A stretch of DNA of 50,532 nucleotides, taken from positions 1 through 50,532 of the forward strand of contig JANXMQ010000030.1 of the NCBI GenBank assembly GCA_025354565.1. The letters run 5' to 3'. Shown here one piece after another: positions 1-50,532 of the stretch. Source of the DNA: Akkermansiaceae bacterium (GTDB lineage: Bacteria; Verrucomicrobiota; Verrucomicrobiia; Verrucomicrobiales; Akkermansiaceae). The notes beneath the pieces are model-generated. The model was not told the origin of the DNA. It searched no databases and saw nothing but the letters and a program-made list of their open reading frames with translations. Position 1 is the first letter of the stretch; each line of letters starts with the position of its first letter. A program made the translations under genes and the position numbers.

Positions 1-2
1 CA

Positions 3-185
3 GATCTCAATCCCGACGAGTTCGTATGGCAACATGCAAAAACAAATGGAGTGTCAAAAAAGCCGCTGAAACAGAATGAGTCTTTAAAGGAGCGGGTTAA
101 GGCGGACTTGGCAGCTATCAAATCAAATCCAAAACTGGTCATATCATTTTTTCACGCCCCAAGTGTAGTCTATGCTAAAAACTAG
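3..185 (+). CDS. IS630-type transposase, C-terminal fragment (cut by window edge)
   Basis: The open frame enters from the left edge and reads about 60 residues to TAG at 183-185. It begins with DLNPDEFVWQH and continues through an ESLKERVK segment to a FFHAPSVVYA ending. That order (LNPxExxW, then a short helical tail and SFFxxPxV) is typical of the last part of IS630/DDE_3 transposases, where the Glu of NPxE is the final catalytic acid of the DDE triad. The stretch is clearly AT-richer than the sulfatase genes that follow, which fits acquired DNA. Whether the element is intact cannot be judged because its 5' part lies outside the window. No terminal inverted repeat was recognised in the next 100 bases. 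Confidence 0.75.
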   Translation, partial: DLNPDEFVWQHAKTNGVSKKPLKQNESLKERVKADLAAIKSNPKLVISFFHAPSVVYAKN

Positions 186-261
186 TCAGTAAATTATTCT
201 TTTGAGAGCTTCGATCCATTTCTAATCATTAAAGTGACCGTCCTTTTCGACGGGCTGGGAA

Positions 262-384
262 AATATTTTACCGCAGAGTCGCAGAGGTTGCGAAGGGACG
301 CAGAGAAGATTAGCACCAACAGGAATCGTATTGTTTAAATTTCACTTTGCGTCCCTTTGCGACCTCTTCGGCGCGGCGGTTCAA
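262..384. repeat. Imperfect inverted repeat of the GCAGAG type
   Basis: The left arm at about 271-310 reads CCGCAGAGTCGCAGAGG, then TTGCGAAGGGACGCAGAG. The right arm at about 343-382 is its imperfect reverse complement (TTTGCGTCCCTTTGCGACC and onward). The arms enclose about 30 bp of AT-rich sequence. The organisation resembles short non-autonomous intergenic repeats built on CGCAGAG units. No coding potential was found. It lies between the transposase fragment and the larger hairpin at 397-537. Confidence 0.6.
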
Positions 385-396
385 AGAATGTCATGC

Positions 397-537
397 TATA
401 CTGCCGCGCATCAGGGTTTGTGGAATAAGGAGAAGGGACCTTATTGTCCCGTTCTTTCGTGTTGACGGCAAAGAGGCGACAATAAGGTCGCCACTCCTTA
501 TAGCGCAAAATCACAAATCATGACGCGTGGCAGTATA
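397..537. repeat. 141-bp imperfect palindrome (long hairpin)
   Basis: The left arm (397-448) and right arm (478-537) are reverse complements with few mismatches. The outer part pairs TATACTGCCGCGCATCAG with CATGACGCGTGGCAGTATA. The inner part pairs TAAGGAG plus GACCTTATTGTC (426-448) with GACAATAAGGTC plus CTCCTTA (478-500). The loop of about 29 bp has a further small CCGT/ACGG pairing. It sits just downstream of the minus-strand sulfatase that ends at 554, so it could act as a transcription end. Its size and outer symmetry fit a MITE- or REPIN-like element better than a normal terminator. Confidence 0.75.
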
Positions 538-553
538 TTTATGGAAAATGGTA

Positions 554-1879
554 TCAGTGGGCCTTTTGCTGTCCGGCCAGTCCCGAGAAAACGGGCGGAA
601 TGAGTTCCTTGTTCCAAGCATCCAGTGCGGCGACGAGGTGGGTAACGACTTCGGGCTTGGTGGTGGCGAGGTCGAGAGCTTCCCCGATATCGACGGCGAG
701 GTCGTAGAGTTCGGCGGGTTTGTCTTTCAGCCGGACGAGCTTCCAGTTTCCTTCGCGGATGGCGTGGGCGAGGCCACCGCCGGTGCGCCAGAAAAGCTGT
801 GGGTGGGGGGCATTGGTGTTTTCGCCTTTAAGGTAGGGAATCAGGTTCACGCCATCGTGCGGGACGTCGGTGGGCATGGGGACACCAGCCAGAGCGAGGC
901 TGGTGGCATAAACGTCGAGCGAGGATACGGGGGCGGCGAAGTCCTTGCCAGCGGGCAGGGTGCCGGGCCACGAGACGACGAAGGGCACGCGGACGCCGCC
1001 TTCATAGACTTGGCCTTTGCCGCCACGCAGGGGGGCATTTGAGCAGGCGCTGGGCAAGGGGCCGCCGTTGTCGGTGAAGAAAAACACGAGGGTGCGCTGG
1101 CGTTGGCCAGTGGCGTCGAGTTTCTCAATCGTCTGGCCGATGGCTTGATCCATGAGACTGATTTGGGCCGCGTATTTGCGGCGCTGCGGATCTTGGATTC
1201 CCGAAAATTTCGCGAGTTCTTCGGGCGTGGGCTGTTGAGGGCTGTGCGGTGCGTTGAAGGCGAGATAGAGAAACCATGGAGCATCGGTGTGTCGCCCGAT
1301 GAAGGCGGCGGCCTCGGTGCCGAAGCGGGCAGTTAGATGCTCGGGGACATCGGATGGCTGACCATCACGCACGAGGGAAATGTTGTATTCCTCGTTCTTG
1401 GGTTGCCAATTGATAAATTGATGGCCGCCGCCGATGAAGCCGAAGCATTCGGCAAATCCGCGTTTCCAAGGGGCGTGGGCAGGCGTGGCTCCGAGGTGCC
1501 ATTTCCCGATCCAACCCGTCTGCCAACCCGCCTCAGTTAGACTTTGCGGCAGAAGTTTTTCAGTAAGCGGCAAGCCCTCGGTGGCGTCGTTGGGTTTGTA
1601 AACCGGATTGTTCTCGTGACCGAAGCGTTGCTGATAGCGACCGGTCATCAGTGCGGCGCGGGTGGGCGAGCAGAACGGATGGGTAACGTAGCCGCTGGTG
1701 CAGCGCAGTCCGGACTTGGCCAAGGCATCGAGGTGCGGCGTGGGAATGTCCTTGCTACCATTGAAGCCGACATCAGCATATCCTTGGTCATCGCTTAGGA
1801 TGACGAGAATGTTCGGCTTGGTGTCCGCCGAGAGGGCGGGAAGAACCAGCGCGGCGATCAGAGGGATGATGGATTTCAT
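554..1879 (-). CDS. Exported arylsulfatase-type sulfatase (S1 family)
   Basis: This 441-residue protein has an N-terminal signal peptide (hydrophobic residues 5-18) followed by the sulfatase opening KPNILVILSDDQGY, whose Asp pair binds calcium. The maturation motif CSPTR starts at Cys70; this Cys is converted to formylglycine in active sulfatases. A DNGG motif and a GGVRVPFVVSWPG segment follow, as usual in the S1 family. It probably removes sulfate esters from polysaccharides in the periplasm or outside the cell. The substrate cannot be read from the sequence. It is the last gene of the minus-strand glycan block, 24 bp after the DUF1080-like gene. No formylglycine-generating enzyme is encoded in the window. 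Confidence 0.93.
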   Translation of the reverse strand: MKSIIPLIAALVLPALSADTKPNILVILSDDQGYADVGFNGSKDIPTPHLDALAKSGLRCTSGYVTHPFCSPTRAALMTGRYQQRFGHENNPVYKPNDATEGLPLTEKLLPQSLTEAGWQTGWIGKWHLGATPAHAPWKRGFAECFGFIGGGHQFINWQPKNEEYNISLVRDGQPSDVPEHLTARFGTEAAAFIGRHTDAPWFLYLAFNAPHSPQQPTPEELAKFSGIQDPQRRKYAAQISLMDQAIGQTIEKLDATGQRQRTLVFFFTDNGGPLPSACSNAPLRGGKGQVYEGGVRVPFVVSWPGTLPAGKDFAAPVSSLDVYATSLALAGVPMPTDVPHDGVNLIPYLKGENTNAPHPQLFWRTGGGLAHAIREGNWKLVRLKDKPAELYDLAVDIGEALDLATTKPEVVTHLVAALDAWNKELIPPVFSGLAGQQKAH

Positions 1880-1903
1880 GAAGGTGAAATGATGGATGGT
1901 CCT

Positions 1904-2524
1904 TCAGTGGACGGGTGCGGCTGCACTGGTGATCTTGAAATTGCGGAACTCCACCGCCTCCCCGCCGACTGTTAGGCCGGCCATGCGCTCCTGCTTGAAC
2001 GACTCATGCTTGCCCTCGCCCTTGAGGTCATCGACTTGCCCGCGCATGGAGTCGCCGGTCATTTCGAGGTGGACCTTATGCCAGGTGCCTTTGGTGAAAT
2101 CGGCCGGAAGCCTGGCGAAAACGACAGCCTTATCCGGTCCTTCGTGATCGCTGTCGTCTTTCTGAAAAGTAACCAGCTTCGGGGTGATCACAATGCGCGC
2201 CATGTGGCCTTTGGGTCCGTTGATCGATAGGGTGGTTATCTTTCCACCGTCGAACTTGAATTCATACTCGATGACGAAATTCGTCAGCTTGTCTGGCAGA
2301 CGGGCGACGGCGGGATGGCTGTCGGCCGCAAGCTCGGAGGCGCGCCAGACGCCATTCGAAAGCTCCCATTTTCCCTTCATGATCTTCCAAGGCTCGGCCG
2401 GGGCGGTATCGAACTTGTTTTGGTAGAGGACCTTTTCGGGAACGGCGGCAGGCGGTGTTTCCTCAGCATCAGAGATTGCGGAGACGGTCAGCAAGCAGGT
2501 GGAAAGCAGGATGAGTTGTTGCAT
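1904..2524 (-). CDS. Secreted DUF1080-like / concanavalin-fold protein
   Basis: The protein has about 206 residues. The start chosen, ATG at 2524 (MQQLILL), gives a clean signal peptide ending near the acidic SDAEET stretch. The body has the pattern of the 3-keto-disaccharide hydrolase (DUF1080) or LamG-like jelly roll: a FDTAPAEPW opening, a KGKWELSNGVW strand, an IEYEFKFDGG strand and a final VEFRNFKI strand. Such proteins are abundant in Verrucomicrobia and Planctomycetes near sulfatases and glycosidases. Here it lies between a cellulase-like gene and a sulfatase on the same strand, so a role in glycan binding or cleavage is likely. No catalytic residues can be assigned. Confidence 0.65.
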   Translation of the reverse strand: MQQLILLSTCLLTVSAISDAEETPPAAVPEKVLYQNKFDTAPAEPWKIMKGKWELSNGVWRASELAADSHPAVARLPDKLTNFVIEYEFKFDGGKITTLSINGPKGHMARIVITPKLVTFQKDDSDHEGPDKAVVFARLPADFTKGTWHKVHLEMTGDSMRGQVDDLKGEGKHESFKQERMAGLTVGGEAVEFRNFKITSAAAPVH

Positions 2525-2546
2525 GTGGATAGGTGTTAGTGTTTCT

Positions 2547-3635
2547 TCAGGGAGTGGGATGGGAGCCGGTGACTTGGGAGAGCATTTTGAAAAATCCGCG
2601 CTTGCGATCTGAGTTGATCGACCAGTCCACCGGCGGTGACTGATAGCCTTCCTGCATGCCTTCACCCTTGCGCCGATAGTCGAACCAGCCCCATGAGACG
2701 TGCTCGCTGAGTGAGACTTGGAAATTGTTCACGGGCTTCTCGAAATCCTCATGATCATCCTCGTTGATGAGAATCGGCATCGGCTTGAAGGTCGGCACCG
2801 CACGGGTCTTTTGGATCAACTGGAGGATCTGCTCCGGTTGCTGGGCGCCATTGCCATGAATGAGTGCGAAGTCGGATGCGGCGATGACATTCGCCGATGG
2901 CACGACCCGGCCACCGAACGATGTTCCGACAAGGAGCGTGTGGCCATCAGTGGCCTTCATTTCGCGCACTCGGCTGATGAGTTCCGCGACTCGATCGGGC
3001 CGCAGGATCGGCGGTTTGTAGCCCGGATTGGATTCGTTGTTGAGTTCGACCAGCACGTTGCGCCAGCCGCCATCGAGCAGCCAACGGGTGACCTGATCGG
3101 TGGCACGTGTGACTGCGCCGTCGTCCATGAAGCGTGGGGATTGGCCAAAATAAAAATAGCCGAGGATGACGACCATTCCTTGTGAATCTGCGGCGTCGAT
3201 CACGCGCTTCATTCGCGCGGCGAACCCGGGTCGCAGGCTACCGTCAGAAGTGAACGCGCCTGTTTCCCAGGGCTGCTTGTTAGAATATCCTTCCGGTGAA
3301 CCGCCTTGAAAATTCACCGTGACGGCGAGCAAGCCATGCGCCTTCCACTGCGGCAGCGCGGCGATGAATTCACTAACATTTCGCTCTGCATCCCACTTGC
3401 CGGTGTCAGTGTAGGCCCAGCGTTGGACCGTATCCGGATTGAGGTCATCGAAGGTTGCCTGCACCACCCGCGTGTTCAGCAGCAGGCCCTCGATGCGATG
3501 ACCCTGCCACGAACGCCCGGCATAGGTGGGCTTGCCGTTGAGATGAAAATCCTCGCCGACGATGGTGACGACGGTTTTTCCCGAAGCAATGACTGACGAG
3601 GCTAGCAGAACGGAGGAGACGATTCGAAGCAGCAC
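2547..3635 (-). CDS. Secreted cellulase-like glycoside hydrolase (GH5-like TIM barrel)
   Basis: About 362 residues if translation starts at GTG 3635, which gives the signal peptide VLLRIVSSVLLASSVIASG. A longer frame reaches 3761 but would overlap the upstream sulfatase by 68 bp and lacks an export signal at its start. After residue ~20 comes a beta-alpha-barrel with an NFQGGSPEGY loop, a VELNNESN motif whose Glu is the likely acid/base, and an ILINEDD strand whose Glu is the likely nucleophile. This is the GH5/clan A arrangement. The exact family is uncertain. The gene follows sulfatase 2, with the DUF1080-like gene next. Confidence 0.7.
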   Translation of the reverse strand: MLLRIVSSVLLASSVIASGKTVVTIVGEDFHLNGKPTYAGRSWQGHRIEGLLLNTRVVQATFDDLNPDTVQRWAYTDTGKWDAERNVSEFIAALPQWKAHGLLAVTVNFQGGSPEGYSNKQPWETGAFTSDGSLRPGFAARMKRVIDAADSQGMVVILGYFYFGQSPRFMDDGAVTRATDQVTRWLLDGGWRNVLVELNNESNPGYKPPILRPDRVAELISRVREMKATDGHTLLVGTSFGGRVVPSANVIAASDFALIHGNGAQQPEQILQLIQKTRAVPTFKPMPILINEDDHEDFEKPVNNFQVSLSEHVSWGWFDYRRKGEGMQEGYQSPPVDWSINSDRKRGFFKMLSQVTGSHPTP

Positions 3636-3693
3636 TCGCTGAGTGAACGGGCGACGACAGACTGGAGATTCGAATGACAAATATTTGATATTG

Positions 3694-5076
3694 TTAGTTA
3701 TTGGGTTCCTTGCGACGGGCTTTTTTCCCGCCTGGTTCCGCGCCGTCGCTGTCGCCGGCACCTTCGCCCCAGAGTGGCTTGACGAGGGTGGCGTTCCAAG
3801 AGTCCCACTTGGCTTGCAGTTCCTTCACCTTTTCCGGCTGAGCGGCAGCGAGATCCTTGGTTTCGCCGAGGTCGTCGTGAAGGTTGTAGAGTTTTGCGTC
3901 ACTGACGGGCTGGCGTTTGCCGGTGTTGGTGTCGGCATTGGTGTCGTAGCGGACGAGCTTGAAATCACCCGAGCGGATGGCCATTTGCTGACCGAAGCGC
4001 CAGTAGAGCGCGTCGTGGGGCGGGGCGGATTTTTCACCTGATAGATAGGGCATCAGGTTCACGCCATCGAGTTTCCACTCGGGCTTTACGTCGATCCCAG
4101 CGGCGGCGAGTGCGGTGGCAGTTAGATCGAGTTGGATGGCGGGTTGTTCATAGACGCCGGGTTTCACCTGACCGGGCCACGAGACAACGAAGGGCACGCG
4201 GACACCGCCTTCGAGGGTGGTGCGCTTGCTGCCGCGCAGGGGGAGATTCGAGGAGCCGTTGACGGTGACGCCTTTCATGGTGGGGCCACCATTGTCGCTG
4301 ATGAAAACGACGAGCGTGTTTTTGTCCAAGCCCTCATCGACGAGCTTTTTACGGACGGTGCCGATGGCCTCATCCATGGCGAGCATCATCGCGTCGTAGG
4401 TGCGGCGCTGTTTGTCCGCGATGTTAGGAAATTTCGCAAGCCGATCATCGGTGGCGTCCATCGGGGTGTGGACGGCATTGAACGCAAGATAGAGAAACCA
4501 CGGTTTGCCCTTATGCCGGTCGATGAAGCTGACCGCTTCGCGCCCGAAGGCATCGGTGGTGTAGTCGAGTTCCTTGACTGGCTCCGTGCCACGGAGGATG
4601 CCGCCGACGTTGAAGTAGCTGTGTGCGCCACCGAGGAAACCGAAAAATTCCTCGAAGCCGCGCTTCTGTGGCTGCATGTCTCCCTGCGAGCCGAGATGCC
4701 ACTTGCCGATGATACCGGTCGCGTAGCCTGCGGCCTTCATGCGATCGGCGATGGTGGTTTCGGAAACCGGTAGGCCATTCGTTTCGCCACTGGGGTTGAA
4801 CTCATGGCCAAAGCGCTGCTGATAGCGTCCCGTTAGAAGACCGGCGCGCGTGGGTGAACAGTAAGGCCCGCTGACGTAGCCGCTGGTGAAACGCATCCCG
4901 GAGGCCGCGAGCGAATCGAGATTCGGCGTTGGTATGTCCTTGCACTTCTGGAAACCGACATCGCCGTAGCCCATGTCGTCACCGACGATGAACAGGATGT
5001 TCGGCTTCGCGGGAGCGGCGTGGAGCAAGTGGGCGGATGCAAATAGCAGCGGGAGGGCGTAGATAGCAATTTTCAT
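3694..5076 (-). CDS. Exported arylsulfatase-type sulfatase (S1 family)
   Basis: This 460-residue sulfatase starts MKIAIYALPLLF with a signal peptide cut near residue 22. It has the metal motif VGDDMGYGD and the formylglycine motif CSPTR at Cys73, followed by GLLTGRYQQRFGHE, very like the first sulfatase here (GRYQQRFGHE). The two are probably paralogues with related substrates. DNGG and GGVRVPFVVSWPG follow. The C-terminus is basic and low in complexity (GGKKARRKE). Its 28-bp 5' leader is nearly the same as that of the sulfatase at 7482-9134. Sulfate removal from a secreted or dietary glycan is the likely role. Confidence 0.93.
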   Translation of the reverse strand: MKIAIYALPLLFASAHLLHAAPAKPNILFIVGDDMGYGDVGFQKCKDIPTPNLDSLAASGMRFTSGYVSGPYCSPTRAGLLTGRYQQRFGHEFNPSGETNGLPVSETTIADRMKAAGYATGIIGKWHLGSQGDMQPQKRGFEEFFGFLGGAHSYFNVGGILRGTEPVKELDYTTDAFGREAVSFIDRHKGKPWFLYLAFNAVHTPMDATDDRLAKFPNIADKQRRTYDAMMLAMDEAIGTVRKKLVDEGLDKNTLVVFISDNGGPTMKGVTVNGSSNLPLRGSKRTTLEGGVRVPFVVSWPGQVKPGVYEQPAIQLDLTATALAAAGIDVKPEWKLDGVNLMPYLSGEKSAPPHDALYWRFGQQMAIRSGDFKLVRYDTNADTNTGKRQPVSDAKLYNLHDDLGETKDLAAAQPEKVKELQAKWDSWNATLVKPLWGEGAGDSDGAEPGGKKARRKEPNN

Positions 5077-5104
5077 AGGTAAAGCGGATGTATAAAGCGA
5101 GCCA
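5077..5104 (-). promoter_or_regulatory. Leader shared with the sulfatase at 7482-9134
   Basis: The bases just upstream of the ATG (TGGCTCGCTTT, then ATCCGCTT on the minus strand) match the leader at 9135-9162 apart from a few changes. In this copy the leader reads as ten codons (LARFIHPLYL) whose stop overlaps the sulfatase ATG as ATGA. No ATG starts this copy. It could be a coupled leader peptide, a binding site, or simply a duplicated gene start. Confidence 0.5.
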
Positions 5105-5265
5105 GTCCCTTACTCTCGAAACGGTGGCAACCTGTCGTTTTAAAATCCATGGCCCGAGGGGGGAGGGGCGGCGGCAGAAAATTGCTATAGATAAGGGCAA
5201 TTGATGAAGGCGGATAAAAAGGATTACTACCGCGTCAGAATATGGCGCAGGCGAAATCCGGCAGA

Positions 5266-7239
5266 TTACCGGTCACTGACTCGTTTGTAAAAAGTTCCGT
5301 TATATTGGAATCCGGCAACGGTGGGCTTGCCGTCTCCAGATGCAGTCTGCATATCAATGCGAAAACTCTGGCCGCTATCCTGATTAAAGTAAGGACTTTC
5401 CTTGGCACATTGTAACCTTGCGTGGACGAGGTCAGCGGTGAGATCCCAACTGACGCCGGCCTGATTGGTCCATTGATAGGTTGGTGATTGTGTGTTGCCC
5501 GCGAGCTTGAGTTCGCCGACATGCCAGCCGTTTTCATTCGGTTCATGTTGGTAATGGCCGACTAACATGGCGGGCGTGACGATTTTGGTGAGGTCCGGAA
5601 CCGCTACTTCTTGACGGGTCACGATCGGCACATAGCCCACTTCCAGTCCAATAGGCGGCGTCACGATCAATGCCGAGTCCAGCGCCACCAGCTTGCCGTG
5701 AGTCGGCGGTGCCATGTAGTCGCGATCTATCGTCCAGCTTGCATGAAGCTTCGCGACCAAGGCTTGCAACTTCGCCTTCTTCTCCTCGCTCCAGTGGTAT
5801 TGCTGAAACGACGGCTGATCCACGAAGCGATACCATGAGTAAGTCACGACCGAGCCATCAGCGAGCTTGACGGAAAATGGGCCGCTCTTCGCACCGGGCT
5901 GAGTCCAGGCACCCGTCGTGGGGGAAGTATAAGGAACTCCCGGCTTGCTTAGCTCAAACTCTTGCGCGTGCAACTTGGTTTCAACTGGCACATCTTTCTC
6001 TGCCACCGCGACGATTTCATTGCCGACCTGTTTGTAATACTGCGGGAATTCGCCATTCGGGCTGATCGGGTTCTGACTCCACTTCAAGCCCCACACATTG
6101 CTCTCGAAGATCGTGGTATCGAAGACCTTCTCGATGCCGGTCATTTTCTTCCCGGTCTGAGTATAGCTCGTTGTTTCAGTGGTGAGTTTCGGCTTCCAAG
6201 TGCCGCCTTGGTCGAAGCGCCCTGAGCAGATGGGGCCATCATTTTTCCATGAATTGAATGCGTCATAGAGCGCCTTCTTCGAGTAGTAAGTGACGTCCTG
6301 CACCAGATAGGTCCGTCCCTCTCCATACACGGGAAACTGCAATTTCGGGATTTTCGAATAGACGCTCCCCTTCGCATCTTTGGCTTTGAAGCAAGGCACG
6401 GTATTGATCTCCATCGCTCCGCCACCGATGTCGCCGGGCCGGGCATCCAGTCCGCGGCCGTGGAGGAACGGCTCATTGAATAGCTTGCCGATTTTACTCC
6501 AAGTTTCCGGGATGTAATACGCAATCGGCCCTTTGAAATTCGCCGCGCTCAGAAAGCAGGTCCAGCTCTGCTCTCCGGTGGGCGGGTCCTCCGTCGTGGC
6601 ATCGGTAAAGGGCAAGGCCATCCACGAGTAACCGAGAAACTGACCGTTAGGAGTTCCCTGAAATGGCAGCGCATCCGGTGGAATCAGAAGCCGGTTACTT
6701 AGCTGCGCGATGCTCAGACGATTCTCCGGCAGTGCCTCATTGCTGTAGAAAAACGACCACCCCGGCGAACCCACCTCGTAGTCATAGCATTGCGGCGTGC
6801 CGTTCATGCTGAACTTAGGCGGACCGTAGCGGAAATGATTCCCCGCCCAGTAACCCAAGCCACCCTCCACCGTCTGAAAAACGCTATCCCAAGTAGGGCC
6901 TCGATCCTTCATCGTTCGGGCATAGGTGCCTAACGGTGCCAGCGGCTTGTGTTTATTGTCTGAATTATCAGGCAGAATCCATGTGCTCGGCAGACCCACT
7001 TGGAAACCAGCGATCGGCTTCTCCACCAAAGACCAGACAGCCGAATAAAAGCCCATGCCAAAATGATAGTCCGATCCCGCCGGCATTGGCTCGCGCTCGT
7101 AGCCGATGTATCCGTGCAAGCCCTCTGAGTGAGAAGTGACCTTGCCCGCTCCGGATGAAGCCGCGCCTTCGGTCCTGTCTTTTCCAAAACTGGCAATAGA
7201 CGTGAGTGCCAAGCAGATGATGGAGAGCAGGTATTTCAT
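5266..7239 (-). CDS. Large exported protein of unknown function
   Basis: The start at ATG 7239 (MKYLLSIICLALTSIASFG) gives a signal peptide and a 657-residue protein; the frame also extends upstream to 7404 without an export signal. I do not recognise a family. The mature protein is rich in aromatic residues, Gly and Pro, with phrases such as HGYIGYEREPMPAGSDYHFG and GGLGYWAGNHFRYGPPKF, and has few Cys. The C-terminal 60 residues contain a VGHYQHEPNENGWHVGELKL segment that resembles a lipocalin-like or MORN-like strand pair. It lies alone between two sulfatase genes, so a role in glycan capture or breakdown is likely but unproved. Confidence 0.75.
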   Translation of the reverse strand: MKYLLSIICLALTSIASFGKDRTEGAASSGAGKVTSHSEGLHGYIGYEREPMPAGSDYHFGMGFYSAVWSLVEKPIAGFQVGLPSTWILPDNSDNKHKPLAPLGTYARTMKDRGPTWDSVFQTVEGGLGYWAGNHFRYGPPKFSMNGTPQCYDYEVGSPGWSFFYSNEALPENRLSIAQLSNRLLIPPDALPFQGTPNGQFLGYSWMALPFTDATTEDPPTGEQSWTCFLSAANFKGPIAYYIPETWSKIGKLFNEPFLHGRGLDARPGDIGGGAMEINTVPCFKAKDAKGSVYSKIPKLQFPVYGEGRTYLVQDVTYYSKKALYDAFNSWKNDGPICSGRFDQGGTWKPKLTTETTSYTQTGKKMTGIEKVFDTTIFESNVWGLKWSQNPISPNGEFPQYYKQVGNEIVAVAEKDVPVETKLHAQEFELSKPGVPYTSPTTGAWTQPGAKSGPFSVKLADGSVVTYSWYRFVDQPSFQQYHWSEEKKAKLQALVAKLHASWTIDRDYMAPPTHGKLVALDSALIVTPPIGLEVGYVPIVTRQEVAVPDLTKIVTPAMLVGHYQHEPNENGWHVGELKLAGNTQSPTYQWTNQAGVSWDLTADLVHARLQCAKESPYFNQDSGQSFRIDMQTASGDGKPTVAGFQYNGTFYKRVSDR

Positions 7240-7481
7240 TCGGGCGTTATATTTAGCAGGAACGTCGAGGACTCCTACGGTTGGCTGCGGAACCGCCAGC
7301 GATCTGGATTCGGTCCGCAAAAGCCACGTTGCAAGAGATGCGCGAAAAACGAGTGCGCGTGATCGCGTGGAGTGAAAACTGCCTGATGTTGGAGTGGATT
7401 GCATGATGGATTTGCGGCTCCCTTGGAGAGACGACGCTGAAGGTTAGATGTCGGGTCGAAAATTTCGTGAATTCGCAGCGT

Positions 7482-9134
7482 CTATTCTGGAATGCTCACC
7501 TCGTGGCTTTGGGGTGAGTTGAGGGGGTTTCCACTCTTCGGTTTCACCTGACAGCGGGCCGCCCAGTGATCCCAAGTGGCGGCGAGGGCTTTCACGCGTG
7601 CGGATTCATCCGCGGCGAGGTTTCTCATTTCGGTGGGATCGAAGCGAATGTTGTAGAGTTCCCATGGCTTGTCGTGAATGGCGACGAGTTTCCAATCGCC
7701 ATCTCTAACGGAACGATTGCCCTCATGCTCGATGCAGATGCAGCGCTGCGGCAGGAGCTCGCCATTGAATGCGGGCAAGAGGCTGATGCCTTCTTCGGCA
7801 AGGATCGCCGTGCCGTCATGTTCCTGCGGGTATTCCGCACCGGTAAGGGCGCAGAGCGTGGGCATGAAGTCGGTGATGGTGCCGGGGCCGGGGGCGAGGC
7901 CTTTCGTTTTCAGTCCGGCGGGCCAGTGAACGATGAAGGGTGTGCGGATGCCGCCTTCGTGGTTGTAGTGCTTGTAGAGGCGGAAGGGGGTGTTGCAGGC
8001 GTTCGCCCAGCCGCTGCCGTAGCTGATGTAGCTGCCGGGTAGGCCGACGTGTTTCAAGTCCTCGCCGCGATGAAGGATGTTCTGCGGGCCGCTGTTTTTG
8101 TCGAAGCCCCACGGGTCCCACTCGGCGCAGGCACCGTTGTCGCTGAGGAAAAAGACGACGGTGTTGTCGAACTGTCCGGTGCTTTTCAAATGCTCCATCA
8201 CCCGACCGATGGCGGCGTCCATGTGATCGACCATCGCGGCGAAGACGGCCATGCGTCGCGCGAGGTCATGGCGACGATCTTCCGGCAGTGAATCCCACTC
8301 GGGGTTGTCCTTGTCGGCCCAACCGGTCTGCTGGTTGAATTTGTTAGAGGGGATGTTCGCACGCGGCGTGAGTTCCAGATCTTTCGGCAACAGACCGAGC
8401 TCCTTCATTCGCACAAGACGGTCCTGACGGATGCGGTCCCACCCTTTTTCGAAATACATGGCCTCGTATTTCGCAATGTCGGCCTCGGGCGCATGCAGCG
8501 GGAAATGTGGCGCATTGAACGCGAGATAGAGGAACCACGGCTGGCCACTCTGCTTGCCATCGGTGATGAAATCCTCCGCGTAATCAGCGAAGGCATCGGT
8601 GGAGTAAAACGTGCCGGGCACTCCGTCTTTCTCCGAGGTATATTCGCGGCGTTCACGACCTTCCGGCCATCGCGAGTAGAACGGCTGCTCCTGCCAGCAG
8701 GAATTGAAGCCACCGAGCATGCCGTAGAATTCATCGAAGCCGCGCTGGGTCGGCGGGTCCTTCTCGTTGAGGTGCCACTTTCCGACCATGTAACTGCGAT
8801 AGCCGGCGGACTTGAGCACCTCGGGGATCGTCACGACGTTCTTCGGAAGCCTGCCGTCGAGATTGGGAAAGCCAGCCTGATGGGGATTTACGCCGGTGAG
8901 GATGGCGGCCCTCGTCGGCGAGCAACGGGCGGAGTTATAGAACTGGGTGAGGCGCAGGCCGTCCTTCGCGAGGGCGTCGAGGTGCGGGGTCTTGATTTCT
9001 CCGCCATAGCAGCCGAGGTCCGACCACCCGAGGTCGTCCGCGAGGATCAGCAGGATGTTCGGTTTCGCGGAATCTGCGAAGAGCAAACGGGCGAAAACTA
9101 ACAGTAGCGAGCAGGCGATGGTGGCGATTTTCAT
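7482..9134 (-). CDS. Exported arylsulfatase-type sulfatase (S1 family, long form)
   Basis: This 550-residue protein starts MKIATIACSLLLVFARLLF, an export signal. It carries LADDLGWSDLGCYGG and the maturation motif CSPTR at Cys71. It is about 100 residues longer than the other two sulfatases because of a helical insertion after the GKWHL segment that contains KELGLLPKDLELTPR, typical of long arylsulfatases of the AtsA/S1_4 kind. DNGACAEWDPWG replaces DNGG. It is therefore a different subfamily from the first two, despite a similar 5' leader. It begins 30 bp after the truncated PhoD-like gene. Confidence 0.92.
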   Translation of the reverse strand: MKIATIACSLLLVFARLLFADSAKPNILLILADDLGWSDLGCYGGEIKTPHLDALAKDGLRLTQFYNSARCSPTRAAILTGVNPHQAGFPNLDGRLPKNVVTIPEVLKSAGYRSYMVGKWHLNEKDPPTQRGFDEFYGMLGGFNSCWQEQPFYSRWPEGRERREYTSEKDGVPGTFYSTDAFADYAEDFITDGKQSGQPWFLYLAFNAPHFPLHAPEADIAKYEAMYFEKGWDRIRQDRLVRMKELGLLPKDLELTPRANIPSNKFNQQTGWADKDNPEWDSLPEDRRHDLARRMAVFAAMVDHMDAAIGRVMEHLKSTGQFDNTVVFFLSDNGACAEWDPWGFDKNSGPQNILHRGEDLKHVGLPGSYISYGSGWANACNTPFRLYKHYNHEGGIRTPFIVHWPAGLKTKGLAPGPGTITDFMPTLCALTGAEYPQEHDGTAILAEEGISLLPAFNGELLPQRCICIEHEGNRSVRDGDWKLVAIHDKPWELYNIRFDPTEMRNLAADESARVKALAATWDHWAARCQVKPKSGNPLNSPQSHEVSIPE

Positions 9135-9162
9135 GCGTCAAGCGGATTTGCAAAGCGAGCCA
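9135..9162 (-). promoter_or_regulatory. Second copy of the sulfatase leader
   Basis: This copy matches the leader at 5077-5104. It reads ATG-Ala-Arg-Phe-Ala-Asn-Pro-Leu-Asp-Ala followed by TGA, with the stop overlapping the sulfatase start as ATGA. The two leader frames share Ala-Arg-Phe and Pro-Leu. It occupies the whole gap between the PhoD-like stop and the sulfatase. Confidence 0.5.
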
Positions 9163-9164
9163 TT

Positions 9165-10022
9165 TCATCCATGCAGCCGCTGGAACTCGACCTGATGGAC
9201 GACTTTGCCCATGACATCGCGCAGCTCGAATTTCAAGTGCGAGGTTGCGCCCTCCGGATGGAGAGTCACTGATAGAAAGCCGCCAAGTTGACGGTGGAAT
9301 TGGTGGTAAGCCTTGTTCTCACCGGGCGAGCCTCCTGCGTGTTCGTCACTGGCCGGGCCGCAGCAGAATTCCCGCACCTTGGTGATGGGGTGAATGGAGT
9401 CGTATTGCCAATGGCGGTCGCCGCAGAGGATGAAGAAGTTTTCAGGAACCTGCTCCTGCATCCACTGCCGCAGCTCATTGCCTTCGTGTTGAAATCCGGA
9501 GTTGGAGTGATTGTCGCTTTTCCCGCTGGCTCGATCGGGCCCGATGATCGGGGTGGGGCTGACGAGGATCTTCCATGTCGCGCGACTTTCCATCACGGTT
9601 TGCTTGAACCATGCCTTTTGCGCCGCGCCCCAGATCGTTTTATCCGGGCCATCCGGGCTATTGTTAGGCGAGCGGTAGTCGCGCCCTTCGGTGAACCAGA
9701 GCTGAAGGTCGCGCCCCCAGCGGACCGTCCGATAGGTGACGCCTTGACCAATGGGTGCCTGCTGTTTGAAAATTTCCTCACCCTCGGCAAACGTGAATGC
9801 TCCTAACTTCTGCCCGGCCCAAGAGTCGTTCTTGAGGGTATCGTGGTCATCCTTCTGCCAATAGGTTGCCACACTGCGGTTGAACTCTACGAGACGCGGC
9901 AGGCTGAACATGCGCTCCCAGTGGAAGCGGGCGATAGAGGAGTTTTCGGCGCGCGGGGCATCGTTGTCGTAGTAAACCAGATCGCCGGAGAGCACGGCGA
10001 AGCGGGGTTTGAGCGCCAACAT
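9165..10022 (-). pseudogene. PhoD-like metallophosphatase, 5'-truncated or frameshifted
   Basis: The 285 codons from ATG 10022 start inside the domain at MLALKPRFAVLSGDLVYYDND, which contains the GD and DND metal ligands of PhoD-type alkaline phosphatases. KDDHD, GGDR-like (LCGDRHWQYDSIHP) and the late His motifs follow. The usual N-terminal 100 or more residues and signal peptide are missing. In-frame codons upstream (HIYPS) look genuine, but a TGA lies about 13 codons before the ATG. Another frame just upstream (FKDGFDILCADYLTF) looks equally plausible, suggesting a frameshift. A secreted phosphatase without an export signal is unlikely to work, so this is probably decayed. Confidence 0.6.
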
Positions 10023-10075
10023 CGAGGGGTAAATGTGAGGTAGTCGGCGCAGAGGATGTCAAAGCCGTCCTTGAA

Positions 10076-10201
10076 ATGAACCATAAACCAAATAACACCC
10101 CCGCCAAGGGCAAATGCTGGCGTTGTGGTTATCCGCTGACGCTTTCGTTCAAGGCGCTTGCGCTAGCCAGTCAGGTGAAAGTCACGCGGGCACCCACATA
10201 G
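10076..10201 (+). CDS. Possible 41-residue protein with a CxxC pair
   Basis: An ATG frame reads 41 codons and contains GKCWRCGYPL, a single CxxC knuckle. It lies between the truncated phosphatase and the azurin gene, on the opposite strand. No convincing ribosome-binding site or family was recognised. It may be a chance frame. Confidence 0.2.
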   Translation: MNHKPNNTPAKGKCWRCGYPLTLSFKALALASQVKVTRAPT

Positions 10202-10223
10202 AACGACTAGGTGCGGGAGAATG

Positions 10224-10676
10224 TTACTTGACCAGCAACACGCCTTTCATGCCTGCGGCAGTATGGCCAGGAAAGGAGCATACGAAGGGATAGCTTCCCG
10301 ATGCTGAAGGAGCGCTGAATGTGACACTCTTGCTTTCCTTGGGGCCAAGGATCGGAATGGAGGCGAGCACTTGCTTGGCTTGGGATTTGGGCTGATAGTT
10401 CTCAGCCTTGGCGGTCGCGGCGCTGTTGGCGTAGGCCATTGGATCGACACCGGCTTTAAGCAGGATCCAGTTGTGACCCATGGATTCCTTCGGGATGTTG
10501 CCATCATTCCTAAGTGTGACGGTAATTTTTTCACCCGGCTTGGCCTCGATTTTGGTCACGCTGAACTTCATGGTATCGAAGGCGCTGATCGCCACCGCTT
10601 TTGCATCCCCGGCGGTCAAACCGGTAATCGTGGTGAGCAGGAGCAGCGAGGTGATGATGATATTTTTAGTTTTCAT
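10224..10676 (-). CDS. Azurin-like periplasmic blue copper protein
   Basis: This 150-residue protein has a signal peptide (residues 1-22) and a cupredoxin domain. The type 1 copper ligands are visible: His68 in SMGHNW, Cys133 and His138 in FVCSFPGH, and Met143 in AAGMKG. Spacing and the NDGNIPKESMGHN motif are those of azurin rather than plastocyanin. It should carry single electrons in the periplasm. Its neighbour, in the same orientation and 106 bp upstream, encodes a monoheme cytochrome-porin, so the pair may form an electron route across the outer membrane. The export signal and all four ligands argue for a working protein. Confidence 0.92.
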   Translation of the reverse strand: MKTKNIIITSLLLLTTITGLTAGDAKAVAISAFDTMKFSVTKIEAKPGEKITVTLRNDGNIPKESMGHNWILLKAGVDPMAYANSAATAKAENYQPKSQAKQVLASIPILGPKESKSVTFSAPSASGSYPFVCSFPGHTAAGMKGVLLVK

Positions 10677-10730
10677 AATTCAATGGATTGAGACGTAACG
10701 ATGAGAAGATATTTTAGGAACCTATGTGAA

Positions 10731-10771
10731 GCTAATTCAAGTAGCGGAAAATTCCAACAGGCTAATTCAAG
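10731..10771 (-). promoter_or_regulatory. Two direct repeats upstream of the azurin gene
   Basis: The 11-mer GCTAATTCAAG occurs at 10731-10741 and 10761-10771, exactly 30 bp apart (about three helical turns). They lie 55-95 bp before the azurin ATG and just after the cytochrome-porin stop. This layout fits a regulator binding one face of the DNA. The regulator is unknown. Confidence 0.45.
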
Positions 10772-10782
10772 AAGACAAAACA

Positions 10783-12177
10783 TCAGAAGGCGATCCACGA
10801 CTGGAGATATAGCGTATTGTTGTCGCTGGCTCCCGCGCTCGTGCCGTTGAAGCGGTTATACATAACGTATTGAAGCGAGAGTTTCACGTTGCTCTTTGGC
10901 CAGAAGGATGGGCCGCCCGACTTATTGAGTGGCAGGTAGTTCAACTGCACGACCAGACCGTCGCTCAGCGGCGAGCCTTTCGCGCTCCCCGAGTAAAGCA
11001 ATGCATCATTGCTACCATCGCTGATGAAGTAGCCGATCGCGCCGCCGTAGGTCTTGTCGTAAAGATAATCCACCGTAGCCCGCATGGTCATCAGGTGGTC
11101 GGACGAGTTGCTGGTGAGGCCGAGCTTTTTGCTGGCGTCCCATTGTTGCGGTTCATAAAACACCGACATCAGGGCCGTGATATCATTATTGCCGATGGAG
11201 GTCTGAAACTGTGAGTCCAAGCCCCAGTCAACGAGATGATCCTTACCCATGCTGCTGTCGCGACCGGGATAGGTGTTGGCCGCCATTCCAAAAGTGCCAA
11301 CTTCCCAGGAATTATTGCCAAAGGTATTAGAGTATGCCAGACGCCAGTACGGCGCGATGTCCGCCAGTTGCGTTTCGCCACTGGGATCCACCCCCATGTT
11401 TTTTTGAAAACTGCTACTGAGGGTGCCATATCCGCCCAGATCGACATAAAAGTGATTGGCGATCATTGCGTAAACACCAAGCCCCAGCACTGTTTGCCCA
11501 ACACCTCCATCAATCAGCGTGGCCCCATCCGGTGTCGGTGCGAGCGCCGAACTGCTGAAGGGAAAGCCCCATGCGGGTGCGGTATTCCAAGGGTCCTGCA
11601 TCGTGGGATTGTTATTGACATAGGCACCGTAGGTCAGTGATTGGCCGCCCAAGGTCGCGGTGTCTGCATAGCGGATTTCGGCGTTATCCCAAGACCATGC
11701 TTTGTCCACACCACTGTAGGTGGTTTGGATGAAAGTCCCAAACTTATTCAGGAAAGGCGCGGCCGTCGGGCCGAACAGAGTTTCTGCATATGGCCCGAAC
11801 AATCTTCCGCTATAAAAGACGCTCACCTGATCAACTGCAAAATTGTCATTGCGCTTGAAGCCGGATGCCGGAGAGGCGGCCTGATCTTTGTCGGTATGGG
11901 TAAAGGATGGCTGCAACATGACCGACAGCGGAGGAAGCACGGTCTGATTGGCACCGAGGGTGTAGCCGCTGAGTTTGAACTGACGACCGAAGTCCGTTAG
12001 GATCGGAAACTCGGTATGACAGACGATGCATGACATGCCAGTCTCCCGGGCAAAACTCGGCACCGCATGAGCCGTGGTAGCGAGCGCGATGACGCTGATT
12101 AAAGCTGCCCCAAGGAGATGAAAAGAACGGGTGTTTTGCTGGTTCACATTGGGCGATGCAAGGGTATTTTTAATCAT
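10783..12177 (-). CDS. Cyc2-like fused monoheme cytochrome and outer-membrane porin
   Basis: From ATG 12177 the protein has 464 residues. A signal peptide ends near AHA38. Directly after it comes SFARETGMSCIVCH, with the heme motif CIVCH at residues 50-54 and then TEFPILTDFGRQFKLSGY. The rest is a beta-barrel of alternating aromatic and polar strands ending LQSWIAF with a terminal Phe, as in outer-membrane proteins. A single N-terminal heme fused to a porin is the design of Cyc2, the outer-membrane iron oxidase of iron-oxidising bacteria. The adjacent azurin parallels the Cyc2 and rusticyanin pairing. The longer frame to 12399 is not needed. The substrate, iron or otherwise, is inference, and the protein could be a relative with another donor. 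Confidence 0.62.
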   Translation of the reverse strand: MIKNTLASPNVNQQNTRSFHLLGAALISVIALATTAHAVPSFARETGMSCIVCHTEFPILTDFGRQFKLSGYTLGANQTVLPPLSVMLQPSFTHTDKDQAASPASGFKRNDNFAVDQVSVFYSGRLFGPYAETLFGPTAAPFLNKFGTFIQTTYSGVDKAWSWDNAEIRYADTATLGGQSLTYGAYVNNNPTMQDPWNTAPAWGFPFSSSALAPTPDGATLIDGGVGQTVLGLGVYAMIANHFYVDLGGYGTLSSSFQKNMGVDPSGETQLADIAPYWRLAYSNTFGNNSWEVGTFGMAANTYPGRDSSMGKDHLVDWGLDSQFQTSIGNNDITALMSVFYEPQQWDASKKLGLTSNSSDHLMTMRATVDYLYDKTYGGAIGYFISDGSNDALLYSGSAKGSPLSDGLVVQLNYLPLNKSGGPSFWPKSNVKLSLQYVMYNRFNGTSAGASDNNTLYLQSWIAF

Positions 12178-12432
12178 AACATTGATGGTTTTGTGAAAGT
12201 AACGGGTTACATCTGGAAAGTAACTTTGAGCGAGAAGGTGGAAAATAAATCGGCCACTTAATTTCATCCAATAAATGAATGTGGGGACTGATGATTTTTC
12301 GCGCAAGTAAAAATTATCTCGATTAGTAACCGTTCGGTAATAATTCATCCAAGCGCCTGCCGGATGCTCTTTCTGGATGCCGACTTCCCACGCTTGCATC
12401 GGCAGGTGCTATCGGCTATCCCACATCCAGCC

Positions 12433-12852
12433 ATGACACACGTACCGCTCTCCGCCTATCAAGAAACTCTCGGCATGATCTATTTCGCCAGAATGTTGAG
12501 TAAAATCCGGCTTCATGCGGTAGGCGATCTACGGGAGGATTTCCACGAAAATCTCGGCACCGGACTCGATGGCCGCTGCGTCGATTTCCTGCGGGTCAGC
12601 TATGCCGATTTGTGCGCCCAGCTGCTGTCAGGTGGCGACGACGAAGAGCTTCTCCGCTGGTGTTATACAAACGGCCGGGAACTCAGCACGGGCGACCTTT
12701 TTATCTGGAACCAGTATTTGCGAAAAGTCGGCTGGAACGATGGGGTTTCGGAAATTCTGGTGCGCCGGAAGCAAGAAAGCGGGCTCGCAGGGCACACTGA
12801 AATCCAAACGATGGTGGATTACTTCGATTACGACGAGGGCCGGAAAAGCTGA
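12433..12852 (+). CDS. DUF5069 family protein
   Basis: The start at ATG 12433 gives 139 residues beginning MTHVPLSAYQETLGMIYFARML, the usual opening of DUF5069. The family phrase GTGLDGRCVDFLRVSYADL follows, with a C-terminal HTEIQTMVDYFDYDEGR. The family is common in Verrucomicrobia and has no known function. The protein is small, soluble and without an export signal. It is transcribed divergently from the cytochrome-porin gene, sharing a 255-bp upstream region in which no clear promoter was identified. Confidence 0.8.
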   Translation: MTHVPLSAYQETLGMIYFARMLSKIRLHAVGDLREDFHENLGTGLDGRCVDFLRVSYADLCAQLLSGGDDEELLRWCYTNGRELSTGDLFIWNQYLRKVGWNDGVSEILVRRKQESGLAGHTEIQTMVDYFDYDEGRKS

Positions 12853-12887
12853 GATCCGCCGAAACATGGCGCGAGCTCTGAGAAATT

Positions 12888-13547
12888 ATGGAAAAATCCG
12901 CGTTTCCCGTGAAGCGCCTGTTGCCATCATTCAGGAATGCTGATACCCATTTTTCAATGGGCCGGGCAATGCCGCAACTTGAATTCCGCTGGACCTCGTG
13001 GTTCCGCGTCCTACCGACCCCGCAGGCCCCGAAGACGAAGCCCGTGCGCGATGACAGCGGCCTGACCGCATGGTGCGCGGAAGCAGCGAAAACCCTCGCG
13101 CTTACCGAGCTGGCGAGGAAGGTCCGGGTGTCTTGGAACCCTCGGATGCAAACGACCGCAGGCCGTGCTTGGTGGCCGGATCGGTCGATCGAGCTGAATC
13201 CGAAGCTGCGGGAATGCGAGCCGGAGGAACTCTGGCGGACGCTGAAACACGAGCTCGCCCACCTCGTCGCCTTCGAGCGCAGCGGTCGCCGCCGCATTGA
13301 GCCGCATGGCCCGGAGTGGCAGACGGCGTGCCGCGATCTGGGGATTCCCGGCGAGCTGCCGTTTCACACGCTGCCCTTCAAACGCCGCCGCATGAAACGC
13401 AACCATGCCTATGTCTGCTCTAACTGTTTTGCCGTGATCCACCGCGTCAGGCCGATCAAGCGGGCGGTCGCCTGTTATGACTGCTGCCGGAAATTCAACG
13501 CGGGTGCCTATCACGACCGCTTCCGCCTGATTAAAAACAAGGTGTGA
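12888..13547 (+). CDS. SprT-like zinc metallopeptidase domain protein
   Basis: The frame of 219 codons contains KHELAHLVAFER, the HExxH zinc-peptidase motif of the SprT/Spartan family, followed by an HGPEW motif with the third His ligand. A C-terminal zinc ribbon has CSNC and CYDC pairs. Proteins of this type act on DNA-protein crosslinks in eukaryotes; the bacterial role is unclear. The start is uncertain: ATG 12888 has a weak purine stretch before it, while ATGs at 12957 and 12969 would remove a poorly conserved N-terminus. Confidence 0.82.
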   Translation: MEKSAFPVKRLLPSFRNADTHFSMGRAMPQLEFRWTSWFRVLPTPQAPKTKPVRDDSGLTAWCAEAAKTLALTELARKVRVSWNPRMQTTAGRAWWPDRSIELNPKLRECEPEELWRTLKHELAHLVAFERSGRRRIEPHGPEWQTACRDLGIPGELPFHTLPFKRRRMKRNHAYVCSNCFAVIHRVRPIKRAVACYDCCRKFNAGAYHDRFRLIKNKV

Positions 13548-13553
13548 ATTTTC

Positions 13554-14219
13554 TCAATCCCGATCCGCGACGAACAGGGTGTGCGTGAAACGCTTGGCTT
13601 GTGGGTAGGCCTTCGCGCTGATGCATTCGACGTGTTTGAAACTACCCTCCAACGTGCGGGCGAAGGCTTTGTCCGGATGCGCGGACCAGAAAATGACGCG
13701 GCCACCAGGCTCCAGCGCGGCTTTGACCCGCTTGATGCCCGCGCCTGTGTAGAGCCGCTCGTTGCCTTTCTGGACGAAGGGGTCCGGGCCGTTGTCCACA
13801 TCTAACAATATCGCGTGGTAGCGCCCGCTATGGGGTCCCAGCAGATCATGGACATCGCCGACGTGGATGCGGACCCGTGGCTCGTCCAGCAATTTTCCGT
13901 TCACTTCGGACAGAAATTCGCGGTTCCAAGCGACCACTTCGGGCAGGAGTTCCGCGACCTCGACGACGGCGTCCTTGCCTGTTAGAGCGAGCACGCGTTT
14001 GAGCGTGAAACCGAAGCCCAGCCCGCCGATGAGGATGCGTGGCCTTGCGGGCAGCCGGGCGCAGGCGAGTTCCGCCATTTGCTCCTCAGACGCGGACGCA
14101 GTGGTGCTCATCAATTGCAGCCCGGCGACCTTGAGGAAATGGTGGCCATCGTGCTCGTGGAGCGTGAGCCGCGCACCGTCCGGGGTGGTGCAAGTGGCAA
14201 GCGTGCGGGTGATTTTCAT
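13554..14219 (-). CDS. Spermidine-synthase-like methyltransferase-fold protein
   Basis: ATG 14219 gives 221 residues. The core has the SAM-fold glycine loop ILIGGLGFGFTLKRVL, the acidic loop VVEVAELLPEVVAWN, and LLDVDNGPDPFVQ after a third strand. These match the spermidine synthase-like family, but the aminopropyl-acceptor residues are not clearly present. It may be a methyltransferase of unknown target. It converges with the SprT-like gene, with 6 bp between their stops. Confidence 0.65.
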   Translation of the reverse strand: MKITRTLATCTTPDGARLTLHEHDGHHFLKVAGLQLMSTTASASEEQMAELACARLPARPRILIGGLGFGFTLKRVLALTGKDAVVEVAELLPEVVAWNREFLSEVNGKLLDEPRVRIHVGDVHDLLGPHSGRYHAILLDVDNGPDPFVQKGNERLYTGAGIKRVKAALEPGGRVIFWSAHPDKAFARTLEGSFKHVECISAKAYPQAKRFTHTLFVADRD

Positions 14220-14417
14220 AACGGGGAAAACGAACGGGGCAGGCGGATCATCACCAGCAGTTTTCCCCGGAGCAACCCATTCGCGCAGGATGATCGGACT
14301 TTTTGAAATGGTTGGGTTCCCCAAAATGTTCGTGAGTCATTGGTTTTCAATAAAATGGACAAATCATGATGAGGCTTGCGTGGGGGGCTGTCGCGGGCCA
14401 AGATTTTCCCCCAAATT

Positions 14418-15665
14418 ATGAACGAACGACGCGTCGTCATCACCGGCATCGGCTGTATCACCCCACTTGGCAACGACCTGACCACCACTTGGGACGGACT
14501 CAAAGCAGGCCGGAGTGGCATCAGAACCATTACGAATATCGATCCCACGCCCTTTGATTGCAGGATTGCGGGGGAGGTTTTGAACTTCGAACCCGATGGC
14601 TATTTCGGCGTGCCCAAAGATGCCCGGCGCTCGGATCGCTATGTCCAGCTCGCCGTCGCGGCTTCGAAAATGGCGATGGGTGACTCGGGCGTCGATGTTT
14701 CAAAAATCGATCCCCGACGCTTCGGCGTGATGGTCGGCAGCGGCATCGGCGGACTTTCCACGCTGGAACGCGAGCACGGGACCTACATGACCAAAGGCCC
14801 CAAGCGGGTTTCTCCGTTCACGATTCCGATGATGATTTCTAACATCGCTAGCGGCATCATCTCCATGGAGTTCGGCCTGCTCGGGCCTAACATGGTAATC
14901 GTCACCGCCTGCGCGACCTCGAACCACAACATCGGCGAGGCATGGCGCATCATCAAATTCGGCGATGCAGATGCCTTCCTCTGCGGCGGTGCGGAAGCGG
15001 CGGTCCTGCCGATGGGCCTCTCCGGTTTCGCTAACATGAAAGCGCTCAGCACCCGCAATGACGAGCCCGCCCGCGCCTCCCGGCCATTTGACCGGGACCG
15101 CGATGGCTTCGTCATGGGCGAGGGGGCCGGCGTGGTCGTCATCGAGGAATTGGAACATGCGAAAAAGCGCGGGGCGAAAATTTACGCGGAGCTGATCGGC
15201 TATGGTGTTAGTGCGGACGCCTATCATCTCAGCGCCCCGTCGCCCGACGGCAGCGGACCGGCCTATGCCATCGGCATGGCGCTGCGCCACGGGCGGAAAA
15301 ATCCCGAAGACGTCGGCTACCTCAACGCCCACGCCACCTCCACCGGCCTCGGCGACATCGCGGAAACCAAGGCCATCAAGCTGGCCTTCGGTGACTACGC
15401 GAAGAACGGCCTGATGGTCAGTTCCACCAAGTCGATGACCGGCCACATGCTCGGCGCGGCTGGCGGCGTGGAGCTCATCGCCAGCGTCATGGCCATCCGG
15501 GACAGCGTGATTCCACCAACCATCAACGTGGACAATCAGGACCCGGAATGTGATCTGGATGTGGTGCCAAACGTCGCCCGCGAGATCCCCGTCAAGGTCG
15601 CCCTCAGCAACAGCTTCGGCTTCGGCGGCCACAACGCATCCGTGCTTGTTAGTAAATTCGAGTGA
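14418..15665 (+). CDS. fabF: 3-oxoacyl-ACP synthase II
   Basis: ATG 14418 (MNERRVVITGIGCITPLGND) gives 415 residues, the usual length for FabF. The catalytic Cys165 lies in VTACATS, and both His ligands are present in HATSTGLGD and GHMLGAAGG. The C-terminal SNSFGFGGHNASV loop is intact. It elongates acyl-ACP by Claisen condensation with malonyl-ACP in fatty acid synthesis. A possible upstream start at 14376 adds residues that do not fit the family. The stop overlaps the start of the next gene, so the two are probably translated together. Confidence 0.95.
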   Translation: MNERRVVITGIGCITPLGNDLTTTWDGLKAGRSGIRTITNIDPTPFDCRIAGEVLNFEPDGYFGVPKDARRSDRYVQLAVAASKMAMGDSGVDVSKIDPRRFGVMVGSGIGGLSTLEREHGTYMTKGPKRVSPFTIPMMISNIASGIISMEFGLLGPNMVIVTACATSNHNIGEAWRIIKFGDADAFLCGGAEAAVLPMGLSGFANMKALSTRNDEPARASRPFDRDRDGFVMGEGAGVVVIEELEHAKKRGAKIYAELIGYGVSADAYHLSAPSPDGSGPAYAIGMALRHGRKNPEDVGYLNAHATSTGLGDIAETKAIKLAFGDYAKNGLMVSSTKSMTGHMLGAAGGVELIASVMAIRDSVIPPTINVDNQDPECDLDVVPNVAREIPVKVALSNSFGFGGHNASVLVSKFE

Positions 15666-16060
15666 TGGAAAATCCCGTGCATCGGCAGACGGGCGTTGTC
15701 GCATTCGGCGAGACCGACGCCAGCGGTTGGATGCATTTTCCGAACATTTTCAAATACGTCGAAACCGCCGAGCACGCGTTCCTGCGATCCCGTGGGATTT
15801 TGGTTTTTGACCGCGCGGCAGGTGGCTGGCCTCGGGTGAATGTTGCCTGCGATTTCAAACGACCCTTCCATTGCGGCGATGTTTATGAAGTGCTGCTAGA
15901 AATCTCGCGGCTCGGTGCATCGTCGGTCACGTGGAATTTCAAAGTCCTTAATGCCGTCGGTGAAATCGCCGCTTCCGGCAGCATGACAAACGTGCGCGTC
16001 GATCACGAAGGCCGACCGAAACGGATCAGCGATGACGAGCGGGCCAAACTGGCGGAATAA
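15665..16060 (+). CDS. Acyl-CoA/ACP thioesterase of the 4HBT (YbgC-like) family
   Basis: The 131 codons from ATG 15665 show the hotdog-fold opening FGETDASGWMHFPNIFKYVE, where the Asp of ETDASG is the YbgC-type catalytic residue (usually D-x-x-G). ACDFKRPFHCGD and ISRLGASSVTWNF follow. It should hydrolyse acyl thioesters. The start overlaps the fabF stop by one base, suggesting one transcript and a link with lipid synthesis. Confidence 0.85.
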   Translation: MENPVHRQTGVVAFGETDASGWMHFPNIFKYVETAEHAFLRSRGILVFDRAAGGWPRVNVACDFKRPFHCGDVYEVLLEISRLGASSVTWNFKVLNAVGEIAASGSMTNVRVDHEGRPKRISDDERAKLAE

Positions 16061-16078
16061 ATTCCGCGCTCCAATTTC

Positions 16079-16774
16079 ATGGAATCCACTCCCGAAATCA
16101 CCGGCCGCATCATTCTCGTCCCGACGCCGATTGGCAATCTAACGGACATCACCCTGCGTGCTCTGGAAATCCTCCGCAGTGCCGACCGCATCGCTTGTGA
16201 GGACACGCGACACTCGGGCCAACTGTTAGCCCGCCACGGTATTTCCGGAAAGCCGTTAGTTTCCCTGCATGAACACAACGAAGCCCGCCGCGCGCCCGAA
16301 CTGATAGCCGCCGCCAGGGCCGGGGAAACCGTCGCCGTCATCAGCGACGCCGGGATGCCCGGCATCTCGGACCCCGGCTATCGTCTGGTGCAGGCCTGCA
16401 TCGAGTCCGGAACCCCATTCGAAGTCCTGCCCGGTCCCTCCGCGGTCATCACTGCGCTCATCGGCTCCGGGTTTCCCTGCCATGCCTTCCGTTTCGGCGG
16501 CTTCCTCTCGGTGAAATCCGGCAAGCGCCGCAGCGCCCTAACAGCCGCGCTGGCGTCACAGGAAACCGGGATTTTCTTCGAGTCGCCCCACCGGATTATT
16601 TCCACGCTGGAAATTCTAACCGGGATCGATCCCACCGCGCGCACCTGCGTCGCCCGTGAGTTGACGAAAAAATTCGAGACCTATCACCGTGGCACAGCCG
16701 CCGAAGTGCTGGTCTATTTCCAAGCCCACCCGCCCAAAGGCGAGATCGTCCTCCTCGTGCACGGGGCAGACTAA
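16079..16774 (+). CDS. rsmI: 16S rRNA (cytidine1402-2'-O)-methyltransferase
   Basis: This 231-residue protein has the RsmI signatures VPTPIGNLTDITLRALEIL, CEDTRHSG, SLHEHNE and VISDAGMPGISDPGYRLV, and ends with the KGEIVLLV strand. It uses SAM to methylate the 2'-OH of C1402 in 16S rRNA. It is slightly shorter than E. coli RsmI. It lies 18 bp after the thioesterase gene. All its TTA codons and all its CTA codons fall inside GTTAG or CTAAC pentamers (see findings). Confidence 0.95.
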   Translation: MESTPEITGRIILVPTPIGNLTDITLRALEILRSADRIACEDTRHSGQLLARHGISGKPLVSLHEHNEARRAPELIAAARAGETVAVISDAGMPGISDPGYRLVQACIESGTPFEVLPGPSAVITALIGSGFPCHAFRFGGFLSVKSGKRRSALTAALASQETGIFFESPHRIISTLEILTGIDPTARTCVARELTKKFETYHRGTAAEVLVYFQAHPPKGEIVLLVHGAD

Positions 16775-16781
16775 CGGACTG

Positions 16782-17112
16782 CGAATCCAGAGTCCGCGAT
16801 AGCGGGCCTTAAACCTAGAAAAGAAAATTGAACCACAGATAGCGCAGATAAACACAGATAATGAAAGATTTAAGGAATTTGAGGTAATCACCCCGAGGGT
16901 GAGTGTCGCGTCTTTCGTAACTCGCTTCTTATCCGTGCCCTCTGTGTAATCCGTGGTTCCTATCTTCCTGTTAAGGTTAAATAAAGCGGCGAAGCCCTGA
17001 CCGGCTGGCCCATAGGCAAATTCATTTCGCCTGTCCATGCGGGGTCAATGCAGAGCGGCCAGTCTCATCCCATTGACACTTCATGGACATGCGAAATGAA
17101 TTTCGCGGTCCT
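16782..17112. repeat. Left terminal inverted repeat around the VapBC unit
   Basis: Reading inward, this copy has CCGCGATAGCGGGC (from 16794), a run through GACCGGCTGGCCCATAGGC, and an 86-bp hairpin at 17018-17103. In the hairpin, TCGCCTGTCCATG pairs with CATGGACATGCGA, and GTCAATG pairs with CATTGAC. The reverse complement of the whole, minus an insertion of about 160 bp, matches 17838-18010. It lies between rsmI and the toxin gene. Confidence 0.75.
16807..16975. mobile_element. Short nested element inside the left inverted repeat
   Basis: Compared with the right copy, this copy is interrupted after CGGGCCTTAAA and resumes at TTAAATAAAGCGGCG. The insert begins and ends with CCTTAA/TTAAGG and carries GAACCACAGAT near its left end and ATCCGTGGTTC near its right end. 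It has no coding frame. It looks like a small non-autonomous inverted-repeat element. Confidence 0.55.
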
Positions 17113-17116
17113 TCTT

Positions 17117-17554
17117 CTACAGCGACCTCACCTTCAGTCCGGCTGCTTTCGCGAGTGCGGCCTGTCTTTTGTCAAAGGTGAAAAATTCGGGTAAACCCAG
17201 CACGACGGCAGCGGCCACGTGCAAAATGTCCATGGATCGAGTGCCCAGATTCTCGCTGTAAGAAGTGCTGAGGCGCTCGGCTTCGGTCATGGTTTCAGTC
17301 AGTCCGGGAGATGTATGCTCCAGGATATTGCCTGCTAGATCCGCCAGTAACAGGTTGAGTGATGCAGTCCTTTGGGCGGTTGTGATTTCTTTGCGAAAAA
17401 CCCGCAGTCGGAGAGCGTTCCTCAGTTCTAACTGATGAAGCCAGGTAAATGCCAGAGGTTCGGATTGCCGATGCATTATGGTTTCCGCTTTTTCAGTCAG
17501 CGTGTCCGCCGAATAAAGGGAGCACAAAAAACCCGTGTCCGCGTAAACTTTCAT
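17117..17554 (-). CDS. PIN-domain ribonuclease toxin (VapC-like)
   Basis: This 145-residue protein has the PIN-domain acidic quartet in place: Asp6 in VYADTGFL, a Glu in HQLELRNAL, an Asp in SMDILHVAAA and the final Asp in FFTFDKRQAALA. VapC toxins cut tRNA or rRNA and are held inactive by a partner antitoxin. The ATG overlaps the antitoxin stop (ATGA), as expected for a coupled pair. It is bracketed by long inverted repeats (16782-17112 and 17838-18010). Confidence 0.88.
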   Translation of the reverse strand: MKVYADTGFLCSLYSADTLTEKAETIMHRQSEPLAFTWLHQLELRNALRLRVFRKEITTAQRTASLNLLLADLAGNILEHTSPGLTETMTEAERLSTSYSENLGTRSMDILHVAAAVVLGLPEFFTFDKRQAALAKAAGLKVRSL

Positions 17555-17793
17555 CGGTCGCCGCGTTGTTCCGAGACGAGTTCCGTGCCGGTGACGGAAA
17601 GAATCTGATCTCCGTAAATCGACTTCAATCTACCCCGGAAGTCAGGTCGCTTGGCGGTTTTCTTCGCCTTGATCGGGGAAATGACAGCCACCGGCACATT
17701 GCGGCGACGGACTTCCACGCTTTCGCCGGACGCGACCAGTGCCAGCACTGTCGTCATGTCATGCTTCAACTCACGGATGGTCGTCGTCTTCAC
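17551..17793 (-). CDS. Antitoxin of the Phd/YefM-like type, partner of the PIN toxin
   Basis: About 80 residues from GTG 17793 (VKTTTIRELKHDMTTVLALV). The segment IRELKHDMTTVLALVASGESVEVRRR fits the Phd/YefM DNA-binding fold, with the C-terminal part binding toxin. The longer ATG frame from 17829 adds residues that run into the right inverted repeat area and do not fit the family. The gene overlaps the toxin start by four bases. Autorepression of the operon by the complex is usual for such antitoxins. Confidence 0.78.
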   Translation of the reverse strand: MKTTTIRELKHDMTTVLALVASGESVEVRRRNVPVAVISPIKAKKTAKRPDFRGRLKSIYGDQILSVTGTELVSEQRGDR

Positions 17794-17837
17794 TTGTGGC
17801 ACAATGAGGTGACACAATGCGCATGTCAAGAGGACTC

Positions 17838-18010
17838 TAATGGACTGCGGAATTCATTCCGCCAGTCCATGCGAGGTCAATGCAGAGCGGTCCACCTCAT
17901 CCCATTGGCACTTCATGGACATGCGAAATAAATTTGCCTATGGGCCAGCCGGTCAGGGCTGCGCCGTTTTATTTAAAGCCCGCTATCGCGGACACTGGAT
18001 TCACGGTCCG
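17838..18010. repeat. Right terminal inverted repeat around the VapBC unit
   Basis: It starts with a small hairpin (TGGACTGCGGAAT pairing with ATTCCGCCAGTCCA at 17841-17869). It continues through the GTCCATG/CATGGAC hairpin (17864-17923) and ends with TTTAAAGCCCGCTATCGCGG (17972 onward). The whole is the reverse complement of the left copy without that copy's insertion. It lies between the antitoxin promoter and the thioredoxin stop. Confidence 0.75.
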
Positions 18011-18022
18011 TCCGATAATCGC

Positions 18023-18604
18023 TCAGCGTTTTTCCAATCCGGGTGGGAGCCAGTTCTTCGGCATCGGCGCGATTTTTGGTCCGCTGTTAGCTGGGGCGGC
18101 TGCGGGTGCGGCGGACGGGGTGATGTCCTTCGCCAGCGCGGCGATACGCTCCGCCAACACGGCCTCGCCGGGGAAGCCGATGAAGCCATCCACCTTGCGG
18201 CCATCTTTGAAAATCCGGACATCCGGGATGCTGCCCACCTGATTGTCCGCAGCGAGCGATTTGGCCTTGTCCACGTTCACCTTGCCAAGCACGACCGCGC
18301 CGGGATGCGCCGCGACAGCCTTCTCCAAAGCCGGTCCCATCATTTTACAAGGTCCGCACCAGTCGGCATGGAAATCGACGATGACGAGCTTGCCGGTTTG
18401 GGCGGTGAAGGCGGCGTAGTTCGCGGCATCGAGATCACTGACCGGAGCGAAGACAGGCGCGGGACTGCCGGTGGCAATGGCGGCGGTCGCAGCTTGCTTG
18501 TCTCCGACGCTGGTCTTGAGTTTAGCTGTTAGGGTTTGGACACGGTCACAACCGACCAGTAGGACGGCAGCCAGCAAGGCGAAAGCACGGAAGTTTTGAA
18601 ACAT
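18023..18604 (-). CDS. Thioredoxin-like lipoprotein
   Basis: ATG 18604 gives 193 residues with a lipobox (LLVGC) at the N-terminus, so the protein is probably anchored to a membrane in the periplasm. A linker of about 35 residues precedes a full thioredoxin domain with HADWCGPCKMM, VNVDKAKSLAADN and the cis-Pro region SIPDVRIFKDG. A Pro/Ala-rich tail follows. It should exchange disulfides outside the cytoplasm, perhaps for cytochrome or sulfatase maturation. It diverges from the DUF6797 protein, a cytochrome-containing protein that could use it. Confidence 0.87.
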   Translation of the reverse strand: MFQNFRAFALLAAVLLVGCDRVQTLTAKLKTSVGDKQAATAAIATGSPAPVFAPVSDLDAANYAAFTAQTGKLVIVDFHADWCGPCKMMGPALEKAVAAHPGAVVLGKVNVDKAKSLAADNQVGSIPDVRIFKDGRKVDGFIGFPGEAVLAERIAALAKDITPSAAPAAAPANSGPKIAPMPKNWLPPGLEKR

Positions 18605-18789
18605 GACTGATACTGCCAAAAACCAAAGATATTGACAATCAGGATAAATTTAGGGACTGAATCGAGAAGCGGCGTGTGCCAAGATTTTTAAATTTTGCGT
18701 ATCCAGAAAAAGCGCAGAGCCGCCAATCCAGCCTCGTATTTAGGCGTTCCCGCATTAAGAATCCTGCAACTTCAGCCCGCCATCCTCCC

Positions 18790-21700
18790 TTGAAATCATT
18801 ATACCTATCACCGCTCCTGTTCTTCATTCTGCCGCTTCAGGCCGCGCCACCCAAGGATGCGACACCGTTGACAATGTTGAACGGTGCCGCCAAGTGGCGA
18901 GGGGATGAGGCCATCATGACCGCAGACAAGCGTGACTGGGTCGTGGCGGGCGACCTAACAAATTCCCGACTGCATCTCGAATTTCAGCGACCGGATCCAG
19001 CGGCGCACGCGAGCATCGCGTTCGGTACCGGACTGAGCGTGCCGCTTGATGGCCCGGCGGGAGAGTGGCAGACACTGGAACTCGCGAACGAGCAACTTGC
19101 CACTAAACCGGGATTGGTCCGGGCGTGGCAGGGAGGCAAGGAAATCCTGCATAAGGAGATGCCGTCACAAGCCGTGAAATCGCCAATGACGCGATTTGTT
19201 TCCACCGTGGAACAGGCGCGAAGGGAACTGCGGCTCGATGCGGATTTCACCCTCCTCTCCCGCTTTCGCACAGCGGCAGGCGGGACACTGGCCGCGATGT
19301 GCGCATCCCAAGAGAAGTGGGCTCCGGGCGCGAAAGCACTCTTCATCCGCGATGGTCAAATCGTCTTCGACATCGGCTGGCTGGGCGAGCTCTCCGATGG
19401 GCCAAAGGTGAATGACGGCCAGTGGCATAGCGCCGCAGTCGTTTCGCACGGCGGCACGGCGACCCTCTTCCTCGATGGCAAGGCGCTGTCCTCAAAAGCG
19501 AATTTCACGCGACCCGATGCACCTTCGCACGTCTTCAAAATCGGCACGGCAGCACCGGATTTCGGCGGCGATTTTTCCGGCGACATTTCCTCTCTACGTG
19601 TCTATCGGCGCGCGCTCGATGCGGCGGAAATCACACTGCTTTCCGGCGCGGAGGCAGGTAAGGCCAACACCCCGGACTTCGAATGGAAACCGGAAACTAA
19701 CACCCCACCGGAATCGCCCGCCATGCGCATCAATGCCAGCCCCGGCATGCGCTTTCGCAACGCGTGGACCCAGCCGCTAGACAGTACAAATCACGCGGCG
19801 CTCATCGGTGCTTGGGACGACGCAAGTCTTGCACGCGGCAAGGAAATTTACACCCAGCTCTGCGTCATCTGCCACGGCACGGTCGAGACCCCCGGCTCCC
19901 TGCCAACCGCGCTGCGATTCGCGGAAGGCGTGTTCAAAAACGGCAGCGATCCGCTTTCGATGTTCGGGACCATCACCAAAGGCTACGGCCAAATGGTTGC
20001 ACAGCCGCAATACACCGCCCGCCAGAAATACGATGTGATCCATTACATCCGGGAAACTTTCATGAAGAAAAATACCTCGCAATACACCGTGGTGGATCCT
20101 GCTTATCTTGCGGGGTTGCCGCTTGGTATGGCGACGGTGGAGGAAGAAAAGGTGAAAAAAAATCAGCCGAAATACCTGCAAATGGATTTCGGCCCCACCC
20201 TGCTTTGGACCATGCAAGTCGCCCCCGGAAACATTGCTTACAAAGGCATCGCCGTCCGACTCGACGAGGGTCCCGGCGGCGTCTCGAAAGGCAAGTCCTG
20301 GATGCTTTACGATCACGATACCCTGCGCGTCGCCGCTGGCTGGTCCGGCGATAAGTTCGTGGATTGGAAAGGCATCGCCTTCGACGCCTCGCATAATTCC
20401 CACACCAGCATCGTCGGTGACACGGCCTTTGCCAATCCTGTCGGTCCCGGCTGGGCGAATCCCGAGACTGGCTCATGGGAAGACCCGCGCCTCCTCGGTC
20501 GTGATGGCAAACCCTACGGTCCATTGCCTCGTGAGTGGGCGCACTATCGCGGACTCTATCAAAACGGCTCGCGCGCGGTCGTGAGTTATACGGTCGGCGA
20601 AACCGAAGTGCTGGATTCCCCCGGCGTGCTCTATTCCCGCAACACCCCAGTTTTTGTCAGAACCTTAAATCTCAGCCCCATCGCGAAGCCACTCACCCTC
20701 CGCGTCGCGCCCGACGAGCCGGGCCTCGGCGTTGTACTGCGGGGCGAGGGTGCCAGCCTGCACCGCGAAGGCGGCTTCGTCCTGCTTCAAATCCCCGCCC
20801 AAGCAGCCCCCCGCCAACTCCGCCTCTATCTCGCTCATCTTGATGATGTGGCCATGCTCGCCTTGCAAAATTCCGATCAAACACCGCTCGACCTCGCCCC
20901 TCTCACGCACGGCGGACCTCCCCATTGGCCTGGCGACATCGTCACCCACGTCGTGCCCGGCGAAACCAAGGGTGCCTTCGTCGTCGATACCCTCAGCCTG
21001 CCCGATCAAAATCCATGGAGCTCATGGATGCGCGTCACGGGCTTCGATTTCTACCCCGGCGGAAAGAGCGCTGCCGTCTCCACTTGGAATGGCGATGTCT
21101 GGCGCGTCGATGGCGTGGACGGCGGTGGCGATCTCCACTGGCACCGCATCGCCAGCGGCCTCTTCCAACCGCTCGGCGTGAAGTTCCGCAATGGCGAAAT
21201 CTTCGTTTGCTGCCGGGACCAGATCGTCCGCCTGCGTGATCTCAATGGCGACGTCGAAACCGACTTCATCGAAAATTTCAACAACGACCACCAAGTGACC
21301 GAGCACTTCCACGAGTTCGCCATGGGCCTCCAAACCGACGATGCCGGCAATTTCTACTACGCCAAATCCGCCCGCCACGCCCTGCCCGCCCTCGTCCCCC
21401 ATCACGGCACGCTCCTCCGCGTGAGTGCCGACGGCTCGCACACCGACATCCTCGCGACCGGCTTCCGTGCGGCGAATGGCGTTTGCCTCAACCCCGACGG
21501 CACCTTCTTCGTCACCGACCAAGAAGGCCACTGGACACCCAAGAACCGCATCAATCACGTCGTCCCAGACGGTGGATTCTACGGCAACATCTTCGGCTAC
21601 ACCAACGTGACCGACACCTCGGACTCCGCCATGCGCCAACCGATGGTCTGGATCACCAATGCCAAGGACCGCTCCCCTTCCGAACTCGTCTGGGTGCCGA

Positions 21701-22305
21701 AAACCGCGTGGGGCCCCCTCGGCGGTTCACTCCTCAATCTCAGCTACGGCTACGGACGCATCTACGTCGTCCCCTTTGAAACCGTCGGCGGCCAGATGCA
21801 AGGCGGCGTCTGCGAACTACCCATCGCCGATTTTCCCACCGGCGTCATGCGCGGCCGCTTCCATCCCGATGGCGCGCTCTACGCCTGCGGCATGGTCGGT
21901 TGGGCATCCAATTGTCGCCAAGATGGCGGCTTCTACCGCCTGCGCTACACCGGCAAACCCGCTCACCTCCCCCTCGGCATCACCGCCAGAGCTGGCGCGG
22001 TCTCCCTCGCTTTCAGTGATCCTCTGGACGCCGCCACCACCGCCGCCGACTTCACCGTGAAAGCCTGGAACCTCAATCGCACCGCGGACTACGGCTCCAA
22101 ACACATCGGCGAACATCCTCTCACCGTGAAATCCGCCACTCTCAGCGCGGACCGGCTCACCGTCACCCTCGCCCTGCCCGATCTCGCGCCGACGCAGTGC
22201 ATGGAAATCGCCTGGAAACTGCGCGATGCCGCTGGTGTCGAATTTTCGGGAAACATCCACAACACGATCCATACGCTGGATGGATCACCGACTGCTGCGC
22301 AATGA
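18790..22305 (+). CDS. Giant secreted LamG + cytochrome c + DUF6797-like protein
   Basis: The frame runs from 18676, but TTG 18790 begins a convincing signal peptide (LKSLYLSPLLFFILPLQAA), leaving 1171 residues. Order of parts: a beta-sandwich/LamG domain to about residue 300 (FLDGKAL, ISSLRVYRRALDAAE), a single heme motif CVICH at 358-362 in a class I cytochrome c domain, then a long region typical of DUF6797/PVC cytochrome proteins (TGFDFYPGGKSAAVSTWNGD, FVTDQEGHWTPKN). The latter resembles a beta-propeller of glucose/sorbosone dehydrogenase type. It may be a secreted redox enzyme that passes electrons from a sugar to its own heme. The function is inference. Confidence 0.75.
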   Translation: MKSLYLSPLLFFILPLQAAPPKDATPLTMLNGAAKWRGDEAIMTADKRDWVVAGDLTNSRLHLEFQRPDPAAHASIAFGTGLSVPLDGPAGEWQTLELANEQLATKPGLVRAWQGGKEILHKEMPSQAVKSPMTRFVSTVEQARRELRLDADFTLLSRFRTAAGGTLAAMCASQEKWAPGAKALFIRDGQIVFDIGWLGELSDGPKVNDGQWHSAAVVSHGGTATLFLDGKALSSKANFTRPDAPSHVFKIGTAAPDFGGDFSGDISSLRVYRRALDAAEITLLSGAEAGKANTPDFEWKPETNTPPESPAMRINASPGMRFRNAWTQPLDSTNHAALIGAWDDASLARGKEIYTQLCVICHGTVETPGSLPTALRFAEGVFKNGSDPLSMFGTITKGYGQMVAQPQYTARQKYDVIHYIRETFMKKNTSQYTVVDPAYLAGLPLGMATVEEEKVKKNQPKYLQMDFGPTLLWTMQVAPGNIAYKGIAVRLDEGPGGVSKGKSWMLYDHDTLRVAAGWSGDKFVDWKGIAFDASHNSHTSIVGDTAFANPVGPGWANPETGSWEDPRLLGRDGKPYGPLPREWAHYRGLYQNGSRAVVSYTVGETEVLDSPGVLYSRNTPVFVRTLNLSPIAKPLTLRVAPDEPGLGVVLRGEGASLHREGGFVLLQIPAQAAPRQLRLYLAHLDDVAMLALQNSDQTPLDLAPLTHGGPPHWPGDIVTHVVPGETKGAFVVDTLSLPDQNPWSSWMRVTGFDFYPGGKSAAVSTWNGDVWRVDGVDGGGDLHWHRIASGLFQPLGVKFRNGEIFVCCRDQIVRLRDLNGDVETDFIENFNNDHQVTEHFHEFAMGLQTDDAGNFYYAKSARHALPALVPHHGTLLRVSADGSHTDILATGFRAANGVCLNPDGTFFVTDQEGHWTPKNRINHVVPDGGFYGNIFGYTNVTDTSDSAMRQPMVWITNAKDRSPSELVWVPKTAWGPLGGSLLNLSYGYGRIYVVPFETVGGQMQGGVCELPIADFPTGVMRGRFHPDGALYACGMVGWASNCRQDGGFYRLRYTGKPAHLPLGITARAGAVSLAFSDPLDAATTAADFTVKAWNLNRTADYGSKHIGEHPLTVKSATLSADRLTVTLALPDLAPTQCMEIAWKLRDAAGVEFSGNIHNTIHTLDGSPTAAQ

Positions 22306-22366
22306 TCCTTTGTTAGCAAAATGAACTGCTAGAAATTCCCTCAAGACCATTGCCGAGCTAAATGAC

Positions 22367-24424
22367 TTACTTGAACAAGATCGGGATGATCAGAATGGCG
22401 AGGATGTTCACCACCTTGATCATTGGATTCACGGCAGGACCGGCCGTATCCTTGTAGGGATCGCCCACGGTGTCGCCGGTGATTGAAGCCATGTGGGAGT
22501 CGCTGCCTTTGCCACCGTGATGGCCGTTTTCGATGTGCTTTTTCGCATTGTCCCACGCTCCACCCGCGGAGGTCATGACGAGGCCGACGAAGAGTCCAGT
22601 GACGATTGTCCCGACCAGCATCCCGCCGAGCGCTTCTTTTCCAAGCCCCGGGATGGCGGCGACGGCGACGACGAAGATGAGCGGCAAGAGCGCGGGGAGA
22701 ATCATCTGTTGCAGCGCGGCCTTGGTGACGATATCCACGCACTGGTGGTAGTCGGGCTTGTCCTTTCCTGTGAGAATGCCCGGCTTCAGTTTGAGCTGGC
22801 GGCGCACTTCGTTTACGACCGCACCCGCAGTCGTGCTAACAGCATCCATCGCATAGGCGGTGAACAGAAATGGCAACATGCCGCCGATGAAGAGGCCGAT
22901 CATGATTTTTGGATCGGTTAGTTCGAAGTGGAAGATTTGGCCGGGCAAATGGGCCTTCAATTCCTCGACATACGAACCGAAGAGGACCATGGCGGCGAGC
23001 CCGGCGGAGGCGATGGCGTAGCCCTTGGTGACGGCTTTCATGGTATTTCCCACGGCGTCAAGCTCGTCGGTCACCTGGCGCACGTCATCCGTCAGTCCGC
23101 TCATCACGGCGATGCCACCCGCGTTGTCGGTGATGGGGCCGAAGGCATCCAGCGAGATGATGATGCCGGAAAGGCTGAGCATGGAAACGACGGCGACCGC
23201 GATGCCGTAAAGACCGGCCCATTCGTGACAGCCCCAGATGGCCGCGCAGATGAAAAGCACCGGCAGGGCGGTAGCATGGTGGCCCACGGAAATGCCGGCG
23301 ATGACGTTGGTACCGTGACCGGTCTCGGAGGCGTGGGCGATGCGGCGCACAGGACCGTAGCTCGTGGAGGTGTAATAATTCGTGATCCAAACGGTCGCGA
23401 AGGTTAACACGATGCCCGCTAGGACACAGCCGTAAAGGGCGGTGAAGTCGGCAGTTTTTCCGCCGAAATCAACGGGCGTCGGGAACATCGCATGGGTCAC
23501 GGGTAACATTAGCACCGCAGTCACCAGACCACTAATCGCCACCCCACCGAGGAGCGCCATGGTAGCACTCTGTTTCACAAGATTTACATACAGCACACCG
23601 AGCACCGCGCCGATGATCGAAACACCGCAGATAACGAAGGGGAAGACGAGCGAGGCCATCCCGCCGTGCGTCAGATGGCCGACGAGCACGCCGCCAATGA
23701 GGGAAACCGCGTAGGTTTCAAAGACGTCCGCAGCCATACCGGCACAGTCGCCGACGTTATCACCCACATTATCCGCGACGGTGGCCGGATTGCGCGGGTC
23801 ATCTTCCTGGAGTCGCTGTTCGACCTTGCCGACAAGATCGGCTCCGACGTCGGCGGCCTTCGTGTAGATGCCACCGCCCAAGCGGGCGAACACGCTGACG
23901 AGTGATGCGCCGAGCGCGAGGCCGATCAATGAGTCGATCGCCATCTTTTCACTGCCGGTCATTTTCAACACCCCGAGGTAAAAGCAGCCGACCGAGAGCA
24001 GCCCGAGTCCCACCACCAGCAGGCCGGTCACTGCGCCGCCATTGAAAGCGATCTTCAATGCCGGATGCGTTCCGAGTGCCGCCGCCTGGGCAGTCCTCAC
24101 ATTCGCCCGTACCGCGACCAACATGCCGATAAAACCCGCGATCAACGAGCAAACCGCGCCCACCACGAAGCCGCCGGCGGTCGTCCAGTCACGCAGAAAT
24201 CCGACTACCACGAACAACACTGCCGCAATACTCCCGACCGCGATCAATTGGCGGCTGAGATATGCCTTCGCACCAGCTTGGATCGCGGCTGCAATTTCCC
24301 GCATCGCAGGATTTCCAGCATCCGCCGAGAGGACCGAGCGGATCAATAACAGGGCGGTGACGAGACCGACGGCGCCGAGGCCGAGCGACACAGGAATCCC
24401 TTGATGGATAAGCAGTTCTTGCAT
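22367..24424 (-). CDS. hppA: K+-independent membrane-bound proton-translocating pyrophosphatase
   Basis: This 685-residue protein has about 16 membrane segments. The pyrophosphate site is present in [12 protein letters not shown] and in the duplicated acidic [19 protein letters not shown]. The segment [18 protein letters not shown] carries Lys in the position that marks the K+-independent proton-pumping class. It couples PPi hydrolysis to proton export across the membrane. It is divergent from rsgA, with 128 bp between starts, and converges with the DUF6797 protein gene. Confidence 0.95.
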
Positions 24425-24552
24425 GTGAATGGGTTAGTGAGATTTTGTTACTGGCTAAATTGGAGAAACGCCAAGTTCTGACAAGAGCAAACCGCGCGGC
24501 GCCGCAATACGGGAATCGACAGCCGCCCGGCTTGCGCTAGATTTCCTGTCGG

Positions 24553-25653
24553 ATGACTTTGCGGGAATTGGGATGGAATGCCGACTTGGAAACTGCCTTC
24601 GCGGCCTATCGCGGCAGGGGCTGGGTGCCCGCACGGCTGATCCGTGAGACGGTGATCAACTACGGTGCCTTCCTCCACGATGGCGAGGAAATCGACGTCA
24701 TCCTCTGCGGCCGCGTCTGGCATGAGGCCACCTGTGATGCGGATTTGCCCGCAGTCGGCGACTGGGTGGCGGTCGAACTGGGCAATGAAAACCAGCCCCA
24801 CGTGATCCGCGCCAGGCTCCCGAGGCGGACTTGTTTTTCCCGGAAAATGCCGGGAAACAGCAGCCAGGCGCAGGTCATCGGTGCCAATATCGATCTCGTC
24901 GCCGTCGTCACTGATGCAGGGCCGGATCTCAACATCCGCCGGATGGAGCGTTATTTCATGCTCATCGGTCGGAGCGGGGCGAAGGCGGTGGTGTTAGTGA
25001 ACAAGTCCGACCTCTTTCCGATCGAACAAAGTCAGGCCGCCGCTGCGGAAATCGCGGCGCTGTGGACCGGTGCCAGTGTCCACGTCACCAGCGCAGTCAG
25101 CGGCCAAGGCCTCAAGGTGCTCAAAAAGTATATTAAAAAAGGAATTACGATGTGCATCGTAGGTTCCAGTGGAGTGGGGAAATCCACCCTCGTCAATCAG
25201 CTCTACGGTGAGGACTGGCAGTGGACCAGCGAGGTGAACGACGTGACCGGAAAAGGCCGCCACACCACGACTTCCCGTGAGTTGGTGCCACTGCGCAACG
25301 GCGGCATGCTCATCGACAATCCCGGGATGCGCGAGATCCAGATGTGGACGGACGAGGCGATGCTGCGTGATAGCTTCGCCGATGTGGAAGCCCTAACCGC
25401 CGAGTGCAAGTTCTCCGATTGCAGCCACCGCAGGGACGCGAAATGTGCGATCCGCGCCGCCGTGGCGGCCGGACAGTTAGATTCGGCGCGGTATGAAAAT
25501 TTCCTCAACCTCGAAACCGAAATCGCCGCGCTCAAAAAACGCTCGGAGAAACGCCAGATGGCCGTCGAGCGCTGGGCCAAACGCAACAGCGTGAAGGCCC
25601 GTAATCTCAACGACCGCATTCAACTCGAAAAAGACGCCCGGGGCGATGTCTGA
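24553..25653 (+). CDS. rsgA: Ribosome small-subunit-dependent GTPase A
   Basis: This 366-residue protein has the circularly permuted GTPase order: NKSD first (VLVNKSDLFP), then the P-loop GSSGVGKSTLVNQL, then DNPGMREI. An OB-fold N-terminus (VGDWVAVE) and a C-terminal zinc site (CKFSDCSH with a later Cys in KCAIRAAV) complete the family pattern. It helps the late assembly of the 30S subunit. It reads divergently from hppA. No unusual features were seen. Confidence 0.95.
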   Translation: MTLRELGWNADLETAFAAYRGRGWVPARLIRETVINYGAFLHDGEEIDVILCGRVWHEATCDADLPAVGDWVAVELGNENQPHVIRARLPRRTCFSRKMPGNSSQAQVIGANIDLVAVVTDAGPDLNIRRMERYFMLIGRSGAKAVVLVNKSDLFPIEQSQAAAAEIAALWTGASVHVTSAVSGQGLKVLKKYIKKGITMCIVGSSGVGKSTLVNQLYGEDWQWTSEVNDVTGKGRHTTTSRELVPLRNGGMLIDNPGMREIQMWTDEAMLRDSFADVEALTAECKFSDCSHRRDAKCAIRAAVAAGQLDSARYENFLNLETEIAALKKRSEKRQMAVERWAKRNSVKARNLNDRIQLEKDARGDV

Positions 25654-25698
25654 ATCCCGAACAAGCTGCATCTAACTCCCGTGTGTTACCTAAGTCCC

Positions 25699-28062
25699 AT
25701 GTCGATCCGCCTGACTCGATTTATTCTAGCGGTTTTTCTCTCCGTCACGCTGTCCCATCCGGTGCAGGCCCAGATTTCCAAGCTGAAAAAAATCGCGGAA
25801 ACTCAGGGAGCATCGAATTCAGTCCCCGCCGAACAGCCTGACAAATACCGCGCTCGGCTTGAACAATGGCTACAGGAGGCACGTCTTGGAGTGAGCCGTC
25901 TTGATGCTCCCGGCGCTGCCGCCGCTCTGCCTGAGGGCATCACCCCGGACGAACTGGATGCCCGCCGCCGTGACCTCGAGCAAATCGTTCTCATTGTAAG
26001 CCGTTCGATTAAAAATCTAACGACCGTTGCCGACGCCCGCAAGGAGTTGGAACTGGCCCGGACCGAGGAAACCGCTTGGACCGGCTTCAAGGACAGTCCG
26101 CCCTACTCGTTGCTGATGATCGACGAATTGCTCAACGAGCGTGATGCGATCCGAGCCAAACTAACTTCTCATCAGTCATCACTAGCCAATTATGAACGGC
26201 TGTTAGCAACCACTCTGGATGAGGCAAAAGCCGCCGAGGAAGCTGCCAGCGGGATGATCCTCGCGGTGAAAAATGCGGACAGCGGCATGGCCGATGCTCC
26301 GAAATGGCGGCTTGAGGCGGCTAGCGAAAAGGCCAAACTGTTAGCCGCCCGCGCCGGGCTGATGCAGAACAGTTGCGATGCCCTCCGAGATCGCATCACC
26401 GCTGCCAGCACCGAAATTTCCCTGCTGGATCGAAAAATCAAGACCGCCAGCGCGAACACTCGCTTCAGTGACGATGATTTTGCCCAGATCGAAAAAATCT
26501 CGGCCGAGCGCAAAGCGGCCTTTCACACGGAAGTTGAGACAGTTTCCAAAAGACTAAAGACGGCGGTGGCCTCGCGCTCACAGGCTCAGGCCGCATTGGA
26601 GGCGCTGCTCGCTGGCGCAACCGATGGCAAGGAACCCGAGGGCCTGGAGTTTGCGAAGTTCCGCGTCGAGGTGGCTGATGGGCGTGTGGATTCGATGCAG
26701 TCCCTCATCGAATGCATTGAAAGCTTAATTCAGTTAGAGAACTTCACACTAACAGCCTATCAGGATCGCCGCGCGATTCTCGGGGCACCCTCGCTTGAAA
26801 ACCGGAAAAAGTCACTTGAGTCTCTCATTACCACCCTCGAGCGGCTACGGGTATGGGAAAATGTCGTTGCCAATGACATCACCACCTACGGCGCGGATCT
26901 CAGCAAACTTGAATCCCGCGCCGCCTCTATCAGTTCGGACGATCCGCGGTTCAGCCTGGTGAACGATCAACGCGCCGCCAGAAGCGAGAAGCTGGCGATG
27001 TTTGAGCGTCTCTCACAGACCATGGTTTCCCAGCGGAAACTCATCGAGCGCTGGGTCGCCGATTATTCTCCCAAACCCGAACAAGCGGGATTTTACGAGC
27101 GAGTTACCACCGTCTCCGCCACCGCATGGAACACGGTCAAAAAGCTCTGGAACTTCGAAGTCATGTCCTTCGAAGATAAAGTGGAAGTCGGCGGGCAGAT
27201 CATCACCGGCAGCATTCCGATCACACTCGGCTTGCTGCTGCGCGCATTGCTGTTTTTTGTCATCGGCTATCGGATCGCGTCATTCATCGCCAAGCGCATC
27301 CAGACCAGTCTCGTCGCCCGCGGTCACCTCGCGGAAGCTCAGGCTAGGACTCTGAGAAACTGGGCGATGATCGTGGTCGGCTTGTTTCTCGCACTCGGAA
27401 CACTGTCGTTTTTGAAAATCCCGCTGACCGTTTTTGCGTTCTTCGGCGGAGCCTTGGCCATCGGACTCGGCTTCGGCATGCAGACACTGATCAAGAATTT
27501 CATCAGTGGCATCATTGTGCTTGCAGAACGCAAGGTCCGCGTCGGCGACATTCTGGACGTGGATGGCATCGTCGGCACCGTCACGGAAGTGAACACCCGC
27601 TCCTCGATCATCCGGGGCGCTGACGACGTGGAGACGATGATTCCCAACTCGGCATTTCTCGAAAACCGGGTGACCAACTGGACGCTTAGCAGTTCGAAAA
27701 TCCGCCGCTTTCTGCGGGTGGGCGTCGCTTATGGAACGCCACCGGAAAAAGTCATGGATATACTAACAGAATCCGCCGGACGCCACGGACTGATTTGCAA
27801 GACGCCCGCTCCTTTTGCAATTTTTGAAGACTTCGGCGACAATGGACTCATCTTCACTCTTTACTTCTGGGTGGACCTTCAAAGCGGAACCGTTGCCATG
27901 ATCGTAACCAGCGATCTCCGCTTGATGATCGAAAAGCGTTTCAAGGAAGCGGAAATCAGCGTGCCCTATCCGCAGCGCGACATGCGTCTAACAACCGACC
28001 AGCCGATTCAGGTACGGATGACCCAAGATCCTGATGAGCAAGCGACAGTAAATCGCGGATGA
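25699..28062 (+). CDS. Large MscS-family mechanosensitive channel
   Basis: ATG 25699 gives 787 residues. A signal peptide (to VQA) leads into about 450 residues of charged, helical, coiled-coil-rich periplasmic sequence. Next come two or more membrane segments and the MscS core, recognisable by FFGGALAIGLGFGMQTLIKNF and VRVGDILDVDGIVGTVTEVNTRSS. The form is that of large MscS/MscK-type channels that release solutes on hypo-osmotic shock. The long periplasmic part may sense the cell wall. It starts 45 bp after rsgA. MscK-type function is likely but not certain. Confidence 0.85.
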   Translation: MSIRLTRFILAVFLSVTLSHPVQAQISKLKKIAETQGASNSVPAEQPDKYRARLEQWLQEARLGVSRLDAPGAAAALPEGITPDELDARRRDLEQIVLIVSRSIKNLTTVADARKELELARTEETAWTGFKDSPPYSLLMIDELLNERDAIRAKLTSHQSSLANYERLLATTLDEAKAAEEAASGMILAVKNADSGMADAPKWRLEAASEKAKLLAARAGLMQNSCDALRDRITAASTEISLLDRKIKTASANTRFSDDDFAQIEKISAERKAAFHTEVETVSKRLKTAVASRSQAQAALEALLAGATDGKEPEGLEFAKFRVEVADGRVDSMQSLIECIESLIQLENFTLTAYQDRRAILGAPSLENRKKSLESLITTLERLRVWENVVANDITTYGADLSKLESRAASISSDDPRFSLVNDQRAARSEKLAMFERLSQTMVSQRKLIERWVADYSPKPEQAGFYERVTTVSATAWNTVKKLWNFEVMSFEDKVEVGGQIITGSIPITLGLLLRALLFFVIGYRIASFIAKRIQTSLVARGHLAEAQARTLRNWAMIVVGLFLALGTLSFLKIPLTVFAFFGGALAIGLGFGMQTLIKNFISGIIVLAERKVRVGDILDVDGIVGTVTEVNTRSSIIRGADDVETMIPNSAFLENRVTNWTLSSSKIRRFLRVGVAYGTPPEKVMDILTESAGRHGLICKTPAPFAIFEDFGDNGLIFTLYFWVDLQSGTVAMIVTSDLRLMIEKRFKEAEISVPYPQRDMRLTTDQPIQVRMTQDPDEQATVNRG

Positions 28063-28125
28063 ATGCAGGAATTATTTAACAGCCAACCGCGCATGACGAG
28101 TCATGAAATGCCCTCAGGAAAGTGG

Positions 28126-28169
28126 CTGGAGCGTCTCGCTCCAGACCGTTGCCCGGGCGTCTCGCCCGG
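28126..28169. repeat. Tandem GC-rich hairpins with a shared GCGTCTCGC loop
   Basis: Two adjacent hairpins, CTGGAGCGTCTCGCTCCAG (28126-28144) and CCGGGCGTCTCGCCCGG (28153-28169), share the centre GCGTCTCGC. There is no T-run after them. They occupy most of the gap between the MscS stop and ribD. They could slow or end transcription, or be a REP-like repeat. Confidence 0.6.
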
Positions 28170-28190
28170 CGGCAGCATCAAAACCTCATC

Positions 28191-29210
28191 ATGACTTCCA
28201 CCACAGACATCGACTTGATGAGCCTAGCGCTTGACGAGGCCCGCAAGGGGATCGGCAAAACCGCACCGAATCCACCCGTGGGTGCGGTGATCGTCAAGGA
28301 TGGTATTTTGTTAGGAAGTGGCTGGCATCATGCGGCGGGACAGCCACACGCCGAACGAGAAGCACTGGCGGATGCGTTCGCAAAGCACGGCAAGGATGTC
28401 GTGAATGGAGCGACAGTTTACATCACACTGGAACCCTGCTCGACCCATGGCCGCACGCCGCCTTGCACGCAGGGGCTGATCGATGCGGGCATCGCTCGCG
28501 TCGTTTACGCCTGTGTGGATCGGAATCCGAGCCACGCCGGTCGCGCAGATGCCTTATTGAAGACGGCGGGGATCGAAGTTCTATCAGGTGTTTGTGCTGG
28601 GGAGTCGGAAAAATTACTGCGGCCATTTTTCAAAGTCCGTGAAACCGGAATGCCGTGGGTGATTTGGAAATCCGCGATGAGTCTCGATGGCCGCATCACC
28701 CGTCCTCCGGCCGAGGGCCAATGGCTGACCGGTGAACTTGCCCGTGCCGATGTGCAGAAACTTCGCTCCACCGTCGATGCCATTCTAACGAGTGGTGAAA
28801 CCGTCCGCCGTGACCATCCCGCGCTGACCATCCGCGTGCCGGAATTGTTAGCCGGACGCCAGCAACCGTGGCGTGTCATTGTCTCCGATTTCCCGGAATC
28901 GTTGCCGGACGATGAGCCCCGTGACCGCACCCTGATCCGCCCCCGCGCCGATCTTGAACGAACCCTGCGTGGACTGGCGGAAGAGCAGGGTGTTCTATCT
29001 GTAATGGTCGAGGCCGGCGGTGTTTTTTCCGCCGCTCTGTTCGAAGCGGGCTTGGTTGACGAAGTCGTCGTTTACTACGCACCGATGCTTTGTGGCGGAC
29101 CTTCGCCGGGCTTGGCAGGCGGCGGCTTGAAAGAGTCACTGCATCTGGACGAGATCGACTTCCAACGATTCGGAAATGATATCCGGCTACGTGGAATCAT
29201 CAGAACCTAA
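28191..29210 (+). CDS. ribD: Bifunctional riboflavin biosynthesis deaminase/reductase
   Basis: ATG 28191 gives 339 residues; the upstream GTG frame from 28122 would read through the tandem hairpins. The deaminase half has the zinc motif HAEREALADA and TLEPCSTHGRTPPC. The reductase half has the SLDGRI, SGETVRRDHP and VEAGGVFSAALFE motifs. It converts the pyrimidine after the GTP cyclohydrolase II step. No other rib gene and no FMN riboswitch was seen in front. The stop TAA lies inside the R-box of the attC-like site at 29206-29268, so a cassette seems to have inserted exactly at its 3' end. Confidence 0.93.
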   Translation: MTSTTDIDLMSLALDEARKGIGKTAPNPPVGAVIVKDGILLGSGWHHAAGQPHAEREALADAFAKHGKDVVNGATVYITLEPCSTHGRTPPCTQGLIDAGIARVVYACVDRNPSHAGRADALLKTAGIEVLSGVCAGESEKLLRPFFKVRETGMPWVIWKSAMSLDGRITRPPAEGQWLTGELARADVQKLRSTVDAILTSGETVRRDHPALTIRVPELLAGRQQPWRVIVSDFPESLPDDEPRDRTLIRPRADLERTLRGLAEEQGVLSVMVEAGGVFSAALFEAGLVDEVVVYYAPMLCGGPSPGLAGGGLKESLHLDEIDFQRFGNDIRLRGIIRT

Positions 29211-29268
29211 CGACCCCAAGCTCAGCGACAGCCGGAGCGGTTCGCTGCAGCGCATGGTGGCGTTCGGC
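29206..29268 (-). other. attC-like integron recombination site 1
   Basis: On the plus strand CCTAACG (29206-29212) pairs with CGTTCGG (29261-29267), 6 of 7 bases. Inside, GCTCAGC (29220-29226) pairs with GCTGCAGC (29244-29251) leaving one extra C, which is the extrahelical base typical of attC. A short stem and loop fill the centre. On the minus strand the 3' box reads GTTAGGT, matching GTTRRRY. Size is 63 bp, within the 57-141 bp usual for attC. The YoeB stop codon lies right against the site. Confidence 0.68.
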
Positions 29269-29532
29269 TCATTCGTAGTGAGTCCACATACGGACAACCT
29301 TGATCGTGTGCTCGGCGTCATAAACCTGATACACCAAGCGGTGTTGGATGTTGATACGGCGGGAGTAGGCTCCGGCCAAATCTCCGATGAGCTTTTCGTA
29401 TGGCGGGGGATTCTGAAATGGGTTCTTCGCGATGATGTCGAGAAGACGTTGCGCCTGTGGTTTGAGGTCTGAGGACGCCAGTTTCTTGGCGTCCTTCTGC
29501 GCTTGCTTCGTGTAAACGATGGACCAACTCAC
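29269..29532 (-). CDS. yoeB: YoeB-type ribosome-dependent mRNase toxin
   Basis: GTG 29532 gives 87 residues starting VSWSIVYTKQAQKDAKKL. The RelE-fold pattern is intact: EKLIGDLAGAYSRRINIQHRLVYQV and the C-terminal VVRMWTHYE with the catalytic His-Tyr. The GTG overlaps the antitoxin stop, so the pair is coupled. The stop TGA lies directly on attC-like site 1. Known YoeB toxins cut mRNA on the ribosome. A longer frame to 29643 overlaps the antitoxin and is not used. Confidence 0.9.
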   Translation of the reverse strand: MSWSIVYTKQAQKDAKKLASSDLKPQAQRLLDIIAKNPFQNPPPYEKLIGDLAGAYSRRINIQHRLVYQVYDAEHTIKVVRMWTHYE

Positions 29533-29771
29533 CAGCCGGGTTTGGTGGAGGATTTGTCGAGCGGCTCTGCCATGCCCTTGCGGATGGAATCGCGCGTACC
29601 GGGAATCGAGATGAGATGGAGTGTCTCCTGGATACTGCGCCAATCGTCCTCGGACACGAGAACGGCGTTGGAACGTTTGCCGGTAATCTGGATGGGTTCG
29701 TGAGACTCGGCGACCTCATCGAGGAGTTGATAGAGCTTCGAGCGGGCTTGGGTGACAGGAAGTGAAGTCAT
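29529..29771 (-). CDS. yefM: YefM/Phd-type antitoxin of YoeB
   Basis: The 80 residues open MTSLPVTQARSKLYQLLDEV, the Phd/YefM N-terminal fold, with the ITGKRSNAVLVSEDDWRSIQETL stretch that is a family hallmark. The C-terminal part (RKGMAEPLDKSSTKPGW) binds toxin. It overlaps the yoeB start by four bases. It should block YoeB and repress the operon. Its own promoter would lie at 29772-29820, before attC-like site 2. Confidence 0.9.
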   Translation of the reverse strand: MTSLPVTQARSKLYQLLDEVAESHEPIQITGKRSNAVLVSEDDWRSIQETLHLISIPGTRDSIRKGMAEPLDKSSTKPGW

Positions 29772-29821
29772 GCCCGAAGCGTGCGGGAAAGCGTGCGTGT
29801 TGTCAAGTGGCGCGGAGAACG

Positions 29822-29997
29822 CCTAACGACCCCAAGCTCAGCGACTGCGGAGTGCGGCGCGGTAGCTGCGTGGTGGAGCGTAGCGAAGGCATACGGACTA
29901 CGAAAGAAGGTGGCTCGGACGAGACGGGTCCGAGCTAGAAACAGCAGCCAGCGTGACGCCGGAGCAGTTCGCTGCAGCTCAGGAGGCCACGGTTCAT
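29822..29997 (-). other. attC-like integron recombination site 2 (enlarged centre)
   Basis: The block CCTAACGACCCCAAGCTCAG (29822 onward) continuing CGAC is identical to site 1. The paired GCTGCAGC lies at 29971-29978, followed by a shortened outer box GGTTCATT. The centre is about 130 bp larger than in site 1 and holds a hairpin GCTCGGAC/GTCCGAGC (29913-29934). On the minus strand the 3' box is GTTAGGC, a perfect GTTRRRY. The DUF4160 stop codon overlaps the site edge. The outer box appears degenerate, so recombination activity is uncertain. Confidence 0.6.
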
Positions 29998-30254
29998 TCG
30001 AGGGGCGCGATCGGTAAGAGAGGCTGTTGCTGCCTCGCGCGATTCCAGTCATCGCGCAATTCTTGCAGGTGTATCTCTCGCCAGCGGTTGACCAAGTCAT
30101 ACGCAATTCTGGGCAAGTGGCCTTCATGGATCGCGCCGGTCTCAATCTCGATGAGTGCCTCGTGCCCGCCGTAGATCGCGTGAAAATGAGTGGGCGGGTG
30201 ATCGCGATAATAGAAGCGAACGATGATGCCATAAAAGCGGCTGACCTCAGGCAT
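29994..30254 (-). CDS. DUF4160 protein
   Basis: ATG 30254 (MPEVSRFYGIIVRFYYRDH) gives 86 residues. The phrase YYRDHPPTHFHAIYGGHEALIEIETGAIHEG is the DUF4160 signature. The start overlaps the DUF2442 stop, so the two are coupled. The pair is common in bacteria, often near toxin-antitoxin loci, and has been suggested to be such a module. The function is unproved. The stop sits on attC-like site 2 in the same way as the yoeB stop on site 1. Confidence 0.85.
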   Translation of the reverse strand: MPEVSRFYGIIVRFYYRDHPPTHFHAIYGGHEALIEIETGAIHEGHLPRIAYDLVNRWREIHLQELRDDWNRARQQQPLLPIAPLE

Positions 30255-30501
30255 GGGCGGGCGCTGCTGAGTGGGCGATCTCGTGGTAAGCGGCATCCGG
30301 GCAAATCTCGATGTCCTCGGACCAAGCGATCTGCCCAAACTGCCCGACGTGGACGGTGCGAAAGAACGCCTCGTCTGCGAGCGGCGTAAAAACACCGCGC
30401 CCAACATCGGCGGCAAGGTCGATGACGCCCTCAACGCCATCTGGATACACGACGCGAAGGCGAAATCCTGCAAGCGCTTCGACTTTGATTGGTCTGTTCA
30501 T
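30247..30501 (-). CDS. DUF2442 protein
   Basis: This 84-residue protein reads MNRPIKVEALAGFRLRVVYP and then FGQIAWSEDIEICPDAAYHEI, the usual DUF2442 pattern of a small mixed alpha-beta domain. It overlaps the DUF4160 gene by eight bases and is likely its partner. The mature protein has no export signal. The upstream region carries three copies of a GTCGTATAG motif. Confidence 0.85.
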   Translation of the reverse strand: MNRPIKVEALAGFRLRVVYPDGVEGVIDLAADVGRGVFTPLADEAFFRTVHVGQFGQIAWSEDIEICPDAAYHEIAHSAAPAHA

Positions 30502-30559
30502 ATGGAAAGGATGACCCGCCCGTTCCTGAGTGCAAGGCGCGAGTCGCTTAACTTCCTAT

Positions 30560-30753
30560 TATACGACTGGCGGATCTTTCCTGTCGTATAGCAAGAACCA
30601 CTGGAAGTGCCATTCCATTGGTGCTGGCGGGGGATTGGTGGTAATTACGAAGCACGATCCAGTCGTATAGTTGGGGACGGGGTGTGGCGAGAAAATTTCC
30701 GCAAAAAGCTTTTTACTCAACGCACAAGAATTTTCACAATTCCAGTCGTATAG
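30560..30753. repeat. GTCGTATAG repeats (one inverted, three direct)
   Basis: An inverted copy TATACGAC (30560-30567) pairs with GTCGTATA (30583-30590). Two identical 13-mers TCCAGTCGTATAG lie at 30658-30670 and 30741-30753, 83 bp apart. They fill the gene-free 296 bp between the DUF2442 start and the bioA stop. Otherwise this gap shows no coding frame. They could be regulator sites or remnants of a lost element. Confidence 0.5.
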
Positions 30754-30797
30754 CAGGGGCTGCCTCAGATTACTTCATTGCATTGCTGCGAATGATG

Positions 30798-32075
30798 TTA
30801 GTGGTCAAGTGCCTGATCGAGCGCGTTTACCGCGTAGTCGATTTCCTCAAGTTTCGTGGCGAGCGGCAGCATGAGAACGATGGTGTCGAGGATGGGACGG
30901 GTGAGCAGGCCGTGGGCGCGGGCGGCGAGGCAGATGGCTTCGCCGAAACGCTCACCGGATGGAAATTTCTCGCCATCGGGGCGACGGAGTTCGATGCCGG
31001 CGATGAAGCCGCATTGGCGGACCTCGTGGATGACGGGGTAGCGGGATTTCATGGCGGTTAGGCCTTCACTTAGGTGGGCAATTTTTCCTGATAGGTGGAC
31101 GAGAGTTTTTTCCCGCTCAAAAACATCGAGGCTGGCGAGGGCGGCGGCGCATCCTAACGAATTCGCGGTATAACTATGGCCATAGTAGAACGCCCGGTCC
31201 GCACCGCCGAGGAACGCGTCGTAAATTTTTCCGGTCGTTAGAGTGGCCGCCAACGGAAGGTAGCCGCCGGTAAGCCCCTTGGCCAGACAGAGTAAATCCG
31301 GGATGACGTTTTCCTGTTGGCAGGCGAACATTGTTCCTGTGCGACCAAAGCCGGTCATGACTTCATCAAGGATGAGATGGACGCCGTTTTCATCACACCA
31401 ATGCCTCAGTTCCGCAAGCATCCCGGCGGGCCATGGGTGCATTTCGTTGACTCCTTGGATGAGCGGCTCGATGACGACGGCGGCGATTTTTTCAGATGAA
31501 AATGTGTCCAAATCCGCCAGTGAGGAAACATGTCGGACCGGAAATCCGAGTCCCCGGAAGCGCTCGGAAAATCTCCCGACGCCGCCGAGCGAGGCCGCGC
31601 CGAGCGTGTCGCCGTGGTAGCCGTTAGAGAACGCGATGAAGCCATCGCGCTCGGGTGCGCCGGTTTGTTGGCGGTATTGCACGGCCATTTTCAAGGCGCA
31701 CTCGATGGCGGTCGAGCCGTCGTCGGAGAAAAACACCCGCTCCAGGGTGTGCTCTGGAAAAAACCCGCAGAGCCGCTTGGCTAATTCCGTGGCGAGTGGG
31801 TGGGTGAAGCCGAGAAATGAGGTGTGTGCGGCTTTTTCTAACTGCTCACGGATCGCGGTGTTGATCGCTGGGTGGGCATGGCCGTGGAGGTTGGTCCAGA
31901 TCGACGAATTTCCATCCAAATACTTCCGGCCCTCGGAATCCCATAGCCAAACGCCCTCGCCGCGAACGATCACTAACGGCTCATGGCCGCGCGCGCACCA
32001 CTCGGCCTGCCGCGTAAACGGATGCCAACAGTGGGCCTGATCGCTCTCCATCCAGCGGCGGGTGTCCTCGCGCAT
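30798..32075 (-). CDS. bioA: Adenosylmethionine-8-amino-7-oxononanoate aminotransferase
   Basis: This 425-residue class III aminotransferase opens with CWHPFTRQAEW and GVWLWDSEGRKYLDGNSSIW, as in BioA. The PLP lysine is in CLAKGLTGGYLPLAATLTT; LILDEVMTGFGRTG carries the PLP-binding Asp; and the SAM-family phrase YYGHSYTANSLGCAAAL is present. It makes 7,8-diaminononanoate in biotin synthesis. No other bio gene lies in the window. The 5' region (32076-32270) shows no clear motif. Confidence 0.92.
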   Translation of the reverse strand: MREDTRRWMESDQAHCWHPFTRQAEWCARGHEPLVIVRGEGVWLWDSEGRKYLDGNSSIWTNLHGHAHPAINTAIREQLEKAAHTSFLGFTHPLATELAKRLCGFFPEHTLERVFFSDDGSTAIECALKMAVQYRQQTGAPERDGFIAFSNGYHGDTLGAASLGGVGRFSERFRGLGFPVRHVSSLADLDTFSSEKIAAVVIEPLIQGVNEMHPWPAGMLAELRHWCDENGVHLILDEVMTGFGRTGTMFACQQENVIPDLLCLAKGLTGGYLPLAATLTTGKIYDAFLGGADRAFYYGHSYTANSLGCAAALASLDVFEREKTLVHLSGKIAHLSEGLTAMKSRYPVIHEVRQCGFIAGIELRRPDGEKFPSGERFGEAICLAARAHGLLTRPILDTIVLMLPLATKLEEIDYAVNALDQALDH

Positions 32076-32270
32076 GGATGCAGAATGGGCATTGAGCGAC
32101 GTTCTTCAACCCGCAATCTACGCCAGTTGTTCGGGCGTGAAAATTCGTGCTAAATTTTGCTGGAAACACGCGATCACGGCATGGTGATTGGCCGGAAATG
32201 GGATACTTCTTGGGTGTCGCCGCAAGCATATCCCCCCCCGAGGTGCTGCGGACCACGACACATTCCCCCC

Positions 32271-32320
32271 AAAAAACAAGTCGGCGGATGTTGGAGGTTT
32301 CCCCCTTGAACATCCGCCGA
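32271..32320 (-). terminator. Rho-independent terminator of the ATPase gene
   Basis: A perfect 12-bp stem (TCGGCGGATGTT at 32281-32292 with AACATCCGCCGA at 32309-32320) is followed on the minus strand by CTTGTTTTTTGGGG. It lies 9 bp after the stop of the minus-strand DUF4143-type gene, which it should end. Confidence 0.85.
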
Positions 32321-32328
32321 TCTGCTTT

Positions 32329-33558
32329 TCACCATTCCCAAAGCAGCTTCAAAGGCACCGCGAGGATTTTCGGGCCGTCGAGTTGGAGGACTGAGGAGCC
32401 GTCGTAGAAAATGATGCCGGATTGGAAATCATTTCCCGCTTGGGTCGCCAGCCGACGCAGACCGTTGCCGTCCGAATGATGGAGCGTGGCGGATGCTTTG
32501 ATTTCCACACCCCAGACCTTGCTGCCGCGAGTGAGCACGACATCGACCTCCACCTGATCCTTGTCCCGGGAGTGCCAGAAGCGCAGGTCGGGATCGGTCC
32601 AGCCAGCTTGGGCGATGAGCTGTTGGAGAACGAAGGATTCGAGCAAATGGCCGAATTTATCACGCCGCTTGAGCCAGTCGCCGGAGGAAATTCCCGAGAG
32701 CGAGGAGGCGAGGCCGCTGTCCACGAGATGGATTTTCGGAGTCTTGATGAGGCGCTTCGCGGAGTTCCGATGCCATGGTGCGAGACGGCGCACGAGGAAC
32801 AAGCGTTCGAGCACGGTGATGTAGCGCTCGACGGTTTGGCGGTCGAGTTTGAGATCGTTGGATAGTGACGAGGTGTTCAGGAGGTTGCCGGTTTGATGGG
32901 CGAGCATTTCCAGCAAGCGGGCGACTTCCTCGCTATCACGGACGAGGGCCACATCGTGGACATCGCGGTCGATGACAGAGCGCAGATATTGGCGGTGCCA
33001 CTGGCGGGCGCGAATTGGCGAGCGACCTTGTGGCTCGGGGTAGCCACCGGCGACGATGCGCCCGGGCAGACTGGATGGAGCCAAGCTGTCTTCACGAAGG
33101 CGCTTGTCTGAAAGGTCGTTGACCAACCAGCGACTGAGAAAATGGCCAGGATTCCAGGATTTTTCCGCCTCGGTCAGCGGGTGCAAGTAGAGGCACTCCA
33201 TCCGCCCGGCAAGCGAGTCTGGCAGGTGGGGGAGCTGAAGCAAATTTGCGGAGCCGGTGAGTAGGAACCGACCGGGACGGCGGTTTTCGTCCACGGCGCG
33301 CTTGATGGTGAGGAGCAGATCCGGTGCGCGTTGGATTTCATCGAGCGTAATGTCTCCCTGCCATTGCGCGATGAATCCCTTGGGGTCTCGGGTGGCGGCA
33401 GCGAGTAAATCCACGTCATCCAGGCTGAGATACTGGCGGGACGGGTCAAGCGAGCGGGCGAGGGTGGATTTGCCACACTGGCGCGGACCGAGCAGGCAGA
33501 CGACGGGGGTGTCTGTCATGGCTTCGTTCAAAGCGCTTTGAATCCCGCGTGGGAGCAT
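32329..33558 (-). CDS. ATPase of the AAA_14/DUF4143 family
   Basis: ATG 33558 (MLPRGIQSALNEAMTDTP) gives 409 residues. Early motifs are the P-loop LGPRQCGKSTLARSLD, the Walker B ITLDEIQRAPDLLLTIK, and SANLLQLPHLPDSLAGR. A C-terminal PDDEXK-like domain ends with DKDQVEVDVVLTRGSKVWGVEIKA, where Glu and Lys residues fit a nuclease fold. Families of this shape are common in bacteria; the function is unknown, and some take part in transposon or defence biology. ATG 33576 (MDG) is an alternative start. Frames up to 33690 read through the tandem repeats. Confidence 0.8.
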   Translation of the reverse strand: MLPRGIQSALNEAMTDTPVVCLLGPRQCGKSTLARSLDPSRQYLSLDDVDLLAAATRDPKGFIAQWQGDITLDEIQRAPDLLLTIKRAVDENRRPGRFLLTGSANLLQLPHLPDSLAGRMECLYLHPLTEAEKSWNPGHFLSRWLVNDLSDKRLREDSLAPSSLPGRIVAGGYPEPQGRSPIRARQWHRQYLRSVIDRDVHDVALVRDSEEVARLLEMLAHQTGNLLNTSSLSNDLKLDRQTVERYITVLERLFLVRRLAPWHRNSAKRLIKTPKIHLVDSGLASSLSGISSGDWLKRRDKFGHLLESFVLQQLIAQAGWTDPDLRFWHSRDKDQVEVDVVLTRGSKVWGVEIKASATLHHSDGNGLRRLATQAGNDFQSGIIFYDGSSVLQLDGPKILAVPLKLLWEW

Positions 33559-33570
33559 TCTATCAAGACC

Positions 33571-33632
33571 GTCCATTTGTGGTATAGGGTAGCGTCCAAT
33601 TGTGGCATTGGCAAGCGTCCAATTGTGGTATT
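33571..33632 (-). promoter_or_regulatory. Three direct repeats at 23-bp spacing upstream of the ATPase gene
   Basis: GTCCATTTGTGGTAT (33571-33585), GTCCAATTGTGGCAT (33594-33608) and GTCCAATTGTGGTAT (33617-33631) are spaced 23 bp apart, about two helical turns each. They lie immediately before the likely start of the ATPase gene. The layout fits tandem operators or binding sites for the ATPase itself. Confidence 0.65.
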
Positions 33633-33745
33633 CATCATCATTTTTCCCAATAAATCCGCCCATTTCCCAGCCTGCACGCAATGATAACACCGCATCCGGG
33701 CTTGCTCGTCCAGCGTCCAGCGATTAGGCCGTGCCGCCCGTTTCC

Positions 33746-35392
33746 ATGTCCCGCTCTTCCTACGCCACACCCTCGCCCGCGCTGCAACGCGAGGTGAACC
33801 GCCGCCGCTCGTTTGCGATTATCTCCCATCCGGACGCCGGAAAAACCACGCTCACGGAGAAATTCCTGCTCTACGGTGGTGCACTCAACCTAGCCGGCAG
33901 CGTCACCGCACGGAAAAACCAGCGGGCGACGACCTCGGATTGGATGGAGTTGGAAAAACAGCGGGGCATTTCCGTTTCCTCCACCGTCCTGCAATTCGAA
34001 TACAAGGACTGCGTCGTCAACATCCTCGACACGCCGGGGCACAAAGATTTCTCGGAGGATACTTATCGCGTCCTAACCGCCGTGGACGCCGCCGTGATGG
34101 TGGTGGATGCGGGCAAGGGCATCGAGAGCCAGACGCGGAAACTTTTCGAAGTCTGCCGCCGTCGCGGAGTGCCGATTTTCACCTTCATGAACAAGCTGGA
34201 CCGCCCGGCTCGGCCATCGATGGATCTGCTAGACGAGCTGGAATCCGTGCTCGGCATCCACGCATTCCCGGTGAATTGGCCGCTCGGCGATGGCCCTCGT
34301 TTCCGCGGGGTTTACGATCGCGAGCAGAAACAGGTGCATCTGTTCCAACGCACGGTCCACGGAGCTTACCGCGCGCCAGTGGCGGTGACCGGCATTGAGG
34401 ACGAGAGTGTGAAAGATGCCGTGGAAGAAGGGACTTACCGGCAGGTCTGCGACGAACTCGAACTGCTCGAAGGCGCGGGCGCGGAGTTCGATTTGAAAAA
34501 AGTGTTAGCAGGTGAACTCACACCCGTCTTCTTCGGCAGCGCGGCTAACAACTTCGGCGTGCAACTCCTGCTGGATCGTTTCCTCGAACTCTCCCCGCCA
34601 CCCACGCCGCGTGAAAGCGGCGGCATGATGATCGATCCCGCGTCCGAAGAATTTTCCGCCTTCGTCTTCAAGATCCAGGCGAACATGAACCCGAAACACC
34701 GCGACCGGATTGCGTTCGTTAGAATTGTTTCCGGAAAATTCGAGCGCGACATGGATGTGATCAATGGCCGCACCGGTGAAAAAGTTAGACTCGCCAACTC
34801 CCAACGCCTTTTCGCCCGCGAGCGAGAGACGGTGGATGATGCCTTCGCCGGCGATGTCGTCGGGTTGGTGGGAAATTATGACCTGCTCATCGGCGACACG
34901 CTATCCTCGAAGCCCGGTGTCACTTTTGATGAAATCCCACGTTTCGCACCCGAGTGCTTTTCCTTCCTGCACAACAAGAGCACCGCGAAATACAAACGCT
35001 TCCGCGACGGTCTCCAACAGCTCCTCAAAGAAGGCGTCGCCAGCGAGTTCCAACTCCTTGATACTGGCTCCCAACAGGTCCCTTTGTTAGGTGCAGTCGG
35101 CCCGCTGCAATTCGAAGTCCTGCAATACCGTCTCGAAGGCGAATACGCAGCGGAAACCCGGATCGAGCAGGCGAATTGGTCGCTCGCCCGCTGGCTCAAG
35201 CCGAAGGAAGGCGACCCGCTCGCCCCCGAAGCCCGCCCGAATCTATCACTCGGTGCCGCCCTCGCACGCGATTCTAACGGTTGGCTCGTTGCCCTACTGC
35301 CGAGCGAGTGGGCGTTGAAAACCTTTGCGGACAAGAACGAGGAATGGATTCTCTCAGAGCAACCTTTCCCGCCACCGATGGTGGAGAAATAA
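33746..35392 (+). CDS. prfC: Peptide chain release factor 3
   Basis: The start at ATG 33746 gives 548 residues; an upstream ATG at 33731 adds five. The GTPase domain has SHPDAGKTTLTEK, RGISVSSTVLQFEY, LDTPGHKDFSEDTYR and NKLDRPARP. This is RF3 rather than EF-G because of the SHPDAGKTT phrase, the length and the C-terminal LLQLLKEGVASEFQLLD-like region. It removes RF1 and RF2 from the ribosome after termination. It is divergent from the ATPase gene. Confidence 0.95.
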   Translation: MSRSSYATPSPALQREVNRRRSFAIISHPDAGKTTLTEKFLLYGGALNLAGSVTARKNQRATTSDWMELEKQRGISVSSTVLQFEYKDCVVNILDTPGHKDFSEDTYRVLTAVDAAVMVVDAGKGIESQTRKLFEVCRRRGVPIFTFMNKLDRPARPSMDLLDELESVLGIHAFPVNWPLGDGPRFRGVYDREQKQVHLFQRTVHGAYRAPVAVTGIEDESVKDAVEEGTYRQVCDELELLEGAGAEFDLKKVLAGELTPVFFGSAANNFGVQLLLDRFLELSPPPTPRESGGMMIDPASEEFSAFVFKIQANMNPKHRDRIAFVRIVSGKFERDMDVINGRTGEKVRLANSQRLFARERETVDDAFAGDVVGLVGNYDLLIGDTLSSKPGVTFDEIPRFAPECFSFLHNKSTAKYKRFRDGLQQLLKEGVASEFQLLDTGSQQVPLLGAVGPLQFEVLQYRLEGEYAAETRIEQANWSLARWLKPKEGDPLAPEARPNLSLGAALARDSNGWLVALLPSEWALKTFADKNEEWILSEQPFPPPMVEK

Positions 35393-35933
35393 AACATCGT
35401 CTTTTTCCCGACTCCATTCGTCCGATTCACCGGCTCTGAGAATCCTCCATGGCGCGTCAAATGGTCTCCGGCAAAAGAACCGGGATCAATGGTTAGCGAC
35501 TGATGGCGACGACCGTATCCAGGCGAGATGATAATCATTTACTAACGGAAACGCAACGATTCGGAATGATTCAGATTTTGCCCAAAGCTTGGCTCACGGC
35601 CAAGTGATGGGGTAATGGAATTTATTCCTAACCCACCAGATGGCGCGGCGGTTGACGATAAATTTGCAAAGCTTGATGTCAGAACGGACCGCGCCGTTTT
35701 GATAATTTTTCCGCAGGCACCGGCGATTAGTTGCTCGTAGCAAGTGACTTCCAAGAAATCGCCAATCTACTGCCGCAAACCGTGGGATTTTCAAGATTCT
35801 TGTCCCATTCTGACGTTTCTTTGCCCTCTGGCACGAAAATCGCATCCAATTAACCGATTTTGGACGGGACAAGACCGCCACTTTCGTTGTTGAATCTCCA
35901 CGCCCCCACACATTTCCACCTTCCTCATTTCTC
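35393..35933. other. 541-bp intergenic region between prfC and the HU gene
   Basis: No convincing gene was found. Minus-strand frames of 70 and 126 codons have no recognisable family and share no start signal. At 35528-35539 there is ATGATAATCATT, an AT-rich palindrome like the core of a Fur box. The last 60 bp before the HU gene are AT-rich and probably hold its promoter. Confidence 0.5.
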
Positions 35934-36266
35934 ATGGCCACCATCACCAAACGCGAACTCGTTATCAAAATCACCGATCAACTCGGGGCCAAGGGGATTG
36001 AAATCACCCAGCAGAACGTACTCGAAGTGGTGCAATCCTTGGTCGATGAAATCACCGACTCCCTCGCTCATGGCGACACCGTGGTGATGCGGAATTTCGG
36101 GGCCTTCCTGGTCCGCGAAATGAAGGCCAAGGTCGGTCGCAATCCGAAGAACCCCGGCAAGGACGTGCCGATCCCCGCCCGCGCCGCCGTGAAATTCAAA
36201 CCCGGCAAGGAAATGAAGGAAAAAGTCGCCACCACCCTCCACGTCATCCGCGAGCGAAAATCGTGA
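35934..36266 (+). CDS. HU/IHF-family DNA-binding protein
   Basis: The 110-residue protein begins MATITKRELVIKITDQLG and carries the helical dimerisation part, the GDTVVMRNFGAF turn and the beta-arm GRNPKNPGKDVPIPARAAVKFKPGKEMKE, as in HU and IHF. Its GRNP motif is conserved. It compacts and bends DNA. The C-terminal tail (TTLHVIRERKS) is a little longer than usual. The stop overlaps the next start by a few bases. Confidence 0.93.
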   Translation: MATITKRELVIKITDQLGAKGIEITQQNVLEVVQSLVDEITDSLAHGDTVVMRNFGAFLVREMKAKVGRNPKNPGKDVPIPARAAVKFKPGKEMKEKVATTLHVIRERKS

Positions 36267-36787
36267 TTTCCCGCTGCTTCAAAAACCCACCGCGCCTTCT
36301 TGCTGTTAGTTTTCTAACGGCATCCTGCTTTCTCACCTCATGCGTTTCCTACCCCGGCGGTCACAAGGGCTATCAGACCAGTTCATACAGCGTCCGCGGC
36401 CAGTCCTATCAGCCGATGAGCGTGGATGCGGCACTCGATTTTCAGGAAACAGGCTCCTGCTCATGGTATAACGAATCCTCTTGGCTGGGCTTCAAACGCG
36501 GCACCACCTCGCTCGGGGAAAAGGTGATGCCCTGGCACCTAACAGGTGCTCACAAAACACTCCCGCTCCCCTGCCTCATCAAGGTCACGAACCTGAAAAA
36601 CGGCAAGTCGCTCAAGGTCCGCATCAACGACCGCGGCCCCTTCATCCCGGGCCGCATCCTCGATGTCACGCCCCGCGCCGCCAAGAAACTAGGCTTCTAC
36701 GATCAGGGCATCACCAATGTCCACATCGAGGTGATCTCCGTCGGCGACGGCTCCTACAAAAAAAAGAAGCGCGGCTGGTTTTTCTAA
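36263..36787 (+). CDS. RlpA-like double-psi-barrel lipoprotein
   Basis: GTG 36263 gives 174 residues. A signal sequence with a lipobox ending in FLTSC is followed by a linker and a DPBB domain with SCSWYNESSWLGFKRGTTSLGE, LIKVTNLKNGKSLKVRINDRGPF and ILDVTPRAAKKLGF, the RlpA pattern. RlpA-type proteins cut or bind denuded peptidoglycan at the septum. The C-terminal SPOR domain of E. coli RlpA is absent. It is coupled to the HU gene by overlap. Confidence 0.87.
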   Translation: MISRCFKNPPRLLAVSFLTASCFLTSCVSYPGGHKGYQTSSYSVRGQSYQPMSVDAALDFQETGSCSWYNESSWLGFKRGTTSLGEKVMPWHLTGAHKTLPLPCLIKVTNLKNGKSLKVRINDRGPFIPGRILDVTPRAAKKLGFYDQGITNVHIEVISVGDGSYKKKKRGWFF

Positions 36788-36834
36788 CTGGAACAAAAAT
36801 TCATTTTGCCAATATCACCTAACTTGAAAATCCC

Positions 36835-37215
36835 ATGAAACCGCTCCTCGCACTCGCCTCCACCCTCTCGCTCATTTCCTGCGCCACCATCGCCCCACCC
36901 GCTACCAGTGGCACAGTTGATCACGTCGTTCTGCTCTGGCTCAAGCGCCCCGGCAACGCCGCCGACCGCCAAGCGATCCGCACCGCCTCCGCCGATCTCC
37001 GCACGATTCCCGGCATCAAATTCCTCGACTCCGGCACCCCGCTCGCCAGCGACCGCCCGATTGTCGATGACTCCTTCGACGTCGGCCTGACGATGCGCTT
37101 CGATTCCGTCCAAGCCCTCCGCGCCTACGAAACCCATCCCCTGCATGTGAAGCAAAAGACCGAAGTGCTGCTCCCTCTCAGCAAGAAGGTGCTGGTTTAT
37201 GACATCGTGCGTTGA
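36835..37215 (+). CDS. Dabb-domain (stress-responsive A/B barrel) lipoprotein
   Basis: The 126 codons open with a signal peptide ending at LISC, likely a lipobox. A Dabb domain follows: VDHVVLLWLKRPGNA, the central IVDDSFDVGLTMRFDSVQAL, and YETHPLHV, where the His is conserved. Its function is unknown. It starts 47 bp after the RlpA-like gene, and the two may be in one operon. Confidence 0.8.
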   Translation: MKPLLALASTLSLISCATIAPPATSGTVDHVVLLWLKRPGNAADRQAIRTASADLRTIPGIKFLDSGTPLASDRPIVDDSFDVGLTMRFDSVQALRAYETHPLHVKQKTEVLLPLSKKVLVYDIVR

Positions 37216-37230
37216 GATCATTCGGGGAAT

Positions 37231-37422
37231 TTGACAGGCACCACTCAGCGGAACCGATGGATGTGCATGCCGTGCGCGACGGAGTTTTATTCCTTCGTGC
37301 AGACAGCATTTGGAGGGCTTCCCCAGACTCTACCGCACGGTCAGCAGATTGCCGCATTCAGGAAGGTGGAAGAAGATGTGATTGCGCACATGAAAAACTT
37401 CGTTGTGATCCGTGACAACTGA
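37231..37422 (+). CDS. Possible small protein or gene remnant
   Basis: A TTG frame of 63 codons ends KNFVVIRDN and has a plausible amphipathic helix (AAFRKVEEDVIAHMKNF). ATG codons inside it would also serve. I do not recognise a family. It may be a remnant of a deleted gene between the Dabb gene and thrB. Confidence 0.25.
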   Translation: MTGTTQRNRWMCMPCATEFYSFVQTAFGGLPQTLPHGQQIAAFRKVEEDVIAHMKNFVVIRDN

Positions 37423-37518
37423 GAGGGTTCTAAATCCCCTGCCAGTCTGAGTTTCCAAGCTTGAACAAACCGCAAGTCCGCCCACAGACTCCGCCCGCTC
37501 CCCGCGAGCGCTTTCCTT

Positions 37519-38460
37519 ATGTCCAACTCTCCTGAAATCCGCGTCTTCGCCCCCGCCACGGTGGCGAATGTCGCCTGCGGTTATGATGTCCTTGGTTTTG
37601 CGATCGACGCACCCGGCGATGAGATCGTTGTCCGTCATTGCGACAAACCCGGCCTGCACATCACGAAAATCACCGGGGACAATGGCAAGCTCCCGAAAAA
37701 TCCCGCGCAGAACACCGCCGGGGTCGCCGCTCTCGATTTGCTCAAACACCTCGGCATGACCGACCGTGGCATTGAGATGGAAATTCACAAGAAAATGCCC
37801 TTCGGTTCCGGCCTTGGCTCGTCCTCCGCCTCCGCCGTCGCCGGGGCCTTCGCGGTGAATAAACTCATCGGCGATCCACTTTCAAAAAAGCAACTCCTGC
37901 CCTTCGCCATGGCCGGCGAGGCTTCGGCGGACGGAGCATGGCATGCCGACAACGTCGCGCCCTGCCTCTTCGGCGGCATCGTTTTCATACGCTCCAACGA
38001 CGAGCTCGACTTCGCGCAAATTCCCGCGCCGAAAAACCTCTGGGCCGCCGTCGTCCACCCCGACATCGAGATTCTAACCAAAGTCGCCCGTGAAATCCTG
38101 CCCAAGGAAATCCCGCTCGAAAACGCCACCCAGCAGATCGGCAACCTCGGCGGACTGCTTTGCGGTCTCATTCAGGAAGACTACGGCCTGATTTCCCGCT
38201 CCATCCACGACGTGATCGCCGAGCCGCGCCGCCAGAAACTCATCCCGGATTTCTACAAAGCGAAACGCGCCGCCCTCGCCGCCGGAGCCCTGGGATTCTC
38301 CATCTCCGGGGCCGGTCCGTCCGTCTTTGCGCTCTGCGAAGGTGAGGAAATCGCCCGCAAGGTCGCCGAGGCCATCGCCAAGGTCTTTTTCGCGATCCCC
38401 ATCGAAAACCAGTCCTACGTCTCGCGGATCAATCCGACGGGAGTGCATGTGATCGGTTGA
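37519..38460 (+). CDS. thrB: Homoserine kinase
   Basis: This 313-residue GHMP kinase has the N-terminal VFAPATVANVACGYDVLGFA, the ATP loop PFGSGLGSSSASAVAGAFA and the C-terminal GFSISGAGPSVFALCEG. It phosphorylates homoserine in threonine synthesis. It is followed by thrC after 22 bp, so the two form an operon. The length is usual for ThrB. Confidence 0.95.
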   Translation: MSNSPEIRVFAPATVANVACGYDVLGFAIDAPGDEIVVRHCDKPGLHITKITGDNGKLPKNPAQNTAGVAALDLLKHLGMTDRGIEMEIHKKMPFGSGLGSSSASAVAGAFAVNKLIGDPLSKKQLLPFAMAGEASADGAWHADNVAPCLFGGIVFIRSNDELDFAQIPAPKNLWAAVVHPDIEILTKVAREILPKEIPLENATQQIGNLGGLLCGLIQEDYGLISRSIHDVIAEPRRQKLIPDFYKAKRAALAAGALGFSISGAGPSVFALCEGEEIARKVAEAIAKVFFAIPIENQSYVSRINPTGVHVIG

Positions 38461-38482
38461 GTATTTATTGTTTTAAAAAACC

Positions 38483-39784
38483 GTGCTCTACCACTCGACT
38501 AACAATCCCGCCCACCGCGTCGATCTCAAGGAAGCCATCTTGCGCTCGTTGCCGCCGGACAACGGCCTTTACATGCCGGATTCCCTGCCGGTGTTAGATC
38601 CCGCGTTCTGGCAGTTCTGGCATGAACTCACTTTCCCGGAAATCGGCATCGCTGTGGCGGATGCCTTCTTCGGCGAGGATGTGCCGCCGCAGGCGCTGGT
38701 CGATATTGTCGAAGGCACTGTCACCTTCGACGCACCACTGGTCACTCTCGGCCCGGGCGATCACATGCTCGAACTTTTCCACGGTCCCACCCTCGCCTTC
38801 AAGGACTTCGGGGCGCGTTTCATGGCCCGGCTGATGGCCTGGCTCACCCGTGGCGAGGACCGCGAACTCACCGTCCTCGTCGCCACCTCCGGTGATACCG
38901 GCGGCGCGGTCGCCTCCGCGTTTCACAACGTGCCCGGCACCCGCGTCATCATTCTCTATCCGCAAGGCAAGGTTTCCGGGCTTCAGGAAAAACAACTCAC
39001 GGCCCTGGGGGGCAATATCACCGCGCTCGAAATCCAAGGCACCTTCGACGACTGCCAAGCACTGGTGAAATCCGCCTTCCTCGACCGCGATCTAGCAGAA
39101 CGACTCAACCTAACATCCGCCAACTCCATCAACCTCGCGCGCCTCGTGCCGCAGAGTTTTTACTACATCCACGCCTCCCGCCAGCTCCCGGAAGGCGTCA
39201 TCCCCACCTTCGTGATTCCGTCGGGAAATTTTGGCAATCTCACCGCCGGTCTGCTCGCCCTGCAACTCGGCCTACCCGTCGATCATTTCATCGCCGCCAC
39301 CAATCGCAACGATGTCGTCCCGGAATATCTCCGCACCGGCCAATATATTCCCCGCCCCGGCGTCCCGACCATTTCCAACGCGATGGACGTCGGAGCTCCC
39401 TCCAATTTCGTCCGCATGGCGGCCCTCTTCGGCGGCTCGTGGGAAGCCATGAAATCCCGCATCACCGGCATGAGCTTCAGTGACGATCAAACGCGTGCCG
39501 CCATCCGCACCGTCAAGGCACTCTATCAATACGAGATCGACCCGCACGGTGCAGTCGGCTGGCTTGCCGCGCAAAAGTGGCGCTCCACCCACCCGTCCAG
39601 CGCCACCATCACCCTCGAAACCGCACACCCCGCGAAGTTCCCGGACGTGATGGAAGCCGAACTCGGACCTAACAGCATCGAGGTTCCTGAGCGCCTCGCC
39701 ATTCTCGCCGGGCGCGAAAAAGTTGCCACCCTGCTACCGGCCGACCCCACCGTCTTCCGCGATTGGCTTACCGCTTCGCTGTGA
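38483..39784 (+). CDS. thrC: Threonine synthase
   Basis: GTG 38483 gives 433 residues. The opening LYHSTNNPAHRVDLKEAIL and LPPDNGLYMP are typical of the E. coli-type ThrC. PLP Lys107 lies in GPTLAFKDFGARFMARL. The glycine loop STSGDTGGAV-like region (VATSGDTGGAVASAFHNVPG) follows. It converts phosphohomoserine to threonine. It converges with the GH57 gene, only 15 bp between the stops, with no visible terminator. Confidence 0.95.
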   Translation: MLYHSTNNPAHRVDLKEAILRSLPPDNGLYMPDSLPVLDPAFWQFWHELTFPEIGIAVADAFFGEDVPPQALVDIVEGTVTFDAPLVTLGPGDHMLELFHGPTLAFKDFGARFMARLMAWLTRGEDRELTVLVATSGDTGGAVASAFHNVPGTRVIILYPQGKVSGLQEKQLTALGGNITALEIQGTFDDCQALVKSAFLDRDLAERLNLTSANSINLARLVPQSFYYIHASRQLPEGVIPTFVIPSGNFGNLTAGLLALQLGLPVDHFIAATNRNDVVPEYLRTGQYIPRPGVPTISNAMDVGAPSNFVRMAALFGGSWEAMKSRITGMSFSDDQTRAAIRTVKALYQYEIDPHGAVGWLAAQKWRSTHPSSATITLETAHPAKFPDVMEAELGPNSIEVPERLAILAGREKVATLLPADPTVFRDWLTASL

Positions 39785-39799
39785 GCCGCTCTCGGCATC

Positions 39800-40999
39800 C
39801 TACACACTCAGTCCCTGCTGCTCCTGCGCGCGGCGGAGGCGGATTTGTAAATCGGCGAGGACGTTCATGAAATAGATGTAAGCATCGTAAGGACTCGGAT
39901 AGGGCGTGAAATAGGTGTGCACGCTGCCATCGGTGCCACCCTTGGTGGACATCCAATAAAAGTGATCCGAGGTTTGCATTTTTGCCCACGTCGCGGTGAG
40001 TTCAGGATCATTCACCGCAAGGATTTCCGCCTCCAAGCGGTGGACTTTTTCGATCGCTTCCTGCTGCATCACGTTGCCCATCCACGCGGAGAGATCGCGC
40101 TCGGAGTCGGCCCATGAGGTCACGCTGCCGCTGAGGTATTCCCGTGACGCACGATAGAGCTCCACCGCCTCGGAGGGCGTCACCCATTGCAGGCCGGCCT
40201 CGTCCACCGCCTCGGGCAAGGCCTCCCAGAATTTGAAAATGCCGGTATCCGCCCACTGGTGCTCGCCGATCGCCTCATAGTCCATGAACAGATTCACCAC
40301 ATCACCCTCGCAGGCCGCCAGCCAGCGTGCGAATTTCTCCGCCGTCAACGGATACTCAGGCCACGCGGGATCGGAAAAACGGAAACCGAGATCGTCCGAG
40401 AGCTGGATGTTTCTGAGCAGTGTCTTGATGCGCGCAGTCGTTGGCGCACGATAGAGAAAATTCGGCGAATGGCCGTCCAGGTTCCACTGCACGCCCTCCG
40501 CCATCACGCCATCGAAGCCCATCGTCTCAGCCTTGGCGGCGATGGCGTCATTGTAGATCAACTCGGTATTCCGAAACACGCGGGGCCGGATATGGAAAAC
40601 TTCCTCAAGTTTCTGCAAATGCATTTCCACCTGACGGTCAAACTCTTTGTTAGAATGCACGAAGGCGAGCGAATGATAGTAAGTCTCTGCTAACAGCTCG
40701 ACACTACCGGTGGCCACGAGGGATTGAAACGATTCCAACACATCCGGCCGATAGCGCTGCATTTGCTCAATCACGGTGCCGCTGATAGATAGTGCCATGC
40801 GGAAGCGCCCGTCGTTCTCCTCGACCAGCCGCTGGAACATGCGGTTGGCGGGGAGGTAGCACTTCTCAGCGACCTTGCTGAGGATCTCGGCGTTCATCGC
40901 CTCGTCCTCATAGACCGCGTTTTCCCCGATCTTGAAAAAATCATAGGACAGCAGCCGGTTCGGTTGATGAACCTGGAAATAGAGGCAAACGTCAGGCAT
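39800..40999 (-). CDS. GH57-family alpha-glucan enzyme
   Basis: The 399 residues start MPDVCLYFQVHQPNRL, the GH57 opening with its HQP motif. The catalytic region includes VFRNTELIYND, whose Glu is the likely nucleophile, and LFMDYEAIGEHQ, whose Asp is the likely acid/base. GH57 enzymes include amylases and branching enzymes. It follows a GT4 glycosyltransferase on the same strand by 38 bp, so the pair probably makes or reshapes a glycogen-like alpha-glucan. It is probably cytoplasmic. Confidence 0.88.
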   Translation of the reverse strand: MPDVCLYFQVHQPNRLLSYDFFKIGENAVYEDEAMNAEILSKVAEKCYLPANRMFQRLVEENDGRFRMALSISGTVIEQMQRYRPDVLESFQSLVATGSVELLAETYYHSLAFVHSNKEFDRQVEMHLQKLEEVFHIRPRVFRNTELIYNDAIAAKAETMGFDGVMAEGVQWNLDGHSPNFLYRAPTTARIKTLLRNIQLSDDLGFRFSDPAWPEYPLTAEKFARWLAACEGDVVNLFMDYEAIGEHQWADTGIFKFWEALPEAVDEAGLQWVTPSEAVELYRASREYLSGSVTSWADSERDLSAWMGNVMQQEAIEKVHRLEAEILAVNDPELTATWAKMQTSDHFYWMSTKGGTDGSVHTYFTPYPSPYDAYIYFMNVLADLQIRLRRAQEQQGLSV

Positions 41000-41037
41000 G
41001 GGTTTCAGGAAGCGGGGAACAAGAAGCCTTACGGTGA

Positions 41038-42339
41038 CTAGCGAATCAGTTCCTCATAAATTTTCATCACCTTGGTTGCGGCGGCGTCCCAGGTGGCGGC
41101 GGTGATATCGAGACGGGCTTGCTCGGCGACTCGCGCATGGAGATGGTCATCGGTCAGGAGATCATGGATGTGGTTCGCCATCAATTCCGTATCCCAATAG
41201 TCGGCCTTCAGGGCACCTTTCAGCACTTCCGCGACGCCGGATTGTTTGGAAATGACAGCAGGAATGCCGAATTGCGCGGCTTCCAAAGCGGATAGTCCGA
41301 AGGGTTCGGAAACGGATGGCATGCAATAAACATCCGTCATCGAGAGCAGGTCGTTGACCTTTTCTTTATCGAGAAAGCCGGTGAAATGGAAATGCGCGCC
41401 GAGACCACGGAAGGCGCCGGACTCGATGAGCGGGCGGAGTTTTTCCCCGGTGCCGGCGACAACAAAACGAACGTGGGGATTTTTCGCGATCACGCGGGCG
41501 GCGGTTTCGAGAAAAAAATCCGGGCCTTTCTGCGAGGTGAGCCGACCGAGGAAGAGGACGAGCTTTTCAGGAAATTTTTTCTTCGTCGCAAACGCCTCCA
41601 CCGGATCCGCCCCGTTGTGGACCGGCCGGATTTTTTTGGGATTCATCCCGTAGTGGGTGGTAATGATGTCGCCGGTGTAGCGACTCACCGGAATGACACA
41701 ATCCGCCTCCTCCATGCCGTATTTTTCGAGATCATAGATCCAGCCCCGGGCGGTCGAGCCGGCGCGATCGTATTGCAAGGCATGGACATGGACGACCAGC
41801 GGCTTGCGAGTCGCCTTCTTCACTTCAACGCCTGCGAGAAAGGTCATCCAGTCGTGGGCATGGATCACGTCAAAGGGTTCCTGCATCGCCAGTTTCGCCG
41901 CGACTTTGGAAAAATCAATCACCTTGCCACCCAGATCCGGGCCGTAAAGTTCACCGGCTTTGAACGCCTCGAGTTGTTTGATGGTGGTTGCGGAAAACGC
42001 GATCTCATCGTCGGCAGGCGGTTCGCTGTGAATGGCTGAAATCCCCCCACCACCATCATCCGCGTAAGGATCGAGAAAAACCGGGACGTTTCTAACTTGG
42101 GCGAAACTCTCATACTGGTAGCGCCCCTCCGCCGCCTTCAGTTTTTCGAGGGTGAGCTGGTTCAGGCCGCGCAAGTCGAAGTCCTTGAAATCTGTTTCCG
42201 GCGAGGATCGCGGCACCAATACCGTTAGATCGACGAGTTTCGCGAGGGCCCGCGAGAGACCGAGACACGCGATTCCAAGTCCGCCATTGATGAGAGGCGG
42301 AAATTCCCAGCCGAGCTTGAGGACGCGCAAACGATTCAT
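41038..42339 (-). CDS. GT4/GT5-type glycosyltransferase (glycogen synthase-like)
   Basis: This 433-residue protein opens KLGWEFPPLINGGLGIACLGL, the GGLG motif of starch/glycogen synthase-like enzymes. The C-terminal domain has VLFLGRLTSQKGPDFFLE, the donor-binding loop, and then EPFGLSALEAAQFGIPAVISKQ with the EPFG and ExxA motifs. The pattern fits an ADP- or UDP-glucose glucosyltransferase. With the GH57 gene it forms a two-gene alpha-glucan unit. The acceptor is not identifiable. Confidence 0.87.
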   Translation of the reverse strand: MNRLRVLKLGWEFPPLINGGLGIACLGLSRALAKLVDLTVLVPRSSPETDFKDFDLRGLNQLTLEKLKAAEGRYQYESFAQVRNVPVFLDPYADDGGGGISAIHSEPPADDEIAFSATTIKQLEAFKAGELYGPDLGGKVIDFSKVAAKLAMQEPFDVIHAHDWMTFLAGVEVKKATRKPLVVHVHALQYDRAGSTARGWIYDLEKYGMEEADCVIPVSRYTGDIITTHYGMNPKKIRPVHNGADPVEAFATKKKFPEKLVLFLGRLTSQKGPDFFLETAARVIAKNPHVRFVVAGTGEKLRPLIESGAFRGLGAHFHFTGFLDKEKVNDLLSMTDVYCMPSVSEPFGLSALEAAQFGIPAVISKQSGVAEVLKGALKADYWDTELMANHIHDLLTDDHLHARVAEQARLDITAATWDAAATKVMKIYEELIR

Positions 42340-42461
42340 TTGGAATGATCAACGATTGGAGCAAGCCACCGGGATACACTCTGCGTCGGTGGGGTCATCC
42401 GACGACTAAGCAAGTGCCGGGCCAATCTCAGGCCACGCTGCGGGCGTTGGGCAAATTTCCG

Positions 42462-42896
42462 CTAGGAAACCGTGCGGCGACTGCGGTGGGCTGGCTGCGG
42501 TGCGGCGAGTTTGCGGGTGGGCAAAAACGGCGTCACCAGCGCGGCTTCGAAGTCGAACACCTCGGAGAAATCCTCTTTTTTATCCGAGTCCTGTTTGCCG
42601 AAAACCTGCTCCTCGATCAAGTGGAAAACCATGTCGCCCACGTCCTGACATTTGCGGATGCTCCACTCGGTCATCAGCGTGGACGCCATCGGTCCGAATT
42701 GCTCGAGCGCGTAGTCCCGGTATCCGGCTAACAGCTCCGGACCGCTGACGTGACGGGCCTGACCACCGTTGGTATCGGCGATGCGTTTGAGCGTGAAATC
42801 GAGTGCGTCCTTTAGAAAAAAATAGGCATGAGGATCAAATCGCTTGTCTCGTTTCAGGATTGAAACGACGGATTGCTCGAACTGCATGGCTTGCAT
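42462..42896 (-). CDS. Minf_1886-type conserved protein
   Basis: ATG 42896 gives 144 residues with the phrase RYDPHAYxFL-like KRFDPHAYFFLKDALDF and the HVSGPELLAGYRDYALEQFG stretch, then SIRKCQDVGDMVFHLIEE. This matches the Minf_1886 family of Verrucomicrobia and Planctomycetes, of unknown function. The C-terminal 40 residues are basic and disordered. It lies after the penicillin-binding protein gene by 54 bp. Confidence 0.72.
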   Translation of the reverse strand: MQAMQFEQSVVSILKRDKRFDPHAYFFLKDALDFTLKRIADTNGGQARHVSGPELLAGYRDYALEQFGPMASTLMTEWSIRKCQDVGDMVFHLIEEQVFGKQDSDKKEDFSEVFDFEAALVTPFLPTRKLAAPQPAHRSRRTVS

Positions 42897-42950
42897 GGGA
42901 GGTAATATGGCGGATTTGCTCTTGGCTGTCAAAGCGCTTCAACGGTGGAA

Positions 42951-44660
42951 TTAATTATTACCAAGTCGTTTCACAAATTCATCTAACAACGCCTTCACTC
43001 GTGGCTCGTGGGCGATGGGGGCCGGCTTGTCGAAGCCAAGCCAGATCGCGGTCGCGCCACTGGGGCCGAGACGCAGCGTCCAAGCATCACGCTCGGAGCC
43101 AGTCGCGCCGGTGAAATTGCGGGTGCCGCCACTGCGTTGCAGGACGCTGGCGGCATCAAGCGCAGCAGCGGGCGAGAGGACGGCGTTGAGCTGGGGCTGG
43201 ACCGTGTAGAGGGTCTCGCCCGTGGCGTCCTGAATGCTCTCTATCAAGTACGGGCGCGCGCGCTTGCCTTGATTGCCAAGGATGGCCAAGCCGACGGACA
43301 TTTCCAGCGGCGTCGCGTTGACGGTACCGCGGAAGAGATCCTCGGTGTTGGAAAACCGACCGGTGAAGCCACAGCGTTTGGCGATGCGACCGACTTCCTC
43401 GGGGCCGATCTGGCGACCGGTTTGCACCGGCCGACCGGGCAGGACGAGCTTGCCTCGTTCCGCCGCAGCGGCGGCGACGAAGGGCTCGAACGCCGAGCCC
43501 AGATCGCGGCTAGAGCGGGAGCGGTCGAAGTGCGAGTCGCTGAAATTTCGCCCACCAATCAATGCCAGCGTGGCTCCGGTGCGGGTCTCAGTGGTGACAG
43601 CGGCGTATTGTAGATAGGCGGGCTCGGTGCCGCTTACGTGCTTGGCTTCGGTCTCGTAGGGCCAGGATTTTTCCTTCTCCAGATCCTCGACGGCGCGGGT
43701 GAGTTCCAACTCCAGACGGTTCTGCCACGCGGCATCCAGCGTGGTTTGGACGCGCAGTCCGCCGGGGTGTATGCCCTCGGTTTCGAGCAGGTGCTCGAGC
43801 TCGCGGTTGGCGGCTTGCAGGGCGTAAGAGGTCTGGGTTTCCCGCTGCTCTTCGCTAACGAGTTTCACCGGTGTCGCCACGATCGCATCGCGGTGGGCCG
43901 GATCGATGAAGCCCATCGCGATCATCCGGTCGAGGGTCTGGTTCCGTTGTTCGATGGCGGCATCGAGATTCCGGAATGGCGAGAAAATGTGCGGACCACG
44001 GATGATCCCGACGACCATCGCGCACTCGCCCTCGTTGAGCTCGCGGGTGGGTTTCCCGAAATACGTGTTAGCCGCCTGCTCGATCCCGGTCGCCCCGGCG
44101 CCGAAGTAGATGCGGTTCAGATAGTGGGTGAGAATCTCGTCTTTGGAATAACGGGCCTCGACGCGCAAGGTGAGTGCGATTTCCAACAATTTCCGGTGGA
44201 TGGATTTTTGCTTCATCTTGAAACAGTTGCGCGTGAGCTGCATGCTCACGGTGGATGCGCCCTGGGTGAAGTCATGGTCCTTGAAATTTCTCACCGTCGC
44301 CCGCAGCAAGCCACGGACATCGACACCGCTGTGCTCGAAAAATCGCGCGTCCTCCCGGGCGCACAGCGCATGCACCAGAAAATCCGGAATGTCCTGCCGT
44401 GTCACCAACTTGCGCCCACCGCTGCCCGGTGCGGTGATTTCCACGCCCTTGCGATCATAAAAAACCGTCCCGGCGGGCAGCTTGGCGACATCCTCCATGT
44501 TGAAACGCATCGCCAGCATGAAGTAGAAAAACGCCACAGATGATAGAATCAACAGGCCCGTCACCGTCAGCAGGAAACCCACCTTCACCGGGCCATGCAG
44601 CCACACCGGCAGCCAGCGTTGCCAGAACGCGGGTGGCCGGATGGGACGCCAAGTGGACAT
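42951..44660 (-). CDS. Class A penicillin-binding protein with degenerate transpeptidase
   Basis: ATG 44660 (MSTWRPIRPPAFW) gives 569 residues with one membrane segment (about 28-52). The glycosyltransferase (GT51) domain is intact: REDARFFEHSGVD with the catalytic Glu103, GASTVSMQLTRN, RKLLEIALTLR and YLNRIYFG. The transpeptidase domain is odd. The SxxK motif reads SAFE (Ser389, Glu392 for Lys), and the KTG motif reads FTG (516-518). The SxN motif is not clear. Probably it polymerises glycan but cannot crosslink. A serine is still present, but without the Lys general base catalysis is unlikely. Confidence 0.85.
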   Translation of the reverse strand: MSTWRPIRPPAFWQRWLPVWLHGPVKVGFLLTVTGLLILSSVAFFYFMLAMRFNMEDVAKLPAGTVFYDRKGVEITAPGSGGRKLVTRQDIPDFLVHALCAREDARFFEHSGVDVRGLLRATVRNFKDHDFTQGASTVSMQLTRNCFKMKQKSIHRKLLEIALTLRVEARYSKDEILTHYLNRIYFGAGATGIEQAANTYFGKPTRELNEGECAMVVGIIRGPHIFSPFRNLDAAIEQRNQTLDRMIAMGFIDPAHRDAIVATPVKLVSEEQRETQTSYALQAANRELEHLLETEGIHPGGLRVQTTLDAAWQNRLELELTRAVEDLEKEKSWPYETEAKHVSGTEPAYLQYAAVTTETRTGATLALIGGRNFSDSHFDRSRSSRDLGSAFEPFVAAAAAERGKLVLPGRPVQTGRQIGPEEVGRIAKRCGFTGRFSNTEDLFRGTVNATPLEMSVGLAILGNQGKRARPYLIESIQDATGETLYTVQPQLNAVLSPAAALDAASVLQRSGGTRNFTGATGSERDAWTLRLGPSGATAIWLGFDKPAPIAHEPRVKALLDEFVKRLGNN

Positions 44661-44865
44661 GGAGGTAGTTGAGAGTTGGGGCTTGAGAGTTGAGAGCAAG
44701 ATGGGGAAACTGCAATCCATTCTCACCGTCCCCTTCAGCCGGGGTTCGAGTGCCGTTCTAGCACGGAAGCTGTCCACAGAAAACTCATTTCCCCGCCATC
44801 GGCTCCGGCTTCCCACGGACCGCGAGCTTCAGCCCGCCTGCGCAGCGAGGGATGAATGAAACCGC

Positions 44866-45108
44866 TTATGAGTTGCGCTTGTAATCAGCCTCGCCGCCAC
44901 CTTGACGCCGCCCCAGCACAGCGTCCGCAGACCACTTGATTTCTAAACGTGGTTGCTGCGTCTCGTCGCAACGTGTCAACTCAATCCGACTCCCCCGCGC
45001 GTCCACCTTCACGTCACGGATCCTCGCCAAGCGCTTCTTTTTGTCTGGGAAGTTGTATTGATCACTCCTGGGGACCCGATTAGCCGATGCCTTTTTGCGT
45101 ATATCACT
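44866..45108 (-). pseudogene. C-terminal remnant of an unknown protein, running through repeat R1
   Basis: An 81-codon minus-strand frame has no start codon but looks coding: RDVKVDARGSRIELTRC, then PRLEIKWSADAVLG, ending DYKRNS. It reads straight through repeat R1 as QYNFPDKKKR. It lies between the coiled-coil gene and the penicillin-binding protein gene. It may be the tail of a gene interrupted by a cassette-like insertion. I do not recognise the family. Confidence 0.45.
45031..45060. repeat. Cassette-spacing repeat copy R1
   Basis: The copy reads GCGCTTCTTTTTGTCTGGGA followed by AGTTGTATTG, then ATC. It is identical in its core to R2 and R3. It lies 60 bp after the stop of the coiled-coil ORF (minus strand). 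Confidence 0.85.
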
Positions 45109-45120
45109 TCAAGATCGATT

Positions 45121-45786
45121 CTATCCAAATATTTGCCACTTAATGCGATCAAACGCAGCAGTTTCCCGATTACAGATTTCTCGTTGAGAGCTTAAACGAC
45201 GATCAATGTCGGCAATTTTTCCTTTCTGCCGATCAATCGAAGATTGCAGATCTGCGATCGCGCTCTTCGCCCGGCTGATCCGTGAGCCAAAGTCGTATAC
45301 ATCGTGACCTCTTTTCGCACTGGCGAACACTTGACTCAAATCTTCCCGGTGGGGACGTATTGCTTCGAAAAGTTGGGAAAGCTCGTTGCGGGCCTTATTT
45401 TTTTCTTCTTGCATTGGCTTCAGTCGTTCGAATGCTATTTCACGAACTTGGCGCTGGCTAGCCAAGCGCTGTTGAGCACGGTCATACTCAGCTCGGATTT
45501 CGTTGTAAGCGTCGCGCAATCTTTCGGACGCTTCTTTTTCCTCAGCCAATAGTGCTGCGATTTCATTTCTGCGCTGCTGATTCTTTTCAGCCTTTAGTTC
45601 TGCGTAGAGTCTCCGTTTAAGCTCTTCAACTTCCCGAAGAGCTTCTCTGGTTGTATCCATGCGCGCCTTAATCGACGGCGAATAGGGAGAGTCGCTGAGA
45701 GACAAAAGAAAAGCCGCGACCCCTGCAACTGTAAGAAGAGCGAAGATGTCCATTTCTTTTTTGGCTAACAGTTGAGTTCGTATCAT
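45121..45786 (-). CDS. Membrane-anchored coiled-coil protein of unknown function
   Basis: The frame of 221 codons has a short N-terminal hydrophobic segment (MDIFALLTVAGVAAFLLSL) and then about 190 residues of almost continuous coiled coil rich in Arg, Glu and Ala (EELKRRLYAELKAEKNQQRR). ATG 45753 has a better purine stretch before it than ATG 45786. The region is AT-richer than its neighbours. It lies between repeats R1 and R2. No family was recognised. Confidence 0.7.
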   Translation of the reverse strand: MIRTQLLAKKEMDIFALLTVAGVAAFLLSLSDSPYSPSIKARMDTTREALREVEELKRRLYAELKAEKNQQRRNEIAALLAEEKEASERLRDAYNEIRAEYDRAQQRLASQRQVREIAFERLKPMQEEKNKARNELSQLFEAIRPHREDLSQVFASAKRGHDVYDFGSRISRAKSAIADLQSSIDRQKGKIADIDRRLSSQREICNRETAAFDRIKWQIFG

Positions 45787-45858
45787 GTCCGGCAGTGATA
45801 TCCAGACAATTCATCTGCGGCAGGCTTGCCAGAATTCGTTGATTTCACAAGGATTTTT

Positions 45859-45886
45859 GCGCTTCTTTTTGTCTGGGAAGTTACAT
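45859..45886. repeat. Cassette-spacing repeat copy R2
   Basis: The copy reads GCGCTTCTTTTTGTCTGGGA then AGTTACAT, diverging at its end from R1 and R3. It lies 7 bp after the stop of the small two-helix protein gene (minus strand). Confidence 0.85.
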
Positions 45887-45893
45887 CCTTGAA

Positions 45894-46124
45894 TTACCAG
45901 TGACGAAAAAAGCTCAGGAGTGTATGCCATGCATCGTCTCCCACCTTGGCTGCATAAAGACTAATAACGAGCGTCATGATCGCCCAGATTGTTACGCTCG
46001 CCGTAATCCCCAAGCGATCGAGTGCGTATAATAGGACACCGCCAGCAGCGATGGCCCCGAAGAACAAAAATGAGCAGATGAATCGAACCCAGAACTCCTC
46101 TTTGTCTCTTGGTGGGGTATTCAT
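45894..46124 (-). CDS. Small protein with two membrane segments
   Basis: ATG 46124 (MNTPPRDKEEFW) gives 76 residues with hydrophobic helices at about 15-32 (FICSFLFFGAIAAGGVLLYAL) and 38-55. A longer frame begins in repeat R3. No family was recognised. It is one of three short genes spaced by the repeats, all on the minus strand. Confidence 0.6.
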   Translation of the reverse strand: MNTPPRDKEEFWVRFICSFLFFGAIAAGGVLLYALDRLGITASVTIWAIMTLVISLYAAKVGDDAWHTLLSFFRHW

Positions 46125-46157
46125 CTGTGCAAGCGATGGTGACTTTGGGGTTGATGA

Positions 46158-46187
46158 TCGCTTCTTTTTGTCTGGGAAGTTGTATTG
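46158..46187. repeat. Cassette-spacing repeat copy R3
   Basis: The copy reads TCGCTTCTTTTTGTCTGGGA then AGTTGTATTG. It lies 48 bp after the stop of the antitoxin-like gene and is read through as QYNFPDKKKR in the frame of the next gene. Confidence 0.85.
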
Positions 46188-46235
46188 CACTTCCGGTCAA
46201 TACTGCGGAGGTCTTTCGCGGCATTCCTAGAGATC

Positions 46236-46424
46236 TCAACGCGGTAAAAGGCCATCGGCGGTCAGTTGCTCCTTAAGTTCCTTCAGTGAGATTCTGTCGT
46301 CGTCTCTGCGTTCGGCCACTGCCGCAAGGTCAGCAACATCCTCCATCAGTGACTCGTAGTCAGCAATTGGAATCACAACAGCGACCTTCTGGCCGCGGTC
46401 ATCGGTGAGGAATTGCGTTGTCAT
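46236..46424 (-). CDS. Antitoxin-like protein without a visible toxin
   Basis: This 62-residue protein starts MTTQFLTDDRGQKVAVVIPI and continues ADYESLMEDVADLAAVAERR, the Phd/RelB-type antitoxin pattern. No toxin gene lies downstream; the next gene on the strand is the two-helix protein beyond repeat R3. It is probably an orphan cassette. Confidence 0.72.
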   Translation of the reverse strand: MTTQFLTDDRGQKVAVVIPIADYESLMEDVADLAAVAERRDDDRISLKELKEQLTADGLLPR

Positions 46425-46475
46425 GAGCGAAGAATACCATCCATCGGCCAAGCCTTCAAGCGAACCTTTGGGCAC

Positions 46476-46510
46476 GGCTTGGAAGTTGTATTGGGGAAGT
46501 TGTATTGATC
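46476..46510. repeat. Cassette-spacing repeat copy R4 (partial, doubled)
   Basis: GGAAGTTGTATTG occurs twice in tandem, at 46481-46493 and (as part of GGGAAGTTGTATTGATC) at 46494-46510. The second copy matches the end of R1 including the ATC. The leading TTCTTTTTGTCT part is missing. It bounds the cassette-like region on the side of the beta-helix gene. Confidence 0.7.
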
Positions 46511-46528
46511 CCCGCCTTGGCGGGTTTT
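46511..46528 (+). terminator. Terminator-like hairpin, oriented opposite to its neighbours
   Basis: CCCGCC (46511-46516) and GGCGGG (46519-46524) form a stem with a two-base loop, followed by TTTT on the plus strand. All neighbouring genes read on the minus strand, so the T-run is on the wrong side for them. It may be a bidirectional signal or part of the repeat system. Confidence 0.5.
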
Positions 46529-46539
46529 CAGACGGCCTC

Positions 46540-49200
46540 TCAGGGTTTGTGGGTGAGGGAGAGGTTGTCGATGTGATAGACGGTTTTCGTATCGGCGTTG
46601 CTGACGAAGCCGAGCCATTCGAGTTGTTTCCAGAGCGGGTCACAGGGGAGGTCTTTGTAAATCTGCGGCGGCTGGCCGGGAAGGGTGAGGGAGAGGGTCC
46701 AGGTGGCGGTGGAGCGGGGACCGATGGCGGCGGTGATTTGGAGGTGGGACCATTGGCCGACGGGCAGGGCGGCAAGATGTTTTCCGCCGACGATGAGGTC
46801 GCCGCCATAGAGGCTGATGCTGGGGCCGCTGTGATAGGGGCTCGCGGCATCCCGCCACTCGTGATAGAACTCGACGCCGGGGCCGGCATTGAGATCGAAG
46901 GCGCAGGTGGTGATGCCGTCGCGATGGTGGGGCTGGAAATAGAAGTGGGGATCGAAGCGGGCGGTGAGGCCGGGTGCATCGGTGATGCGAAGGCTCTGCT
47001 GCCCGGCTGCGGCGACCTCGCGGGTGGTGGCGATGGAGTCACCTTTGTTTTCGACTTGGACTTGGGCTTCGGCGAGCGGATTTGGGGATTCGAAATCGAG
47101 CTTCAATTCCAGCGGCGGGGGTGGCGGCGCGGGTGGCGGGGTCTCCAGCGGCGGATAGATGGCGGAGGTGGCGAGTTTTCTCCACGCGACATCGCCATAG
47201 ACTCCGGCCTGGGTGAAATCGAAGGGCTTGAAGCCAATTTTCGCAACGTCCGGGTTTTTGCCGATCAGGCGGAAGTCGCGTTGGGCGGCATCGGCGAATA
47301 ACGGATCAGCAATGAGTGAGCCTTGGTCCTGGCCGGAGGTGCGCCAGTCATCGAAGGATCTGCCGGCGAAGTCGATGGGTTGGTGATCGGTGCGCCAGTA
47401 GAGGTTTTGTTTCATGATGACGTTTGGATCCTGCCACTGGCCGTCGAGCAGTTTTCCGGAATCCCAGAGGACGATGTTGTGGGAGAAGGTGAAGGAGAGG
47501 TGGTCCTCCTTGCGCGAGCCCTGGATCTGGTGCTCTTTCGCATAGGCGAGGATGTTGTTTGTAACGATGTTTTCCCGACCGTAGTGCTGGTGGAAGCCGC
47601 CGGTCTTGGTGTTGTAAACGAGGTTGTTCTCCAGGGTGATGCCGGTGCTGCCTTCGTCGGTGTAGAGTCCCCAGCCGCCGTAGATATAGGAATAAATGTC
47701 GTGGCAGACGTTGTTGGAAACGGTGGTGCCTTCGGAGGGGCCGAGGGTGTACACAGCGCCCATGTCACTGAGGACGCCATAGCCGAGGTGGTGGATGTGG
47801 TTGAACTCGATCTTGTTGCGCTTCGCCTGGCTGGGGGCATAGCCCCAGCGCCAACCGACGGATATGCCGGTATAGCGGAAGTCCGAGATGTCATTATGGG
47901 TGACCTGGTTATCGGCGCTATGGCCGATCCAGACGCCAATGGCTCCGGCAAAGAGGTGGCCGCCGGAGTAGATGATGTTGTTATCCACGATGCAGCGGCC
48001 GGTGCGGTCGGCCTCGGAGGGCTTGTCATTATCCCAGCCCTGGCCGATCCGGATACCGCCCGCGCCGAGGTCGTGGAAATACGAGCGGGTGACGCGGCAA
48101 TCGGTGCAGGCACGGTGGAACCAGATGCCATAGGTGCCGGTGTGGGCGATCTCGCAGTCTTCGATGGAAATTTCGCGAGCCTCGTCCGCCCGGATGACGG
48201 CATCGATGCCAAATGCGGCCTGGTGGTCGCCATGGCCCTCGGGTGGCAGGATGTAGCCGGAGTATTGGAAGGAGAGTCCCTTGAGGGTGATGTGTTGAGC
48301 GGATTTGAAGCGGATGAAATGATCCGCCACCGGCGCGATGACCTGTGCCTTTGTCATGTCCTCGCCGGGCAGGGGGATGTAGGAGAGCACGCCATCGCGG
48401 GCGAGAAACCACTCACCGGGCGCATCGAGCGCGGCACGGAAGTTTTCGAGGTGATAGCGTTGGTCGCTGCCCCACTTGAAGAACGGCCACGGCGCGGGTG
48501 CGGTAGTGATGATCTGGTTGTGCTCCCGATCCGCCGAGGCGATCGGGTGGCGTGACATTTCCCACGAATGATAGACTACGGCGCAAACGTCCGCGAGCTG
48601 CTCCTTCGGGAGATCGAACAGCGGGGCGAGATCGTTTCCGCGTCCGGCGATGGCGCGGCCTGATAGATCCACCTCCTTGCCGGTCACGGGATCGATGCCG
48701 CTGGCGACCATGGCGCGCATGAAGTGATAGAACTTGTTAGGAGTCCGGGCGCGGGTGGCGCGGGTGCCATTGACCCAGAGCTGTTCGAAGCGCCACTTGC
48801 CATCCTTCACTTCCGGGATGGAGGCGGTCCACACGCCGCCGGGTCCGGGTTTCCATCCGGTGACGGCGCGTCCGCCTAATAGAACGGGCTTCGCGCCGGG
48901 GGCGGCCTCGTAGGTGACACCATCGTCCGCCGCAGTGAACTCGACGGGCGAGGTGAGCGGATAGATGCCATCCGCAAACTGGACGCGGATGGGGATGTCG
49001 CGGGTGGTGATCTTGCGGGCCGCGTCGCGCGCGCCGGCGAGAGTGGCGAGCGGGCCGTCGGTATTCTCCGCGTTGGGTTGCTGGAGATTTCCGGACCATG
49101 CGTCGTTTCCTTGCGGGGCGACGTGGAGGATGGCCACCTCCGCACGGAGACTCGAGGTGATAATCCAGGCGGTGCAGATCACAAGGTGCCGTAGTTTCAT
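46540..49200 (-). CDS. Secreted right-handed parallel beta-helix protein
   Basis: ATG 49200 ([20 protein letters not shown]) gives 886 residues with a signal peptide. The central 400 residues have beta-helix rungs typical of NosD/pectate lyase-like proteins ([53 protein letters not shown]-like turns). An N-terminal domain with a [12 protein letters not shown] motif and a C-terminal jelly-roll of about 170 residues ([19 protein letters not shown]) flank it. It is probably a polysaccharide lyase or hydrolase acting outside the cell. The catalytic residues are not clear. Confidence 0.82.
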
Positions 49201-49387
49201 GGAGCGGGTGCACATGGGCTTGCGTGCGCTCCAAACTACGCCTGCCTTCCGCTTGATCTTGCAGAGGTGGACCTAACGGGGCTGCCGGTTCTGGCGGGAG
49301 AGGATGAAGGTGGATCTTGAGGTGGCGATATAAGAAAGGTCGTTCGCTTTTTGGGCGTTTAGGGGTTCAACCCAGCCTCTAGGTATC

Positions 49388-50532
49388 GTGCGTCCCCTTT
49401 CTTTCCTATTGTTCACTGTCTTTCCTGTCTTGGCCGCGCCGCTGCCGGAAGAGATCTTGCCCACCGCCAAGTCGCCCTTTGTGCAAGGTGCCGAAGCCCA
49501 GCGGGCGGAGTTGCATAAGGCGATCCGTGCCTACATGGCGTTGGAGCCAGGGAAATTCGGCGCACATCCGGCGGCGGCGGATTTTCCTGGTGCGGTCGAG
49601 TCCAAGGAGCGGGTGGGTACGACGGTTTCCTATAACGCCAATCTCCGCTACCGCTGGGACACCACGGTTGGCAATGCTCCCGACCGGGCGACCGGGCCGG
49701 ACGTCTGGCAGGAAACCGGACTCTATGCCGCACCCGGCGAGGTGGTGACTGTTAGGGCGGACAAGCTCCCTGCGGACCGCACCGTGGAGATCATCGTCGG
49801 CTGCCACCGCGACAGCCTGCTCAAGCTGGAAAAGTGGCAACGTTTCCCCATCATCACGCGCTCGTTTGAGTTGAAACCGGGCGAGAACCGTATCGCCAAT
49901 GCCTTCGGTGGTCAGCTTTTCATTCAGATCAAAGCCAAGGGTGGTCCGCTGCCAGTGGTTACGGATGTTAGCTCGTTGGTTTTCTCGAATGCGGTCGCGG
50001 CACCGACGTATGTGTTGGGTCGGGATACGCAAACCACTTGGGAAAAATCTCGGCTCGCGGCCGCGCCGTGGGGCACGCTGGTCGGCAAATGCGCCATCCT
50101 CCATCTGGCCTCCAGCGAGCTGCGGAAACTCGAAACCCCCGAGGCTCTGCTCGCTTGGTGGGACAAGGCGCTGGCCATGGAGGACGACCTCGTCGCGCTG
50201 GCCCGGCTGGCACCGGAGCGCATCGTACCGGACCGCCAGATCTCCGCCGGCTTCATGCACTCGGGCTACCCGTTCATGTGCATCCAAGGGGCGAGCCAAA
50301 AGGACATTACCGACCTAACAAAACTCACCACGCAGGGTAATTGGGGCTTTTTCCACGAACTCGGACACAACCACCAGCGCCACGAATGGACCTTCGAGGG
50401 CCAGGTCGAGGTCACGTGCAATCTATTCTCGCTCTATCTGATGGAAAATCTCGTCGGCAAGCCCCGGGGGCAGGGGCACCCGTCCATGGTCAACCTCGAC
50501 GCGGTGCTGGGCAAGCGGCTCGCCAACCCGCC
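49388..50532 (+). CDS. M60-type metallopeptidase, N-terminal 381 residues (cut by window edge)
   Basis: GTG 49388 gives the signal peptide VRPLSFLLFTVFPVLAAPLP, so I take it as the start. Residues about 90-320 form a beta-sandwich lead-in with VSYNANLRYRWDTT and AAPGEVVTVRADKL. The zinc site HELGHNH begins at residue 323, followed after about 14 residues by FEGQVEVTCNLFSLY, whose Glu is the third ligand pattern of M60/enhancin-like peptidases. These peptidases cut mucin and other glycoproteins. The gene is divergent from the beta-helix gene, and with the sulfatases points to glycoprotein use. The 3' end is outside the window. Confidence 0.88.
   Translation, partial: MRPLSFLLFTVFPVLAAPLPEEILPTAKSPFVQGAEAQRAELHKAIRAYMALEPGKFGAHPAAADFPGAVESKERVGTTVSYNANLRYRWDTTVGNAPDRATGPDVWQETGLYAAPGEVVTVRADKLPADRTVEIIVGCHRDSLLKLEKWQRFPIITRSFELKPGENRIANAFGGQLFIQIKAKGGPLPVVTDVSSLVFSNAVAAPTYVLGRDTQTTWEKSRLAAAPWGTLVGKCAILHLASSELRKLETPEALLAWWDKALAMEDDLVALARLAPERIVPDRQISAGFMHSGYPFMCIQGASQKDITDLTKLTTQGNWGFFHELGHNHQRHEWTFEGQVEVTCNLFSLYLMENLVGKPRGQGHPSMVNLDAVLGKRLANP

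Follow-up and report, generated by a model that had tools for sequence, protein, structure and literature searches.

Cyc2 is a fused cytochrome-porin that is described as having a signal peptide, one CXXCH heme motif and a 16-strand barrel; its authors see the cytochrome as plugging the barrel from the periplasmic side (PMC8406198). That report gives AXPXFAR[Q/K][T/Y], ahead of the CXXCH, as the identifying motif and describes the Cyc2 of Mariprofundus as a heme-binding outer-membrane protein that oxidises Fe(II). Although Cyc2 is employed as a marker for the oxidation of iron, many relatives come from organisms of unknown iron physiology, and the authors caution that function is uncertain beyond the tested clades (PMC8406198). 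Homologues of Cyc2 have been reported before from Verrucomicrobia MAGs (PMC6344600), and the presence of azurin in Verrucomicrobia has also been published (PMC8779525). The locus described here lies in the window, as we call the whole stretch of 50,532 nt that was analysed, from an Akkermansiaceae bacterium, and consists of a Cyc2-type porin gene followed by a gene for an azurin-like copper protein.

Results

A Cyc2-type fused cytochrome-porin of 464 aa is encoded at 10783–12177 on the minus strand, as are all features of the pair given below, and was recognised from its open reading frame and translation, its family relatives, a 16-strand model and porin fold matches. We read the gene from the ATG at 12177 to 10783, the mechanically called frame starting earlier, at 12399; the frame from this ATG contains AHAVPSFARETGMSCIVCHTEFPILTDFGRQFKLSGYTL. 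Its product begins with a hydrophobic, signal-like N-terminus (residues 1–38, 12064–12177), identified by eye and from a model helix at residues 17–31, which ends in TTAHA and is followed by VPSFARETGMSCIVCHTEFPILTDFGRQFKLSGYTL, and it closes with WIAF. The initial annotation had pointed to a lone CIVCH just after the signal peptide, and this heme c motif (residues 50–54, 12016–12030) is the only CXXCH of the protein, its codon pattern occurring once in the whole genome. Shortly past it a pattern test located a PXL, in CHTEFPIL, and the length of the protein lies above the minimum of 365 aa used for Cyc2. The FARETGMSC context, which had been taken as part of the Cyc2 design, is present in the sequence, but AVPSFARET (12040–12066) is one residue away from the strict published motif, with E in place of Q or K. 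No match to the porin was found in the Pfam or NCBIfam profile libraries, which is no argument against Cyc2 because the Cyc2 of a rusticyanin-type cluster, described below, is likewise without a match. Scans for promoters and terminators came out near background (4 found and 2.1 expected, and 3 found and 3.0 expected, respectively).

An AlphaFold2 model of the porin, computed from a family alignment of 78 rows (A2, with three of the 80 loci, L072, L085 and L091, omitted), had a mean pLDDT of 91.4 and a pTM of 0.85. The model is laid out as the N-terminal helix, a segment of short helices at residues 40–69 that carries the heme motif, and 16 long strands, from 84–95 to 455–463, whose secondary structure predicts a beta barrel spanning residues 84–463 (10789–11928). 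The barrel ending in Phe that had been proposed from the letters was predicted, with all 16 strands. The solved folds listed as matches were porins (OprB, 4gey, Z 21.8 and 4.0 Å over 327 residues; OmpF entries at about Z 21.7), and none of the PDB fold matches listed, the Foldseek list included, was a heme-bearing fused porin, which says nothing for a new fold. Sequence search returned no solved structure, and the A2 profile gave two weak matches, at E up to 10.

The heme-free porins among the listed fold matches, and the failure of any profile library to recognise the protein, would suit a porin whose CXXCH carries no working heme and beside which the azurin lies by accident. We regard this explanation as very improbable, since C50, C53, H54 and K68 are invariant in all 78 rows of the family alignment and Cyc2 of like design binds heme (PMC8406198). 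The invariant CXXCH also answers a reservation attached to the initial annotation, that the protein might turn out to be a porin without a heme role or to belong to an unrelated cytochrome family. K68, together with M87 in the first barrel strand, which is kept in 70 of the 78 rows, is a candidate for the sixth heme ligand, and a ligand supplied by the barrel would be consistent with the reported non-expression of the Cyc2 cytochrome part without the porin (PMC8406198). By analogy with Cyc2, heme would be attached at the CIVCH, and the small N-terminal domain with this heme c probably forms a plug at the periplasmic mouth of the pore.

Judged by sequence, the similarity within the porin family is far beyond chance, with relatives in the phylum reaching 56–62% identity and E values down to 1e-182. 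The family was found in 6 of 387 genomes of the phylum, namely the window's own genome, four with the 56–62% copies and one with a remote match (L023, 33% over 112 aa). Relatives were also found on nine plasmids (29.5–38.6% identity), and when genome contigs were scanned with an alignment of 12 rows, at least 577 porin-family loci were returned; the 80 loci kept came mostly from Pseudomonadota and Verrucomicrobiota, with a few from other phyla, and single-protein patterns found no porin relative in viral contigs. The Cyc2-type genes of CP084173.1 (L013, a replicon recorded as a plasmid of Acidithiobacillus ferrooxidans) and of NC_009469.1 (an Acidiphilium cryptum plasmid) had identical match values to the window porin (34.5%, 220 bits), which may mean either a shared plasmid or a mislabelled contig.

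In an 89-row porin tree, from which L022, L072, L085, L091 and the duplicates L027 and L028 were left out and whose root was the single long row L023, the 15 verrucomicrobial rows grouped in a single clade (98%) whose sister was Microbulbifer L034 (99%). Among copies from beyond the verrucomicrobial clade the Microbulbifer gene is the closest, at 52–53% identity, and its genome gave no azurin match at E up to 1e-5.

A rusticyanin search of 369 gammaproteobacterial genomes gave matches in four genomes, at nine places, and only one of the stretches retrieved from those four genomes (L163) had a Cyc2-type gene beside a rusticyanin-like gene. In this stretch a porin-family member (profile E 6e-126) is accompanied by a cupredoxin, coxA, ctaA, a rusticyanin-like protein at 136.4 bits, just below the curated cut-off of 146.7, SCO1 and, farther on, cytochrome c1, a set that resembles the rus operon reported from acidophiles (PMC10654088). 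The L163 Cyc2 is 32% identical to the window porin (4e-63) and nests within the porin family in the 89-row tree. With a signal-like N-terminus, a single heme motif and 16 predicted strands in the window porin, and a rusticyanin-linked Cyc2 within its family tree, the Cyc2 design first suspected was supported. The strict motif was lacking from the window porin, from the L163 Cyc2 and from 11 of the other 15 members of the verrucomicrobial clade, and was present in 45 of the 76 remaining loci. We therefore assign the window porin to the wider family of Cyc2-type fused cytochrome-porins and not to the strict published Cyc2. A screen by the strict motif would lose most copies of the verrucomicrobial clade.

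The second gene of the pair lies 106 nt downstream of the porin gene on the same strand and encodes a 150-aa azurin-like protein (10224–10676), classed as a periplasmic blue copper protein from its sequence, its profile matches and its place in a porin-linked azurin clade. As had been claimed for it, the protein has a residue of the expected kind at each of four ligand positions, H68 of MGHNW and C133, H138 and M143 in the loop CSFPGHTAAGM (10248–10280), which we take, from known cupredoxins, to be the copper ligands. It scored 52.9 bits against Pfam Copper-bind (PF00127; cut-off 21.2; 5e-14), and its best NCBIfam match, the azurin equivalog TIGR02695, reached 79.1 bits, below the cut-off of 105.1. 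Azurin in the strict sense was therefore rejected, and the careful name is azurin-like; rusticyanin (TIGR03095) was also rejected, at 26.5 bits and a cut-off of 146.7. The closest solved structures were azurins (1joi, 1.7e-17).

In 11 of the 16 loci of the verrucomicrobial clade (the window, L018, L019, L020, L021, L022, L024, L026, L030, L031 and L032) the porin gene has an azurin-like gene downstream, a count that includes the window, has the duplicates L027 and L028 removed, leaves L023 uncounted and assigns L033 to the clade by its tree position. Two genomes contributed two loci each (G122, with L019 and L021; G283, with L017 and L022), and in L022 the porin is broken by a stop while the azurin is still present. 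Among the five loci without an adjacent azurin (L017, L025, L029, L033 and L036), a monoheme c-type gene lies downstream of the porin in L017 and L029 and upstream of it in L036, and no carrier gene follows the porin in L025 and L033. A hexaheme cytochrome gene is found directly upstream of the porin in L017, L025 and L033, where the two genes belong to a common redox cluster (L017, 5354–14513; L025, 1933–6353; L033, 46–6311) with Pfam matches to a pyridine-nucleotide/4Fe-4S oxidoreductase, a tetraheme cytochrome and a 4Fe-4S protein in L017 and to a Rieske protein in L033. This hexaheme-linked cluster may be a second wiring of the Cyc2-type pore.

Throughout the family, CXXCH occurred in 33 of 89 same-strand ORFs adjacent to the porin and in 9 of 429 lying over 1.5 kb away (the loci are related, and the p value is a guide only), indicating that the porin usually has a soluble electron carrier beside it. 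Outside the verrucomicrobial clade this neighbour is often a small c-type cytochrome. Six of the nine plasmid regions were opened, and an annotated c-type cytochrome was found downstream in five and farther upstream in one; the gammaproteobacterial L053, remote in the tree, has an adjoining cupredoxin with a C-x4-H-x3-M loop. On the recurrence in 11 of 16 loci and the family neighbour counts we rejected a chance neighbourhood of porin and azurin, and the recurrence further weighs against a porin without heme that has the azurin adjacent by accident. Because the pairing recurs in other verrucomicrobia, the azurin partnership is stronger than could be known when the locus was first annotated.

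Analysis of the azurins themselves separated those tied to the porin from the rest. In a tree of 43 rows, the 11 verrucomicrobial porin-linked azurins formed a clade of their own (98%), separate from oxidase-linked azurins, and the window protein and the ten others all have a C-x4-H-x4-M loop. The window, L018 and L024 cluster together in both the porin and azurin trees, suggesting that porin and azurin were inherited as a unit. When genomes of clade members were searched whole, azurin was found somewhere in eight of nine, the exception being that of L029, the locus with a monoheme cytochrome beside its porin. Azurin clearly has other work too, since it was found in 55 of the 387 genomes of the phylum (E up to 1e-20), compared to 6 for the porin family. 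For 21 of 31 other verrucomicrobial azurin loci, taken from the searches and a subset of the azurins found, the azurin lies near a gene whose CuA and CXXCH motifs resemble those of subunit II of caa3-type oxidases (e.g. L135, L136 and L139), which points to an oxidase as an outlet of azurin in the phylum.

Comparison of the window with related genomes addressed the origin of the pair. The flanking fabF is 83–89% identical to that of congeners in near full-length matches, indicating that the contig comes from a member of the genus. Four of seven congener stretches show synteny in the block SprT-spd-fabF-4HBT-rsmI, the other three retaining fabF with one or two of its neighbours, and DUF5069, porin, azurin, PhoD and the sulfatases were found in none of the seven. 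The GC content is 54.3% for the porin gene and 53.4% for the azurin gene compared to 58.1% for the window, and this low GC, together with the broken synteny, suggests horizontal acquisition of the pair. The stretch that adjoins the pair at 3694–10022 encodes a PhoD-like phosphatase, two sulfatases and a 712-aa protein that has no Pfam match, and it was not found at that place in the seven congener regions. The DUF5069 gene (12364–12852), divergent from the porin gene, is one of those missing from the congener stretches.

Within the host family the porin was found in 1 of 260 genomes. This rarity, the GC difference and the adjoining synteny break would also be expected of a recently acquired pair that has no present use in the host and is a relic being lost, as might the interrupted porin of the relative L022. 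We consider such a relic improbable, given that both open reading frames are intact and that the heme and copper ligand positions have been retained.

The host genome contains one COX2 match, on a contig that, read by eye, also carries coxA, coxC, cbb3-like genes and c-type cytochromes. A search of this genome, which is 95% complete, for the RuBisCO large subunit was negative, and autotrophy by RuBisCO was rejected as a candidate on that ground. A search of the host genome for the MtrB/PioB porin (PF11854) gave no match, with a control that matched in 1 of 14 genomes and below the cut-off, and a Mtr-type system was rejected on this search.

Discussion

We think it rather likely that the porin and the azurin-like protein together make up an outer-membrane module for electron uptake, leading from an external donor through heme and azurin to an oxidase. 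The Cyc2-type protein would form a 16-strand pore in the outer membrane, into which a dissolved reduced donor, such as Fe2+, a reduced humic or another small redox compound, would enter and reduce the heme. The heme would then hand its electron to the azurin-like copper protein encoded alongside, which would shuttle it through the periplasm towards a cytochrome oxidase. Computation gave the architecture, the family, the conserved pairing, the separate clade of partner azurins and the oxidase genes of the host; heme attachment, the position of the plug, the donor substrate, the direction of flow and the hand-over from heme to azurin are the parts that we infer. Uptake is preferred over discharge because a characterised Cyc2 oxidises Fe(II) (PMC8406198) and the L163 homologue sits with an oxidase. 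That no RuBisCO large subunit was found in the host genome makes an auxiliary electron source for a heterotroph likelier than a base of autotrophy. Points against the module are the deviation from the strict Cyc2 motif, the 5 of 16 clade loci without an adjacent azurin, the much wider occurrence of azurin than of the porin in the phylum, the single Cyc2-bearing stretch from the four genomes with rusticyanin-like matches, and the published caution on function beyond the tested clades (PMC8406198).

The two proteins could instead be a redox pair with another job, whether surface handling of iron or copper, with Fe(II) oxidised for protection or uptake, redox sensing, or discharge of electrons to an external acceptor. 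Cupredoxins also act in copper handling, and neither the host nor its relatives are known as iron oxidisers. In addition, Cyc2 homologues in organisms without known extracellular electron transfer have been taken as possible routes of electron discharge (PMC6344600). We nevertheless hold such another job to be unlikely, because uptake is indicated both by the oxidase beside the L163 homologue and by the azurins of the phylum, which are often near an oxidase subunit, and because no export porin of the MtrB/PioB type was found, in a search whose control matched in 1 of 14 genomes, below the cut-off.

Electron uptake being the preferred function, we tentatively offer an extension of it, as a possibility about which we have more doubt than confidence. 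A two-gene cartridge, made up of a Cyc2-type pore and an azurin clade of its own, may move horizontally among Verrucomicrobia and plug into their oxidases, so that heterotrophs could supplement respiration with electrons drawn from Fe(II) in solution or from reduced humic matter. The azurin would replace the c-type cytochrome usual in the family, and the barrel might provide the sixth heme ligand, either Met87 in strand 1 or Lys68.

What is new here is a conserved porin-azurin pair in a verrucomicrobial clade. Searches of the main text of open-access journal articles turned up no description of a Cyc2-azurin pair. As a compact pore with its azurin, present in several verrucomicrobial lineages and apparently mobile, the pair provides a two-protein system in which direct questions can be asked: what reduces a Cyc2-type heme, what accepts its electron, and whether heterotrophs use external donors.

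Several described systems share features with this locus. MtrAB, MtoAB and PioAB likewise carry electrons across the outer membrane through a barrel, but theirs is described as having 26 strands and working with a decaheme cytochrome that is a protein of its own (PMC8406198), whereas the window porin has 16 predicted strands and one fused heme motif. The copper protein departs from azurin in a ligand loop one residue longer than that of 1joi and from the azurins of TIGR02695 in belonging to a porin-tied sub-clade. Like the Cyc2-rusticyanin route of acidophilic iron oxidisers as it is described in PMC10654088, the locus combines the gene of a fused cytochrome-porin of the outer membrane with a nearby gene for a blue copper protein; it is a two-gene unit, however, without oxidase genes in the operon, and its copper protein is not rusticyanin. 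The Trout Bog Verrucomicrobia MAGs have Cyc2-type proteins in the same phylum as the window, and the available portion of that report describes no partner gene (PMC6344600). Compared to Cyc2 as described in PMC8406198 and PMC7029218, the window porin is one residue off the strict motif, and its setting differs in the azurin-like partner and in a verrucomicrobial host in which no RuBisCO large subunit was found. It resembles Cyc2 in its one CXXCH, its PXL, its 16 predicted strands and its length of more than 365 aa, and perhaps in its N-terminus, which looks signal-like by eye, and it nests with the Cyc2 of the rusticyanin-type cluster.
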